Assembly (NCBI GenBank): GCA_021299385.1
Contig: JAJTGZ010000029.1
Span: forward strand, 1 to 44,144
Reading direction: 5' to 3'
Length of the DNA stretch: 44,144 nt
DNA from: Phycisphaeraceae bacterium
Lineage (GTDB): Bacteria > Planctomycetota > Phycisphaerae > Phycisphaerales > UBA1924
The first letter of the stretch is position 1. Each line of letters opens with the position of its first letter. A program made the position numbers and the translations under genes. Positions 1 to 44,144 of the stretch are shown piece by piece. Under the pieces are notes generated by a model. That model was given only the letters and a program-made list of their open reading frames with translations, was not told where the DNA came from and made no database searches.

Positions 1-107
1 ACCCCCTGAGCGGCCAGCCCGTCTCCGTCGCGCCGCTGACGTGGAGCCACGCGACGATCGTCATCGCGATCCGCGAATACCTGGCGAAACTGGCGGTGTT
101 GAAGTGA
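1..107 (+). CDS. C-terminal end of a GH15-family glycoside hydrolase (glucoamylase-like), partial
   Basis: This is the open 5' edge of the window. Reading from base 3, the frame gives 34 residues and ends at TGA 105-107. The segment APLTWSHATIVIAIREYL resembles the last helix of bacterial GH15 glucoamylases and glucodextranases, where a 'PLTWSHA' motif precedes the final helix of the (alpha/alpha)6 barrel. The family hydrolyses alpha-1,4 or alpha-1,6 glucan or trehalose ends, but the catalytic glutamates lie outside the window, so the substrate cannot be judged. A heptamer array (GCGATGA) starts on the stop codon itself. The call rests on one short motif. Confidence 0.6.
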   Translation, partial: PLSGQPVSVAPLTWSHATIVIAIREYLAKLAVLK

Positions 108-159
108 TGAGCGATGAGCGACGAGCGATGAGCGATGAGCGATGAGTGGTCAGTGGTGC
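104..159 (+). repeat. Tandem heptamer array GCGATGA, about 6-8 units
   Basis: Consecutive 7-base units in exact register: GTGATGA, GCGATGA, GCGACGA, then GCGATGA three times, then the degenerate GTGGTCA and GTGGTGC. The first unit contains the stop codon of the upstream GH15 fragment. A related array of GCGACGA/GTGACGA lies 12 bases after the manC stop at 43974-44001. In both places the order is stop codon, heptamer array, G-rich hairpin element. Confidence 0.85.
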
Positions 160-191
160 GTTGATGCCGACTGCTGGTGTCTCTTGTATCA

Positions 192-229
192 AACCCCTCC
201 CCCGAGGGGAGGGGCAGGGGTGGGGTTGG
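192..229 (-). repeat. 3'-end hairpin/G-quadruplex repeat, copy 1
   Basis: Short-loop member of the dispersed family. CCCCTCCCC and GGGGAGGGG can pair around a CGA loop. The 3' arm continues as GGGGAGGGGCAGGGGTGGGG, which has four G4 tracts. It lies 85 bases after the GH15 stop and is in the same orientation relative to that gene as the other copies are to theirs. The downstream gene at 445 ends toward this element on the other strand. Confidence 0.85.
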
Positions 230-444
230 CCGCTTCGCTCGCTGACAATTTTTCGGAGATACGCAAACGTAATCCGTGTGCGCATCCCCGTGCGGCTGTG
301 ATCAAAAGTGGATATGCACCACGATGGCCCAGGAGCCACTCGGCAGGTTCGGGCATACATCTGGAGCCTCCCGGATCTGCACGCCCCGGCGGGGCTGTAA
401 ACGTCGCCGGGGGGATGAGCGCAATGGGGTGGAGATCGCCGCGG
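230..444. other. Intergenic spacer with no gene recognised
   Basis: Between the repeat and the stop of the coiled-coil protein gene. It holds a small GC hairpin near 381-393 (GCCCC, GGC, GGGGC) without a T-run on either strand. The long ORFs overlapping it run through the repeat and into the neighbouring gene in shadow frames. No credible start, signal peptide or domain was seen. Confidence 0.5.
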
Positions 445-2292
445 TTACTTTTTCTCGGCCGGCTTCCCTTCCGGCTTCTGGGCCGGCTTAGCCGGGGCTG
501 GGTCGGCTGGTTTTTCTTCCCCTTTGACCTTAGCCGCAAGTCGGCCGAAGTAGCGTTTGATCGGGTCTTGCAGTTCACGCGGGACCTGGTTGGCCTCGAG
601 GGCTTCGGTCGCCTGCTGGGCGGCGGCCTCGGTCATCTCGATCATCTGCGCTCGGCTCTCACCTTTGACCTGCTCGCCCTGGACGAGCATCGTGCCGATC
701 ATCGGGCCTTGCCCGAGCGGGGAACGGCTCTTGCGCTTTTCCCATCGCTCGACGTCCTCGGCCTCGCCGACGCCGCTGCCGTTGCCGGCGATTGCCGCGC
801 CGGTGCGCACGCCGTTTGGTGAGTTGTTGCCCCCCTGGCCGAACTGCCCGGAGTTCCCGTCGCCTGGTGAGTTTCCATCGCCCATGCCGGGGTTGTTGCA
901 CTGGCCCATGCCCTCGCTCATCTGCTTCATCTGCGATTGCGATTCGCTCATTGCGGCTTCGAGGGCTTGCATGTCGGCCTGTGCCATTTCCATCTGGCTC
1001 ATGGCGTTGGCCATCTCTTGCATGGCCTGGGCCTGCTGCTGTGCGCTCTGGCCGTCTTTGGACTGACCGGGCTTTTGGCCGTCCATGGCGCTGGCCATGT
1101 TCTGGCAGGCCTGGGCCATGGCCTGCATGGTCTGGCTGGCGTTTTCCTGCGCCTGAGCGGCGTTCTGCATTTCTTGTTTTTGCTCTTGGGTCAGGCCGGC
1201 TTTTTGTTCCATCGCTTTTTTGAGAGCCTCGGGGCTGCTGGCGAGTTTGGGGTCCAGGCCGTTCTTGGCGAGTTGGTCTTCGAGTTTCTTTTTGTCCTGG
1301 GCGATCTGGCTGAGCTGCTTGGCCATATTCTCCAGCTGCTTCTGGGCCTGCTGCATGGCCTTGTCGTCCATCTTGCCCGCGGCCATCTGCTTGGACATGT
1401 TCTCGAGGGCGGCCTGCGCGGCGGCGAGGTTCCCCTGGGCGAGCTGCTTGCCAAACTCCTCGAGCGGGCCGGGGGTAGCGCGGATTTGTTTCATTTTGTC
1501 GGCCATGGCCGAGGCGGTCTGGATGCGCTGGCCGAGCTTCATCTGCTCGATTTTCTGCTGCATTGTGCCGAGTTGTTTCATGGCGGCGCGGCGGATTTCT
1601 TCGGGGGTCGTCGGCTTGGGGAGGTCTTCTTTTTTGTCCCCGAGGTCGGCGGTGTTCTCGCCGAGTTTTTTCATGGCCTCTTCGAGTTTGCTCTCGGCCT
1701 TTTTGGTCGCTTCTTTGGCCTCATGTGCGACGGCGGCGACTTCCTCTTTCTTTTGCTCTTGTGCTTGGGCTTGGGACTCCTTGCCGAGCAGGTCCATCTT
1801 CGGCATCGCGACCCAGGCGATGAGCATGACGAGCGCGGCGACGCCCGGTGCGTACCAGCGATCCGGAGCGCGGACGGGTAGTGCAGCACTCAGGCGCACG
1901 CCCCGTGCCGAGCGCGTGGCGGACTCTAGGATGTTGACGCTCCACCCCTGTGCCGGGGTGGTGTTGTCGCGTGCGGCGCGGACGTGCAGGGCGGTCGAGA
2001 GCGCTTCTTTCAGCCCCGCGGCTTCATCGAGTTGGCGAGCGACGGCGTCGCGCTTGGGGGCAGTCAAGATGGCCCAGAGCAGTGAGGCGAGTAGGACCGC
2101 GCCGCCAGCCACGCCGGCGATCTTGCCCCAGAGGTTCAGTGTCGGCAGAGGGGCGAGGCCCAGGCGTGCGACGAGGAGGTAGAGCGTTGCCCCGGCGATG
2201 GCGGCGGTCAGGAGCAGGACGAACCGGCTGAGCCAGCGTGTGAAGAAGAGCCGACGGGCTGCACCGGTCAGGACGTGGTCGATGGGGTTCAT
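445..2292 (-). CDS. DUF4175-like membrane protein with a long coiled coil
   Basis: A 615-residue protein. Residues about 20-45, 54-77 and 150-166 are hydrophobic and likely membrane-spanning. Between them the segment LDEAAGLKEALSTALHVRA is typical of the N-terminal part of large planctomycete and proteobacterial DUF4175-type proteins. Residues about 170-490 are rich in Ala, Gln, Lys, Glu and Met and should form a long coiled coil. The tail is Gly/Asn-rich and then Lys/Pro-rich. The start is supported by GGAG nine bases upstream. In planctomycetes such proteins usually sit with MoxR ATPase, DUF58 and BatA-like genes. Here a DUF58 gene is about 12 kb away and no MoxR gene is in the window. The exact role is unknown; a structural or chaperone-like membrane role is a guess. 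Confidence 0.75.
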   Translation of the reverse strand: MNPIDHVLTGAARRLFFTRWLSRFVLLLTAAIAGATLYLLVARLGLAPLPTLNLWGKIAGVAGGAVLLASLLWAILTAPKRDAVARQLDEAAGLKEALSTALHVRAARDNTTPAQGWSVNILESATRSARGVRLSAALPVRAPDRWYAPGVAALVMLIAWVAMPKMDLLGKESQAQAQEQKKEEVAAVAHEAKEATKKAESKLEEAMKKLGENTADLGDKKEDLPKPTTPEEIRRAAMKQLGTMQQKIEQMKLGQRIQTASAMADKMKQIRATPGPLEEFGKQLAQGNLAAAQAALENMSKQMAAGKMDDKAMQQAQKQLENMAKQLSQIAQDKKKLEDQLAKNGLDPKLASSPEALKKAMEQKAGLTQEQKQEMQNAAQAQENASQTMQAMAQACQNMASAMDGQKPGQSKDGQSAQQQAQAMQEMANAMSQMEMAQADMQALEAAMSESQSQMKQMSEGMGQCNNPGMGDGNSPGDGNSGQFGQGGNNSPNGVRTGAAIAGNGSGVGEAEDVERWEKRKSRSPLGQGPMIGTMLVQGEQVKGESRAQMIEMTEAAAQQATEALEANQVPRELQDPIKRYFGRLAAKVKGEEKPADPAPAKPAQKPEGKPAEKK

Positions 2293-2460
2293 CGTGTGGC
2301 TCCAGCGGGTCGGTTGGCCGGGGGCGTGGGGTGCTGTGGCTTCTATCTATAGTAGTATCTTCGGCACGGTAGCCGGGGGTGTTTGGGTGTATGCCGGTTT
2401 GGGGTTGTAATCGATGGTCGGCGCGGGGTTGCGGGGTGTTTGTGCGGGCAAGTGAGGGAT

Positions 2461-2802
2461 ATGGACGGCAAGCGTTTCAACAAGGTGTCCAAAGCACTCA
2501 GCGAGCCGCAGCGGTTTGCGCTCTTGGTGCGGATCGGGCGGCAGCCGGAGGTTGCGTGCATGGCGCTGGTTGAGGAGTTCCCGATCACGCAGGCAACGAT
2601 CAGCCACCACCTCAAGGAGTTGGCCGAGGCGGGGCTGGTGGTGTGCAGGCGCGAGGGCAAGTGCTGCTACTTTGCGTTTAACGCGCAGGCTATAGTGCAG
2701 TACCAGGCGGAGCTTGCCCGGCGGTTGCCGGTGCGTGCTGTCAAAGCCGTGAAATCTGCGACAACGCGCGGGCGTTCGAGGAAGAAGGAGTTGCAAACAT
2801 GA
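2461..2802 (+). CDS. ArsR-family winged-helix transcriptional regulator
   Basis: A 113-residue protein from the ATG preceded by GTGAGGG. An in-frame ATG 78 bases upstream has no such site and would add a non-homologous tail. The segment ALSEPQRFALLVRIG is followed by a recognition helix region ITQATISHHLKELAEAGL and the wing VVCRREGKCCYFAFN, the ArsR layout. Typical metal-sensing cysteine pairs in the alpha3 helix are absent; the cysteines are scattered (a CC pair in the wing). The stop overlaps the start of the alcohol dehydrogenase gene by four bases (ATGA), so the two are translationally coupled. The regulator probably controls its own operon. The ligand is unknown. Confidence 0.9.
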   Translation: MDGKRFNKVSKALSEPQRFALLVRIGRQPEVACMALVEEFPITQATISHHLKELAEAGLVVCRREGKCCYFAFNAQAIVQYQAELARRLPVRAVKAVKSATTRGRSRKKELQT

Positions 2803-3809
2803 TCCATGCACTGGCAGCAAAGACACCCAAGGGGGCCTTGGAGCGGTTTGACTATGACCCCGGCACGCTGGGCGATGACCAGGTGGAAGTTGCCATCAGC
2901 CACTGCGGCATCTGCCACTCTGATTTGTCGATGCTCGACAACGAGTGGGGGATGACCAAGTACCCCCTGGTGCCCGGGCACGAGGGGATCGGCACAATCT
3001 CGGCGGTGGGCAAGAACGTCAAAGCCCGGCGGGTCGGCGAGAAGGTCGGCGTCGGTTGGTTCAGCGGCAGTTGCCTCTCATGCCTGTCGTGCATGAGCGG
3101 GGACCAGAACCTGTGCGCAACCGCGGAGGGGACGATCGTGGGCCGGCACGGTGCGTTTGCTGATCGGGTGCGGTGCCAGTGGGCGTGGGCGACGCCGTTG
3201 CCGGCGGGGATTGATGAGGCGAAGGCGGGGCCGTTGTTCTGCGGGGGGATCACGGTTTTCAACCCGATTGTGCAGCTGGGGATATCGCCGTTGGCGCGTG
3301 TGGGTGTGGTTGGGATCGGTGGGCTTGGGCACTTGGCGTTGCAGTTCTTGAACCATTGGGGGTGTGAGGTGTATGCGTTTACCAGCTCGCCGGGGAAGGC
3401 GAAGGAGGCCAAGGCGCTGGGGGCGCACGAGGCGGTGGATTCGACGAGCGACGCCGGGCTTGCGGGTGTGAAGGGCCGGCTGGATTTTATTTTGATTACG
3501 GCGAATGTTGACCTGAACTGGCAGGCGTATATCGACGCGCTGGCACCGAAGGGGAAGTTGCACTTTGTCGGCGCGGTGCTCAACCCGGTGCCGGTGGCGG
3601 TGTTTCCGCTCTTGGTGGGGCAGAAGTCGGTCTCGGCGTCGCCGCTGGGCAGCCCTGCGACGGCGTCGCGGATGCTGGAGTTCTGCGCCCGGCACAAGAT
3701 CGAGGCGATCGCCGAGGGTTTCAAGATGAGCGAGGCCAATAAGGCTGTCGCCCACCTGCGCTCGGGCAAGGCGCGGTACCGGGTGGTGCTGAGCAACGAC
3801 CTGGGGTGA
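2799..3809 (+). CDS. Zinc-dependent NAD(P) alcohol dehydrogenase, CAD/YahK-like
   Basis: A 336-residue medium-chain dehydrogenase/reductase. Catalytic zinc ligands are visible as C36 in SHCGICHSDL and H61-E62 in PGHEGIG, with a later Cys in the GPLFCGG segment. The structural zinc site is C92, C95, C98 and C106. The nucleotide-binding Rossmann motif is GIGGLGHLALQF. This pattern fits the cinnamyl-alcohol dehydrogenase/YahK branch, which reduces aldehydes or oxidises primary alcohols in the cytoplasm. The gene starts inside the stop codon of the ArsR gene with a good site (AAGGAG), indicating a two-gene operon. The natural substrate is not evident. Confidence 0.92.
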   Translation: MIHALAAKTPKGALERFDYDPGTLGDDQVEVAISHCGICHSDLSMLDNEWGMTKYPLVPGHEGIGTISAVGKNVKARRVGEKVGVGWFSGSCLSCLSCMSGDQNLCATAEGTIVGRHGAFADRVRCQWAWATPLPAGIDEAKAGPLFCGGITVFNPIVQLGISPLARVGVVGIGGLGHLALQFLNHWGCEVYAFTSSPGKAKEAKALGAHEAVDSTSDAGLAGVKGRLDFILITANVDLNWQAYIDALAPKGKLHFVGAVLNPVPVAVFPLLVGQKSVSASPLGSPATASRMLEFCARHKIEAIAEGFKMSEANKAVAHLRSGKARYRVVLSNDLG

Positions 3810-3811
3810 GG

Positions 3812-4042
3812 TCAGGCGAGAACGTCGATGCCGCCGGGCTGGAGGGCTTGGGCTTGGAACTGGGCCTGTGATTGGGCGATCGCCTTGGCCTGGGTGCTGG
3901 TGGCTTGCTGGAGCATCTGGGCGATCTGCGCGCCTTGGGTCTGGTCGTTTTTGAGGATGATGCTCGCGGCCTTCATGGCCGCCTGCTGGCCGATGCGGGC
4001 CTGCTGCATGGAGAGGATCGAGTTGACCATGCCCATATCCAC
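3812..4042 (-). CDS. Small YjfB-like putative motility protein
   Basis: A 76-residue protein rich in Gln, Ala and Met. The pattern fits the YjfB family of short proteins annotated as putative motility proteins: a short N-terminus, an SMQQARIGQQAAMKAA helix, an MLQQ segment in the middle and an end of the type PGGIDVLA. The first codon is GTG at 4040-4042. ATG at 4034-4036 is an alternative and has the better upstream GGTGG. It converges on the alcohol dehydrogenase gene with two bases between the stops. No flagellar gene is present nearby, so the motility link rests only on the family name. Confidence 0.7.
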   Translation of the reverse strand: MDMGMVNSILSMQQARIGQQAAMKAASIILKNDQTQGAQIAQMLQQATSTQAKAIAQSQAQFQAQALQPGGIDVLA

Positions 4043-4187
4043 CGGAAATCTATCGGCTTGGCGAGGGTGCGGGTGTAGCCGGCTGGGGCGGGGGTGCGTG
4101 GGTTAGAGGACCGATCGGGAACCGAACGGAAGATGGTGGCGTATGGGCGTGTCGGCGTGGGGATAGCCTGGATATCTCCGCGTATAG

Positions 4188-4216
4188 TTGACCTGTGCCT
4201 GGTGGTTTGCTACAAA
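4188..4216 (+). promoter_or_regulatory. Possible sigma-70-type promoter for the lipoprotein gene at 4252
   Basis: TTGACC at 4188-4193 and TACAAA at 4211-4216 are separated by 17 bases. Transcription would begin about 30 bases before the AGGAG ribosome site of the next gene. The -10 match is only fair (four of six), so this is tentative. Confidence 0.35.
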
Positions 4217-4251
4217 CCCGGCCCCGGAGTGGGTTTGCCAAGGAGTTTGCG

Positions 4252-4563
4252 ATGGGTGTTGCGTCAAAGAATGTTGTTTTTGGGAGCGTTGCGGCCGGCT
4301 TTTCTGGGCGTGCGTGCGTGCTGCTGGCCGGGGTTGGTGTTGCGGGCGTGCTGGTGGCGGGTGGTTGTTCGAGCAACCCTGAGCACCAGGATGTGATCGC
4401 GGACCCGTCGCCGCTGGTGATGACCGAGTCGCTCACGGGCGATGGGGTGCTGAACCAGACGACGGCAACGATCGACGAGAACTGGCGTCTGTTCAACTCT
4501 GACTGGGCTCGTTTCTGGTTGATGGACCGCCCCAGCCGGCTGACGCCCGCGCCGGTGCGGTGA
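4252..4563 (+). CDS. Small lipoprotein, function unknown
   Basis: A 103-residue protein whose ATG lies six bases after a perfect AGGAG. A longer frame from 4195 has no such site. An N-terminal hydrophobic stretch (ACVLLAGVGVAGVLVAGGC) ends in a lipobox-like VAGGC, so the mature protein should be lipid-anchored. The short mature part is mostly polar, with an aromatic segment DENWRLFNSDWARFWLMDRP near the C-terminus. I do not recognise a named domain. A strong intrinsic terminator follows 32 bases after the stop, and a promoter-like sequence precedes the gene, so it appears to be a single-gene transcript. Confidence 0.75.
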   Translation: MGVASKNVVFGSVAAGFSGRACVLLAGVGVAGVLVAGGCSSNPEHQDVIADPSPLVMTESLTGDGVLNQTTATIDENWRLFNSDWARFWLMDRPSRLTPAPVR

Positions 4564-4595
4564 GCGATTGTTGATCGGTATTGCCTGTGTATCGC

Positions 4596-4622
4596 ACGGC
4601 CCGCTTTGGCGGGCCGTTTTGT
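4596..4622 (+). terminator. Intrinsic terminator of the lipoprotein gene
   Basis: A nine-base perfect stem, ACGGCCCGC with GCGGGCCGT, has a four-base TTTG loop and is followed by TTTTGTT. It is a textbook Rho-independent terminator 32 bases after the stop at 4563. Confidence 0.9.
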
Positions 4623-4673
4623 TCTTTGGGTGTGGGTGCCGCGCCTATTCCGGCGGGGGGAGGCTTGAGAACT

Positions 4674-4853
4674 TGGTGGTGCAGGCTTCAACCCACACGG
4701 CAAGAGGAGTTCACCACTGAGGCACCGAGGCACAGAGAAGAGAGATACTGGGGTTGTGTAGAAAGACAAAACCCAAGCGTCTGTCTTTCTCGGTGCCTCT
4801 GCGGCTCTGTGGTCAAATCTGAATTCTTTGCAGGCTGGAAGCTTGCACTATCG
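4674..4853 (-). repeat. Period-9 inverted-array element, copy A
   Basis: The left arm near 4710-4745 reads in nine-base steps such as CACCGAGGC and ACAGAGAAG. The right arm near 4786-4817 is its inverse (TTTCTCGGT, GCCTCTGCG, GCTCTGTGG). Outer flanks are also inverted: GTGCAGGCTTCAACC at the left and GGCTGGAAGCTTGCAC at the right. Related copies lie at 10676-10824 and 12573-12737. It sits beside a hairpin/G-quadruplex pair at the 3' end of mscL. Confidence 0.8.
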
Positions 4854-4859
4854 GGAGCG

Positions 4860-4895
4860 AACCCCACCCCTGCCCCTCCCCTCGGGGGAGGGGTT
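4860..4895 (+). repeat. 3'-end hairpin/G-quadruplex repeat, copy 2
   Basis: Short-loop copy, nearly identical to those at 21262 and 25064. It lies 3' of mscL, which reads leftward into it. A decayed long-loop relative at about 4904-4937 (core AAGACGTTCTGGG) lies between it and the mscL stop, so this site holds a tandem pair. Confidence 0.88.
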
Positions 4896-4903
4896 CAGAA
4901 TAA

Positions 4904-4937
4904 AACCTCTCCTGTCAAGACGTTCTGGGTGAAGGGA
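4904..4937 (+). repeat. Degenerate long-loop member of the hairpin repeat family
   Basis: CCTCTCCTGTCAAGACGTTC followed by TGGGTGAAGGG resembles the long-loop members at 11979, 12737, 21158 and 22351, which carry an inner CCAGAACGTTCTGG-type palindrome. It abuts the mscL stop codon at 4938-4940. Confidence 0.6.
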
Positions 4938-5354
4938 TCAGCCTTGTTTGCGTGCGAGCAGGTCGCGGATTTCTGTCAGGAGGACTTCTTCGCGTGTGGG
5001 CGCGGGGGGCGTGGCGGGGGGTTGGGCGTCGAAGCGTCGGCGGGCTTCGTTGAAGAGTTTGATGACCAGGAAGAGGACAAAGGCCATGATGAGGAAGTTG
5101 ATTAGGACGGTGATGAAACTGCCGTAGTTGAGGAAGATGTCCTCTGAGCCGGCAATTTCTTTGTCTTTGGACCGGAGCAGGATGCTGGCATCGGCGAAGT
5201 TGACCTTTCCGGCGAGGCCGACGACGGGCATGACGAGGTCTTTGATCAGGGAGGTAACGATCCCCCCGAATGCCCCGCCGATGATGACGCCGACGGCCAG
5301 GTCGAGGACGTTTCCTTTGAGTGCAAACTCTTTGAACTCTTTGACGATGCCCAT
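4938..5354 (-). CDS. mscL: Large-conductance mechanosensitive channel MscL
   Basis: A 138-residue protein of the usual MscL length. The N-terminal amphipathic helix and first transmembrane segment are recognisable ([20 protein letters not shown]), followed by the TM1 end [10 protein letters not shown] periplasmic loop and a second transmembrane segment ([19 protein letters not shown]) follow, then a cytoplasmic helix ending in [15 protein letters not shown]. The channel opens under membrane tension to release solutes during osmotic downshock. The ATG is preceded by AGGAG with good spacing. The gene ends into a cluster of intergenic repeats. Confidence 0.97.
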
Positions 5355-5460
5355 GGGCGACTCCTGTTTGTGCGTGCGATGCGGGTAAAGCCCTTGCGGG
5401 CAATTGGGGTGAGAGTAGTGTGGGTGGGCGCTGGCGGGCGGTGTGCGCCGCGCGGCGGGT

Positions 5461-5949
5461 TCAGGCGGCGCGGAGGCCGCCGCTGCCGGCTCGGCGGGCG
5501 AGGGTGATGAGCACCCGGCGGAGGCCCTCGTCTTGGATCAGTTCCAGCGCCTCGCGGAGGGAGGACCAGCGGCGTTGGCGTTTGTGGTCTTCGGGCCAGA
5601 CCTTGGCGAGCTCATCGATCCAGACGGGCAGGACGGGGACGGCGTCGTGCCGGGCGTTGTTGTGGGCGTCGGCACGGGCGTAGAGCCAGGTGCCCAGGGT
5701 TTGGCCCATGATCCACCCGTGTACGCCGGCTTCTTCCCAGGCCTCTTGCAGGGCGGCGGCTTCGGGGGATTGGCCTTCTTCGACGGTGCCCTTAGGGATG
5801 ATCCATGCCCCGCGGGCGGAGGTGATGAGCAGGATGCGCAGGACGCCCTGGGTGTCGATGCGGAAGCAGGCGCAGCCGACCTTGGTCTGCCGGCGTTGCC
5901 TGTTGGCCCGGTCCCGGCTGTCGAGGTGGTCGCGTCCGTGCAGGTGCAT
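5461..5949 (-). CDS. Nudix hydrolase
   Basis: A 162-residue protein. The Nudix box is at about residues 54-76: [20 protein letters not shown] then WEEAGV. Two positions differ from the strict consensus, with Gln for the first Glu and Gln for Arg before the REUXEE core, but the EExG metal-binding part is intact. The W-IPKG start, the GxxxGTWLYA strand and the later [12 protein letters not shown] segment resemble diphosphoinositol-polyphosphate/MutT-like Nudix proteins that cleave nucleoside diphosphates linked to another group. The substrate cannot be predicted. The ribosome site is weak. The gene is divergent from the TIGR03790 gene with 125 bases between them. Confidence 0.88.
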
Positions 5950-6074
5950 GGTGTGTTATCGGCGAAAGTTGGGGTTGGGTCAACATTTCTGGCCCGGTGT
6001 GCGTAAAAACAGACCCCGGCTTGCATTGCGGGCGAGCATGGGGTAGATTGCAGGTGGTTGGAGGCCCGAGGTAG

Positions 6075-7688
6075 ATGTTGGTCATGCGTGTACCCCACTT
6101 GATGGCAGCGGTGGTTTTGGTGGCCGGGTTGGCCGGGGGTGCGTGCGCGCAGTTGCAGCAATCACAGGTGCTGGTGGTGTATGACAGCACGTCTGCGGAC
6201 TCTTTGGCCGTGGCGGAGTATTACGCCGGGTCTGCGAAGGTTGCTGGGGGTGTGGGGGGTTTGGTGGGTGCGAGGCCTGGGGTCGGGGTTGTTGATCTGG
6301 CGGGCTTGACGGCGACGAGGGTGTTGACGCCGGATGTTACATGGGGGCAGTTTGTGGCCGGGGTTCGCAATCCTCTGCGTGCGTGGCTGAACAGCAACGA
6401 TCGGCGCGGGCGGGTTCGGTGCATCGTGCTGACCAAGGGTTTGGCGCACAGGATTTTGGACACGGACAACCCGAATGTTGGCGAGGACTTCAGCGGCCCG
6501 GGGCCTGGGGTGGTTACGGAGTTGAGTGCCGGGGACAGCACGTATTCGTCGGTGGATTCGGAGTTGACGCTTTTGCAGCAGAACGTGGAGGCGGGTGAGA
6601 ACGGGGGTGGTGGTGATTCGTTATCTGATGGGATGATCATCAACCCGTACTTTGGGTCGTCGGTGCCGTTTGGGGCGTTTTCGACGGCGAGCCGGAAGGT
6701 TGCGCGGGCGTTTGTGAACCCTGTGTCGGGGTTCCCGCGCGGGCTGTTGTGGCAGTCTTCGGCGTTGACGGCGGGGGATATGTATTTGGTAACGAGGCTG
6801 GATGGGGCGAGCGTGCAGGCCGTGCGGGGGTTGATCGACCGTGCGCAGGTGGGGATCGTGGATACGAGCTCGGCGGTGTTTGTGCTCGACGAGTCGCGTT
6901 CGAACGGCGTTGCGGATGGTGGGCCGAACAACGAGCTGGACAACCAGGACTTTGCGACGTCGCCTACGCCGTTGTGGCGGAACGATGACTACGAGAGTGC
7001 GCGGGATGCGTTGGTGGCCGATGGTCGGTTTGCGCCCGTTGGTGTGCGGTATGACAGCGGGCCGTTCCCGAGCAACTATTTTTTCGGGCCGCGGGTTGAC
7101 CCTGGCGTGGTGCTGCCGAGGATTTCGGTGCCGATTACGGTGCTGGCAAGCGAGGGTGCGAACTCCGATGGGACGCCCGGTGGGCTGGCGCGAGCGCAGT
7201 TGCCGGATTCGTTTCTTTGGGGGCCGATGGGTTTTTACAGCACGATCGAGTCGTTCAATGGGCGCGACTTTGGGGGCAAGGGTGTGTTGTTCTCGCACTC
7301 GCAGGTAGCAGGTGCGGTGGGTGCGGGGTGCACGTTTGCAGTGGGGAACTGCTGGGAGCCGTTCGCGCCGACGATCGCGCACAACGAGGTGTTTATCCGG
7401 CGGTTTTATCTGGGGAACATGAGCTTTGCGGAGGCGGCGTGGGCGTCGCTGCCGGCGTTGAGCTGGCAGCAGGTGGTGGTGGGAGACCCGCTGGCGCGGG
7501 TGGTGCGTTCGGGCGAGTCGGTCGATGCGGGGGACGCGGGTGTGAACATCGACGACATGTACCAGTGGGAGTGGCAGCCAGTGGACATCAACCGCGACGG
7601 GCAGGCGAACGGGACGGACCGGAGGTTGATCGAGAGCTCGATGAGGCCCGGGGCGGGTGTTTTGGATATGGTCGGCGTGCAGCGTTAG
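6075..7688 (+). CDS. TIGR03790-family secreted protein
   Basis: A 537-residue protein with a signal peptide (MAAVVLVAGLAGGACAQ, cleavage near ACAQ). Features matching the TIGR03790 family include an N-terminal strand VLVVYDSTSADSLAVAEYYA, the segment RCIVLTKGLAHRI, a central NPYFGSS segment and a C-terminal AWASLPALSWQQVVVGDPL. The C-terminus carries a dockerin-like calcium loop, VDINRDGQANGTDRRLIE. TIGR03790 proteins occur mainly in planctomycetes and related bacteria and have no established function. The start may be ATG 6075 or ATG 6084; GAGG lies just upstream of both. A weak promoter-like pair, TTGCAT and TAGATT with 17 bases between, is at 6021-6049. Confidence 0.9.
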   Translation: MLVMRVPHLMAAVVLVAGLAGGACAQLQQSQVLVVYDSTSADSLAVAEYYAGSAKVAGGVGGLVGARPGVGVVDLAGLTATRVLTPDVTWGQFVAGVRNPLRAWLNSNDRRGRVRCIVLTKGLAHRILDTDNPNVGEDFSGPGPGVVTELSAGDSTYSSVDSELTLLQQNVEAGENGGGGDSLSDGMIINPYFGSSVPFGAFSTASRKVARAFVNPVSGFPRGLLWQSSALTAGDMYLVTRLDGASVQAVRGLIDRAQVGIVDTSSAVFVLDESRSNGVADGGPNNELDNQDFATSPTPLWRNDDYESARDALVADGRFAPVGVRYDSGPFPSNYFFGPRVDPGVVLPRISVPITVLASEGANSDGTPGGLARAQLPDSFLWGPMGFYSTIESFNGRDFGGKGVLFSHSQVAGAVGAGCTFAVGNCWEPFAPTIAHNEVFIRRFYLGNMSFAEAAWASLPALSWQQVVVGDPLARVVRSGESVDAGDAGVNIDDMYQWEWQPVDINRDGQANGTDRRLIESSMRPGAGVLDMVGVQR

Positions 7689-7775
7689 AGGGGGGATATG
7701 ATCGGGGGTTGGTTGCTGGCTTTGGTGCCGGGTGTGTTCGCCCGGCTGGGGCTGGCCTTTTATGGGGAGCATCGC

Positions 7776-8567
7776 ATGTCAATCGGTCAGAACCCGGTGA
7801 TGAAGCCCGAACTCTTTGAGAGCGCGGCGGGGAATGGGACGTGGTCCAATGACCTGGCGACGAAGGCCAACGTCATGACGATCGGGGGGACGGTCAACGC
7901 GACGTTTGTGCTGCTGCTGGCGTGCATCGGCAGCGCGGTGGGCTCGTGGATGCTGATCCAGAGCCAGGCGGTGCCGATGATTGGGCTGCTGCTCGGCGGG
8001 GTGGCGCTCGGGTTTGTGCTGGGGTTGGTGATGGTCTTTAAGCCTGCGGCGTCGCCGTTTGTGGCCGTGCCGTATGCGATTGCGCAGGGTGTTTTCCTGG
8101 GCGCGGTGAGCATGCTTTATGCCGAGCGTGCGGTGGATACCCGCTTTGGCGGCGCGACGGGTGGGATGATCGTTGCGAACGCGGCGATCTGCACGTTTGC
8201 GACGCTGGGCGCGATGCTGGGGCTGTACAAAGTCGGGCTGATCCGAGCGACGGCGAAGTTCAAGGCCGTGATGCTGGTGCTCAGCGGTGCGGTGTTGTTG
8301 TATGTTCTGGCGATGATCGGGATGAGTATCTTCGGGGTGATGCCGCAGAGCCTGATCGGTGGGCCTCTGGCGATCGGTATCGCGGTTGCGATCACGGTGT
8401 ATGCGGCGTTGTGCCTGATCATGGACTTTGACTTTGTCGAGCAGGGAGCGGCCAACGGTGCGCCCAAGCACATGGAGTGGTTCGCGGCGTTTGCGACGCT
8501 GGCGACGCTGGTGTTTATCTACCTGCAGTTCCTGCGTCTGCTGGCGCTGCTGAACAGGCGGAACTGA
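7776..8567 (+). CDS. Bax inhibitor-1/YccA-family membrane protein
   Basis: A 263-residue protein from the ATG that follows GGGGAG by six bases; the longer frame from 7698 lacks homology. The N-terminus has the MKPELF segment seen in bacterial BI-1-like proteins of the BaxI_1 type. Seven hydrophobic segments follow, including FVLLLACIGSAVGSWML and FVAVPYAIAQGVFLGAVS. Near the C-terminus is the acidic IMDFDFVEQGAANGAPKHME segment, where conserved aspartates of the family lie. Relatives form pH-sensitive calcium leak channels. The role in this organism is inferred only from the family. It follows the TIGR03790 gene by about 90 bases on the same strand. Confidence 0.9.
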   Translation: MSIGQNPVMKPELFESAAGNGTWSNDLATKANVMTIGGTVNATFVLLLACIGSAVGSWMLIQSQAVPMIGLLLGGVALGFVLGLVMVFKPAASPFVAVPYAIAQGVFLGAVSMLYAERAVDTRFGGATGGMIVANAAICTFATLGAMLGLYKVGLIRATAKFKAVMLVLSGAVLLYVLAMIGMSIFGVMPQSLIGGPLAIGIAVAITVYAALCLIMDFDFVEQGAANGAPKHMEWFAAFATLATLVFIYLQFLRLLALLNRRN

Positions 8568-8586
8568 GCCGGACAAATAAAGAAAG

Positions 8587-8622
8587 AACCCAACCCCTGC
8601 CCCTCCCCTCTGGGGAGGGGTT
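8587..8622 (+). repeat. 3'-end hairpin/G-quadruplex repeat, copy 3 (exceptional position)
   Basis: Short-loop copy with loop TCTG between CCCCTCCCC and GGGGAGGGG. It is the one clear exception to the orientation rule, since the genes on both sides run rightward. It lies between the BI-1 stop and the phosphatase start, so it forms most of the phosphatase 5' leader and provides its only GGAGG, 16 bases before the ATG. Confidence 0.85.
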
Positions 8623-8633
8623 ATGCTTTTGGC

Positions 8634-10634
8634 ATGAAATGGTGGCAATCGATCAAGTTCAAGATGGTGCGCGACCTGGCGTTGGCGGCGGTGGTGCCGT
8701 TGATGCTGTTTGCGGTTGTGAGCCTGGCGACGAGCTCGCGGTCGCTGGAGGTATCTGCCCGTGAGAACCTCGAGTTGGTTGCGCGTGTAACGGCGACGCG
8801 TCTGGACCAGCTCTTGGCCGGTGGTTCGGCGTTGACGGGGACGCTGGCGCGGGACGAGGGTGTAGTGGCGCTGTGCAGGCGGGCGGGTGCGGGCGGGGGT
8901 GTGGATGCAGCGGCGCGGGAGGCCGTTACGAGGCAGTTGAACGCCGGGCTTTTGGCCGATGCGCAGTTGGCGCAGGTAACGGTGTTGGATATGGGCGGCG
9001 TTGGGATCGCGAGCACGAACCCTGACGATGTGGGTTTGGACTTGAGTTTCAGGCCGTACTTCAAGGTCGCGGCGGGTGGGCGGGCGTATATATCAGATGT
9101 GCTGGTGGGGAATACGACCTTGCGGCCTGGGGTGTTTTTTTCGATGCCGGTGCGTGATGTGCCGGCGGACGCGGGGGAGGATGTGCGTTCGCGTGCGGCG
9201 GTGGTGGGTGTGCTGGTTGTGAAGTTGCAGGGTGAGAAACTCTGGGAGATCATCGAGGGTGCGCAGGTGGGGCGTGCGGGGTACACGGTTTTGATCGATG
9301 AGGTTGGCCTGGTGCTGGCGCACCGCAAGCACGAGCACATCTTTAGTTCGCTGGGTGTGTTGACAGATGAGCAGATCAAGGAGATCGACCCTGTGCGCCG
9401 GTTGGTGCGGGAGGGTGTGCCGAGCCTTGGGAAGGGGGCGTTGTGGGAGGTGGTGCGCAAGCAGTCTGCCGGGGCGGGGATGTTTACACTGCCCGCGGGG
9501 GTTGGTCAGGAGGGCGGTGAGTGGGCGGCGGGGTTTCACCGGATGAGCGCCAAGCCTTGGCGTGTGGTGGCGATCGAGCCGCAGAGCCAGTTTGCCGGGG
9601 CGGTGCTGGCGCAGCGGCAGACGCTGCTGACGGGCGTGGGGATTGTGGGTTTGTTGGCGGTGGTAGTGGCGTTGTGGCGTGCGAGAAGGTTGGTCGGGCC
9701 TGCGGTGGAGCTGACGGCGGCGGCGGAGAGGCTGGCCGGGGGGGACTTTGCCGCAAGGGTTGAGCCAAAGGGTGGCGATGAGATCGCCCGGCTTGGTGAG
9801 GTTTTCAATCAAGTTGGCCCGAGGCTCAAGGAGCAGGTGGAGTTGGCGCGTGCGATGCAGGTGGCGGTGGAGGTGCAGGATTCGCTGCTGCCGAGCGCAC
9901 CGCCGGAGGTTCAGGGGTTGGAGCTGGCTGGGCGGAGTTTTTACTGCGACGCGACGGGTGGGGATTACTACGACTTTTTGGCGACGCGGCAGCTGGGCGA
10001 TGGGCGCGTGATGCTGGCGGTGGGGGACGTGATGGGGCACGGGATCGGCTCGGCGTTGTTGATGGCCGCGACGCGTGCGGCGTTGTGGGCGGAGGTCGAG
10101 GACTGCAACGAGGTCTGCCAGACGCTGGCGCGGATCAACCGCGTGCTGGCGCGCAACGCCCGGCACGGCAAGTTTGTTACGCTGCAACTGTTCTGGTTGG
10201 ACCCTGTTGCGCGCACGGCGACGTGGGCCTCGGCGGGGCATGACCCGGCGATTGTCTATGACCCGGCGACGGAGACGTTCAGCGAGATGGAGGGTGGGGG
10301 CGTGCCGCTGGGCATCTTTGAGGACGCCGAGTATGAGTCGTACCACTCGGCGGTGCCGATGCCGTTGGGGGCGATCATCGTGATCGGGACCGATGGGATC
10401 TGGGAGGCGGTGGATCGGAAGAACAACCAGTTTGAGAAGGAGCGCCTTCGGCAGTTGATCCGCGAGAACGCCGGGCGCTCGTGCCAGGAGATTGCCACAG
10501 CGATTGTCGATGCGGTCAAGGCGTGGCGCGATGGTGGCGTGGCGACGGATGATGTAACGCTGATCGTCGCAAGGTTGGTGCCGGTGGGGGTGGGGGTGGG
10601 GGTGGGGGTGGCCACTGCGACGGCGGGGGCGTGA
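8634..10634 (+). CDS. RsbU-type sensor serine phosphatase (Cache-like, HAMP, SpoIIE/PP2C)
   Basis: A 666-residue protein. A first transmembrane segment is at about residues 14-30, followed by an extracytoplasmic sensor region of about 300 residues with Cache-like motifs (FRPYFKVAAGGRAYISDV). A second membrane segment is at about 331-347, then a HAMP linker with AAERLAGGDFAARV. From about residue 416 a SpoIIE/PP2C phosphatase domain begins (QDSLLPSAPP). Its metal-binding aspartates are in GGDYYDF, VGDVMGHGIG, GTDGIWE and DDVTLI. Such proteins dephosphorylate anti-sigma antagonists in partner-switching stress control. No partner kinase is in the window. The C-terminus ends in a Gly-Val run encoded by a GTGGGG microsatellite. 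Confidence 0.92.
   Translation: MKWWQSIKFKMVRDLALAAVVPLMLFAVVSLATSSRSLEVSARENLELVARVTATRLDQLLAGGSALTGTLARDEGVVALCRRAGAGGGVDAAAREAVTRQLNAGLLADAQLAQVTVLDMGGVGIASTNPDDVGLDLSFRPYFKVAAGGRAYISDVLVGNTTLRPGVFFSMPVRDVPADAGEDVRSRAAVVGVLVVKLQGEKLWEIIEGAQVGRAGYTVLIDEVGLVLAHRKHEHIFSSLGVLTDEQIKEIDPVRRLVREGVPSLGKGALWEVVRKQSAGAGMFTLPAGVGQEGGEWAAGFHRMSAKPWRVVAIEPQSQFAGAVLAQRQTLLTGVGIVGLLAVVVALWRARRLVGPAVELTAAAERLAGGDFAARVEPKGGDEIARLGEVFNQVGPRLKEQVELARAMQVAVEVQDSLLPSAPPEVQGLELAGRSFYCDATGGDYYDFLATRQLGDGRVMLAVGDVMGHGIGSALLMAATRAALWAEVEDCNEVCQTLARINRVLARNARHGKFVTLQLFWLDPVARTATWASAGHDPAIVYDPATETFSEMEGGGVPLGIFEDAEYESYHSAVPMPLGAIIVIGTDGIWEAVDRKNNQFEKERLRQLIRENAGRSCQEIATAIVDAVKAWRDGGVATDDVTLIVARLVPVGVGVGVGVATATAGA
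10583..10611 (+). repeat. GTGGGG hexamer microsatellite inside the phosphatase gene
   Basis: About four and a half GTGGGG units code for alternating Gly-Val at the extreme C-terminus of the RsbU-type phosphatase. Six-base slips would change the number of Gly-Val pairs without shifting frame. The run also has four G5 tracts, giving G-quadruplex potential on the sense strand. Confidence 0.9.
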
Positions 10635-10675
10635 GGGGGAAGAGGGTGTTTGGGAACTCTGGTCTGTGCGGTAGA

Positions 10676-10824
10676 GGCATTAAACCACAGAGACGCCGAG
10701 GCACAGAGAAGAGAGATGCAGGGGTTGTGAAGGATTCACAAGCCCACGTTGCTGGATTTTTCGGTGCCTTTGTGCCTTGGTGGTGGAATGTGTTTGCTGT
10801 GCAGGCTGGAAGCCTGCACCACCG
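10676..10824 (-). repeat. Period-9 inverted-array element, copy B
   Basis: It begins GGCATTAAACCACAGAGACG and continues in nine-base steps. After a spacer the inverse arm reads TTTTTCGGT, GCCTTTGTG, CCTTGGTGG, and it ends with the palindrome GCAGGCTGGAAGCCTGC. Copy C at 12573 begins with almost the same 20 bases. It lies 12 bases from the trmB stop. Confidence 0.85.
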
Positions 10825-10835
10825 TGAGTCAACCC

Positions 10836-11546
10836 TTAGCCCGTTGGGAGTTTGCGGAGTGTGGTGGCGTGGAACTCTCGGCCTTCGAGGCGGTACTTGC
10901 GCTCGAAGTTGGTGCCGACGACTTCGCCCTCGCGTGCGCCTAAGGGCCTGACGAAGGGGACCTCGGCGAAGGGCTTGTTGGTGGGGGCGTCGGCCGGTGT
11001 GCTCCAGCGGTCAAAGTGCTCGCGCATCCAGGCCCAGTAGTCGGCGTGGTCGGTGGCGACGCGGAGCTCGCCGAGGGGCTCGAGGACGCGGAGGGCGTCT
11101 TGCAGGAAGCGGTCCTGGATCATCCGGCGTTTGTGGTGGCGGGACTTGGGCCAGGGGTCGGGGAAGTAGAGGTGGATGGCCCGGCAGGCGTTATCGGGGA
11201 CGCGCCAGTGGACAAACTCCCCGGCGTCGAGGCAGAGCATGCGGATGTTTGTCAGCGCGGTGCGGCGGAGGCGGTCGGCGGCGAACGAGAAGAACTCGCG
11301 TTCGTACTCGATGCCGAGCCAGTTGGCGTCGGGGTGCTGGGGCGCTTCTTGCAGCAGGAAGGTGCCCTTGCCCGAGCCGATCTCTAGGTGCAGGGGGAGG
11401 GCGGGGTTGGGGAACCAGGCCTTGATGTCGATGTGGGCGAGTGTGGGGTTGTGCAGGAGGTCATCGGGCAGGCGCGGGAGGGTGGCGACGGGGACTTCAA
11501 TCCCGGTGGTGTCGATGGGCTTGCCGCGTGAGATGCCGAAGGACAT
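10836..11546 (-). CDS. trmB: tRNA (guanine-N7-)-methyltransferase TrmB
   Basis: A 236-residue protein that methylates N7 of G46 in the tRNA variable loop using S-adenosylmethionine. The AdoMet motif LEIGSGKGTFLL is at about residues 54-65, followed by GIEYEREFF. The family signature YFPDPWPKSRHHKRRM is at about 128-143, then ATDHADYW and the C-terminal TNFERKY. The length is normal for bacterial TrmB. It is transcribed toward the repeat at 10676-10824 and away from the adjacent tRNA-His gene. Confidence 0.96.
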   Translation of the reverse strand: MSFGISRGKPIDTTGIEVPVATLPRLPDDLLHNPTLAHIDIKAWFPNPALPLHLEIGSGKGTFLLQEAPQHPDANWLGIEYEREFFSFAADRLRRTALTNIRMLCLDAGEFVHWRVPDNACRAIHLYFPDPWPKSRHHKRRMIQDRFLQDALRVLEPLGELRVATDHADYWAWMREHFDRWSTPADAPTNKPFAEVPFVRPLGAREGEVVGTNFERKYRLEGREFHATTLRKLPTG

Positions 11547-11682
11547 GGGGGAGTAATAGGCGTGGGCTGGGGCGGCTGGGGGGCGGCTGGGGGGGTGGTT
11601 GGTGGTTGGGGACTACAAATCTGCGGGCGTGTGGCATAGAGTTACCGCTGGTATGTGGGCACCGTCGATCGGTGCGGCTGAT

Positions 11683-11756
11683 GGTGGTTATAGCTCAGTT
11701 GGTAGAGCACGGGGTTGTGATCCCCGGGGTCGCGGGTTCGAGTCCCGTTAGCCACC
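11683..11756 (+). tRNA. tRNA-His (anticodon GTG)
   Basis: The cloverleaf is complete. The acceptor GTGGTTA (11684-11690) pairs with TAGCCAC (11749-11755). G at 11683 is the extra G-1 facing C73 at 11756, the histidine identity element. The D arm is GCTC-AGTTGGTA-GAGC. The anticodon arm is CGGGG-TTGTGAT-CCCCG with GTG at 11717-11719. The T arm is GCGGG-TTCGAGT-CCCGT. The CCA end is not encoded; CTTTTT follows, which may help end transcription. Confidence 0.98.
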
Positions 11757-11784
11757 CTTTTTGTGATGAGAGGCTTGGAGATTT

Positions 11785-11953
11785 AACTCCAGAGGTCCCA
11801 GAGGGCCCGGAGGAATCTACTCAGGGGGCTGAGGGTCAGAGGTTTTCAGAGTTTTTTTGGGGGTGGGCTTGGGGAGGGCTTTGGCCGCAGCAAGCATTGC
11901 CAGCAGTCATTACTCCGCGTCCCTTCGCTGAACTTTGCGATCTCCGCGAACCT
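11785..11953 (-). repeat. Period-9 inverted-array element, variant D
   Basis: The left arm (about 11785-11813) runs in nine-base steps CTCCAGAGG, TCCCAGAGG, GCCCGGAGG. The right arm (about 11912-11953) runs CTCCGCGTC, CCTTCGCTG, AACTTTGCG, ATCTCCGCG. The arms are approximate inverses and are separated by about 100 bases. A related right arm stands alone near 36263. Hairpin copy 4 follows 25 bases later. I see no gene between the tRNA and the lipoprotein gene at 12055. Confidence 0.55.
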
Positions 11954-11978
11954 TTTTTGATAGGCATAGTGCGTGCGG

Positions 11979-12025
11979 AACCCCACCGCTGCCCCTCCCC
12001 GCCAAAACGTTCTGGGGGAGGGGTT
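11979..12025 (+). repeat. 3'-end hairpin repeat, copy 4 (long loop)
   Basis: Long-loop form. CCCCTCCCC and GGGGGAGGGG flank an inner GCCAAAACGTTCTGG palindrome-like segment. On the gene-sense strand one of the four G tracts is interrupted (GCGG), so G-quadruplex potential is weaker. It lies 30 bases from the stop of the lipoprotein gene that reads into it. Confidence 0.85.
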
Positions 12026-12054
12026 CTAAGGCGCGGGAAGGTTTGTTTGTTGGA

Positions 12055-12387
12055 TCACTCGTCCTTGGTGGGGACGGTGGTGATCTCGATCTGCGGGACG
12101 TTGTTGGGGAGTGCGGGGTTCTGGCGGAACTTGGCGCGGGCGTACATGGCTTCGCTGCCCATCTTCATGGCGACGTTGTCGCCCGAGGCCATGCCGAAGG
12201 CCGTGGCGGGGGGGTAGCCGGCGCGTGCGTAGGGGACGCGTTGGTAGGGTTGGTGGACGCGCGTGGTGTGCGTGAGTTGCGGCTGGTTGGAGTTGCTGGT
12301 TGCGACGGGCTGGGAGCTGCACCCGCCGGCGAGGGTGGCCAGTGTGGTGAGGGTTGCGGTGAGCAGGAGTGCGGGTGCGTGCTTCAT
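12055..12387 (-). CDS. Small lipoprotein, function unknown
   Basis: A 110-residue protein from ATG 12385-12387, which has GGAG at good spacing; longer frames run into repeats. The signal peptide ends in lipobox LAGGC with C23 as the lipidated residue. The mature part begins Ser/Asn/Gln-rich, then a Tyr/Arg-rich segment (HQPYQRVPYARAGYPP), then ATAFGMASGDNVAMKMGSEA, and it ends in a short beta-like stretch PQIEITTVPTKDE. I do not recognise a domain. It is a single gene, flanked upstream by 400 bases of repeats. Confidence 0.75.
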   Translation of the reverse strand: MKHAPALLLTATLTTLATLAGGCSSQPVATSNSNQPQLTHTTRVHQPYQRVPYARAGYPPATAFGMASGDNVAMKMGSEAMYARAKFRQNPALPNNVPQIEITTVPTKDE

Positions 12388-12572
12388 GTGAGCTCCGTTG
12401 TTTGCGTGAGGGTGCCGTGGATGTAATGTCGGTTTTCTGGCCGTCGGTGGCAAGGGAGGTGGGGGTGGTGGGTGTGGTGGTGTGCACTTGGGGCGTAGCA
12501 GACCGCGCAGCCGGTGCAGTCGGCAGGTGTGGGTGGTGTTCTCGGGCGTGGGTTGTGAGGGCGTGGGTTCAA
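12388..12572. other. Intergenic spacer with no gene recognised
   Basis: A G/T-rich stretch upstream of the lipoprotein gene and before the period-9 element. It should contain the promoter of the lipoprotein gene on the minus strand, but no convincing -35/-10 pair was found. The ORFs running through it have no ribosome site or recognisable protein features. Confidence 0.4.
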
Positions 12573-12737
12573 GGCATTGAACCACAGAGACGCCGAGGGA
12601 CAGAGCAGAGAGGTGCGGGATAAGAAAGATGCTGGGGTTGTGCAAGAAACACACACCCAACTTCCTGAATTTCTCGGTACCTTTGTGCCTCGGTGTTGAA
12701 GTCTGTTTGCCGTGCAGGGTGGAAGCCTGCAGCACCG
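12573..12737 (-). repeat. Period-9 inverted-array element, copy C
   Basis: It starts GGCATTGAACCACAGAGACG like copy B, has the inverse arm TTTCTCGGT, ACCTTTGTG, CCTCGGTGT, and ends with GCAGGGTGGAAGCCTGCAGC. Hairpin copy 5 begins immediately after it. Confidence 0.85.
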
Positions 12738-12782
12738 ACCCCACCCCTGCCGCTCCCTGCCAGAATGTTCTGTGGGGGGTTC
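12737..12782 (+). repeat. 3'-end hairpin repeat, copy 5 (long loop, diverged)
   Basis: ACCCCACCCCTGCCGCTCCC is followed by the inner palindrome GCCAGAATGTTCTG and a GGGGGGTTCT end. The outer arms have several mismatches. It lies 10 bases from the stop of the GT9 gene that reads into it. Confidence 0.8.
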
Positions 12783-12791
12783 TGGTGCGCG

Positions 12792-13922
12792 TTATGCCAG
12801 CACGCGGTCGAGGGCGTTGATGACGTTTTGGGTGTTGATGTTCTCGATGCGGCAGCGCTCGGGGTGGTCGTCGGCGACCTCGCTGGGCGGGAGTGTGGGG
12901 TCGGCCAGGATGCAGACCTCGCGTGGTACGCCGGGGGAGGTGAAGGAGTCGGGGAGGGTGGTCCAGCGTGGGTCGGTGGGGCCGAAGAGGGTTACGCAGC
13001 GTGTGCCCATTGCGGCGGCGATGTGCCTGGGGCCTGTGTCGTTGGTGAGCATGACGCGTGCGCGGCGGGTGACGGCCTTGAGTGAGCCGATGGTGCCGCC
13101 GAGGTCGGCTGTGGAGGCGACCATGGATTCGTCGGCTGGGTGGTTGAGCGTGATGGCCCGCTGGATGAGGGCGCAGAGGTCGCGTTCGCCGGGGGAGCCG
13201 TTGATGAGGACCTTCATCTTGTGCGTGGTGATGAGGTGGTGTGCGATGACTGCGAAGCGTTCGACGGGCCAGCGTTTGGCGGGGTTGTTGCCCCCTGGGT
13301 TCAGGAGGGCGAAGGGTTGGCCATTGGTGATGCCTGCGCGGTCGAGGACATCGTCGGCCAGGTGCTCCTGGCCGCGTGTGGTGCCGAGGGTGAGGGTGGG
13401 GGGTTGATCGGGGATTTGGACGCCCAGGGCTTGGATGAGGGCGTGTGCGGCGTTGAGGTAATACTGCACTGCGCTGACGGGCGCGTAGCCCCCTTCGCGT
13501 GCCCAGGGCGGTGTGCGGCGGCGCTGGGGTGTGAGTTTGTGGGTCAGCAGCAGGCCGCGGCCGTCGCGGTCGTAACCGACGCGGGTTTTGATGGAGGCGA
13601 GGCTGACGGCTAGTGCGCTGGCGAAGGAGTTGGGGAGCAGGAGTGCGGCGTCGATGCGCATGGCGCGGAGCCGTGCGGCGATCTTGGCCGGGCCGACGGC
13701 TGAGCGGCCGTCGGACTCGATGGTCTCGTCGTTGAGGTGGTCGAGGCCTGCGAGGAGCTCGGCTGCGCCTGGTCGGCCGAGGGTGATGATGATGCTTTTG
13801 GGCAGTGCGGCGCGGAGGAGGGCGAGGGTGGGCGTGGCCATGACCGTGTCGCCGACCCAGGAGGGGAGGTAGACGAGCACCCTGGGTGGTCTGGGGGGGT
13901 CGGTGGGCACTTGGTACATCAT
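12792..13922 (-). CDS. Glycosyltransferase family 9 (ADP-heptose:LPS heptosyltransferase-like)
   Basis: A 376-residue protein from ATG 13920-13922 (or the adjacent ATG); a longer frame would overlap the divergent DUF58 gene. It has two Rossmann-like halves. The N-terminal half has RVLVYLPSWVGDTVMATPTL, the GT9 hallmark glycine-Asp region. The C-terminal half has FALLNPGGNNPAKRWPVERF, then TNDTGPRHIAAAMGTRCVTL and LFGPTDPRW. These match WaaF/WaaC-type heptosyltransferases, which build the lipopolysaccharide core at the inner membrane. Planctomycetes have Gram-negative-like envelopes, so a role in LPS or another glycan is likely, but the donor sugar is uncertain. Confidence 0.92.
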   Translation of the reverse strand: MMYQVPTDPPRPPRVLVYLPSWVGDTVMATPTLALLRAALPKSIIITLGRPGAAELLAGLDHLNDETIESDGRSAVGPAKIAARLRAMRIDAALLLPNSFASALAVSLASIKTRVGYDRDGRGLLLTHKLTPQRRRTPPWAREGGYAPVSAVQYYLNAAHALIQALGVQIPDQPPTLTLGTTRGQEHLADDVLDRAGITNGQPFALLNPGGNNPAKRWPVERFAVIAHHLITTHKMKVLINGSPGERDLCALIQRAITLNHPADESMVASTADLGGTIGSLKAVTRRARVMLTNDTGPRHIAAAMGTRCVTLFGPTDPRWTTLPDSFTSPGVPREVCILADPTLPPSEVADDHPERCRIENINTQNVINALDRVLA

Positions 13923-13959
13923 TGCCGGTATCGGCGTGCGGCGCGACTTACGATCGCCG

Positions 13960-14994
13960 ATGCTGATCCGTCCGCAACACGGTGGCACGCGCTCGGCGGG
14001 GGACCTGCTGCCGGCGGAACTGGCGGGGAAGCTTGATGCGCTGGATGTGCTCTCGCGGCGGGTGCTGGCCGGGAAGATGCAGGGTGAACGCCGGAGCAAG
14101 CGGCGCGGGCGGAGTGTGGAGTTTGATGACTATCGCCCGTACACCGCTGGCGATGATCTTCGGCACATCGACTGGAACGTCTTTGCCCGGCTGGACCGCT
14201 TCTTCCTGAAGATCTTCCAGGAGGAGGAGGACCTGTCGGTGCACATCATCTTGGACTGCTCGGCGAGCATGCTGGCCGGGACGCCCTCGAAGATTTTGAC
14301 GGGCGCGCAGTTGGCGGCCGCGCTGGCGTATGTCGCGCTGGTGAACAACAACCGCGTGCACGTTGCGTGCACGGGGCTGCCAGCGGGGGCGGCGGGGGCG
14401 ACGCCCGGTGGGCTGCTGCGGTTGCAGCCGATGCGAGGGAGGGGGAGTGTGCAGGGTGTGGTGGGGGCGTTGGTGGGGGCGGTCAATGCGGCGGAGGGGG
14501 CGGGGGCGCGGGTGATGGACGCAAGGGGTTTCTCGGCGGACTTGCGGACATTGGCGATGACCCGGTCGGGGCGCGGGGTGGTGGTGATCGTGTCGGACTT
14601 GTTGTTGCCCGGTGGTGCCGGGCAAGAGGTGGGGGCAGAGGCGGGGTATGTTGAGGGGTTGAAGTTCTTTGCCGGCTCGGCGGGGTATGACGCGCTGGTG
14701 GTGCAGATTCTTGCGCCGGGTGAGATCGACCCGAGTAAAGAGGTGGTGGGCACCTCGGCGCGGCCTGCGCTGGTGGGGGATATGCGGCTGTTGGACGCCG
14801 AGACCTCGCGGGGGAGGGATTTGACGATCACGCCAGCGCTCCTGTTGGCGTATCGCAAGGCGGTGGAGGGGTTTGTTGAATCGGCGGCGGAGTTGTGCAC
14901 CCGGCATGGGATTCGCCATGCCCTGCTGACGAGCGACGCGGATATTCCGGGGTTTGTGCTCTCAGTCCTGCGCCGGCGTGGGTTGGTGGGGTGA
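13960..14994 (+). CDS. DUF58 domain-containing protein
   Basis: A 344-residue protein. Its start ATG lies 37 bases from the divergent GT9 start. The DUF58 core is clear: RSKRRGRSVEFDDYRPYTAG, then GDDLRHIDWNVFARLDRFF, then a von Willebrand factor A-like strand HIILDCSASML with a DxSxS-type metal site (Asp-Cys-Ser-Ala-Ser). A second vWA-like strand is GVVVIVSDLLLPGG. DUF58 proteins normally work with MoxR AAA ATPases in chaperone or metal-insertion complexes. No moxR gene is adjacent, so this copy is separated from its usual partners unless they lie outside the window. Confidence 0.93.
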   Translation: MLIRPQHGGTRSAGDLLPAELAGKLDALDVLSRRVLAGKMQGERRSKRRGRSVEFDDYRPYTAGDDLRHIDWNVFARLDRFFLKIFQEEEDLSVHIILDCSASMLAGTPSKILTGAQLAAALAYVALVNNNRVHVACTGLPAGAAGATPGGLLRLQPMRGRGSVQGVVGALVGAVNAAEGAGARVMDARGFSADLRTLAMTRSGRGVVVIVSDLLLPGGAGQEVGAEAGYVEGLKFFAGSAGYDALVVQILAPGEIDPSKEVVGTSARPALVGDMRLLDAETSRGRDLTITPALLLAYRKAVEGFVESAAELCTRHGIRHALLTSDADIPGFVLSVLRRRGLVG

Positions 14995-15017
14995 GTGGGT
15001 GAGTGGGGGGGGGAATG

Positions 15018-15043
15018 AAAAAACCCCCCGCGTGCGGGGGGTT
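15018..15043. terminator. Intrinsic terminator between DUF58 and prepilin genes
   Basis: A ten-base perfect stem AACCCCCCGC with GCGGGGGGTT has a two-base GT loop. A six-A run (15018-15023) on the left overlaps the stem base and becomes the U-tract when read leftward, so it works best for leftward transcription from the prepilin gene. It lies 24 bases after the DUF58 stop and may also end that transcript. Confidence 0.8.
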
Positions 15044-15079
15044 GGGCGATTGTGCTTGTGTTGGGCTAACTGTGAGGTC

Positions 15080-15115
15080 AACCCCACCCCTGCCCCTCCC
15101 CTCTGGGGAGGGGTT
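15080..15115 (+). repeat. 3'-end hairpin/G-quadruplex repeat, copy 6
   Basis: Short-loop copy with loop TCTG. It is 17 bases from the stop of the prepilin gene that reads into it and lies between that stop and the intrinsic terminator at 15018-15043. The element would therefore be kept in the 3' untranslated region of the mRNA. Confidence 0.88.
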
Positions 15116-15132
15116 CTTTAAGCACGATTGGC

Positions 15133-16095
15133 TTAGTCGGTGGTGTTGATGCGTTGGCTGCGCCTCTGGCCGCCGACGTTGATGGATTGGCCTGCGGAAC
15201 TGAGGTTGGAGAAGAAGAGGGCTTGGATGTCGTCCTTGACCAGGTCGCCGTGGCCGTCGCTGAAGACCCAGGTGCCCCCTTCGGTGCCGTTGTTGTCCAG
15301 GGGTCCGTAGTAGCCAAAGCGGTAGCCTGTGGGTTTTTCGACCGGGTCGCCGTAGAAGGCGCGGGTGCTGACATCAGGCCCGCAGGTTTCGTCGCCCCAG
15401 AGGGGGACGGCTTTGACGACGCCTGGCTCGTCGAGTTTGAGGCCGGCGAAGTACATGTAGGAGATGTTGTACCCGACGACCTCAGTCACGTTGGCGGGTG
15501 CTCTGGGGACGAAGCGTCGCCCTGGGCCGGAGGCCCAGTTGTCGTTGGTGCTGCTGGGGTTTCCGCCCCAGTACGGTTGCTGGACGTCGAGTTTGTCGTT
15601 GGGGTTGTACAGGACGCCGAAGCCGTCGATGTAGGAATCCATCGGGATTTTGGTCTGGTTGTTGACCGAGCCTGTATAGAGGCGGGCGCCACCTGGGGTG
15701 ATCTCGGGGCCGATGAATCCTGAGAAGCCCGGCTCGGTGCCGACCTGGTTGTTGCTAAAGAGGCCGGCGACGCCGCCCCAGCGGTTCTGGTTGGCGAGGT
15801 AGCCGTTGGGTCCGCCGAGGGCCGTGACGTCTGCGGGTGTCATGGGGTTGAGGGGGAACCACCCTTTGTAGTCGTTGCCGTAGCTGTTCATCGCAACGCC
15901 CATCTGGCGGACGTTGGAGAGGCTGGCGCTCAAGCGGGCGGCAAAGCGTGCTTTGGAAAGTGCTGGCAGGAGGATGCCCACCAGGAGGGCGATGATCGCG
16001 ATGACGACCAGGAGCTCGATGAGCGTGAACGCACGCCGGTGTCGACAGCAGGGATGTTGATGCACGATCGGGGCGCGAACAAACGTCGGGTACAT
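15133..16095 (-). CDS. Prepilin-type cleavage/methylation domain protein (type II secretion G-like)
   Basis: A 320-residue protein from ATG 16093-16095, which has GGAG six bases upstream; a longer frame lacks homology. The prepilin signal is textbook: a basic leader CCRHRR, then [20 protein letters not shown] with the +5 Glu (FTLIE), cleaved before the aromatic residue and methylated by a prepilin peptidase. The body matches the planctomycete expansion of G-like pseudopilins, with a [20 protein letters not shown] segment and, near the C-terminus, a [12 protein letters not shown] motif of the H-X9-DG class. These families are numerous in planctomycetes. Their individual roles are unknown; surface pilus or secretion structures are presumed. 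Confidence 0.93.
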
Positions 16096-16366
16096 AGACG
16101 GCTCCGCAAAGGGTGATGAAAAACGAGTGGCCAAGGGACAAGCGAGTCGCAGAGTGCGGCCGCCTGTATAGACCCCAGCATGACATGTACGCCAGGGAGA
16201 TGAAACGGGATCGGGAGCGTTAAAGTGTACCGACTCGGACCTGCCTATACGTACAAGTATCGTTCGTTTCTCAGCAGATGCCAGTTTCCATCCAAAAAGA
16301 TCAAAATGTATTTCCACCCCCCGGCACCCTGCCGGGTGGGATGGGCAACGACAATGAGGTAGCCCC

Positions 16367-18541
16367 ATGCGATCAAAGCACGGAATGTTTGTTTGGGTTT
16401 TGATATTAGTGGGTCTGTGTGTTGGTGCTTGGGGGGGTGAGCCTGGGGGTGGAGGTTCGGGGGTGAAGTTGACGGCACTCTCAGCCGGGTATGGGCTGGT
16501 GGACGTGCAGGCCCTGCTGGAGCCTGGGGTTCGCGGGCGTGTGGTGGTGCAGGGGGGGGTGGTGTCGGCACCGCTGGAGGTGGTTGATGGGCCGGGGGCT
16601 GGGGCCGGGGGTGGCCAAGGTGGTGGCCAAGCGGGCGTAGATGGTGGGGGGTGGAGGGTGGTTGCCACGGGGTCGCTGGCTTCGCTCGAGCCTGCGGCGG
16701 AGGTGCGGGTGCCTGACTGGGCGATGGGTGCGGTCTGGTATCAGGTCTTCCCGGAGCGGTTCTGTAATGGTGAGCCGGGCAATGACCCGGAGCCTGGGGT
16801 GGGGGTGTTTTTGAAGCAGTGGGGGAGTGTTTGGGATGAGGTGGAGTTGGCGGAGCTGGAGGGTGCGCGGGTGGAGGCGGGGGGGTTGTCCCCTTGGAGG
16901 TCGGCGCTTGCCCCTGGGGATAGCAGTGGGCTGCACCGGGCGGTGGTTTTTCGGCGCCGGTATGGTGGGGACTTGCAGGGGGTGGTGCAGAGGTTGGATG
17001 CGATTGCGGAACTGGGGGTTACGGGTTTGTATTTGACGCCGATTTTTCGGGCCGCGAGTTTGCACAAGTATGACGCGGCGGACTTTCGGCACATCGACGA
17101 CCCGCTGGCGGGGCCTGGGCCTGTGCCGAGGATGGAGGATGGGTCTAGGCGCTGGCATGAGCCTGGCGAGAGTGAGGACCCGCGGACGTGGACGTGGACG
17201 CCGGCGGATTTGTATGTGCGCGACACGTTCATCCCGGCGGTGCGTGGGCGCGGGTTGCGGATCATCTTTGATGGCGTGTGGAACCACACCGGGCGTGAGT
17301 TTCATGCGTTTGCGGACTTGCTTGAGCGGGGGAAGGAGTCGGCGTATGCGGGGTGGTACGACGTGCAGTTTGCCCCGCCGATGGACCAGCGCCCGGCTGG
17401 GATCGCCGAGTCGATTGCGCACCTGCCGGCGGGGGCGCTGATGGGCTGGCGTGCTTGGGATAGTCGCAACGGGGGGTTGCCGGCGTTTACGCAGCGGCGC
17501 GTCGGTGAGGGGGATCGTGTGGCGTTGCGTGAGCAGGGCCGGCCCAAGAGCGGGATTCCGATGCCCAGGCAGACGGACCTTGCGCCGGGGCCAAAGCAGT
17601 TGGTGATGGATGTTACAAGCAGGTGGATGGACCCGTTTGGGGATGGGTCCAGGCGCTCGGGGATTGATGGTTGGCGTCTGGATGTGGCGCCGGATGTGGG
17701 GCTGCCGTTCTGGCGCGATTGGCGGAGGCATGTCAAGGGGATCAACCCCGACGCGCTGTTGATCGGTGAGATTTGGTACCCGGGGTGGGACTATTTCCAC
17801 GGCGTGGCGTTCGATGGGCAGATGAACTATCCGTTTGCGCGGGCCGTGGTGGCGTTCTTGCAGATGCAGCCGACGATCGATGCGGAGGCCTTGGGGCGAA
17901 GGCTCAGGCAGGTCTTCATCAACGACGCGACGACGGACCTTGTGCAGATGAACGTGCTGACGAGCCACGACACGGATCGGCTGGCCTCGTGCCTGTTCAA
18001 CAGCCCGGCGGACTATGACCAGTCGGGGGCCGTTGGGCCTGGGAGTATCTATAACCAGGGGCTGCCCCCTGCGGAGGTGTTCAGGCGTGTGGAGTTGGCG
18101 GTGGCGATCCAGGCGACGTACCAGGGTTCGCCGATGATTTATTACGGGGAGGAGTGGGGGATGCACGGTGCGGACGACCCGCACTCGCGTAAACCTGTGC
18201 CCTGGCCTGATGGACCGGCGATGCAGAACCCGGCCGACGCGGGGCAGAGCGCGGTGCGGGAGGTCTTTATCAAGTGGTTTACCCTTCGGCAGCACGCGGT
18301 GGTGGGGCCGGTGTTGCGGCTGGGTGGGACCCGGCACGTGGCCAGCGGGTCGCCTGGGGTGTTTGTGTTTGACCGGTTTTTGAACGGGCGTGTGGTGCGT
18401 GTGGGGATCAACCGGGGTGAGGGGCCTGTGCGTGTGAAGTTGGGCAAGGGTGCGACGGCGGTGGTTGGGCCGGGGGCGGGGGAGGGGGGTGCGGAGTTGG
18501 GCGCGGGTGAGGGTGGGGTGTGGACGTGGGAACAGGAGTAA
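16367..18541 (+). CDS. Secreted alpha-amylase family protein (GH13, neopullulanase-like)
   Basis: A 724-residue protein with a signal peptide ([19 protein letters not shown]). After a low-complexity Gly-rich N-terminal region the GH13 barrel starts at [13 protein letters not shown]. Conserved regions are visible: FDGVWNHTG (region I), [10 protein letters not shown] with the nucleophile D439 (II), [10 protein letters not shown] with the acid/base E468 (III) and TSHDTD with D535 (IV). The opening and the order of motifs resemble cyclomaltodextrinase/neopullulanase enzymes, which hydrolyse alpha-glucans or cyclodextrins. The start is supported by GAGGT eight bases upstream. The enzyme probably acts in the periplasm or outside the cell. 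It is divergent from the prepilin gene. Confidence 0.94.
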
Positions 18542-18753
18542 GGGTTTTCAGAGGGGTGGGGTGTGTATTGGAGCAAATTCTCTGGAAATCTGTTTTTATC
18601 GTTGCCGGGGGGGTTTTTTGACATTATCTTGATCTGCCGTGTCAGCCGGTTTTGCATGCAGGCGTTTGGTGTGATTGCAGCGTAGTAGCCTGCTGGCCAG
18701 TCTGGCTGTGTCTGTTCAACCCGTTCCGTTTTTCTGATACAGGAGTTTTTACG

Positions 18754-20961
18754 ATGCGGAAGCAACAACAATGTGTTCATGCGGTGGCCCTGACGATGCT
18801 TGCTGGCACGATGGCCTCTGCGGCTGTAACGGTCGATGGGAGGCTGACGCCGGGGGACAACTATGGCGCGGCCAAGTGGGTCAACACGGTCCCGACGGGC
18901 TTCGGCGACAACGTCGCGGGCCAGGGCTCCGACCCCGGCAACCCGTCTACGGCCACGACAGGCGTTGAGTTTGCGATCCCGTACTCGGCTCTTGGCTATT
19001 CGGGTGGGGCGTTGAAGATCTCGGCGTTTATCACCGGTGGTGGTGGGTTCATCTCCAACCAGTTTCTCGGGTCGCTGCCACTGCCCACCAACAACCTGGG
19101 CGGCAACGAGCGTAACAGGGACATGAACTCGATCGCGGGGGACCAATTCGTCTCCTTCACTCCCGCGGAGGCGGCCGTGCCGGTGATCGACGGGGCCCAG
19201 GACACCCTTTACGGCAGCGCCAAGGCGTTGCAGGGGAACTTCACGCAGTTCGGGAACGCCACCAACGGCGACGTGGTCGTGGCCAATGGTGGATCGGAGA
19301 TCAACGGCCTGTATGTTGTGCGCAACGACGCCACGCAGACGCTGACGGTCCTGCTTACGGGGAACCTTCAGAACAACGGGAACCGGCTGAACATCTTCTT
19401 TGACACCGTCGCCGGTGGTCAGAACCGCATCCTGCAGACGACCGGGTGGCTGGGCAACTATGGCTCGGACAACGGGACCAACGGCTTCACGTTTGACACA
19501 GGCTTTGAGGCCGACTATGCCCTGAGCATCAACTGTACCGGCGGTAATACGCCGAGGATCTTTTTCGATGCGGCGACCTTGCCGACGGACGTTGGTGCGA
19601 CCACCTCGTACCTCGGCTTCGCGAACTTCCCATCTGGTAGCGGGTTCGATGCGCCGGTGCTGACACCGCCCGAAGACGGCCCAGCATCGGCGATCCGCGC
19701 GACGATCAACAACAGCAATACCCTCGGCGTGTCGGCTTCCCTGGGGGGCAACCCCGCGCCCAACCAGTTCCTGGCCTATGGCTCGGAGTTCAACGGTGTC
19801 TTTGCCAAGATCGAAGGTGGCAAGCTGTTCGTGCTCGTTACGGGCAATCTCGAGAGCAGCTTCAACAAGGCGAGCTTCTTCTTTGACGTGGCCGCGGGCG
19901 GGCAGAACCGCCTGCGTGCGGCCTCCAACGTGCTGTTCAACTATGTGGGCAACACGACGGGGGACTTTGGCGCGTTGCAGAACATGGGCGGCGCGGACAC
20001 CGACTTTGTGCTCATCAACCCGGACGACCCGGCGGCTGGTTACACCAACACCTCGGGCCTGAAGTTCGACAGCGACTTTGCTGCCGACTATTGGTTCGCG
20101 TTGGGCAACGGTGGGAACACCCCTGAGAGTGTGGAGCTCTATGGCAACTCGGCGGTGCTGCGTACTGGCGGTCGTCGTGAGACCACCAACGGCTCGGCGA
20201 TGGACTACCGGTCATACTCCGGTGGGCTGGTCAACGGGAATCCCCCGGCGACGACGCCCTCGCCGGTGGTCTTTGCTGGGCCGACGATCAACCCCTTGCT
20301 GGACCCAACGTTCGGGTTCCCGCTCGATGGGGACAAGGAGGCGCAGTACGCCCCGCGTGTCAATGCCGACGTGATGGCCAACGCCGACCCTGCCCTGCGG
20401 GTGCCGGTGGCCAACCTCATCGCGTTGAAGCTGGACAACAGCAACATCGGTGGTGTAACGGCGACGACCGGGTCGGCGGCCGCGGCTGCTGCGGTTACGA
20501 CGGGTATGGAGTTCTCGATCGACCTGGCCGAGCTGGGCTGGGACGAGACCTCGGAGATCAAACTTGCAGGGTTCATCAGCAACGACGGGTACACCTTCAT
20601 CTCCAACCAGATCATCGGGTCAAGCTGGGACGGCACGGGGACGGCCCCGGCCAACGCCGGGAGCTCGCGTGTTGTGGACTTCTCCAACGACACCGCCTTC
20701 CCAGGCAAGCAGTGGATATCCCTGACGGCAGCGGTGAACCCCTGCCCGAACCCGAGCAACATCTCAGGCCCTGGGCAGAACACCACCGCGATCGACGGCG
20801 AGTTGACGGCCGACGACATCATCGTCTTCCTCAACCGCTTCTTCGCGGGCAACCTGCTCAGCGACGTCTCTGGCCCTGGGCAGAACACCACAGCGCTCGA
20901 CGGGGAGCTGACGGCCGACGATATCATCGTCTTCCTGAACCGGTTCTTTGCGGGGTGCTGA
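18754..20961 (+). CDS. Secreted protein with duplicated modules and a GC-type dockerin C-terminus
   Basis: A 735-residue protein; the start follows AGGAG by eight bases. It has a signal peptide (ALTMLAGTMASAAV). A first module (VDGRLTPGDNYGAAKWVNT to VSFTPA) is related to a C-terminal module containing MEFSIDLAELGWDETSEIKL and FISNQIIGSSW. Between them are two copies of another module, recognisable by LLTGNLQNNGNRLNIFFDTV and LVTGNLESSFNKASFFFDVA. The C-terminus has two 29-residue dockerin-like halves, GPGQNTTAIDGELTADDIIV and its near copy, ending in Ala-Gly-Cys. This is the C-terminus known in Phycisphaerae as a GC-type dockerin, probably a sorting or anchoring signal. Function unknown; a carbohydrate-binding-like fold is possible. 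Confidence 0.85.
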   Translation: MRKQQQCVHAVALTMLAGTMASAAVTVDGRLTPGDNYGAAKWVNTVPTGFGDNVAGQGSDPGNPSTATTGVEFAIPYSALGYSGGALKISAFITGGGGFISNQFLGSLPLPTNNLGGNERNRDMNSIAGDQFVSFTPAEAAVPVIDGAQDTLYGSAKALQGNFTQFGNATNGDVVVANGGSEINGLYVVRNDATQTLTVLLTGNLQNNGNRLNIFFDTVAGGQNRILQTTGWLGNYGSDNGTNGFTFDTGFEADYALSINCTGGNTPRIFFDAATLPTDVGATTSYLGFANFPSGSGFDAPVLTPPEDGPASAIRATINNSNTLGVSASLGGNPAPNQFLAYGSEFNGVFAKIEGGKLFVLVTGNLESSFNKASFFFDVAAGGQNRLRAASNVLFNYVGNTTGDFGALQNMGGADTDFVLINPDDPAAGYTNTSGLKFDSDFAADYWFALGNGGNTPESVELYGNSAVLRTGGRRETTNGSAMDYRSYSGGLVNGNPPATTPSPVVFAGPTINPLLDPTFGFPLDGDKEAQYAPRVNADVMANADPALRVPVANLIALKLDNSNIGGVTATTGSAAAAAAVTTGMEFSIDLAELGWDETSEIKLAGFISNDGYTFISNQIIGSSWDGTGTAPANAGSSRVVDFSNDTAFPGKQWISLTAAVNPCPNPSNISGPGQNTTAIDGELTADDIIVFLNRFFAGNLLSDVSGPGQNTTALDGELTADDIIVFLNRFFAGC

Positions 20962-20968
20962 GTGGGGA

Positions 20969-21086
20969 GGGGTTAGGGGTTGGGTTTTAGGGGTTAGGGT
21001 CAGGCAAATGCAAAGACCTTTCAACCTCGGACCTAACACCTAACACCTAACACCTAACACCTAGAACCTAACACCTAGAACCTAGA
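20969..21086. repeat. Period-7 inverted-array element
   Basis: The left arm has five 7-base units: GGGGTTA, GGGGTTG, GGTTTTA, GGGGTTA, GGGTCAG (20969-21003). The right arm has eight: ACCTAAC four times, ACCTAGA, ACCTAAC, ACCTAGA, ACCTAGA (21031-21086). The arms are inverses at most positions and are separated by 27 bases. It lies directly after the dockerin gene and before its terminator. Confidence 0.88.
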
Positions 21087-21094
21087 AACAAACC

Positions 21095-21124
21095 AACCCC
21101 GGGCCAGATGGCCCGGGGTTTTTT
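21095..21124 (+). terminator. Intrinsic terminator of the dockerin-protein gene
   Basis: An 11-base perfect stem AACCCCGGGCC with GGCCCGGGGTT has an AGAT loop and is followed by TTTTGTTTTG. The preceding inverted array would lie within the 3' untranslated region. Confidence 0.93.
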
Positions 21125-21157
21125 GTTTTGCGTTGGGGTGGCGATTGGGCGGAACGA

Positions 21158-21201
21158 AACCCACCCCTGCCCGTGCCGGCCAGGATGTTCTGGGGGGGGT
21201 C
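21158..21201 (+). repeat. 3'-end hairpin repeat, copy 7 (long loop, diverged)
   Basis: AACCCACCCCTGCCCGTGCC is followed by the inner GGCCAGGATGTTCTGG and a G8 run. It forms a tandem pair with copy 8, repeating the arrangement 3' of mscL. Confidence 0.75.
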
Positions 21202-21261
21202 TGGGTAAGCCGGACTTCCGGGCCGGGCGTTTTGGTTTTTGTTGCAGATATTGCCCGTGCC

Positions 21262-21297
21262 AACCCCACCCCTGCCCCTCCCCTCGGGGGAGGGGTT
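21262..21297 (+). repeat. 3'-end hairpin/G-quadruplex repeat, copy 8, with extended flank
   Basis: A perfect short-loop copy. The similarity to copy 10 extends about 59 bases further left (from 21203, matching 25008), giving a unit of 92-95 bases that includes the shared GCCGGGCGTT and ATTGCCCG. It lies 26 bases from the stop of the short aldehyde dehydrogenase gene that reads into it. Confidence 0.88.
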
Positions 21298-21323
21298 ATC
21301 AGAAAATGCAAACCTTCATTTGT

Positions 21324-22181
21324 TTACCACCCCACGGGGTGCCAGACGGTTTTGATCTCGGCGAGGGCTTCGATCGTGGCTAGGGTCTGCCAGCGGGTGT
21401 TGTCGAGCCAGTCGGAACCGGGCAGGATCGTTACGCGTTTGAGGTTCTCGGCTGCGCCTTCTTGGAGCGTGCGGGCGTGCTCGTCGGTCAGGCCCGCGGC
21501 GAGGACGGCGTCGATGTCGCGGTGCTTGGCGACCACGGGCAGCAGGTCGGCCAGGTCGGCGGTGAGGATGTTGGCCGTGCCGGGGGGGAGGTCGCAGGTG
21601 GCCAGCACCTCGCCGAGGGTGGAGGGGATGGGGGCGAAGGCGGGTGTGATGAGCACGCACGCGGCGCCGGTGGCAAGCACGGGGAGCATGAGCGACAGCA
21701 TCGGCAGCAGCGCCGGGGCGGCAGGGCAGGCGATGGCGACGACGCCGACGGGCTCGGGCGTGCTCAGGTTCCAGTACGGCCCGGCGACGGGGTTTTGCGT
21801 GCCGAGGATGTGGGTCCACTTGTCGGCCCACCCGGCGAAGTAGACGGCGCGGTCGATGGAGGCGGCGAACTGCTCGTGGGCGTCGGCCTCGCCGGCGTGC
21901 GTGAGCAGGTCGATGAACTCGGCACGGCGGGTCTGGAGCATCTCGGCCAGGCGGTAGAGGACCTGTGCGCGGTTGTAGGCCGTGGCGGACTTCCACTTGC
22001 CCAGGCCAGCGCGGGCGGCGAGCACGGCGTCGCGGAGGTCCTTTCGGCTGGCGCGGCAGGCGTGCCCGAGGATGCTGCCGTCGTTGGAGGTGATGACGGC
22101 GGTGCGGCCGCTCTCAGAGCGTGGGAAGGTGCCGTGGATGTAGAGTTTGTAGGTTTTCTGTACGTTGAGGCGGTCGGGCAT
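21324..22181 (-). CDS. Short aldehyde dehydrogenase-family protein without the catalytic domain
   Basis: A 285-residue protein; typical aldehyde dehydrogenases have about 480. It starts at ATG 22179-22181 with the segment RLNVQKTYKLYIHGTFPRSE, known from the second, shorter member of aldehyde dehydrogenase pairs next to deoC in actinobacteria. It keeps the NAD-binding half (VGVVAIACPAAPAL, GTANILTAD) and the family's C-terminal EIKTVWHPVGW, but has no segment with the catalytic Cys. It is therefore probably a non-catalytic partner rather than a recent truncation, because both ends are intact. No deoC or full-length partner is in the window. The ribosome site is unclear. Confidence 0.8.
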   Translation of the reverse strand: MPDRLNVQKTYKLYIHGTFPRSESGRTAVITSNDGSILGHACRASRKDLRDAVLAARAGLGKWKSATAYNRAQVLYRLAEMLQTRRAEFIDLLTHAGEADAHEQFAASIDRAVYFAGWADKWTHILGTQNPVAGPYWNLSTPEPVGVVAIACPAAPALLPMLSLMLPVLATGAACVLITPAFAPIPSTLGEVLATCDLPPGTANILTADLADLLPVVAKHRDIDAVLAAGLTDEHARTLQEGAAENLKRVTILPGSDWLDNTRWQTLATIEALAEIKTVWHPVGW

Positions 22182-22200
22182 GGGGGAGGGTAGGGGGTGG

Positions 22201-22350
22201 AAATGGGCAAATGGGCAAATGGGCAAATGATGAAGTGGCAGAGTGGCAAAGGAGCAGAGTGGCAGAGTGAAAGCGTGAATATAACACGGCTTGATTTGGT
22301 GATTTGACAATTTGGCTATTTGTCCATTTGACCATTTGGTTATTTGATAA
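22201..22350. repeat. Period-8 inverted-array element
   Basis: The left arm has AAATGGGC three times and AAATGATG, then a second block of AGTGGCAG-type octamers (22234-22273). The right arm has seven octamers in exact register, TTTG followed by three variable bases and A (22295-22350). CAAAT on the left pairs with ATTTG on the right. The right arm abuts hairpin copy 9. No gene lies between the aldehyde dehydrogenase and YdjY genes. Confidence 0.9.
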
Positions 22351-22384
22351 TCCCTCCCTGCCAGAACTATCTTGGGGAGGGGTT
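22351..22384 (+). repeat. 3'-end hairpin repeat, copy 9 (long loop, left end missing)
   Basis: TCCCTCCCTGCCAGAACTAT is followed by CTTGGGGAGGGGTT. The ACCCCACCCC part present in other copies is absent, and the octamer array begins exactly where it would be. One base separates it from the stop codon of the YdjY gene. Confidence 0.8.
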
Positions 22385-22385
22385 A

Positions 22386-23474
22386 TCAGCGGTCGGCGTT
22401 GATCGGGAGCAGGCGGACGGTTACGGCGGTGCCGATTTTGGGGAGGGTTTCCTTGCGTGCGATCCAGACCGGCTCGGCGATGTTGGCCTCGGGTGAGAAG
22501 CCTGCGCGTGGGGCGATGGTCTCGCTGCCGAAGGTTGCCAGCCCGATGAGCGTGCCGGTGCCGTCGGCGTCGTAGACCTCGGTGGTGGTGCCGTTGTTGT
22601 TGGCTTTGGGCAGGAAGCGTGAGCCGGCGAAGACCCACTGCTGGTCGGGGAGCGTCTTGCCGGTCTTGGCGTTGATGATGAGCTCTTCGACGCGGCGTGT
22701 GGTGGTCTGGTTGTCGGCCTTGAAGAGGATTTCGATGCGGAGCGCGGGGCCTGTGGCGGGCTTGGGTGCCGAGGGGTCCAGGCGCTCTGGGGTGCCTGGT
22801 TCCAGGCCGAGCAGGAGGAGCGCGGCGTGGATGTGCGAGGGCTTTGCGCTGGTTACCACCAGCGACTCGTGCTCGCGCGAGTCGCGCGTGCAGGCGATGA
22901 GTTCGAGGTAGACGTTGGGTGCGCCGGGGTCGTGGGCGTCGATGGGGATGGTGCCGTCAAACTCGACAAAACGCTGGACGCGATCGACGCGCACGGCGGG
23001 GAAGAGTTGGACGGGACCTTGCGCGGGGGTTGGCGCGGGGGTGGGTGTCTTTGGTGGTGTCGGTGGCTCGGGCTGTGGAGGTGGTGTGGGCGTGTGCTCG
23101 CGCACGGCGAGTGGTTGGGCGAGCTTCCAGGGGGTTGATTCGGGGGTGGTTTCTGATGTGGATTCTGTCCTCGGCTCTGCTCGGGTGGGTTCTGCGATTG
23201 GTTGTGGGTTGGGGTTGAGTGGGCGTGTGCTGGCGGTGCCGCCGGGGGGTTTGGGTGCGGGCGTGATGGCCTCGGGCGTGGGGGGTGTGGGCGTTGGGCC
23301 AGTCCGGCTGACGAGCGTGCGCGCGGTGGCGGTTGGTGCCTGCTCGGCGGGGGTGAGTGTGGGTATCGGCCTGATCGTCTGGGGTTGCGCGGGGGTGCTC
23401 TCGGCGCTGGTGCAGGCGTGCATCAGGAGCATGGGCAAGAGAAGTGTTGTGAGAATGGGCAGCACCCGTGGCAT
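22386..23474 (-). CDS. YdjY-domain lipoprotein with a Pro/Thr-rich linker
   Basis: A 362-residue protein. The N-terminal signal PILTTLLLPMLLMHAC suggests a lipid-anchored Cys near residue 21. Residues about 25-155 are a low-complexity Pro/Thr/Glu-rich linker (TPTPPPQPEPPTPPKTPTPA). The C-terminal domain matches the YdjY pattern: VRVDRVQRFVEFDGTIPID, LELIACTRDSREHESLVVT, then KPSHIHAALLLLGLEPG. YdjY domains are common in planctomycete secreted proteins, with no known activity. The start ATG lacks a strong ribosome site. The stop codon sits against hairpin repeat copy 9. The long linker implies the domain is held away from the membrane. Confidence 0.88.
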   Translation of the reverse strand: MPRVLPILTTLLLPMLLMHACTSAESTPAQPQTIRPIPTLTPAEQAPTATARTLVSRTGPTPTPPTPEAITPAPKPPGGTASTRPLNPNPQPIAEPTRAEPRTESTSETTPESTPWKLAQPLAVREHTPTPPPQPEPPTPPKTPTPAPTPAQGPVQLFPAVRVDRVQRFVEFDGTIPIDAHDPGAPNVYLELIACTRDSREHESLVVTSAKPSHIHAALLLLGLEPGTPERLDPSAPKPATGPALRIEILFKADNQTTTRRVEELIINAKTGKTLPDQQWVFAGSRFLPKANNNGTTTEVYDADGTGTLIGLATFGSETIAPRAGFSPEANIAEPVWIARKETLPKIGTAVTVRLLPINADR

Positions 23475-23518
23475 GGGGGATCATTCGCCGGGTGTGGTGC
23501 TGGAGTGGGCCTGGGCAG

Positions 23519-23596
23519 AGGCAGGCTGGGAAGCCTGCCCCACCCTAAGAGGCAGGCTGGGAAGCCTGCCCCACCAGATAGAAGATTGCCCCACCT
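23519..23596. repeat. Tandem palindromic repeat with core GGCTGGGAAGCC
   Basis: Two near-identical units of GGCAGGCTGGGAAGCCTGCC plus CCACC lie in tandem, followed by a third partial unit (TTGCCCCACC). Each forms a short hairpin. The same palindrome core (GGCTGGAAGCC or GGCTTCCAGCC) occurs at the ends of the period-9 elements and at 38388-38424. It separates the YdjY gene from the following lipoprotein gene. Confidence 0.85.
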
Positions 23597-23611
23597 GATG
23601 GAAGCTTGGGT

Positions 23612-24079
23612 TTACTTCCCGGCGTTTGCGGCTGGCTCGGGGAAGGGGAGGTTGGGCATGGGGACGCCCGGGGGCCTCATGTGGGCGGGGAACTCGGGGG
23701 TTGGGCGGAGCGTTACGTCCACACGCCGAGCGTTGGAGGGGGGGGCGTTGAAGGTGAACTGCGGGTCCCCTGAGGTTTGCCCGGCTGGCCAGATATCCCA
23801 GACCATTTTGTCGGGCGTTGCGGTGTTGGGCAGGCCCTCGTCTTTGTAGAAGCGCATCACCAGCTGCTTATCGACGGGTACTTCGGCGGTCCAGATCACT
23901 TGGTCGATGCGTGTGTCGATCACCGAGATCGTCTGCGGGTAGTCGGGCGTGGAGATGTAGGTAAACTGGTCTCGCGAGGCGAGCGGGCCGCCGGGGTACC
24001 AGAAGTTGTTGGCGCAGCCGGCAGAGGCGAGCGAGACGAGCACGGCGGAAGTCAGCAGGAGGGTAGGACGAGTAGGCAT
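23612..24079 (-). CDS. Lipoprotein, function unknown
   Basis: A 155-residue protein from ATG 24077-24079 with GGAG eight bases upstream. The signal peptide (PTLLLTSAVLVSLASAGC) ends in a lipobox with Cys22. The mature part has FWYPGGPLASRDQFTYISTP, then an alternating pattern suggesting a beta-sandwich (QTISVIDTRIDQVIWTAEVP, VDKQLVMRFYKDEG). The C-terminus is Pro-rich and disordered. I do not recognise a named family. It is followed on the same strand by the YdjY gene with 137 bases of palindromic repeats between, so co-transcription is possible but not shown. Confidence 0.78.
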   Translation of the reverse strand: MPTRPTLLLTSAVLVSLASAGCANNFWYPGGPLASRDQFTYISTPDYPQTISVIDTRIDQVIWTAEVPVDKQLVMRFYKDEGLPNTATPDKMVWDIWPAGQTSGDPQFTFNAPPSNARRVDVTLRPTPEFPAHMRPPGVPMPNLPFPEPAANAGK

Positions 24080-24298
24080 GGTGGGAGCTCCAAGTGCGTG
24101 CTGCGGGTGGGGTGCTGTGGGCATCGCGGGAGATTGTATCGGGCCGTGGGGGGGTAGCTCTCTAGAGGGTGTTGTTGGCTTTGGCCGAGTGCGGGCAGTG
24201 TATGGCGTGGGATTTCTGCGGGGTTGATGGGGGTGCGATACGATGATCGTGCTGGTGGAGCAGGTTCGGCGTTGGGTGCAGTTGTTGAGGAGATTTTC

Positions 24299-24976
24299 AT
24301 GGCCCGCAAACGCCGAGTTGCTACGACCAGCAAGCCCAAGCCGCGTGTGGATGCACCGGGCCGGCAACGGCGGAGTGTTGCGCCGCAGCGGGGGCGCCGG
24401 CCCAAGCCGTTGCCCAAGGCACCGCCCCCTGTGGAGTTGGCGGGGGAACTCCCGTTGCGGATTGGGCACGGGTGGGACCTGCACCGGCTGGAGCCGTTGG
24501 CGCCCGACGGGGCGGGGCGGCCGATGGTGATCGGTGGCGTGCGGATCGCTGATGGTCAGCTCAAGAGCGGGCCGGTTGCACGCAGCGATGGGGACGTGCT
24601 GCTGCACGCGGCGACGGACGCGATCCTCGGGGCGCTCGCGCTGCCGGATATTGGTGAGTTGTTCCCAGATACTGATCCAAGGCACGAGGGGGCGGATTCG
24701 TCGCAGTTCCTGCGTGAGGCACTCCGGCGTGCGAAGGTGGCTGGGTATGTGGTGGGGAATATGGACGCAACGGTGATCTGCGAGCGGCCGAAGATCGGGC
24801 CGATCAAGGAGCAGATTCGGCTGAACCTTGCGCGGCTGCTGGAGGTCAGCCCCGAGCGTGTGAACGTCAAGGGGAAGACGCACGAGCGGGTGGATGCCGT
24901 GGGTGATGGAAGGGCAATCGAGGCGCACGCGGTGGTGACGCTGGTGCTGCGCGAGCGGGTGGGTGGGCAGGGGTGA
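24299..24976 (+). CDS. ispF: 2-C-methyl-D-erythritol 2,4-cyclodiphosphate synthase with a basic N-terminal extension
   Basis: A 225-residue protein; the IspF family is usually about 160. It forms MEcPP from CDP-ME 2-phosphate in the MEP pathway of isoprenoid synthesis, in the cytoplasm. The start follows GAGGAG by six bases. Residues 1-50 are Lys/Arg/Pro-rich and have no counterpart in typical IspF. The enzyme begins at LRIGHGWDLHRLEP with zinc ligands D60 and H62. The third ligand, H103, is in RSDGDVLLHAATD, where the family's usual HSD is RSD. DIGELFPDTDP and the C-terminal KGKTHERVDAVGDG are canonical. The gene stands alone, without ispD. Confidence 0.95.
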   Translation: MARKRRVATTSKPKPRVDAPGRQRRSVAPQRGRRPKPLPKAPPPVELAGELPLRIGHGWDLHRLEPLAPDGAGRPMVIGGVRIADGQLKSGPVARSDGDVLLHAATDAILGALALPDIGELFPDTDPRHEGADSSQFLREALRRAKVAGYVVGNMDATVICERPKIGPIKEQIRLNLARLLEVSPERVNVKGKTHERVDAVGDGRAIEAHAVVTLVLRERVGGQG

Positions 24977-25063
24977 GGGGGATTGGATTTGCGAAGTGAG
25001 CGATTGGGTACCCCGGATCTCCGAGCCGGGCGTTGTGGTTTTCGCGTGGTCATTGCCCGCGCC

Positions 25064-25099
25064 AACCCCACCCCTGCCCCTCCCCTCGGGGGAGGGGTT
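25064..25099 (+). repeat. 3'-end hairpin/G-quadruplex repeat, copy 10, with extended flank
   Basis: Perfect short-loop copy. With its left flank from 25008 it matches 21203-21297 over more than 90 bases. It touches the stop codon (25100-25102) of the membrane protein gene that reads into it. Confidence 0.9.
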
Positions 25100-26176
25100 C
25101 TAAGTTGACGCGCGTCGGCGGGTTTTGGCCGGGGCGTGGGGGAGTTTGGGTGTGCCGGGGAAGAAGGCGGTTTGCAGGGCGACGCCGACGAGGGTGAGGG
25201 CGACCCAGGCCATGACCCAGGCGAGTGGCGCGATCATGCCGGGGGTGGGCCAGGAGAAGCCCGCGGCGCGGGTGAGCCAGAGCGTTGCGGGCATCCAGAG
25301 TGCCGAGCCGACGGCGGCGGTGAGGATCGTTGCCGCGCGGGCGGGCATGAGGACCCCGGCGAGCGTGCCGACGATCAGACCAAGAAGCCCGGCACCGAGC
25401 ACCCAGGTGCGGGTGTGCTCGTCGATCTGCTTCCACCAGGTGGCAAAGTCATGCCGGGCGTGGGTGAGGAACTTGGCGGGATCGGAGTCGGGGTCGAGCC
25501 AGGGTTTGGTGGGCTTGGTTGGATTGGCGGGGGGTTTGTTGTGTGCGGTTGCCGGGGGTTCATCGCCCGAGGCGGGGCCGCCGGGGAAGTCCGGGTCGGG
25601 GGCGTGGGTTTGCGTGGCCCGTGGGCGGGTGTGTTTGTGTGCGTTTTTGCCTGCGACGACGTTGTGGTTGGGTTGGTTGGCTGGTTTTTCAACGTCGTTT
25701 GGGTTGGGGCCAGGCTCGGCGGGTATGTCTATTGAGAGTGGTGTGGTAACGATGGGGGTCGCATTGGGGGCAACGAGGGGGAGTTCTTCGCCGCCCAGGC
25801 CGTTGGGGAGGTCGTCGGGCTGACCGTCCAAGACAGCGGCGGGCAGGCGCATGCTGCCGCCGGCGAGGGCGAGTCCGATGACGGCACAGGCAAGGGCGGT
25901 GCCAAGGCCGAAGGTGAGGCCGAGGAAAATGCGGTAAAACACCGTGGCGAGCACGCCGCCGATGAGCACACCGAGCAGTAGCCCGATGAGTGGTCCAAGG
26001 CCGGGCGAGAGCAGGAGGCCAAGGGTGGCGCCGAGCAAACCGCCGAGCATCAGGCCGGTGAGGATGACGCCGAGTTTGAGCATTTTTCCGCCGGCGCACC
26101 AGAGGATTAGGCCTGCGAGGAGCGCCAGCAGGGGGGGGACGTGCAGGGCCCAGGAGGATGGTATTTGAGCGAGCAT
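25100..26176 (-). CDS. Multi-pass membrane protein with a Pro-rich linker
   Basis: A 358-residue protein from ATG 26174-26176; a longer frame upstream is low-complexity and unlikely. The N-terminal half has at least four hydrophobic segments rich in Gly and Leu (LHVPPLLALLAGLILWCAGG, LGLLLSPGLGPLIGLLLGVL, GLGTALACAVIGLALAGG). The arrangement resembles DUF4203/TM7S3-like proteins. Residues about 155-245 are a polar Pro/Asn-rich linker. The C-terminal half has three more hydrophobic segments (WVLGAGLLGLIVGTLAGVLM and two others) and a basic tail. No catalytic motif was seen. The function is unknown. Confidence 0.75.
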   Translation of the reverse strand: MLAQIPSSWALHVPPLLALLAGLILWCAGGKMLKLGVILTGLMLGGLLGATLGLLLSPGLGPLIGLLLGVLIGGVLATVFYRIFLGLTFGLGTALACAVIGLALAGGSMRLPAAVLDGQPDDLPNGLGGEELPLVAPNATPIVTTPLSIDIPAEPGPNPNDVEKPANQPNHNVVAGKNAHKHTRPRATQTHAPDPDFPGGPASGDEPPATAHNKPPANPTKPTKPWLDPDSDPAKFLTHARHDFATWWKQIDEHTRTWVLGAGLLGLIVGTLAGVLMPARAATILTAAVGSALWMPATLWLTRAAGFSWPTPGMIAPLAWVMAWVALTLVGVALQTAFFPGTPKLPHAPAKTRRRAST

Positions 26177-26427
26177 CGGTGTCAGGGCGTGCGGGGTGGT
26201 GGGGTGAGGTGGATGGGATGTTGGCGGTAGTGAGATTGTCGGCGTGCGGGGCGTGTTGGCAACAAAATGGGCATCCATTCTGGTGCGCGGGGCGTATAGG
26301 CACGTCGGCTGCCGGGGCTGCTGGCGGCTTAGGCGAGTGCGGGTCGGGGGGTGTTGCCCCTCGGCGTGCAATGTTTTGCTCCTGTGCGTTGGGGTGGTTA
26401 GCATGGGGGCGTGGAGTTACGGAATCT

Positions 26428-26450
26428 GCCCGGCCTATGCCGGGCTGTTT
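26428..26450 (+). terminator. Terminator-like hairpin in the leader of the giant gene
   Basis: A seven-base perfect stem GCCCGGC with GCCGGGC has a CTAT loop and is followed by TGTTTATT. It ends only four bases before the GAGGAG ribosome site of the giant gene. It could end upstream transcription, act as an attenuator, or protect the 5' end. No leader peptide or riboswitch was recognised. Confidence 0.5.
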
Positions 26451-26466
26451 ATTGAGGAGCCGGACA

Positions 26467-29400
26467 ATGGGCAAGCTGGATCAACTGCTTCGTGGCGTAA
26501 CTGGTCGTGCGGGCACACTGGGCAGGCGTGCGCTGGCGACGCTGTCGGCGGCGGGTCAGCGGCGCCCGGCCTCGAAGCACTTTGAGCAGCTTGAGCAGCG
26601 CGACTACATGTTCACGCTGACGATTCTGCCCGATCAGACGTCGGCTACGGCGCGGTTTGCATATTTCATCCCTGTGCTGCAGGTAACAGTCCCGGCAGTG
26701 CCGGTGCGTGAGTTTGTAGACTTCCCGACGTTAACAACGGCCCGGACCAACGAGAGCTTTAACAATCTTGGTGTGGCAACCGACGGGGGGCCGCAGGCGT
26801 TCCCGCCCTCGTTTGTCAACGGGATCAACCAGCCGAGGGTCTTTGGTGCATCGATCACAATCACGGGGAACCCCGGCGATACGGTGCAGGTCTTTGACCT
26901 GCTTGGCCGGGCGATGGTGCAGACGTTGGCGATCGGCACGCCCCAGACGGGTTCGCCGCTGCTCGGTGGTTTTGGGCAGGGCCTGGCGGCGACGTTCCTC
27001 GGCCCGATCGTGCCGCCGATTCCCCCCGCTACGCAGACGGACCCACCGACGCGGATCACGATGCGGAGCATCGCCCCGGGCTTGATCGGGGTGGTGGGTG
27101 CGGACAACGTGATCGATGATTCGGATGTCGCGGCGGTGCCGCAGATCAACGACGGGATCGGGCGGATTGTTCTGACGCAGGGTGGCCCGAGCACGACGGT
27201 GCAGGTCAGCGGGGGGATCATCACCAGCCGGGCGTGGAACGCGGCAGTGACGGACCCCGCGTCCATCGTAGATGAGGAGCAGTGGGAGGCGCCTTTGATC
27301 GGCGCGACGCTTCCACCTGCGGCTGAGAACCGCGAGCCGCAGGTCCGGCTTATCACCGAGGGGAGCAACCCCTGGCGTGGTGCGACGGACACGATCTTTG
27401 AGTTCCGCACAGCCGTGGGCCTGTTGGATGCATTCCAAGCCGCTGGTATGGGGTTCGGGTTTACCGACCCGCGTGGTGGGCCGCAGGTGCCGACCGGGCT
27501 CCCCAGCGGGCTTGGGAACGTGATCGTCGGCTCGCCGTTTATCCGGACGGGAACGACTTCCTCTGGTTACTGGGGGGTGAACACGCTGGCACAGAACCAG
27601 CCGGCGACGGCGAGCACCATTGGTCCAAGCCTCTTCGAACCGATCCTACCCGATGTGGAGTTGAACTTCAGGACGCTGCAGGTGGGGACGGCACCGGGGC
27701 CGGGGACGGGAACGATGGGCTTTGACACCTTCTTCACGCCGAGCTTTGGGGGGATTAATGTTTCAGGTATCCTCATCGGCACAGTGCGTACGACCGGTTC
27801 GCTCGGGTTCCTGGCCACGCAGCACTTGTACGGGGACGTGATCGTTGATGGGGACCTTGGTCGTGTCATCGTCGGCGGGCAGTCGGGGTACTGGGTGCAG
27901 GACGACCAGCTTGCTCTGGGAACGTTCAACACCGGCACCTTTGACGGGACGAACAACACGGGCAACCAGATCGTTGTTGGTGGGGTGGCGGGGGTGCTGC
28001 AGTTTGCCGGCCGCAACACAGCCAGTGTGCAGGTACTCGGCGACACGCAGAACGCGCGGGCGCGTCTGAGCTTTGGCACGTACCGAGAGATGGAGAGTAT
28101 CCTGGGCACCAACCCGGCGGGGAGCACTGCCACGGCGTTAAACACCCTCTTTAGTACGCCGACGGCGTTCTTGTTCGGGCAGTCGTTCTACCGCAACGGG
28201 CCTGGGCGTAACGCCGAGTTTGTGGCCTCACCGTCGCGGTCGGTGACGATCACCGGCAGCGTGGGCGCGGCCGATCCGATCAACCCGACCGAGGACGTGA
28301 GCGATACCTATGCCTTTGCCGGGGCGCGGGGCCAGCAGATCACCGCGGACATCACCTTCCAGACGTTGCCGTTGCCCCCGATCCAGTTCCCTGACCGCGT
28401 CTACGCGCGGATTTATGACCAGGATGGTCGGTTGGTGGCAACGCACCAGTTGGCGTGGCTCTCGCAGCAGGACCGGATCAACGGGAGCGAGAGTTCGGTG
28501 CGTTTGCAGTTCACGCCCGAGGCCGACGGCGTCTACTTCGTCGAGATCGGCTCGCAACTCGACCAGCCGGATAACGTCATTTTTTTCCGGAGCCAGCAGC
28601 CCTACACGATCGCGCTCAACGGGATCGCCCCGACGAGCCTTGGGATGTACTCAACCGGTGGTGGTTCCCGCGGCGAGGTGGTGGCCGTTACCAACGGGAA
28701 CGTCGGGTGGATCAACACCGGTGCCGATACCATCGGGGTTTCTGGCCTCCCGTTCTTGACCGGTGGCACCGGCGGTGGCTCAACGCGCCCGCCTTGGGAC
28801 CCGACCAACGAGCCGAACGATGCGTACTTGGAGACGGTGGGGTTCACCGCGGACGTGCGCGGCAACCTGTTTGGCTACACCGTCGGTGCCGACCAGGTCG
28901 GCGCGACGATCATCGTCGGCGGAGACCTGGGCCGGTTCACTGTGCAGCAGAACCTGATCTCGACAACATTGAGCGTCGGTGGCTCTATCGGCGATATCAC
29001 GGTGGCGAATGCCGTGGGGTTCCAGAACTCCCCGAGCACACGCCGTCAGCAGATCGCCCAGGGCAGTTTCGTCCTCACGACGGGCACCAGCGGAGACCCG
29101 GGGAACATCGGGCGCCTGCGTGTTGGCACGTTCGCCAACGGGGACGCCTTCACGCTGACGACGTCGAGCAACTCGACGATCGACCAGTTCACCATCGGCG
29201 CGGGCACGCCCAGCGGGGATGTCGCCAGCTTCGGGCGGTTCGTCCTCCGCCAGCCCACGCTCAACCTCGGCTCGGGGAGCAACATCCGCTTTGCCAGCTT
29301 CCTGGGCACCACGCTGGTGCCGATCGGTAGCAGCCCTATCGACGATTATTTCATCCCGCTGGTGGCCAACACCCCCTTGACGCTCACGGACGACTCGGGC

Positions 29401-32400
29401 GTTACCTTCACCATCACGATCGTCCAGACCGGGACCATCTTCGGCACGCCCAGCTCCGGCACCGTTCGGCTGATCCCCGCCGGGCCGGGCGTGACCGTCG
29501 GTGGCATCGAGGCCGATTTGCAAAACGGCGCGCAGTTGAACATCGCCAGCACTTCCACCGGTGTGCTGGGCCTTGACCGCATCGTCGTGAACACCACCCG
29601 GGACACCTCCCGCGTCAACCTGACAGGCCCGGGCACCATCGACGTGCGCTCGCTGACGATCACCGGCGCAGGCGTGGACACCATCAGCAACACCACCCCG
29701 CGCGGCAGCTTCATGTCTGTTACCACCACGGCCCTGACCAACTTCTTCACCGACGGGGACCTCGGCCGGGTGCAATCGACCCTGGCCAGCCAGAACATGC
29801 TGGCACCAGTCCGCAACTTGCTGACGGGCCAGAACGCGGTGGTCATCCCCGACGCGCTCCTGGGCTCGGACGTGAACGATCAGGTCAACGTCCCCTTCAA
29901 CTGGACGGGCTCGGACGACCCGCAGCGCACGCTCGAGGACATCGGCTCGCCGGTCGATCAGTTTGCCAACGGGTTGTACGTCTCGACCGGGGCCGTCGCC
30001 TCGGTGCGTGCCAACGGGGCTGTCGGGGACGTGATCCTGCAGGGCGGTATCGCTGGCGGCGGGCAGCGTCCCGGCGTGCTCACCTCGGTGGTCGCCAACG
30101 CCGACAACATCAACACCTCGGGGCTCTTTGAGGGGATCATCGGCAACATCCTCGCCTCGGACGTCAACAGCGTCGACGTCGGCGACGGTCTGCTCTCGCC
30201 GGGCAGCACCCCATTTGCGCGGGCCTCGATCGTCGCCTATGACGACATCGGGCAGATCAACGCCACCCGTGCGGCTAACCCGCAGATGAACGGGATCATC
30301 ATTGCCGGTAACGTCAACAACGCCAACCAGCGCAACGAGATCAACACCCAAGGCATAGGGGGCATCAGCATCCGTGGCGGCGCGGTCGATGGGATGTTCA
30401 TCGGCGTCTCGACGTTTGACTCCTGGTGGCGCTCGGCCCGCTACGCGGCCACTCGCGACATCGCCGTGGGCGACCCGGAGACGGCCCTGATCGGGAGCGT
30501 CGGGCAGGTAACGATCACCAACTCGAGCTTCACCCGCTCTCGCATCTTTGCCACGCTGATCAACACCGTGCAGATCACCGGCGGCTCGTGGGATGCCAGC
30601 CAGGCGCGTGCCGTGCGCGTTGCCGGGCAGAACGACAGCGGGCTGATCCGCTCGATCCGTGCCGACAACTTCCGCAACAGCACGACACAGGGCGACGCGT
30701 TGTCAAACTACGTCTCGTCGATCCGTGCGGAGCTGGACATCGGCAACCTGGCGGTCAACAACACGTCAGTTGGGGTCATCAGCGACCAGTTCATCGACGC
30801 CGGGCGTGCCCTCACCGGCAGCATCAACGCGCGCGACATCCTGCGCTCGTCGATCACCTTCGCCGCCTCGATGACGCGGGTCAACGCAACGCGCGACATC
30901 ATCCAGACGACCGTCAACGCCTCCCGCGTGGCGACCATCAACGCCGGTCGCAACATCATCAACAGCACGATCGCGGCCAACGGGGCTATCGAGACGGTCA
31001 CCGCTGGCGGCTCGATCGACCGTGTCCGCATCGACTCCAACGGCCCCGACGGGCGCATCAACACCATCAAGGCTGCCGACAGCATCTCCGGCGATGTGCT
31101 CAGCAGCGGCCCAATCGGCACGGTGCGCGCAACGTCCGGGGACATCGACCTGACGATCACGACCACCGACGCGACCGACGGCACGCTCAACACCGTATTT
31201 GCCGGGCGCGACCTGAACCTGAGCATGAACGTCGTCGGGGTCGTTACGACCCTCCAGGCCGGGCGCGACATCGGCCGGCGCGACCCGGCCACCGGCGCGG
31301 GCGTTGGCCAGCTGGCCATCCCCACCAGCGTCTCGAACATCATCGCAGGCGGGGTGATCTATTCAGACATCTTCGTCGGCGGCACGATCAACAGCGTGGT
31401 CATGGGCCGAGCACGCTCGTTCCAGCCCGGGGCCGACTTCGTCAGCGACGCCATCATCCAGGCCGCCAGCCGAATCAACACAGTTACCATCAACGGGGAC
31501 TTCAACGGCTCGATCATCGCCAACTCAGGGGGCATCGGCACCGTCACCATCACCAACGGCTCGTTCCGTGCCGGCGCCGACGGCACCAACCGCATCGAGG
31601 CACGCCAGGGCGATATCACGACCGTAACCATCACACGCGGGCACCTGCTCGGCGACGTGCTTGCGCTCAATGGCTCGATCACCACCATCAATGTAACCGG
31701 CGACACCATCTTCGGCGACATCGGCGTCAACGGCGCGCTGAGCACCACCTTGGCCACGGGCGTGGCGGCAAGCGAGCGGCGCAACCAGCTCCCGCCCGGT
31801 GCCGCGCGCACCGCCGGGCGCGACGGGCCGACGATCTACGCCTCGCGCGATATCGGGACAATCAACGCCGCCGGGGGTATCTTCGAGGCCTCCATCAGCG
31901 CCGGGCGGAACATCACCACCATCAACGCAGGGCGTGGCATCGACTTTGACCTCCGCGACGCCGTCAACACCCAGCCCGTCGGTGGGGCGACGTTCATCGG
32001 TGCCGGCGACCTGATCCAGAGCGTCTCGGCCAACCAGCGCGCCCGCGGCGCAACGATCCAAGCGGGCATTCTCCTCGGGGCTGACCGCCTTCCGGGCGGC
32101 ACCGGCGACAACGCCGACATCGTCCAGTCTGGCACCATCGGCACCGTAACGCTCCGCGGCGGGGCCGACGGGAACACCATCAACGCAGGCGTCCTGCCGG
32201 GCGCCGACGGCATCCTGGGCACCGCCGACGACCGCGCCGCGCCGGGCCTCTCCAACATCACCACCGTCTCTGTAACGGGCACGACCAGCAACAACATCGT
32301 CACGGCCGACACCTCGCGCGGCACGGTAACAGGCATCGTCAACGGCACCGACGGGAACATCGTCAACGTCGTCAACACCACCGACGACAGCCAGCCCACC

Positions 32401-35400
32401 TTCAGCGGTTCGACGGCCGACCCCGCGCTCTTTAGGCCCCTGACCGCAACCGCCTACAGCCCCACCGTCGGCGCGAGCACCATCACGATCACCTACTCAG
32501 GCCCCGCCAACACCGCCTTCTGGGAGCTGGCCGCCTCGCGCATCGTCCTCGTCGGCTCGACCAACGCCAGCACGCTGCGGGTTACCTCCACCAGCACGCT
32601 GGTCAACGGGCTGCGGATCATCTCCTCCGACGACTCCTCCCTCGGCTCGCTGGCCATCACCGCGCCGCTGTTCAACCCAGCCGTCGGGCCGACCATCGCT
32701 ATCGACGGCAGCGTGAACACCCTGCAGCTCCGCTCGGTTACCGACAACAACCCGGGCAACTCGGCGATCCTCATCGGGCAGAACATCACCACCCTCAACA
32801 CCGGTGCGGCGGGCGCACCGGGGGACACCATCGAGGTCTCCGCCCGCCAGATTACAACATTCACCACCACCGGCGGCCTGGGCACGCTCACCCAGCCGGC
32901 GCTGGTCCAGGGTGGGAACTTCGGGAACATCACCATCAACGGCGCGTTCTTCGGGGTCATCAGCTCCGACCGCGATATCAACCAGTTCCGCACCACCGGC
33001 GCGATCACCAACCGCTCGGCCGTCCGGGCCGGGGGGAACATCACCACCGTGCAGGTCGGCGCAACAACCGTCCCCGTCGGGCTGGACAGCTCGATCATCG
33101 CCGCCGGGGGCAACCTCGGTGCTACGACCATCACCGGCAGCGTCGTCGGCTCACTCATCACCGCCGGTGTTGACCTCGGTCGCGACGGCGCATTCGGCGG
33201 CACCGGGCGCAACGCCGACCGCCTCAGCGACGGGAACATCGCCAGCATCACCATCACCGGGGCGTTCACACGCTCGGATATCAGCGCGGGCATCGCCCCC
33301 GGCGTTGACAACCTCCTCGGCACGGCCGACGACCGCTCCGCCTCCGGACGCTCTGCCCTGGGCAACGTAACAATCACCGGCGCGGCCACCGGATCGAACT
33401 CCAATAGTCAGTCCTTCCGCATCACCAGCAACGGGACCATCGGCACCGTCCGGGCCGCCGGGGCTGCATTCGCCCAGAACGCCAACCTCAAAGTCGAGGC
33501 CAAGCAGGTCCTCCCCCAGCCGTTACAGGTCAGCGACATCAGCGTTACCGAGCTTGGCGGGCTGTACACCGCAAGCATCGTCTTCAACCAGCCCATCGAC
33601 CCCAACAGCATCGCCGGGGCGCTGAGCATCTTTGAGCTGCGCGGTGCTGAGCCGGGCACCGCCCCCGGACAGCGCATCCTGCTGACCCAGACCCCAGCCG
33701 GGCAGACGCTGCTGCAGTCCGGCGCCGACTATGCCATCCTGGGCTACGACCCAGCAACCCGCACCGTTACCATCCGCTTCAACAACAACACCAACGGCCT
33801 CTTCGGCCCGATCAACCCCGTCACCAACCGCCCGCTGGTCCAGCCCGTGGGCCTCCCCCCCGGCGACAACACCGCCAACCTCCCCGCCGAGGCTGCTCCG
33901 GGCGTCTACCGCTTTGTCATCGCCTCCTCAGGCCCCAACCGCCTCCGCGGGCAGACCGACTCGCAGACCCTCGACGGCAACAGCGACGGCACCTCCGCCG
34001 CCAGCGACGACTTCTCCTCCGACCTGCTCATCGGCGATGCCGGCGACCGCCTCACCCGCCAGTTTGGCTCTCGACCCGACCCAGTCGCCGGCCCCAACGC
34101 CGTCGATACCAGCATCTCCTTCTACGGCCCCGTCAATCTCGACGTGCTCATGACCCCCAACTCAACGGCTGCACTCCCCGGCCGGCCCGCGACCAACTCG
34201 ACCTACACCGTCCGGGGCATAATGGGCGATCACCCCGCATACAACCCCATCACCTTCGACCGCGGCAGCGACGTGGACCTCTACAGCCTCACCATCCGAC
34301 AAGGGCAGCTCGTTATCCTCGGCGGCATCACCGGCTCAGCCTTCAACGCCAACGTCGCCATCATCGATGCCGTTACAGGCAACCCCGTCACCACGCTCCG
34401 CGACATAGGCGGCTCGCTCTTGGCAACCGCTGATGTCAACGTTGTGATCATGGTTACTTCCAGCGATACTGCCTTCAACCGCGCCACCGGCGCCTCCCAA
34501 GTCGGTCCCGGCCTTGCCGTCGCTAACGGGGACATCATCAACCTCCCGGCGACAGGCGGCAGCTTTGGTAACTACGCCTTCACCGTTACCATCCTCGATG
34601 ATGGAAACAATGGCTTCGGCGGCACCAACGACGCCGGCAACGGCACCGCCGTCCCCGTCGCCCCGCTGCCCAGCACCTTTGCCGGGACCGATGGCGTCCT
34701 GGGTACCTTTGACGATCTCTACGAGCAGATCGTCGGGGACCTCGACACCTCCGACGGCTTCCGCCTCAACCTCGACCCCGGCACCAACCGCATCTTCGAC
34801 GGCAACGGCACCCCCACACGCCGCAGCGACGACATCATCTCGGGCACCAACCGCTTCGGCGACCGCGTTACCTACACCTCCGGCACCGACGGCATCTTCG
34901 GCACCACCGACGACGTTGTCCTCGTCCAGAGCGCCAACGGCAACGTGACCAACGGCAACACCGCGATCGCCTTCACCGACGCCGACGTCTGGCACCTCAA
35001 TAACCGCAACTCCATTGACGCCAACACACGCTATCGCTTCACACTCCGCGTTGCCGACTCCGGCGGCAACCTCGGCCAGTCCCTACCGACCCAGACCGCG
35101 TTCAACAACACCTTCAGCTTCAACGCCAACGACAACCGCGGCAACATCCAGTTCTCCCTCTTCGAGACCGGTGGCCCAGGCGGCGTCGATGCCGGCCAAC
35201 TCGTCTTCGCCCCCCGCGGCATCAACGCCTGGGGCGGCACCCCCAGCACCGTCCTGGCCAACGACGGCCGAACCAGCTATGGCTACGATTCCCGCGGCGA
35301 CTTCTACATGGAAGTCGTCATCCCACCCAGCCAGCTCAACCCCGCAAACCCAGGCACCTACGCCCTCTATGTCCAAGGCGCACTCACCTCCACCTACGGC

Positions 35401-36150
35401 ATCGAGATCACCAAGCTCGGCACCGCCACACCCCTCGTACAGGCCGCACAAAACTTCGTCATCGAGACCAACGGCGGCAGCATCGACTGGCTCGATTCCT
35501 TCGCCCCCACCAACCTCGCCCCCTTCTCAGGCCTCACACTTGCCAACGTTGACGGCCTCGGCGGCCTGACCGCACGCGAATACACCCTCTCCACACTCAC
35601 CAATCGACTCAACGCCCTCTTCGCCGTCGCGGGCGTGCCCGTCAATGTCTCCCTCACCGCCAACACTTTCGTCGGCCAGCAGTTCTCCACCATCTTCCTC
35701 ACCGACACCCTCGAGCCAAGGTCCGAAGTCGGCCTCCGCCGCTTCGGCGCCTCCCAAGGCGTCGATGTCGGCAACGCCAACCGCAGCGACGAGGCTGTCG
35801 TCTTCGCACCCACCATCGCTGCAATCACCTTCCAGGGATCCGGCTTCCCCATCAATCAGGCCGGGATCGATGCCTATGTCGTCGGCCTCACCTCCGCCAT
35901 CGCACGCCGGATGGGCGAACTCATGGGTGTCCGCATCACCGCCCCATTAACCACCATCAATGACCCCGTCCAGGTGGAGTCTGGCAACTCACCGGACATC
36001 AGCCCCCAGTTCAACGTGCTCTATGGCAACATCGTCGTCGGCGGCCTCCAGCGCCTCCCCGGCACCGCCGGCTCCGGCCTCCTGACCAACTTCGCCATCG
36101 GCCAGCAGGACACCACAACCCTCCTCCGCCGACTCTTCGGGCTGGCCTAA
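26467..36150 (+). CDS. Giant secreted beta-helix protein with LEPR-like motif and PPC domains
   Basis: A 3227-residue protein. The start ATG follows GAGGAG by seven bases; upstream extension is not credible. Near residue 40 is FEQLEQRDYMF, a variant of the planctomycete LEPR motif found at the N-terminus of large secreted proteins. A pre-peptidase C-terminal-like beta domain lies at about residues 590-720 (DTYAFAGARGQQITADITFQ). Residues about 830-2320 are a long beta-solenoid of short repeats such as GTIGTVTITNGSF and INTINAGRNI. Calcium-loop-like motifs (DGILGTADDR, DGIFGTTDD) recur. A second PPC-like region starts near 2600. The last 200 residues look like a zinc metallopeptidase fold in which the HExxH site is R3147-R3148-M-G-E3151. 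It is probably an adhesin or surface-layer component. Confidence 0.85.
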   Translation: MGKLDQLLRGVTGRAGTLGRRALATLSAAGQRRPASKHFEQLEQRDYMFTLTILPDQTSATARFAYFIPVLQVTVPAVPVREFVDFPTLTTARTNESFNNLGVATDGGPQAFPPSFVNGINQPRVFGASITITGNPGDTVQVFDLLGRAMVQTLAIGTPQTGSPLLGGFGQGLAATFLGPIVPPIPPATQTDPPTRITMRSIAPGLIGVVGADNVIDDSDVAAVPQINDGIGRIVLTQGGPSTTVQVSGGIITSRAWNAAVTDPASIVDEEQWEAPLIGATLPPAAENREPQVRLITEGSNPWRGATDTIFEFRTAVGLLDAFQAAGMGFGFTDPRGGPQVPTGLPSGLGNVIVGSPFIRTGTTSSGYWGVNTLAQNQPATASTIGPSLFEPILPDVELNFRTLQVGTAPGPGTGTMGFDTFFTPSFGGINVSGILIGTVRTTGSLGFLATQHLYGDVIVDGDLGRVIVGGQSGYWVQDDQLALGTFNTGTFDGTNNTGNQIVVGGVAGVLQFAGRNTASVQVLGDTQNARARLSFGTYREMESILGTNPAGSTATALNTLFSTPTAFLFGQSFYRNGPGRNAEFVASPSRSVTITGSVGAADPINPTEDVSDTYAFAGARGQQITADITFQTLPLPPIQFPDRVYARIYDQDGRLVATHQLAWLSQQDRINGSESSVRLQFTPEADGVYFVEIGSQLDQPDNVIFFRSQQPYTIALNGIAPTSLGMYSTGGGSRGEVVAVTNGNVGWINTGADTIGVSGLPFLTGGTGGGSTRPPWDPTNEPNDAYLETVGFTADVRGNLFGYTVGADQVGATIIVGGDLGRFTVQQNLISTTLSVGGSIGDITVANAVGFQNSPSTRRQQIAQGSFVLTTGTSGDPGNIGRLRVGTFANGDAFTLTTSSNSTIDQFTIGAGTPSGDVASFGRFVLRQPTLNLGSGSNIRFASFLGTTLVPIGSSPIDDYFIPLVANTPLTLTDDSGVTFTITIVQTGTIFGTPSSGTVRLIPAGPGVTVGGIEADLQNGAQLNIASTSTGVLGLDRIVVNTTRDTSRVNLTGPGTIDVRSLTITGAGVDTISNTTPRGSFMSVTTTALTNFFTDGDLGRVQSTLASQNMLAPVRNLLTGQNAVVIPDALLGSDVNDQVNVPFNWTGSDDPQRTLEDIGSPVDQFANGLYVSTGAVASVRANGAVGDVILQGGIAGGGQRPGVLTSVVANADNINTSGLFEGIIGNILASDVNSVDVGDGLLSPGSTPFARASIVAYDDIGQINATRAANPQMNGIIIAGNVNNANQRNEINTQGIGGISIRGGAVDGMFIGVSTFDSWWRSARYAATRDIAVGDPETALIGSVGQVTITNSSFTRSRIFATLINTVQITGGSWDASQARAVRVAGQNDSGLIRSIRADNFRNSTTQGDALSNYVSSIRAELDIGNLAVNNTSVGVISDQFIDAGRALTGSINARDILRSSITFAASMTRVNATRDIIQTTVNASRVATINAGRNIINSTIAANGAIETVTAGGSIDRVRIDSNGPDGRINTIKAADSISGDVLSSGPIGTVRATSGDIDLTITTTDATDGTLNTVFAGRDLNLSMNVVGVVTTLQAGRDIGRRDPATGAGVGQLAIPTSVSNIIAGGVIYSDIFVGGTINSVVMGRARSFQPGADFVSDAIIQAASRINTVTINGDFNGSIIANSGGIGTVTITNGSFRAGADGTNRIEARQGDITTVTITRGHLLGDVLALNGSITTINVTGDTIFGDIGVNGALSTTLATGVAASERRNQLPPGAARTAGRDGPTIYASRDIGTINAAGGIFEASISAGRNITTINAGRGIDFDLRDAVNTQPVGGATFIGAGDLIQSVSANQRARGATIQAGILLGADRLPGGTGDNADIVQSGTIGTVTLRGGADGNTINAGVLPGADGILGTADDRAAPGLSNITTVSVTGTTSNNIVTADTSRGTVTGIVNGTDGNIVNVVNTTDDSQPTFSGSTADPALFRPLTATAYSPTVGASTITITYSGPANTAFWELAASRIVLVGSTNASTLRVTSTSTLVNGLRIISSDDSSLGSLAITAPLFNPAVGPTIAIDGSVNTLQLRSVTDNNPGNSAILIGQNITTLNTGAAGAPGDTIEVSARQITTFTTTGGLGTLTQPALVQGGNFGNITINGAFFGVISSDRDINQFRTTGAITNRSAVRAGGNITTVQVGATTVPVGLDSSIIAAGGNLGATTITGSVVGSLITAGVDLGRDGAFGGTGRNADRLSDGNIASITITGAFTRSDISAGIAPGVDNLLGTADDRSASGRSALGNVTITGAATGSNSNSQSFRITSNGTIGTVRAAGAAFAQNANLKVEAKQVLPQPLQVSDISVTELGGLYTASIVFNQPIDPNSIAGALSIFELRGAEPGTAPGQRILLTQTPAGQTLLQSGADYAILGYDPATRTVTIRFNNNTNGLFGPINPVTNRPLVQPVGLPPGDNTANLPAEAAPGVYRFVIASSGPNRLRGQTDSQTLDGNSDGTSAASDDFSSDLLIGDAGDRLTRQFGSRPDPVAGPNAVDTSISFYGPVNLDVLMTPNSTAALPGRPATNSTYTVRGIMGDHPAYNPITFDRGSDVDLYSLTIRQGQLVILGGITGSAFNANVAIIDAVTGNPVTTLRDIGGSLLATADVNVVIMVTSSDTAFNRATGASQVGPGLAVANGDIINLPATGGSFGNYAFTVTILDDGNNGFGGTNDAGNGTAVPVAPLPSTFAGTDGVLGTFDDLYEQIVGDLDTSDGFRLNLDPGTNRIFDGNGTPTRRSDDIISGTNRFGDRVTYTSGTDGIFGTTDDVVLVQSANGNVTNGNTAIAFTDADVWHLNNRNSIDANTRYRFTLRVADSGGNLGQSLPTQTAFNNTFSFNANDNRGNIQFSLFETGGPGGVDAGQLVFAPRGINAWGGTPSTVLANDGRTSYGYDSRGDFYMEVVIPPSQLNPANPGTYALYVQGALTSTYGIEITKLGTATPLVQAAQNFVIETNGGSIDWLDSFAPTNLAPFSGLTLANVDGLGGLTAREYTLSTLTNRLNALFAVAGVPVNVSLTANTFVGQQFSTIFLTDTLEPRSEVGLRRFGASQGVDVGNANRSDEAVVFAPTIAAITFQGSGFPINQAGIDAYVVGLTSAIARRMGELMGVRITAPLTTINDPVQVESGNSPDISPQFNVLYGNIVVGGLQRLPGTAGSGLLTNFAIGQQDTTTLLRRLFGLA

Positions 36151-36193
36151 GCCCCCCTCAGGCCAGGCCCCCCACAACAAACCCCCGGCCGCC

Positions 36194-36215
36194 ACCAGCA
36201 CCGCAAAGTGCTGGT
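36194..36215. other. Hairpin after the giant gene
   Basis: ACCAGCAC and GTGCTGGT form an eight-base perfect stem with a CGCAAA loop, 43 bases after the stop. No T-run follows, so it is not a canonical terminator. The surrounding 36151-36364 is extremely C-rich and has no gene. Confidence 0.5.
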
Positions 36216-36364
36216 GCTGCCATGCGCCCCTCGCGAAAGCCACGTCTTGAACCCATCCCCTCCCACTCCGCGTCCCTCCGCCAACCTCCACCCCCTCCCC
36301 GAACCTCTTCTCTCTAACCCACCCGCAGATTGCACCCCCGCACGCAATGTGCCGATAACCCGGC

Positions 36365-38044
36365 ATGTCCGCACTCCGTGAACCCGCCCTTACCACCACC
36401 TCCACCCACCCCACCCGCCTGCACCCCACTGGCCCCGCAGGGCTCCCCTCCACAGGCCTGGTCCTCATCGGCACCGCGCAGGCCGTTCGCGCCATGGCCT
36501 TGCAACTGGCCGCGATCTCGGCACCCGGGCACCCGATCATCCCCACCGGCTGCGTCCTGGTCCACCACCTCGAGCGTGGCGTCCCCGCGCCCGACGCAGG
36601 CCTCCTCCCACCGGTCCTCGGCTACACCGATGAGCTCATCGGCCTGCACGCGCAGTGGCGCTTCAAGGCCGCGCTCGTGAGCCTCCCAGCCTCGATGCGC
36701 CAAGAGGCACGCCGCGTCAGCGGCCTGCTCACCCAGCTCGGCATCAACGAGCGCTGCGTCCCCACTTTCGAGGACATCCTCCAGGGCGCAGCCCCCGCAG
36801 GCCGGCCCGGCCGGGCAACCCCGATGGACCCGGCCACCCTCATCGGCCGCACACCCTGGGGCGTTGACAAGGTCGGCGTCAGCAAAATCATCCGCAACAA
36901 GCGCGTCCTCATCACCGGCGCGGGCGGGAGCATCGGCAGCGAGCTCGCCCGCGTATGCGCGGCCTTCAAGCCCGAGCAGGTCATCCTCATGGAGCGCAGC
37001 GAGAACGCCCTCTTCGAAATCGACCAGCAACTCTCACGCCGCTTCCCCGCCCTCCAGCGCCGGGCGATCCTGCACGACATCGTCGATGAGCCTGGCACCC
37101 GGCGTGTGCTCGAAGAGCTCCGCCCGCACGCCGTCTTCCACGCCGCGGCACACAAACACGTCCCGCTGATGGAAGAGCACCCCAGCCACGCGCTGAGCAA
37201 CAACCTCTTTGGCACCAAGAGCGTCGCCGACGCCTGCATCGCCGCGGGCGTCGAGCGGTTTGTGATGATCTCCAGCGACAAGGCCGTCAACCCGACGAGC
37301 GTCATGGGCGCAACCAAACGCCTGGCAGAGATGTACGTGCAGGGCCTGGCCAGCGGCGCAGGCCCCAAGCAGCACACCTGCCGGCTCTCGATGGTCCGCT
37401 TCGGCAACGTGCTCGCCAGCGCGTGCAGCGTCATCCCGATCTGGAGCCAGCAGCTCGCCGAGGGGCACCCGATCACGGTAACGGACCCGCGCATGACGCG
37501 ATACTTCATGACCATCCCCGAGGCGGCAACGCTCGTCGTCCAAGCCGCCGCGCTGGAGCAGGCGCCTGGCACGTCGCCGGTCTATGTGCTGGACATGGGC
37601 GAGCCGATCAGTATCCTGGAGATGGCCGTGCGATTTTTGCGTCAGCAGGGCCTTGGCCCAGAGATCAACCCGGCCAGCATCCCCCCCGCCGCGCTCGCGG
37701 TGGCTTCTGAACGCGAGCAGATCCACCAGCAGATCGCCACGCTCAGTGAAGATGAGTTCGACACCGCCCGGCATCCGATCGTCTTCACCGGCGCGCGTCC
37801 GGGCGAAAAACTCTACGAAGAGCTCGCCTATTCCGCCGAGATGCTCACGCCTACTACCCACCCGGCCATCGGGCAGTGGCGCAGCAAACAGGCACAGACA
37901 AACACACCTGCCCCAAGCAGGCCCACACCACCGACCGACCTCGCCGCTGCCCTTGCCCCGATGCGCGACGCCGCCCGCCCCAAACAGAGTGTCATCGAAG
38001 CCATCCAGGCCCTCGTCCCTGAGATGCGTCGCGGCAGGACCTGA
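36365..38044 (+). CDS. FlaA1/CapD-type NDP-sugar 4,6-dehydratase/epimerase for surface polysaccharide
   Basis: A 559-residue protein. Residues about 28-150 form a CoA-binding-like domain without the transmembrane helices usual for WbpM/CapD. The dehydratase begins at RVLITGAGGSIGSELA with the NAD motif GAGGSIG at 185-191. The active-site region is ISSDKAVNPTSVMGATKR, with D305-K306 and M314-x3-K318. Methionine in place of the usual tyrosine is characteristic of FlaA1/PglF/CapD enzymes. RFGNVLAS and TDPRMTRYFMTIPEA are family motifs. The likely substrate is UDP-GlcNAc, for capsule, LPS or glycan synthesis. ManC, a related sugar-nucleotide enzyme, is 5 kb away. Confidence 0.92.
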   Translation: MSALREPALTTTSTHPTRLHPTGPAGLPSTGLVLIGTAQAVRAMALQLAAISAPGHPIIPTGCVLVHHLERGVPAPDAGLLPPVLGYTDELIGLHAQWRFKAALVSLPASMRQEARRVSGLLTQLGINERCVPTFEDILQGAAPAGRPGRATPMDPATLIGRTPWGVDKVGVSKIIRNKRVLITGAGGSIGSELARVCAAFKPEQVILMERSENALFEIDQQLSRRFPALQRRAILHDIVDEPGTRRVLEELRPHAVFHAAAHKHVPLMEEHPSHALSNNLFGTKSVADACIAAGVERFVMISSDKAVNPTSVMGATKRLAEMYVQGLASGAGPKQHTCRLSMVRFGNVLASACSVIPIWSQQLAEGHPITVTDPRMTRYFMTIPEAATLVVQAAALEQAPGTSPVYVLDMGEPISILEMAVRFLRQQGLGPEINPASIPPAALAVASEREQIHQQIATLSEDEFDTARHPIVFTGARPGEKLYEELAYSAEMLTPTTHPAIGQWRSKQAQTNTPAPSRPTPPTDLAAALAPMRDAARPKQSVIEAIQALVPEMRRGRT

Positions 38045-38159
38045 GGCTCCCTGTGCCGGTACCCTGTCGAACCAATCAAAAACCTATCAGAAAACAAAGG
38101 GAGCAAAAACACCCATAGTCGATGTTTAGCACAAAATTGTGGATTTTTTTCCTCCAGAG
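38045..38159. other. Intergenic spacer upstream of the small RNA promoter
   Basis: The stretch between the dehydratase stop and the promoter at 38160. It is unusually AT-rich for this window from about 38080 onward (AAAACAAAGG, GTGGATTTTTTTCC). No gene and no clear terminator for the dehydratase gene were seen. Confidence 0.5.
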
Positions 38160-38189
38160 TTGAACGAACGTCGAGATATGACGTATACT
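38160..38189 (+). promoter_or_regulatory. Sigma-70-type promoter of a non-coding transcript
   Basis: TTGAAC at 38160-38165 and TATACT at 38184-38189 are separated by 18 bases and lie within an AT-rich stretch. This is the best promoter match in the window. No open reading frame follows on the plus strand, only the terminator at 38282-38319. Confidence 0.7.
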
Positions 38190-38195
38190 TCCTTG

Positions 38196-38319
38196 TTGAG
38201 ATCCTTCTGACTAGGTTTGGTCCCCAGTTTCACTGGCTTTTACGCAAAGATCGAGTCCTCTAGACAAAGACCCCCACGAGACCCGGTGCCCGACGTTGTG
38301 TTGGGCGCTGGGTTTTTTT
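38196..38319 (+). ncRNA. Candidate small RNA of about 120 nucleotides
   Basis: The transcript would begin near 38196 and end in the T-run at 38313-38319. It holds an internal hairpin CCAGT-TTC-ACTGG and ends in a strong intrinsic terminator. No start codon with a ribosome site or useful ORF is visible, and the next plus-strand gene is 3.8 kb away, so it is not a leader. It does not resemble tmRNA, RNase P, 4.5S or 6S RNA by any motif I can see. The call rests on the promoter-terminator pair alone. Confidence 0.55.
38282..38319 (+). terminator. Intrinsic terminator of the candidate small RNA
   Basis: CCCGGTGCCCGAC pairs with GTTGGGCGCTGGG through 13 positions including G-T wobbles, with a five-base loop. 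It is followed by seven T bases. Confidence 0.85.
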
Positions 38320-38351
38320 ATGCGCAGGGCGAGCCGCAAACTGGGCTACAC

Positions 38352-38424
38352 GAACTCTGAACCGGTGGCGAACTCTGAACCGGTGGCGTGGGCTTCCAGC
38401 CCGGTGGCGCGGGCTTCCAGCCCG
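38352..38424. repeat. Short tandem repeats with GGGCTTCCAGCCC palindromes
   Basis: GAACTCTGAACCGGTGGC is repeated exactly twice (38352-38369 and 38370-38387). Two GGGCTTCCAGCCC palindromes, each linked by CGGTGGC-like spacers, follow. The palindrome core is the inverse of that at 23519-23596. Confidence 0.85.
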
Positions 38425-38468
38425 CGCTCCACAGGTTGGGAGGCCTCAGTTGTTTACAAGCCCCCACC

Positions 38469-38930
38469 CTACTTGGGCGTCCCCTCCGCCGCGATCGGCT
38501 TCTTGGCGCGGAACTCCAGCACCGTGTCGTCGGGGAGTTTGACGATCTTCATCGCCAGCCAGTTAGGCGTGTGTTCCCACCAGACGCTCCAGGTCATCAG
38601 CACCTTGTCGCCGACTTTCAGCCCGTCGAGCGAGACACCCTTGGCCGGGGGAAAGTCCATCACCATCGCCGACATCCCCACAACCTTCCCCTCGGCGTTC
38701 TTGAAATCATCGACCGCCTCGTGGTAGCAACGCAGCTGCGTCTGCGGCTTGCCCGCCTCCGGCAACTGTTCAATGACCGCCCGTGTCGTGTATGTCGCGT
38801 CAGGCGCTGCGGTGGGGGGGGCGTAGGTCTTCACCCCCTGCGTCCCCGCGGGCTGCCCGCACCCATACCCGATCCCCCCGGCGGCAAGGGTCAGAGCGAG
38901 CAGCAGTGTCATCGTGGTGTTGCGGTTCAT
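38469..38930 (-). CDS. CusF-like copper-binding lipoprotein
   Basis: A 153-residue protein. The signal peptide TMTLLLALTLAAGGIGYGC ends in a lipoprotein Cys. The mature domain follows the CusF/copper-binding pattern: YTTRAVIEQLP, then RCYHEAVDDFKNAEGKVVGM with the HEA motif, SAMVMDFPPA where Met residues could bind metal, then KVGDKVLMTWSVWW. CusF domains bind Cu(I) in the periplasm, but this role is inferred from the pattern. The gene is the last of a leftward operon. The preceding gene ends in TAG, which forms the first bases of TAGAGGAAGACATG, so stop, ribosome site and start lie within 14 bases. Confidence 0.78.
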   Translation of the reverse strand: MNRNTTMTLLLALTLAAGGIGYGCGQPAGTQGVKTYAPPTAAPDATYTTRAVIEQLPEAGKPQTQLRCYHEAVDDFKNAEGKVVGMSAMVMDFPPAKGVSLDGLKVGDKVLMTWSVWWEHTPNWLAMKIVKLPDDTVLEFRAKKPIAAEGTPK

Positions 38931-38938
38931 GTCTTCCT

Positions 38939-40330
38939 CTATTTAACGATCAGGTTCCCGTGCGGCCCGGCCCCGATGCCGACGACAAAGCCGGCCTCAT
39001 AGAGCGTGGTCTTGTTCACAGTACGCGCGATGCGGAAGAACGTCAGTTCCCCGTCGATCGCCGAGGGGTCCGTCGAACGCAACTGCGCCACCAGCAGGTG
39101 CTTGCCGCTGGTGTCAAAGGCGACACCCGTCGGCACACCCCGCGCTGGGCGCTGGGCCAGGGGCGACAGGCGACCCGTGCGGGGGCTGAGCGAAAACAGC
39201 CGGACTTCTCCACCCTGCGGCCTGACAGGCCCACGCGCCGGCTGCGCCTGGCTCCCCCAACTGGCGACGGCAACACTGATCCCATCAGGCCCCACGGCCA
39301 GGCCCTCGGGCATCTGCCCGAGGGGTTGATTGTCGCTGATGCTGTGCGCGACCGTGATCCCCAACTCGCCACTTGATTGGTTCGTCTGCGTCGGCACGTC
39401 CGACAACGCCACCACCACCAGCGCGCCAACGTCGCTGGCCGGCAGCGGACCTTGCCCAGGCTCCGCCGGTGCCCCGGCACAGGTAACAAGCAGGTGCCTG
39501 CCGCCGGGTGTAAAGCGGATCGCCAGCGGGCGAGCCGGGAGTGTTACGGGTTCCCCCCACGGCGCCAGCGCGGGCAGCGCGTTCTCCTGGCTGGTTGAAA
39601 ACTCATAGAGCACCACCCGCCGGCGCGCGGGCAACGCCACGGCCAAGTAACGCCCCGTCGGGTGCCAGGCTATTGCCCCGACCTCGGTACGATCGTCGTC
39701 GATCCCCAGAAGGGGGAAGGCCAGCGGGGTTTCATCCTCGCGCCCTACGCGCAACAGCGCGATCTGCTGGCCCGGCTCAGCCGTGCCTATGGCGACAAAC
39801 TCCCCGCCCGGGTGGACATCGACGCTCACGGGCGACAACCCGACCCGGATCGGCGCCAGCCCAGCCGGTTGACTCGGGTCCGTCAGGTCGATCGGTGTGA
39901 TCTGGTCCCCAGGCTCGGGCTGGACGGGCCCCTGTGCGCCCGGGGGTATCGGCCTGACCGGCTCGCAGACGTACGCGCGCATCCCGTCGGGTGTAACTGC
40001 GATCGCCCCCGGCGGCCCGAGCACCGAGTTGCCCGCACGCACCTGCGCAACACGCGTGTTCCAGCCCAGCGGCGATACGTCCGATGAGGCGATCGGAAGC
40101 CCAATGACCGTCAACTGATCGACCTCAGGCGGGCGCGTAAACAGCGGCCCGACCGCCCCGGCGTTCATGTCCGCATCACCCATCACCAGCACGTACCGGC
40201 CTGCGATGTCCCCAGGCTTGATCGTCGGGATCGTCGAACGCACGCTTTGGTTGCCCACACACCCACCCATCAGCGCAAGCAGGGCCAGGATCGGCAGGTG
40301 CGCGCGTCTATGAAGTGGCCAAGGGTACAT
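38939..40330 (-). CDS. Beta-propeller lipoprotein (YncE/lactonase-like)
   Basis: A 463-residue protein. The signal peptide (ILALLALMGGC) ends in a lipobox Cys. The body shows repeated seven-bladed propeller motifs of the YncE/lactonase type: GPPGAIAVTPDGMRAYVCEP, GLSPVSVDVHPGGEFVAIGT, AIAWHPTGRYLAVALPARRR, PLAIRFTPGGRHLLVTCAGA and PTGVAFDTSGKHLLVAQLRS. Such proteins act as extracytoplasmic scaffolds or lactonases. No enzyme-specific residues were recognised. The start overlaps the end of the preceding one-TM protein gene by 23 bases, and the following CusF-like gene begins eight bases after its stop, supporting one operon. Confidence 0.85.
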   Translation of the reverse strand: MYPWPLHRRAHLPILALLALMGGCVGNQSVRSTIPTIKPGDIAGRYVLVMGDADMNAGAVGPLFTRPPEVDQLTVIGLPIASSDVSPLGWNTRVAQVRAGNSVLGPPGAIAVTPDGMRAYVCEPVRPIPPGAQGPVQPEPGDQITPIDLTDPSQPAGLAPIRVGLSPVSVDVHPGGEFVAIGTAEPGQQIALLRVGREDETPLAFPLLGIDDDRTEVGAIAWHPTGRYLAVALPARRRVVLYEFSTSQENALPALAPWGEPVTLPARPLAIRFTPGGRHLLVTCAGAPAEPGQGPLPASDVGALVVVALSDVPTQTNQSSGELGITVAHSISDNQPLGQMPEGLAVGPDGISVAVASWGSQAQPARGPVRPQGGEVRLFSLSPRTGRLSPLAQRPARGVPTGVAFDTSGKHLLVAQLRSTDPSAIDGELTFFRIARTVNKTTLYEAGFVVGIGAGPHGNLIVK

Positions 40331-40520
40331 AAGGGAAGAGTATCGGCTTGCTGGCTGAGTCTGCCGGTGTTGTTGCGGGTGTGGGTGCGGTGTTGCGTTG
40401 AGAGAGGCGGTACTTGGCCATCAGGAGCATCGCCGAGAGGGCGCAACCGATGCCAAGGCCGATCAAGAGGGTTTTGATCCGCTCGCGCGTGGCACGTTTT
40501 TGGTACCCCTGGTTGATCAC
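40308..40520 (-). CDS. Small single-pass membrane protein
   Basis: A 70-residue protein starting at GTG 40518-40520, which overlaps the preceding stop as GTGA (translational coupling). Residues 1-14 are basic (GYQKRATRERIK). Residues about 15-36 are one transmembrane segment (TLLIGLGIGCALSAMLLMAK). The C-terminal tail is Thr/Pro/Ala-rich, which suggests a periplasmic tail under the positive-inside rule. Its end overlaps the beta-propeller gene by 23 bases. The tight coupling on both sides is the main evidence that it is real. The function is unknown. Confidence 0.7.
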   Translation of the reverse strand: MINQGYQKRATRERIKTLLIGLGIGCALSAMLLMAKYRLSQRNTAPTPATTPADSASKPILFPYVPLATS

Positions 40521-41269
40521 GGCTTGGGTTCCGGTGCCGCGGGTGTTACGCCGGGGGGCAGTGGTGCGCCGCTGGGTGTGGTGGCCGGGGCTGGTGGAGT
40601 GGGGGCTGGTGGAGTGGGGGAAGAGGGAGCCGGAGTGAGAGCCGAATCGGGATCAGGGGTGAGCAATGGCTCACCCTCTGTGCGCACTGGTGATGCCTGC
40701 AGTGGTGGCAGCGGGGGGACCGCCGAGGGCGGCATGGCGGTCATGCTCTGCATCGTCGTGGGGACGCGCGCCTTGCGGACCTGCGAGCGGACCTGGGTGT
40801 CTGGGGGTGTGATGACCGCGCGGGGTATCAGCAGCAGCGCATCGCCCAGGGCATAGACCGGCGCGATCAGCCCTTGCTTGGCCTGTGCCTGGCGTGAGGG
40901 ATCGGAGGTTGACACGTCCCCGGCGTCCTCGATGGTGGGGAACTCCCCGCGTTGCCTGGGGGTGGTCGCAGGGGCTGGGAGGTGCCCGACGTACGTCGGC
41001 TGGTGGACAATCTCCTGGCCCGGCACGAAGAAGTAGGTCGTGGGCCAGTTGCTCCGGTCAAGTTTGGTGGTCTTGGTCTCGGGCGCCGGCGGGAAGGGGA
41101 GCACGGGCCCGCCGGGCTGCGGCGTTGTGTCAACGGGCTTGAAGGCCGAGAGGGGGACGCGCCCGCCGACGAGCGCGTCATCGGTGCGGTCGGCGACGGA
41201 GACGCACGCCCCCGCCGACAACCCGGCAAGGAGGACGAGGCAGAGAGATGCCGATCGCGCGCGTTTCAT
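40517..41269 (-). CDS. Lipoprotein with a long Pro-rich C-terminus
   Basis: A 250-residue protein from ATG 41267-41269 (MKRARSASLCLVLLAGLSAG, then Ala-Cys). ATG 41279-41281 is an equally possible start that adds four residues; neither has a clear ribosome site. The mature part begins VSVADRTDDALVGGRVPLSA and includes WPTTYFFVPGQEIVHQPTYV and ALGDALLLIPRAVITPP. From about residue 190 it is low-complexity Pro/Thr/Ala. I do not recognise a family. It is the first gene of the leftward operon and is coupled to the small membrane protein by a four-base overlap. Confidence 0.75.
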   Translation of the reverse strand: MKRARSASLCLVLLAGLSAGACVSVADRTDDALVGGRVPLSAFKPVDTTPQPGGPVLPFPPAPETKTTKLDRSNWPTTYFFVPGQEIVHQPTYVGHLPAPATTPRQRGEFPTIEDAGDVSTSDPSRQAQAKQGLIAPVYALGDALLLIPRAVITPPDTQVRSQVRKARVPTTMQSMTAMPPSAVPPLPPLQASPVRTEGEPLLTPDPDSALTPAPSSPTPPAPTPPAPATTPSGAPLPPGVTPAAPEPKP

Positions 41270-41360
41270 GCGTAAAAGCATAGACAATCGTTCAGGGGTA
41301 GATGGGGGCAAACTGCGCGGGGTTGGAGGTCGGTGCGCGTGATGAACAGACATATCTCAT

Positions 41361-41399
41361 ACCCCTGTTCCTGGCCAGAAGGTTCTGGGGGAGGGGTTC
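41361..41399 (+). repeat. 3'-end hairpin repeat, copy 11 (long loop)
   Basis: ACCCCTGTTCCTGGCCAGAA is followed by GGTTCTGGGGGAGGGGTT. The left G-quadruplex-forming part is truncated. Its right edge GGTTC overlaps the stop codon (TCA at 41398-41400) of the RluA gene, so the repeat supplies part of the stop. Confidence 0.8.
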
Positions 41400-42045
41400 A
41401 GAATGCAGGCTCGGCGGTGCATGTGATGCGGTCGCCGGTGTCGGGGTCGGTGAACATCAGGCTCGTCGCGTGCAGCATCAAGCGCGGCGATGGGTCCCCC
41501 GGCGGGCCGTAGAGCGCGTCGCCGACGATCGGGCAAGCGATCGTGGCCATGTGCAGGCGGAGCTGGTGCGAGCGCCCCGTGTGCGGCAGCAGCTCAACAC
41601 GCGTGGTGCCCGCGTTGTGGGCCTGGACGCGGTAGGTGGTCTGGGCCGGCTTGCCGAGCGTGTGGTCAATGATCTGCAAGGGCCGGCGGGTGATATCCGC
41701 ACGCATCGGCAGGTCGATGGTCCCCTCTACGTGCGGGGGCGTGCCGTGCACGAGGGCGGTGTAGGTTTTTTCGACCTCCCGGCGTGCGAACTGCGCCGAG
41801 AGCGCCCGGTGCGCCTCTGCATCGAGCGCCAGCAGCAGGAGGCCCGAGGTGTGCATGTCCAGACGGTGGACGGTGATCGGGCCTTGGGCGTGCGCAAACG
41901 CACCCCGGCACCAGGCCTGCGCGTTGGGAAGGTCGGGGTCCTTGCCCGGCACCGAGAGCAGCCCCGGCGGTTTGTCAATCACCACCCACCGCGGGCGTGC
42001 CCCCTGGCCCTGGGCGACAACGGTGATCGGGGGTATCGGGTGCAC
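41398..42045 (-). CDS. RluA-family pseudouridine synthase
   Basis: A 215-residue protein from GTG 42043-42045; no ATG exists before the conserved region, and a longer frame would overlap ruvA. It converts specific uridines of rRNA or tRNA to pseudouridine. The motifs are WVVIDKPPGLLSVPG (motif I), ITVHRLDMHTSGLLLLALDA (motif II, with the catalytic Asp in HRLDxxTSG), RVELLPHTGRSHQLRLHM (motif III) and CPIVGDALYG. It has no S4 domain, as in the shorter RluA-type enzymes. The exact target base is not predictable. It is divergent from ruvA, with starts 39 bases apart. Confidence 0.92.
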   Translation of the reverse strand: MHPIPPITVVAQGQGARPRWVVIDKPPGLLSVPGKDPDLPNAQAWCRGAFAHAQGPITVHRLDMHTSGLLLLALDAEAHRALSAQFARREVEKTYTALVHGTPPHVEGTIDLPMRADITRRPLQIIDHTLGKPAQTTYRVQAHNAGTTRVELLPHTGRSHQLRLHMATIACPIVGDALYGPPGDPSPRLMLHATSLMFTDPDTGDRITCTAEPAF

Positions 42046-42083
42046 GGTGCTTTGTAGGCTTGGGCGAACGTACCCTGCCGGTG

Positions 42084-42767
42084 ATGATCGCACGCCTGAC
42101 TGGAACGTTGGAAGCCATCGAGGGGTCCGTCGGCGTCGTGCGCCCGGCTGGCGCACTCGGCGAGGCGATGAGCCTGGAGGTCATGCTCCCGGCCTATTTG
42201 GCCCGGCAACTGGCCACGAGCGTCGGGAGCGTTGTAACGCTGCGGACGAGCGCGTTCTTGCAGGCCGAGGGGCAGGGGACGAGTTTCACGCCGCAGATAC
42301 TCGGCTTTAGCACCGCCGATGAGCAGGCGTTCTTTGATCTCTTCACGACGGTTAAGGGGATAGGGGTGCGCAAGGCGTTGCGTGCGCTGGCCGAGCCGCC
42401 GGGGGTGATCGCGGGGATGATCCTGCGTGGCGACGCGAAGGGCTTGACCGCGCTGCCGGAGATCGGCAAGCGCCTGGCCGAGACGATCATCGCCGAGCTT
42501 AAGGGGAAGGCCGACCGCTTTGCGGGGGCCGGGGATATCCAGACCAGGGTGGGCGTCGGGCGTTTGCCCCCGCGCCAAGCACCGGCCAGTGCGCCGGGGT
42601 TGCCCGGCCCGGCGGGGGACGCCGTCGAGGTGCTCGTGCGCCTTGGCGAGCAGCGGCCCGAGGCCGAGCGGAAGGTCTTGCGGGCTATCGAGAAGCACAA
42701 GACCGCCGAGGGCCTGACGGCGGATCAACTGGTGGGGCTGGTCTTTGCCGGGGCGGGGGCGTTGTGA
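42084..42767 (+). CDS. ruvA: Holliday junction branch migration protein RuvA
   Basis: A 227-residue protein, slightly longer than E. coli RuvA. RuvA tetramers bind four-way junctions and recruit the RuvB motor for branch migration in recombination and repair. The N-terminal OB-fold domain starts MIARLTGTLEAIEGSVGVVR. Two helix-hairpin-helix motifs follow: FTTVKGIGVRKALRALAEPP and LPEIGKRLAETIIAELKGKA. The C-terminal domain III (RKVLRAIEKHKTAEGLTADQ) binds RuvB. A longer frame from 42060 is less likely. ruvB and ruvC are not in the window. manC follows 67 bases later. Confidence 0.96.
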   Translation: MIARLTGTLEAIEGSVGVVRPAGALGEAMSLEVMLPAYLARQLATSVGSVVTLRTSAFLQAEGQGTSFTPQILGFSTADEQAFFDLFTTVKGIGVRKALRALAEPPGVIAGMILRGDAKGLTALPEIGKRLAETIIAELKGKADRFAGAGDIQTRVGVGRLPPRQAPASAPGLPGPAGDAVEVLVRLGEQRPEAERKVLRAIEKHKTAEGLTADQLVGLVFAGAGAL

Positions 42768-42834
42768 AGAAAAAATCATCGAGGTGAACGTCCACGGCTC
42801 AGCCTCGGCGTGGTTTAGCCCGATATTCTCCCCC

Positions 42835-43962
42835 ATGCGGCACGCGATGATCATGGCAGGTGGTCTGGGGACTCGGCTGTGGCCGATGAGCCGGGGTGGC
42901 CGGCCCAAGCAGTTGTTGCCGCTGGTGCGGCCAGCCGGTGCGCCTGATTCTGCACCGGCCAAGAGCCTGCTGCAGGTCGCCGCCGAGCGTATCGAGGGGC
43001 TGGTCCCCGCGGGCAACTGTTATATCTGCACCGCCGAGCAGTACCGCTCGGCGATCAGCGCGAGCCTCCCAGCGTTTTCGGGTGAGCGGATTCTGGGCGA
43101 GCCGGTGCCCCGCGACACGCTCAACGCCGTGGGCCTGACGGCGGCGGTGCTGGCCAAGATCGACCCCGAGGGGGTCTTTGCGGTCTTCACCGCCGATCAC
43201 GTCATCGAGCCGCAGGAGGTCTTCCGCCAGCGTGTCGAACTGGGTTTTAAACTCGTCGAGGCCGACCCGACCCGGCTGGTCTGCTTCTCGATCAAGCCGA
43301 CGTACGCCGCGACGGGGTTTGGGTATATCGAGCGTGCCGGGCCTGTGCCCGACAAGCACGCACCGGGTGCCTATCGCGTGGCGAGGTATGTCGAGAAGCC
43401 GAATCTGCAGCGTGCGCAGGCGTATGTCGCCAGCGGGATGTTTAGCTGGAACTCGGGGATGTTCGTCTGGAAAGCGCGGACGGTGCTCGAGTGCATCCGC
43501 CGGTTCAAGCCCGAGGCGCACGCGGGGCTGATGAAGATCCAGCAGGCCTGGGGCACCGCCCAGCAGACCCAGGTGCTGGCGGAGGTCTATCCGACGCTGC
43601 CGAAGATCAGCGTCGATTACGCCATCATGGAGCCGGCAAGCACGGACCAGAGCGTCTCGGTGGTAACCGTCGAGATGGACCTGTCGTGGCTCGATGTGGG
43701 TTCGTGGCCAAGTTACGGCCAGACGCTCACGCACGATGCGCACGGCAACCGCCTGGGCGGCGCACTCTCGGCCGGCAAGGCCCTGACGGTGCAAAGCAAG
43801 GATAACCTGCTCGTCTCAAGCGACCCGTCGCACACCATCGCGCTGCTCGGGTGCGAAGACCTCATCGTCATCCACACGCCCGAGGCAACACTGGTGATGC
43901 CACGCGCCAAGGCCGAGGAACTCAAGACGCTGCACGGGTTGTTGGGCGAGGAGATGAAGTAG
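42835..43962 (+). CDS. manC: Mannose-1-phosphate guanylyltransferase
   Basis: A 375-residue, single-domain enzyme that makes GDP-mannose from mannose-1-phosphate and GTP for cell-surface glycans. The nucleotidyltransferase signature is at the N-terminus: MIMAGGLGTRLWPMSRGGRP with K25-Q26. Further family motifs are ILGEPVPRDTLNAVGLTAAV, FTADHVIEP, GFGYIERAG, YVEKPN and WNSGMFVWKA. The C-terminal phosphomannose isomerase domain of bifunctional enzymes is absent. The start ATG lacks a clear ribosome site. A GCGACGA heptamer array and a truncated hairpin repeat follow the stop. Confidence 0.93.
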   Translation: MRHAMIMAGGLGTRLWPMSRGGRPKQLLPLVRPAGAPDSAPAKSLLQVAAERIEGLVPAGNCYICTAEQYRSAISASLPAFSGERILGEPVPRDTLNAVGLTAAVLAKIDPEGVFAVFTADHVIEPQEVFRQRVELGFKLVEADPTRLVCFSIKPTYAATGFGYIERAGPVPDKHAPGAYRVARYVEKPNLQRAQAYVASGMFSWNSGMFVWKARTVLECIRRFKPEAHAGLMKIQQAWGTAQQTQVLAEVYPTLPKISVDYAIMEPASTDQSVSVVTVEMDLSWLDVGSWPSYGQTLTHDAHGNRLGGALSAGKALTVQSKDNLLVSSDPSHTIALLGCEDLIVIHTPEATLVMPRAKAEELKTLHGLLGEEMK

Positions 43963-43973
43963 CGGGGGAAGTA

Positions 43974-44001
43974 GCGACGAGCGACGAGTGACGAGCGACG
44001 A
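43974..44001 (+). repeat. Tandem heptamer array GCGACGA, four units
   Basis: GCGACGA, GCGACGA, GTGACGA, GCGACGA in exact register, starting 12 bases after the manC stop. It is similar to the array at 104-159. Confidence 0.85.
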
Positions 44002-44037
44002 GTAAAGACCAGTAGTTGAGCGCCCACGGCGACGCTC

Positions 44038-44054
44038 TGAACCCCTCCCCCGAG
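44038..44054 (-). repeat. 3'-end hairpin repeat, copy 12, interrupted by an insertion sequence
   Basis: GAACCCCTCCCCCGAG matches the first 16 bases of the gene-sense element, but the expected GGGAGGGG arm is replaced by the insertion sequence end. The break falls in or next to the hairpin loop. Confidence 0.8.
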
Positions 44055-44144
44055 AGCCTGTTGCATCAAGCGGCCATCAAAGCCTCCGGTTTTCGTCGCA
44101 GGAGGTGGTCGATCATCACGGCGATCATCTTGCACTCGACCCAT
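44050..44144 (-). mobile_element. Right-edge fragment of an insertion sequence
   Basis: From about 44052 the sequence GAGCCTGTTGCATCAAGC looks like the terminal inverted repeat of a DDE-transposase insertion sequence. It is followed inward by the C-terminal codons of a transposase-like reading frame. The exact end is uncertain by a few bases because GAG is shared by target and element. The other end lies outside the window. Confidence 0.65.
44066..44143 (-). CDS. Transposase C-terminal fragment (IS4/IS5-like), partial
   Basis: Twenty-five residues run in from the window edge: WVECKMIAVMIDHLLRRKP, then EALMAA and stop TGA at 44066-44068. The aromatic and basic pattern resembles the end of DDE transposases, and the stop codon lies inside the terminal inverted repeat, as is common in compact insertion sequences. 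Family assignment is tentative because no DDE residue is within the window. Confidence 0.55.
   Translation of the reverse strand, partial: WVECKMIAVMIDHLLRRKPEALMAA

Follow-up and report, generated by a model that had tools for sequence, protein, structure and literature searches.

Facing heptamer arrays behind a planctomycete dockerin gene are probably two border repeats of one genome-wide family

In this work we have examined two short tandem arrays which face each other behind a dockerin gene in a contig of a Phycisphaeraceae bacterium. Why do they stand in this arrangement? Are they the two halves of one element, belonging to a class defined by its architecture as the original prediction proposed, or two separate repeats, each oriented by its own surroundings? 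The locus lies in a stretch of 44,144 nucleotides, which as a whole we call the window. The upstream gene encodes a GC-type dockerin domain-anchored protein (18754..20961, plus strand, from an ORF and a gene call; its start is uncertain and the longest ORF runs from 18652); the NCBIfam profile NF041540, dockerin_GC, matches its residues 671-735 with an E value of 1.7e-16, and a comparison with Pfam gave no match at E 0.001. Seven bases, GTGGGGA (20962..20968, plus strand), lead from the stop codon to array 1 (20969..21003, plus strand), which is made of GGGGTTA-type heptamers with the G-rich strand on the plus strand and directed away from the dockerin stop. A strandless spacer of 27 bases (21004..21030), situated in the loop part of a predicted RNA hairpin, is followed by array 2 (21031..21086, minus strand), eight ACCTAAC or ACCTAGA heptamers whose G-rich strand, GTTAGGT, lies on the minus strand and is directed away from an intrinsic terminator-like hairpin with a T run at 21095..21124. 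This hairpin has 11 pairs and is terminator-like on both strands; the interval 20900-22420 holds three terminator-like sites compared with a shuffle mean of 1.5. The convergent gene on the far side (21324..22181, minus strand) encodes a portion of an aldehyde dehydrogenase family domain (profile positions 4-235 of 461 in PF00171, E 4.8e-27) and has matches in 59 of 61 family genomes, paralogues among them.

The coordinates of both arrays, the 27-base gap and the place after the dockerin stop, which ends at 20961, had been predicted and were right on inspection of the sequence. Array 2 is a clean run of eight heptamers of exact period, as had been claimed, without indels and in the order four ACCTAAC, ACCTAGA, ACCTAAC and two ACCTAGA. 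The count of five units in array 1 (GGGGTTA, GGGGTTG, GGTTTTA, GGGGTTA and GGGTCAG) was generous: four are recognisable, two of them exact, one at 6/7 and one at 5/7, but the fifth is poor at 3/7. TRF detected both arrays, array 1 with 76% matches and a score of 43 and array 2 with 90% and a score of 80. Our own period scan found array 2 and missed array 1, so that in an unbiased scan the site fails as an inverted pair of two strong arrays. A scan for the specific unit detected both arms at the site and gave no site in the reversed control.

A second inverted pair, of period 8, occupies 22201-22338 in the gap between two minus-strand genes. Its left arm (22201..22229, plus strand) consists of AAATGGGC and faces ATTTGACC in the right arm (22292..22338, minus strand, AAATGGTC-type on that strand); both G-rich strands point outward, and similar octamers, AAATGGTC and AAAGTGGC, occur elsewhere in the same genome. 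This was the only pair which a period-aware scan returned for the window, and 282 kb of the genome taken regardless of arrays gave one pair, also of period 8. Separately, CCCCACCCCTG occurs at four places in the window (4862, 15082, 21264 and 25066), at 21264 next to what appears by eye to be a short G/C-rich palindrome.

Is the heptamer peculiar to the dockerin gene? A 21-base pattern of the unit, allowing at most 3 mismatches, gave 85 matches in the whole genome and none for the backward control, and a scan for the unit TTAGGTG in 348 kb, from regions chosen for the unit, gave 31 sites and none for the reversed control. All our heptamer counts for this genome come from these chosen regions, except those for the 282-kb set. 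Intergenic arrays of periods 5-12 with at least three copies numbered 39 in the chosen 348 kb, where dinucleotide shuffles gave a mean of 0.10, and 20 in the unchosen 282 kb, where the shuffle mean was 0.05; chance as the origin of the arrays was rejected, with 0.10 expected and 39 seen. For 22 of the 31 sites the distance from a preceding stop codon to the array is -4 to 12 bases, and the array is G-rich in the sense strand. Of the remaining nine arrays, six precede a called start codon by 9-42 bases and are C-rich in sense, one adjoins a gene which is cut by the contig end (a dockerin-type end by motif), and the last two, array 2 among them, are 238-242 bases from a stop. The heptamer is thus one repeated family within this genome, and the idea that such elements have unrelated sequences does not hold as a general rule.

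Among near relatives the feature is patchy. At up to 2 mismatches the TTAGGTG unit was found in none of three same-genus genomes and in two of 37 other relatives; at up to 1 mismatch it was found in four of 294 phylum-drawn genomes besides that of the window. The backward control matched alone in six of the 294 phylum genomes and outnumbered the unit in two genomes, G108 and G158, from which it follows that the unit itself is not special and that other heptamers do equally well. Survey stretches which had not been chosen for the unit contained period 7 or 8 arrays in two of 16 cases, and 20 survey stretches held four inverted pairs, three of period 7 and one of period 9.

Beyond the phylum, we collected loci by an exact scan of public genomes for four units, which gave at least 109 stretches, chosen on a G-rich unit and with several per genome. 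The matches listed include Bacteroidota, Cyanobacteria, Desulfonema, Gemmatimonadetes, Chloroflexi, Armatimonadetes, Planctomycetota, Pseudoalteromonas, Shewanella and others. Among these matches, the other intergenic arrays had period 7 in 112 of 154 cases, period 14 in 12, 21 in three, 8 in eight and 9 in nine, and of the 89 seed arrays with both borders 22 had an inverted partner, 14 a direct one and 67 no inverted one. Period 7 is therefore general in the matches listed for these loci, and period 8 is prominent in the window's genome and in G051, a distant phylum-mate found through the TTAGGTG unit. Periods 7, 8 and 9 had all been announced for the window: the first two are present, but we found neither an intergenic array nor an inverted pair of period 9. 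That period is rare yet present elsewhere, also in two of 124 arrays in G051 and one of 20 in the window's genome. In a Pseudoalteromonas MAG (L269:2326-2618) about 12 units of TTAAGGG at a stop face about seven units of ACCTAAC, the TTAGGTG unit, before a convergent stop, which is polarity without matching units. At another locus (L263:5072-5245) the unit shifts along the array from TTAGGTG to TTAAGTG to TTAAAGTG, period 7 becoming 8. One contig of genome G002 (L096:1-91) starts with 13 TACCGAT copies, and it may be that arrays break assemblies. Our gene finder was a codon-usage script of our own, with little training sequence for short loci, and the G002 stretches, of which 30.6 of 36.4 kb were called intergenic through bad calls, are excluded from all conclusions.

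The freedom of the unit is seen best in G051, of which we scanned, at periods 3-24, a sample drawn regardless of arrays (430,566 bases, 74,028 of them intergenic). It contained 124 intergenic arrays: 74 of period 7, 28 of period 8, nine of period 14, six of period 16, one of period 21 and six others, so that 118 of the 124 fall at 7, 8 or a multiple; the minor periods include 6 in two arrays, and none was seen at 5, 10 or 11. The 102 arrays of period 7 or 8 are built from 63 different units. A period-aware comparison of inverted arrays with shuffled sequence, which had been proposed as a check, gave far more pairs than the shuffles: 36 inverted pairs in G051 (23 of period 7, 13 of period 8) and five direct ones, with 0.00 in the shuffles. 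Within the same gap, 41 of 108 arrays had an inverted partner and nine a direct one, and the null, with random other gaps, gave 54 in 2147 trials. A class defined by architecture is thus borne out in G051, where period and arrangement are shared without the sequence, but is modest in the window's genome. The pair does not stand as the unit of the design, since 67 of the 108 G051 arrays lacked an inverted partner at the threshold used, and paired gaps in the window's genome were mildly above chance (four observed, 1.38 expected, p 0.03, same-strand pairs none). The latter test placed the 28 of 31 arrays which lie in gaps of at least 60 bases, and the facing arrays of L057 (9489 and 9974) fall outside the four pairs.

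Why then do arrays face each other at all? In all sets together, the strand richer in G than in C pointed outward, with respect to the closest ORF border, in 255 of 343 arrays; these counts omit arrays with equal G and C, a missing border or equal distances, and the arrays are not independent draws, so that p values are too small. Outward and inward arrays near borders numbered 50:9 in convergent gaps, 17:4 in divergent gaps, 76:21 at the 3' end in tandem gaps and 54:8 at the 5' end. The corresponding figures for gaps free of arrays were, in the same order, 93:63, 154:139, 172:138 and 153:163, the convergent ones being mildly skewed too. At 3' borders the skew was 109:13 within 20 bases and about even farther out, with a median distance of 4 bases between outward arrays and the stop, and at 5' borders it persisted up to 120 bases. 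The window's genome alone gave 6:3 at 5' borders, which is not significant, and 2:3 in divergent gaps. In the 57 gaps with an inverted pair, each counted once, the 5' arm had more G than C in 50, more C than G in six and equal numbers in one. Where an outward array stands at each end of a gap, the arrays necessarily face, and nothing beyond the polarity at the single ORF borders is needed to account for the inverted pairs. We do not claim a rule at the level of DNA: the polarity holds in all four gene arrangements, but an RNA rule in two parts, with C-rich leaders and G-rich trailers, would lead to the same expectation, and the ranges of distance are not alike. Borders of tRNA genes were of no use as a tie-break, as one array lay near 28 tRNAs. 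Exact fold-back copying of a hairpin was considered as the source of the second arm and rejected, because the shorter arm matched perfectly in two of the 57 gaps; a match of at least 90% was reached in 20 and the median was 87%, values which are biased upwards because partners were found by alignment. The 20 gaps with arms at least 90% alike may contain old fold-back copies which have since changed.

We consider it probable that the arrays behind the dockerin gene are intergenic heptamer microsatellites, both members of one genome-wide family, and that each is set against a landmark with its G-rich strand outward and has grown in place by slippage. The landmarks would be the dockerin stop for array 1 and the two-way terminator for array 2, and outward G-rich strands at both would make the arrays face. 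Growth in place would occur through replication slippage in steps of 7-8 bases, gene borders would restrict the possible points of origin, and either selection close to starts and stops or a directional growth process would leave mainly the outward orientation. In the dockerin transcript the arms may pair into an imperfect hairpin, or array 1 may fold into a G-quadruplex, just before the terminator, and such a structure would be a side effect rather than a signal on which the gene depends, protecting the 3' end mildly at most. Two of our loci which are 90% alike, L264 and L271, have different copy numbers at one ORF border. Passages of MacGregor 2015 (PMC4679880) describe indels between close Cyanothece strains which are mostly in 7-base steps, and relatives with shorter gaps without repeats in the same gene neighbourhood; in passages of Rehm et al. 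2015 (PMC4692102) the position of the Xanthomonas repeats persists while their length changes. Against this, plain slippage fails to explain the dominant periods in G051 or the existence of a polarity. In the portions of two surveys which bear on this, bacterial SSRs with units of 4-11 bases are normally or weakly over-represented overall (PMC4060949), and no general excess of such repeats is described for bacteria (PMC12699852). As for the comparison with an empty site, the best family homologues were about 45-54% identical and two same-genus genomes 59-60%, which is too distant for this purpose, and none of the 20 relatives drawn for G051 came from its family.

Could the pair instead be kept for an RNA hairpin? 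A long imperfect stem in the 3' UTR would protect the dockerin mRNA from 3'-to-5' decay or aid termination, an explanation which we regard as possible but unlikely. As RNA, bases 20962-21095 reach a folding energy of -45.8 kcal/mol (3 of 200 shuffles equally good, z -2.66) and have the terminator directly behind them, and the excess of inverted over direct partners in G051, together with the well-matched arms of 20 of the 57 paired gaps, speaks for pairing. The array hairpin is not itself an intrinsic terminator, that is a GC-rich stem followed by a T run, since no T run lies behind it and the terminator-like hairpin at 21095-21124 is separate. A stem does not account for the majority of arrays that have no inverted partner in G051 and among the matches listed for the multi-phylum seed set, nor for direct partners in the latter, which are not rare there. 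Arms were seldom perfect, the units at L269 do not pair, arrays lie upstream of start codons too, and the pairing excess in the window's genome is weak. A known structured RNA as the identity of the site was rejected, as the sole Rfam match in the window at gathering score is a tRNA at 11684-11756.

Somewhat less likely still is a single directional process which remodels intergenic gaps across many bacterial phyla. Independent of sequence but measuring length, it would make units of 7 bases, and in certain genomes of 8 bases as well, with hardly any restriction on their sequence; the G-rich strand would grow away from a gene border, either by telomere-like end addition or by a polymerase with a slippage step of 7-8 bases.

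We find it improbable that the sites were spread as dispersed copies, by gene duplication or a small mobile element, and not made independently. By a motif test, dockerin-type gene ends lie upstream of 10 of the 31 heptamer sites, and a 251-base query matched many dockerin ends. Before the first TTAGG, 19 of the 31 sites have a unit with the ending AGGGG or AGGTG, and an outer AGCAG is common to five. Gene duplication may therefore explain some copies, but not most: 21 of the 31 sites have no dockerin-type end upstream, the flanks outside the arrays look unrelated by eye from site to site, and the 63 units of the G051 arrays are unlike the copying of one element.

Eukaryotic telomere repeats have a TTAGG-like unit and an outward G-rich polarity, and telomere fusions look like such polarity combined with head-to-head order, which our facing pairs resemble. 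Perhaps broken DNA ends within gaps are extended by units on their 3' G-rich strand and afterwards fused, so that head-to-head arrays result, but we regard this as very improbable for the dockerin site. The outward polarity and the G-richer 5' arm in 50 of the 57 paired gaps are what such growth would leave, two ends could bear different units as at L269, and the DNA homology between L264 and L271 ends at the array. The site differs from telomeres in being interstitial, and RVT_1 was not matched in its genome, which is 95% complete; Ku was not matched there or in G051, which had one RVT_1 match. Across 18 genomes, Ku was found in three and RVT_1 in 11, with no relation to arrays by eye. Outward arrays at 3' borders hug the stop and are not spread over the gaps, and the range of the polarity differs between 3' and 5' borders. 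In passages of Rehm et al. (PMC4692102) the Xanthomonas repeat gaps are more conserved than controls (90% versus about 70% unchanged), which also argues against this origin.

The least credible of these explanations is that array 1 works through a quadruplex, of RNA or of DNA. The four-tract G3+ motif is present in array 1 when its lead-in is included, the looser G2+ motif is present at 31 of 31 sites, and GGGAATC repeats form quadruplexes in vitro according to a passage of Rehm et al. (PMC4692102). Array 2, however, does not fit the G3+ motif, which occurs at only four of the 31 sites and in eight of 118 G051 arrays (the G2+ motif in 55 of 118) and is too rare to be a common property of the class. 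An effect on the dockerin mRNA is possible for the predicted RNA hairpin as well as for the quadruplex motif in array 1, but neither can be the common feature of the class.

How far do border repeats of this kind agree with those already described? Cyanobacterial short tandemly repeated repetitive (STRR) heptamers are intergenic heptamer tandem repeats, and we liken them to our arrays by description, not by sequence. The facing design has been described before: passages of Rehm et al. 2015 (PMC4692102) give it for Xanthomonas, and the polarity also for Nostoc. These passages describe GGGAATC repeats in Xanthomonas and GGGGA(C/T)T repeats in Nostoc and Anabaena, with no function found, which are intergenic, mostly 0-50 bases from an ORF, on the non-coding strand upstream and the coding strand downstream, some overlapping the stop; two Xanthomonas genomes have 70 and 75 facing inverted pairs, Anabaena has few, and the length varies between relatives. 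Our site has tandem heptamers of at least two units, G-rich on one strand; array 1 is intergenic, outward and 7 bases past the stop, within the 50 bases, whereas array 2, also intergenic, points away from the terminator and is separated by 238 bases from the convergent ORF. Facing inverted pairs occur here too, in four gaps of the examined part of the genome as well as in G051. As far as these passages go, the two systems share period 7, G-richness, intergenic place, polarity and facing pairs. They differ in that our unit is TTAGGTG/GGGGTTA and neither GGGAATC nor GGGGA(C/T)T, which makes the repeats the same kind but not the same sequence family, and also in lineage, in the presence of period-8 arrays in the same genome, in the dozens of units in G051 and in that most arrays of G051 are not G3+ quadruplex motifs.

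Passages of MacGregor 2015 (PMC4679880) report TAACTGA arrays in Beggiatoaceae, Cyanobacteria and Bacteroidetes and 'a range of repeating heptamers' in Microcystis, other heptamers accompanying TAACTGA there and in some Bacteroidetes. The likeness lies in intergenic heptamer arrays which are patchy across phyla. In contrast to our case, the TAACTGA repeats of the Beggiatoa genome are described there as standing for the most part directly before start codons, a single indirect repeat occurs among them, and related heptamers are repeated rarely or never; our site has neither this unit nor this position. The polarity rule and the facing pairs in Xanthomonas are thus already known from Rehm et al. 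2015, and what is new are the other lineages, the octamers and the many units in one genome. Our search of the literature on octamer, planctomycete and heptamer repeats, with most subscription journals outside its scope, gave no mixed period 7/8 class among the matches listed.

Bacterial heptamer repeats have so far been reported piecemeal, in Xanthomonas, Nostoc and Beggiatoa, and mostly with one unit per group. The period, the place at gene borders and the outward G-rich polarity can be common while the unit is free, even within one genome, and two questions can now be put to the test: how a length of 7-8 bases is measured, and where the polarity comes from. G051 offers the best opportunity to study the process. 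About 8% of its sampled intergenic DNA (L126-L130, L151-L170) is made of tandem arrays, many of them facing each other as hairpins, the densest case that we met. Beside its arrays we also noticed, by eye, a second dispersed palindrome (approximately GCGCCGCTTGCGGCGCG), which is repeated in the gaps of L154, L158 and L164.
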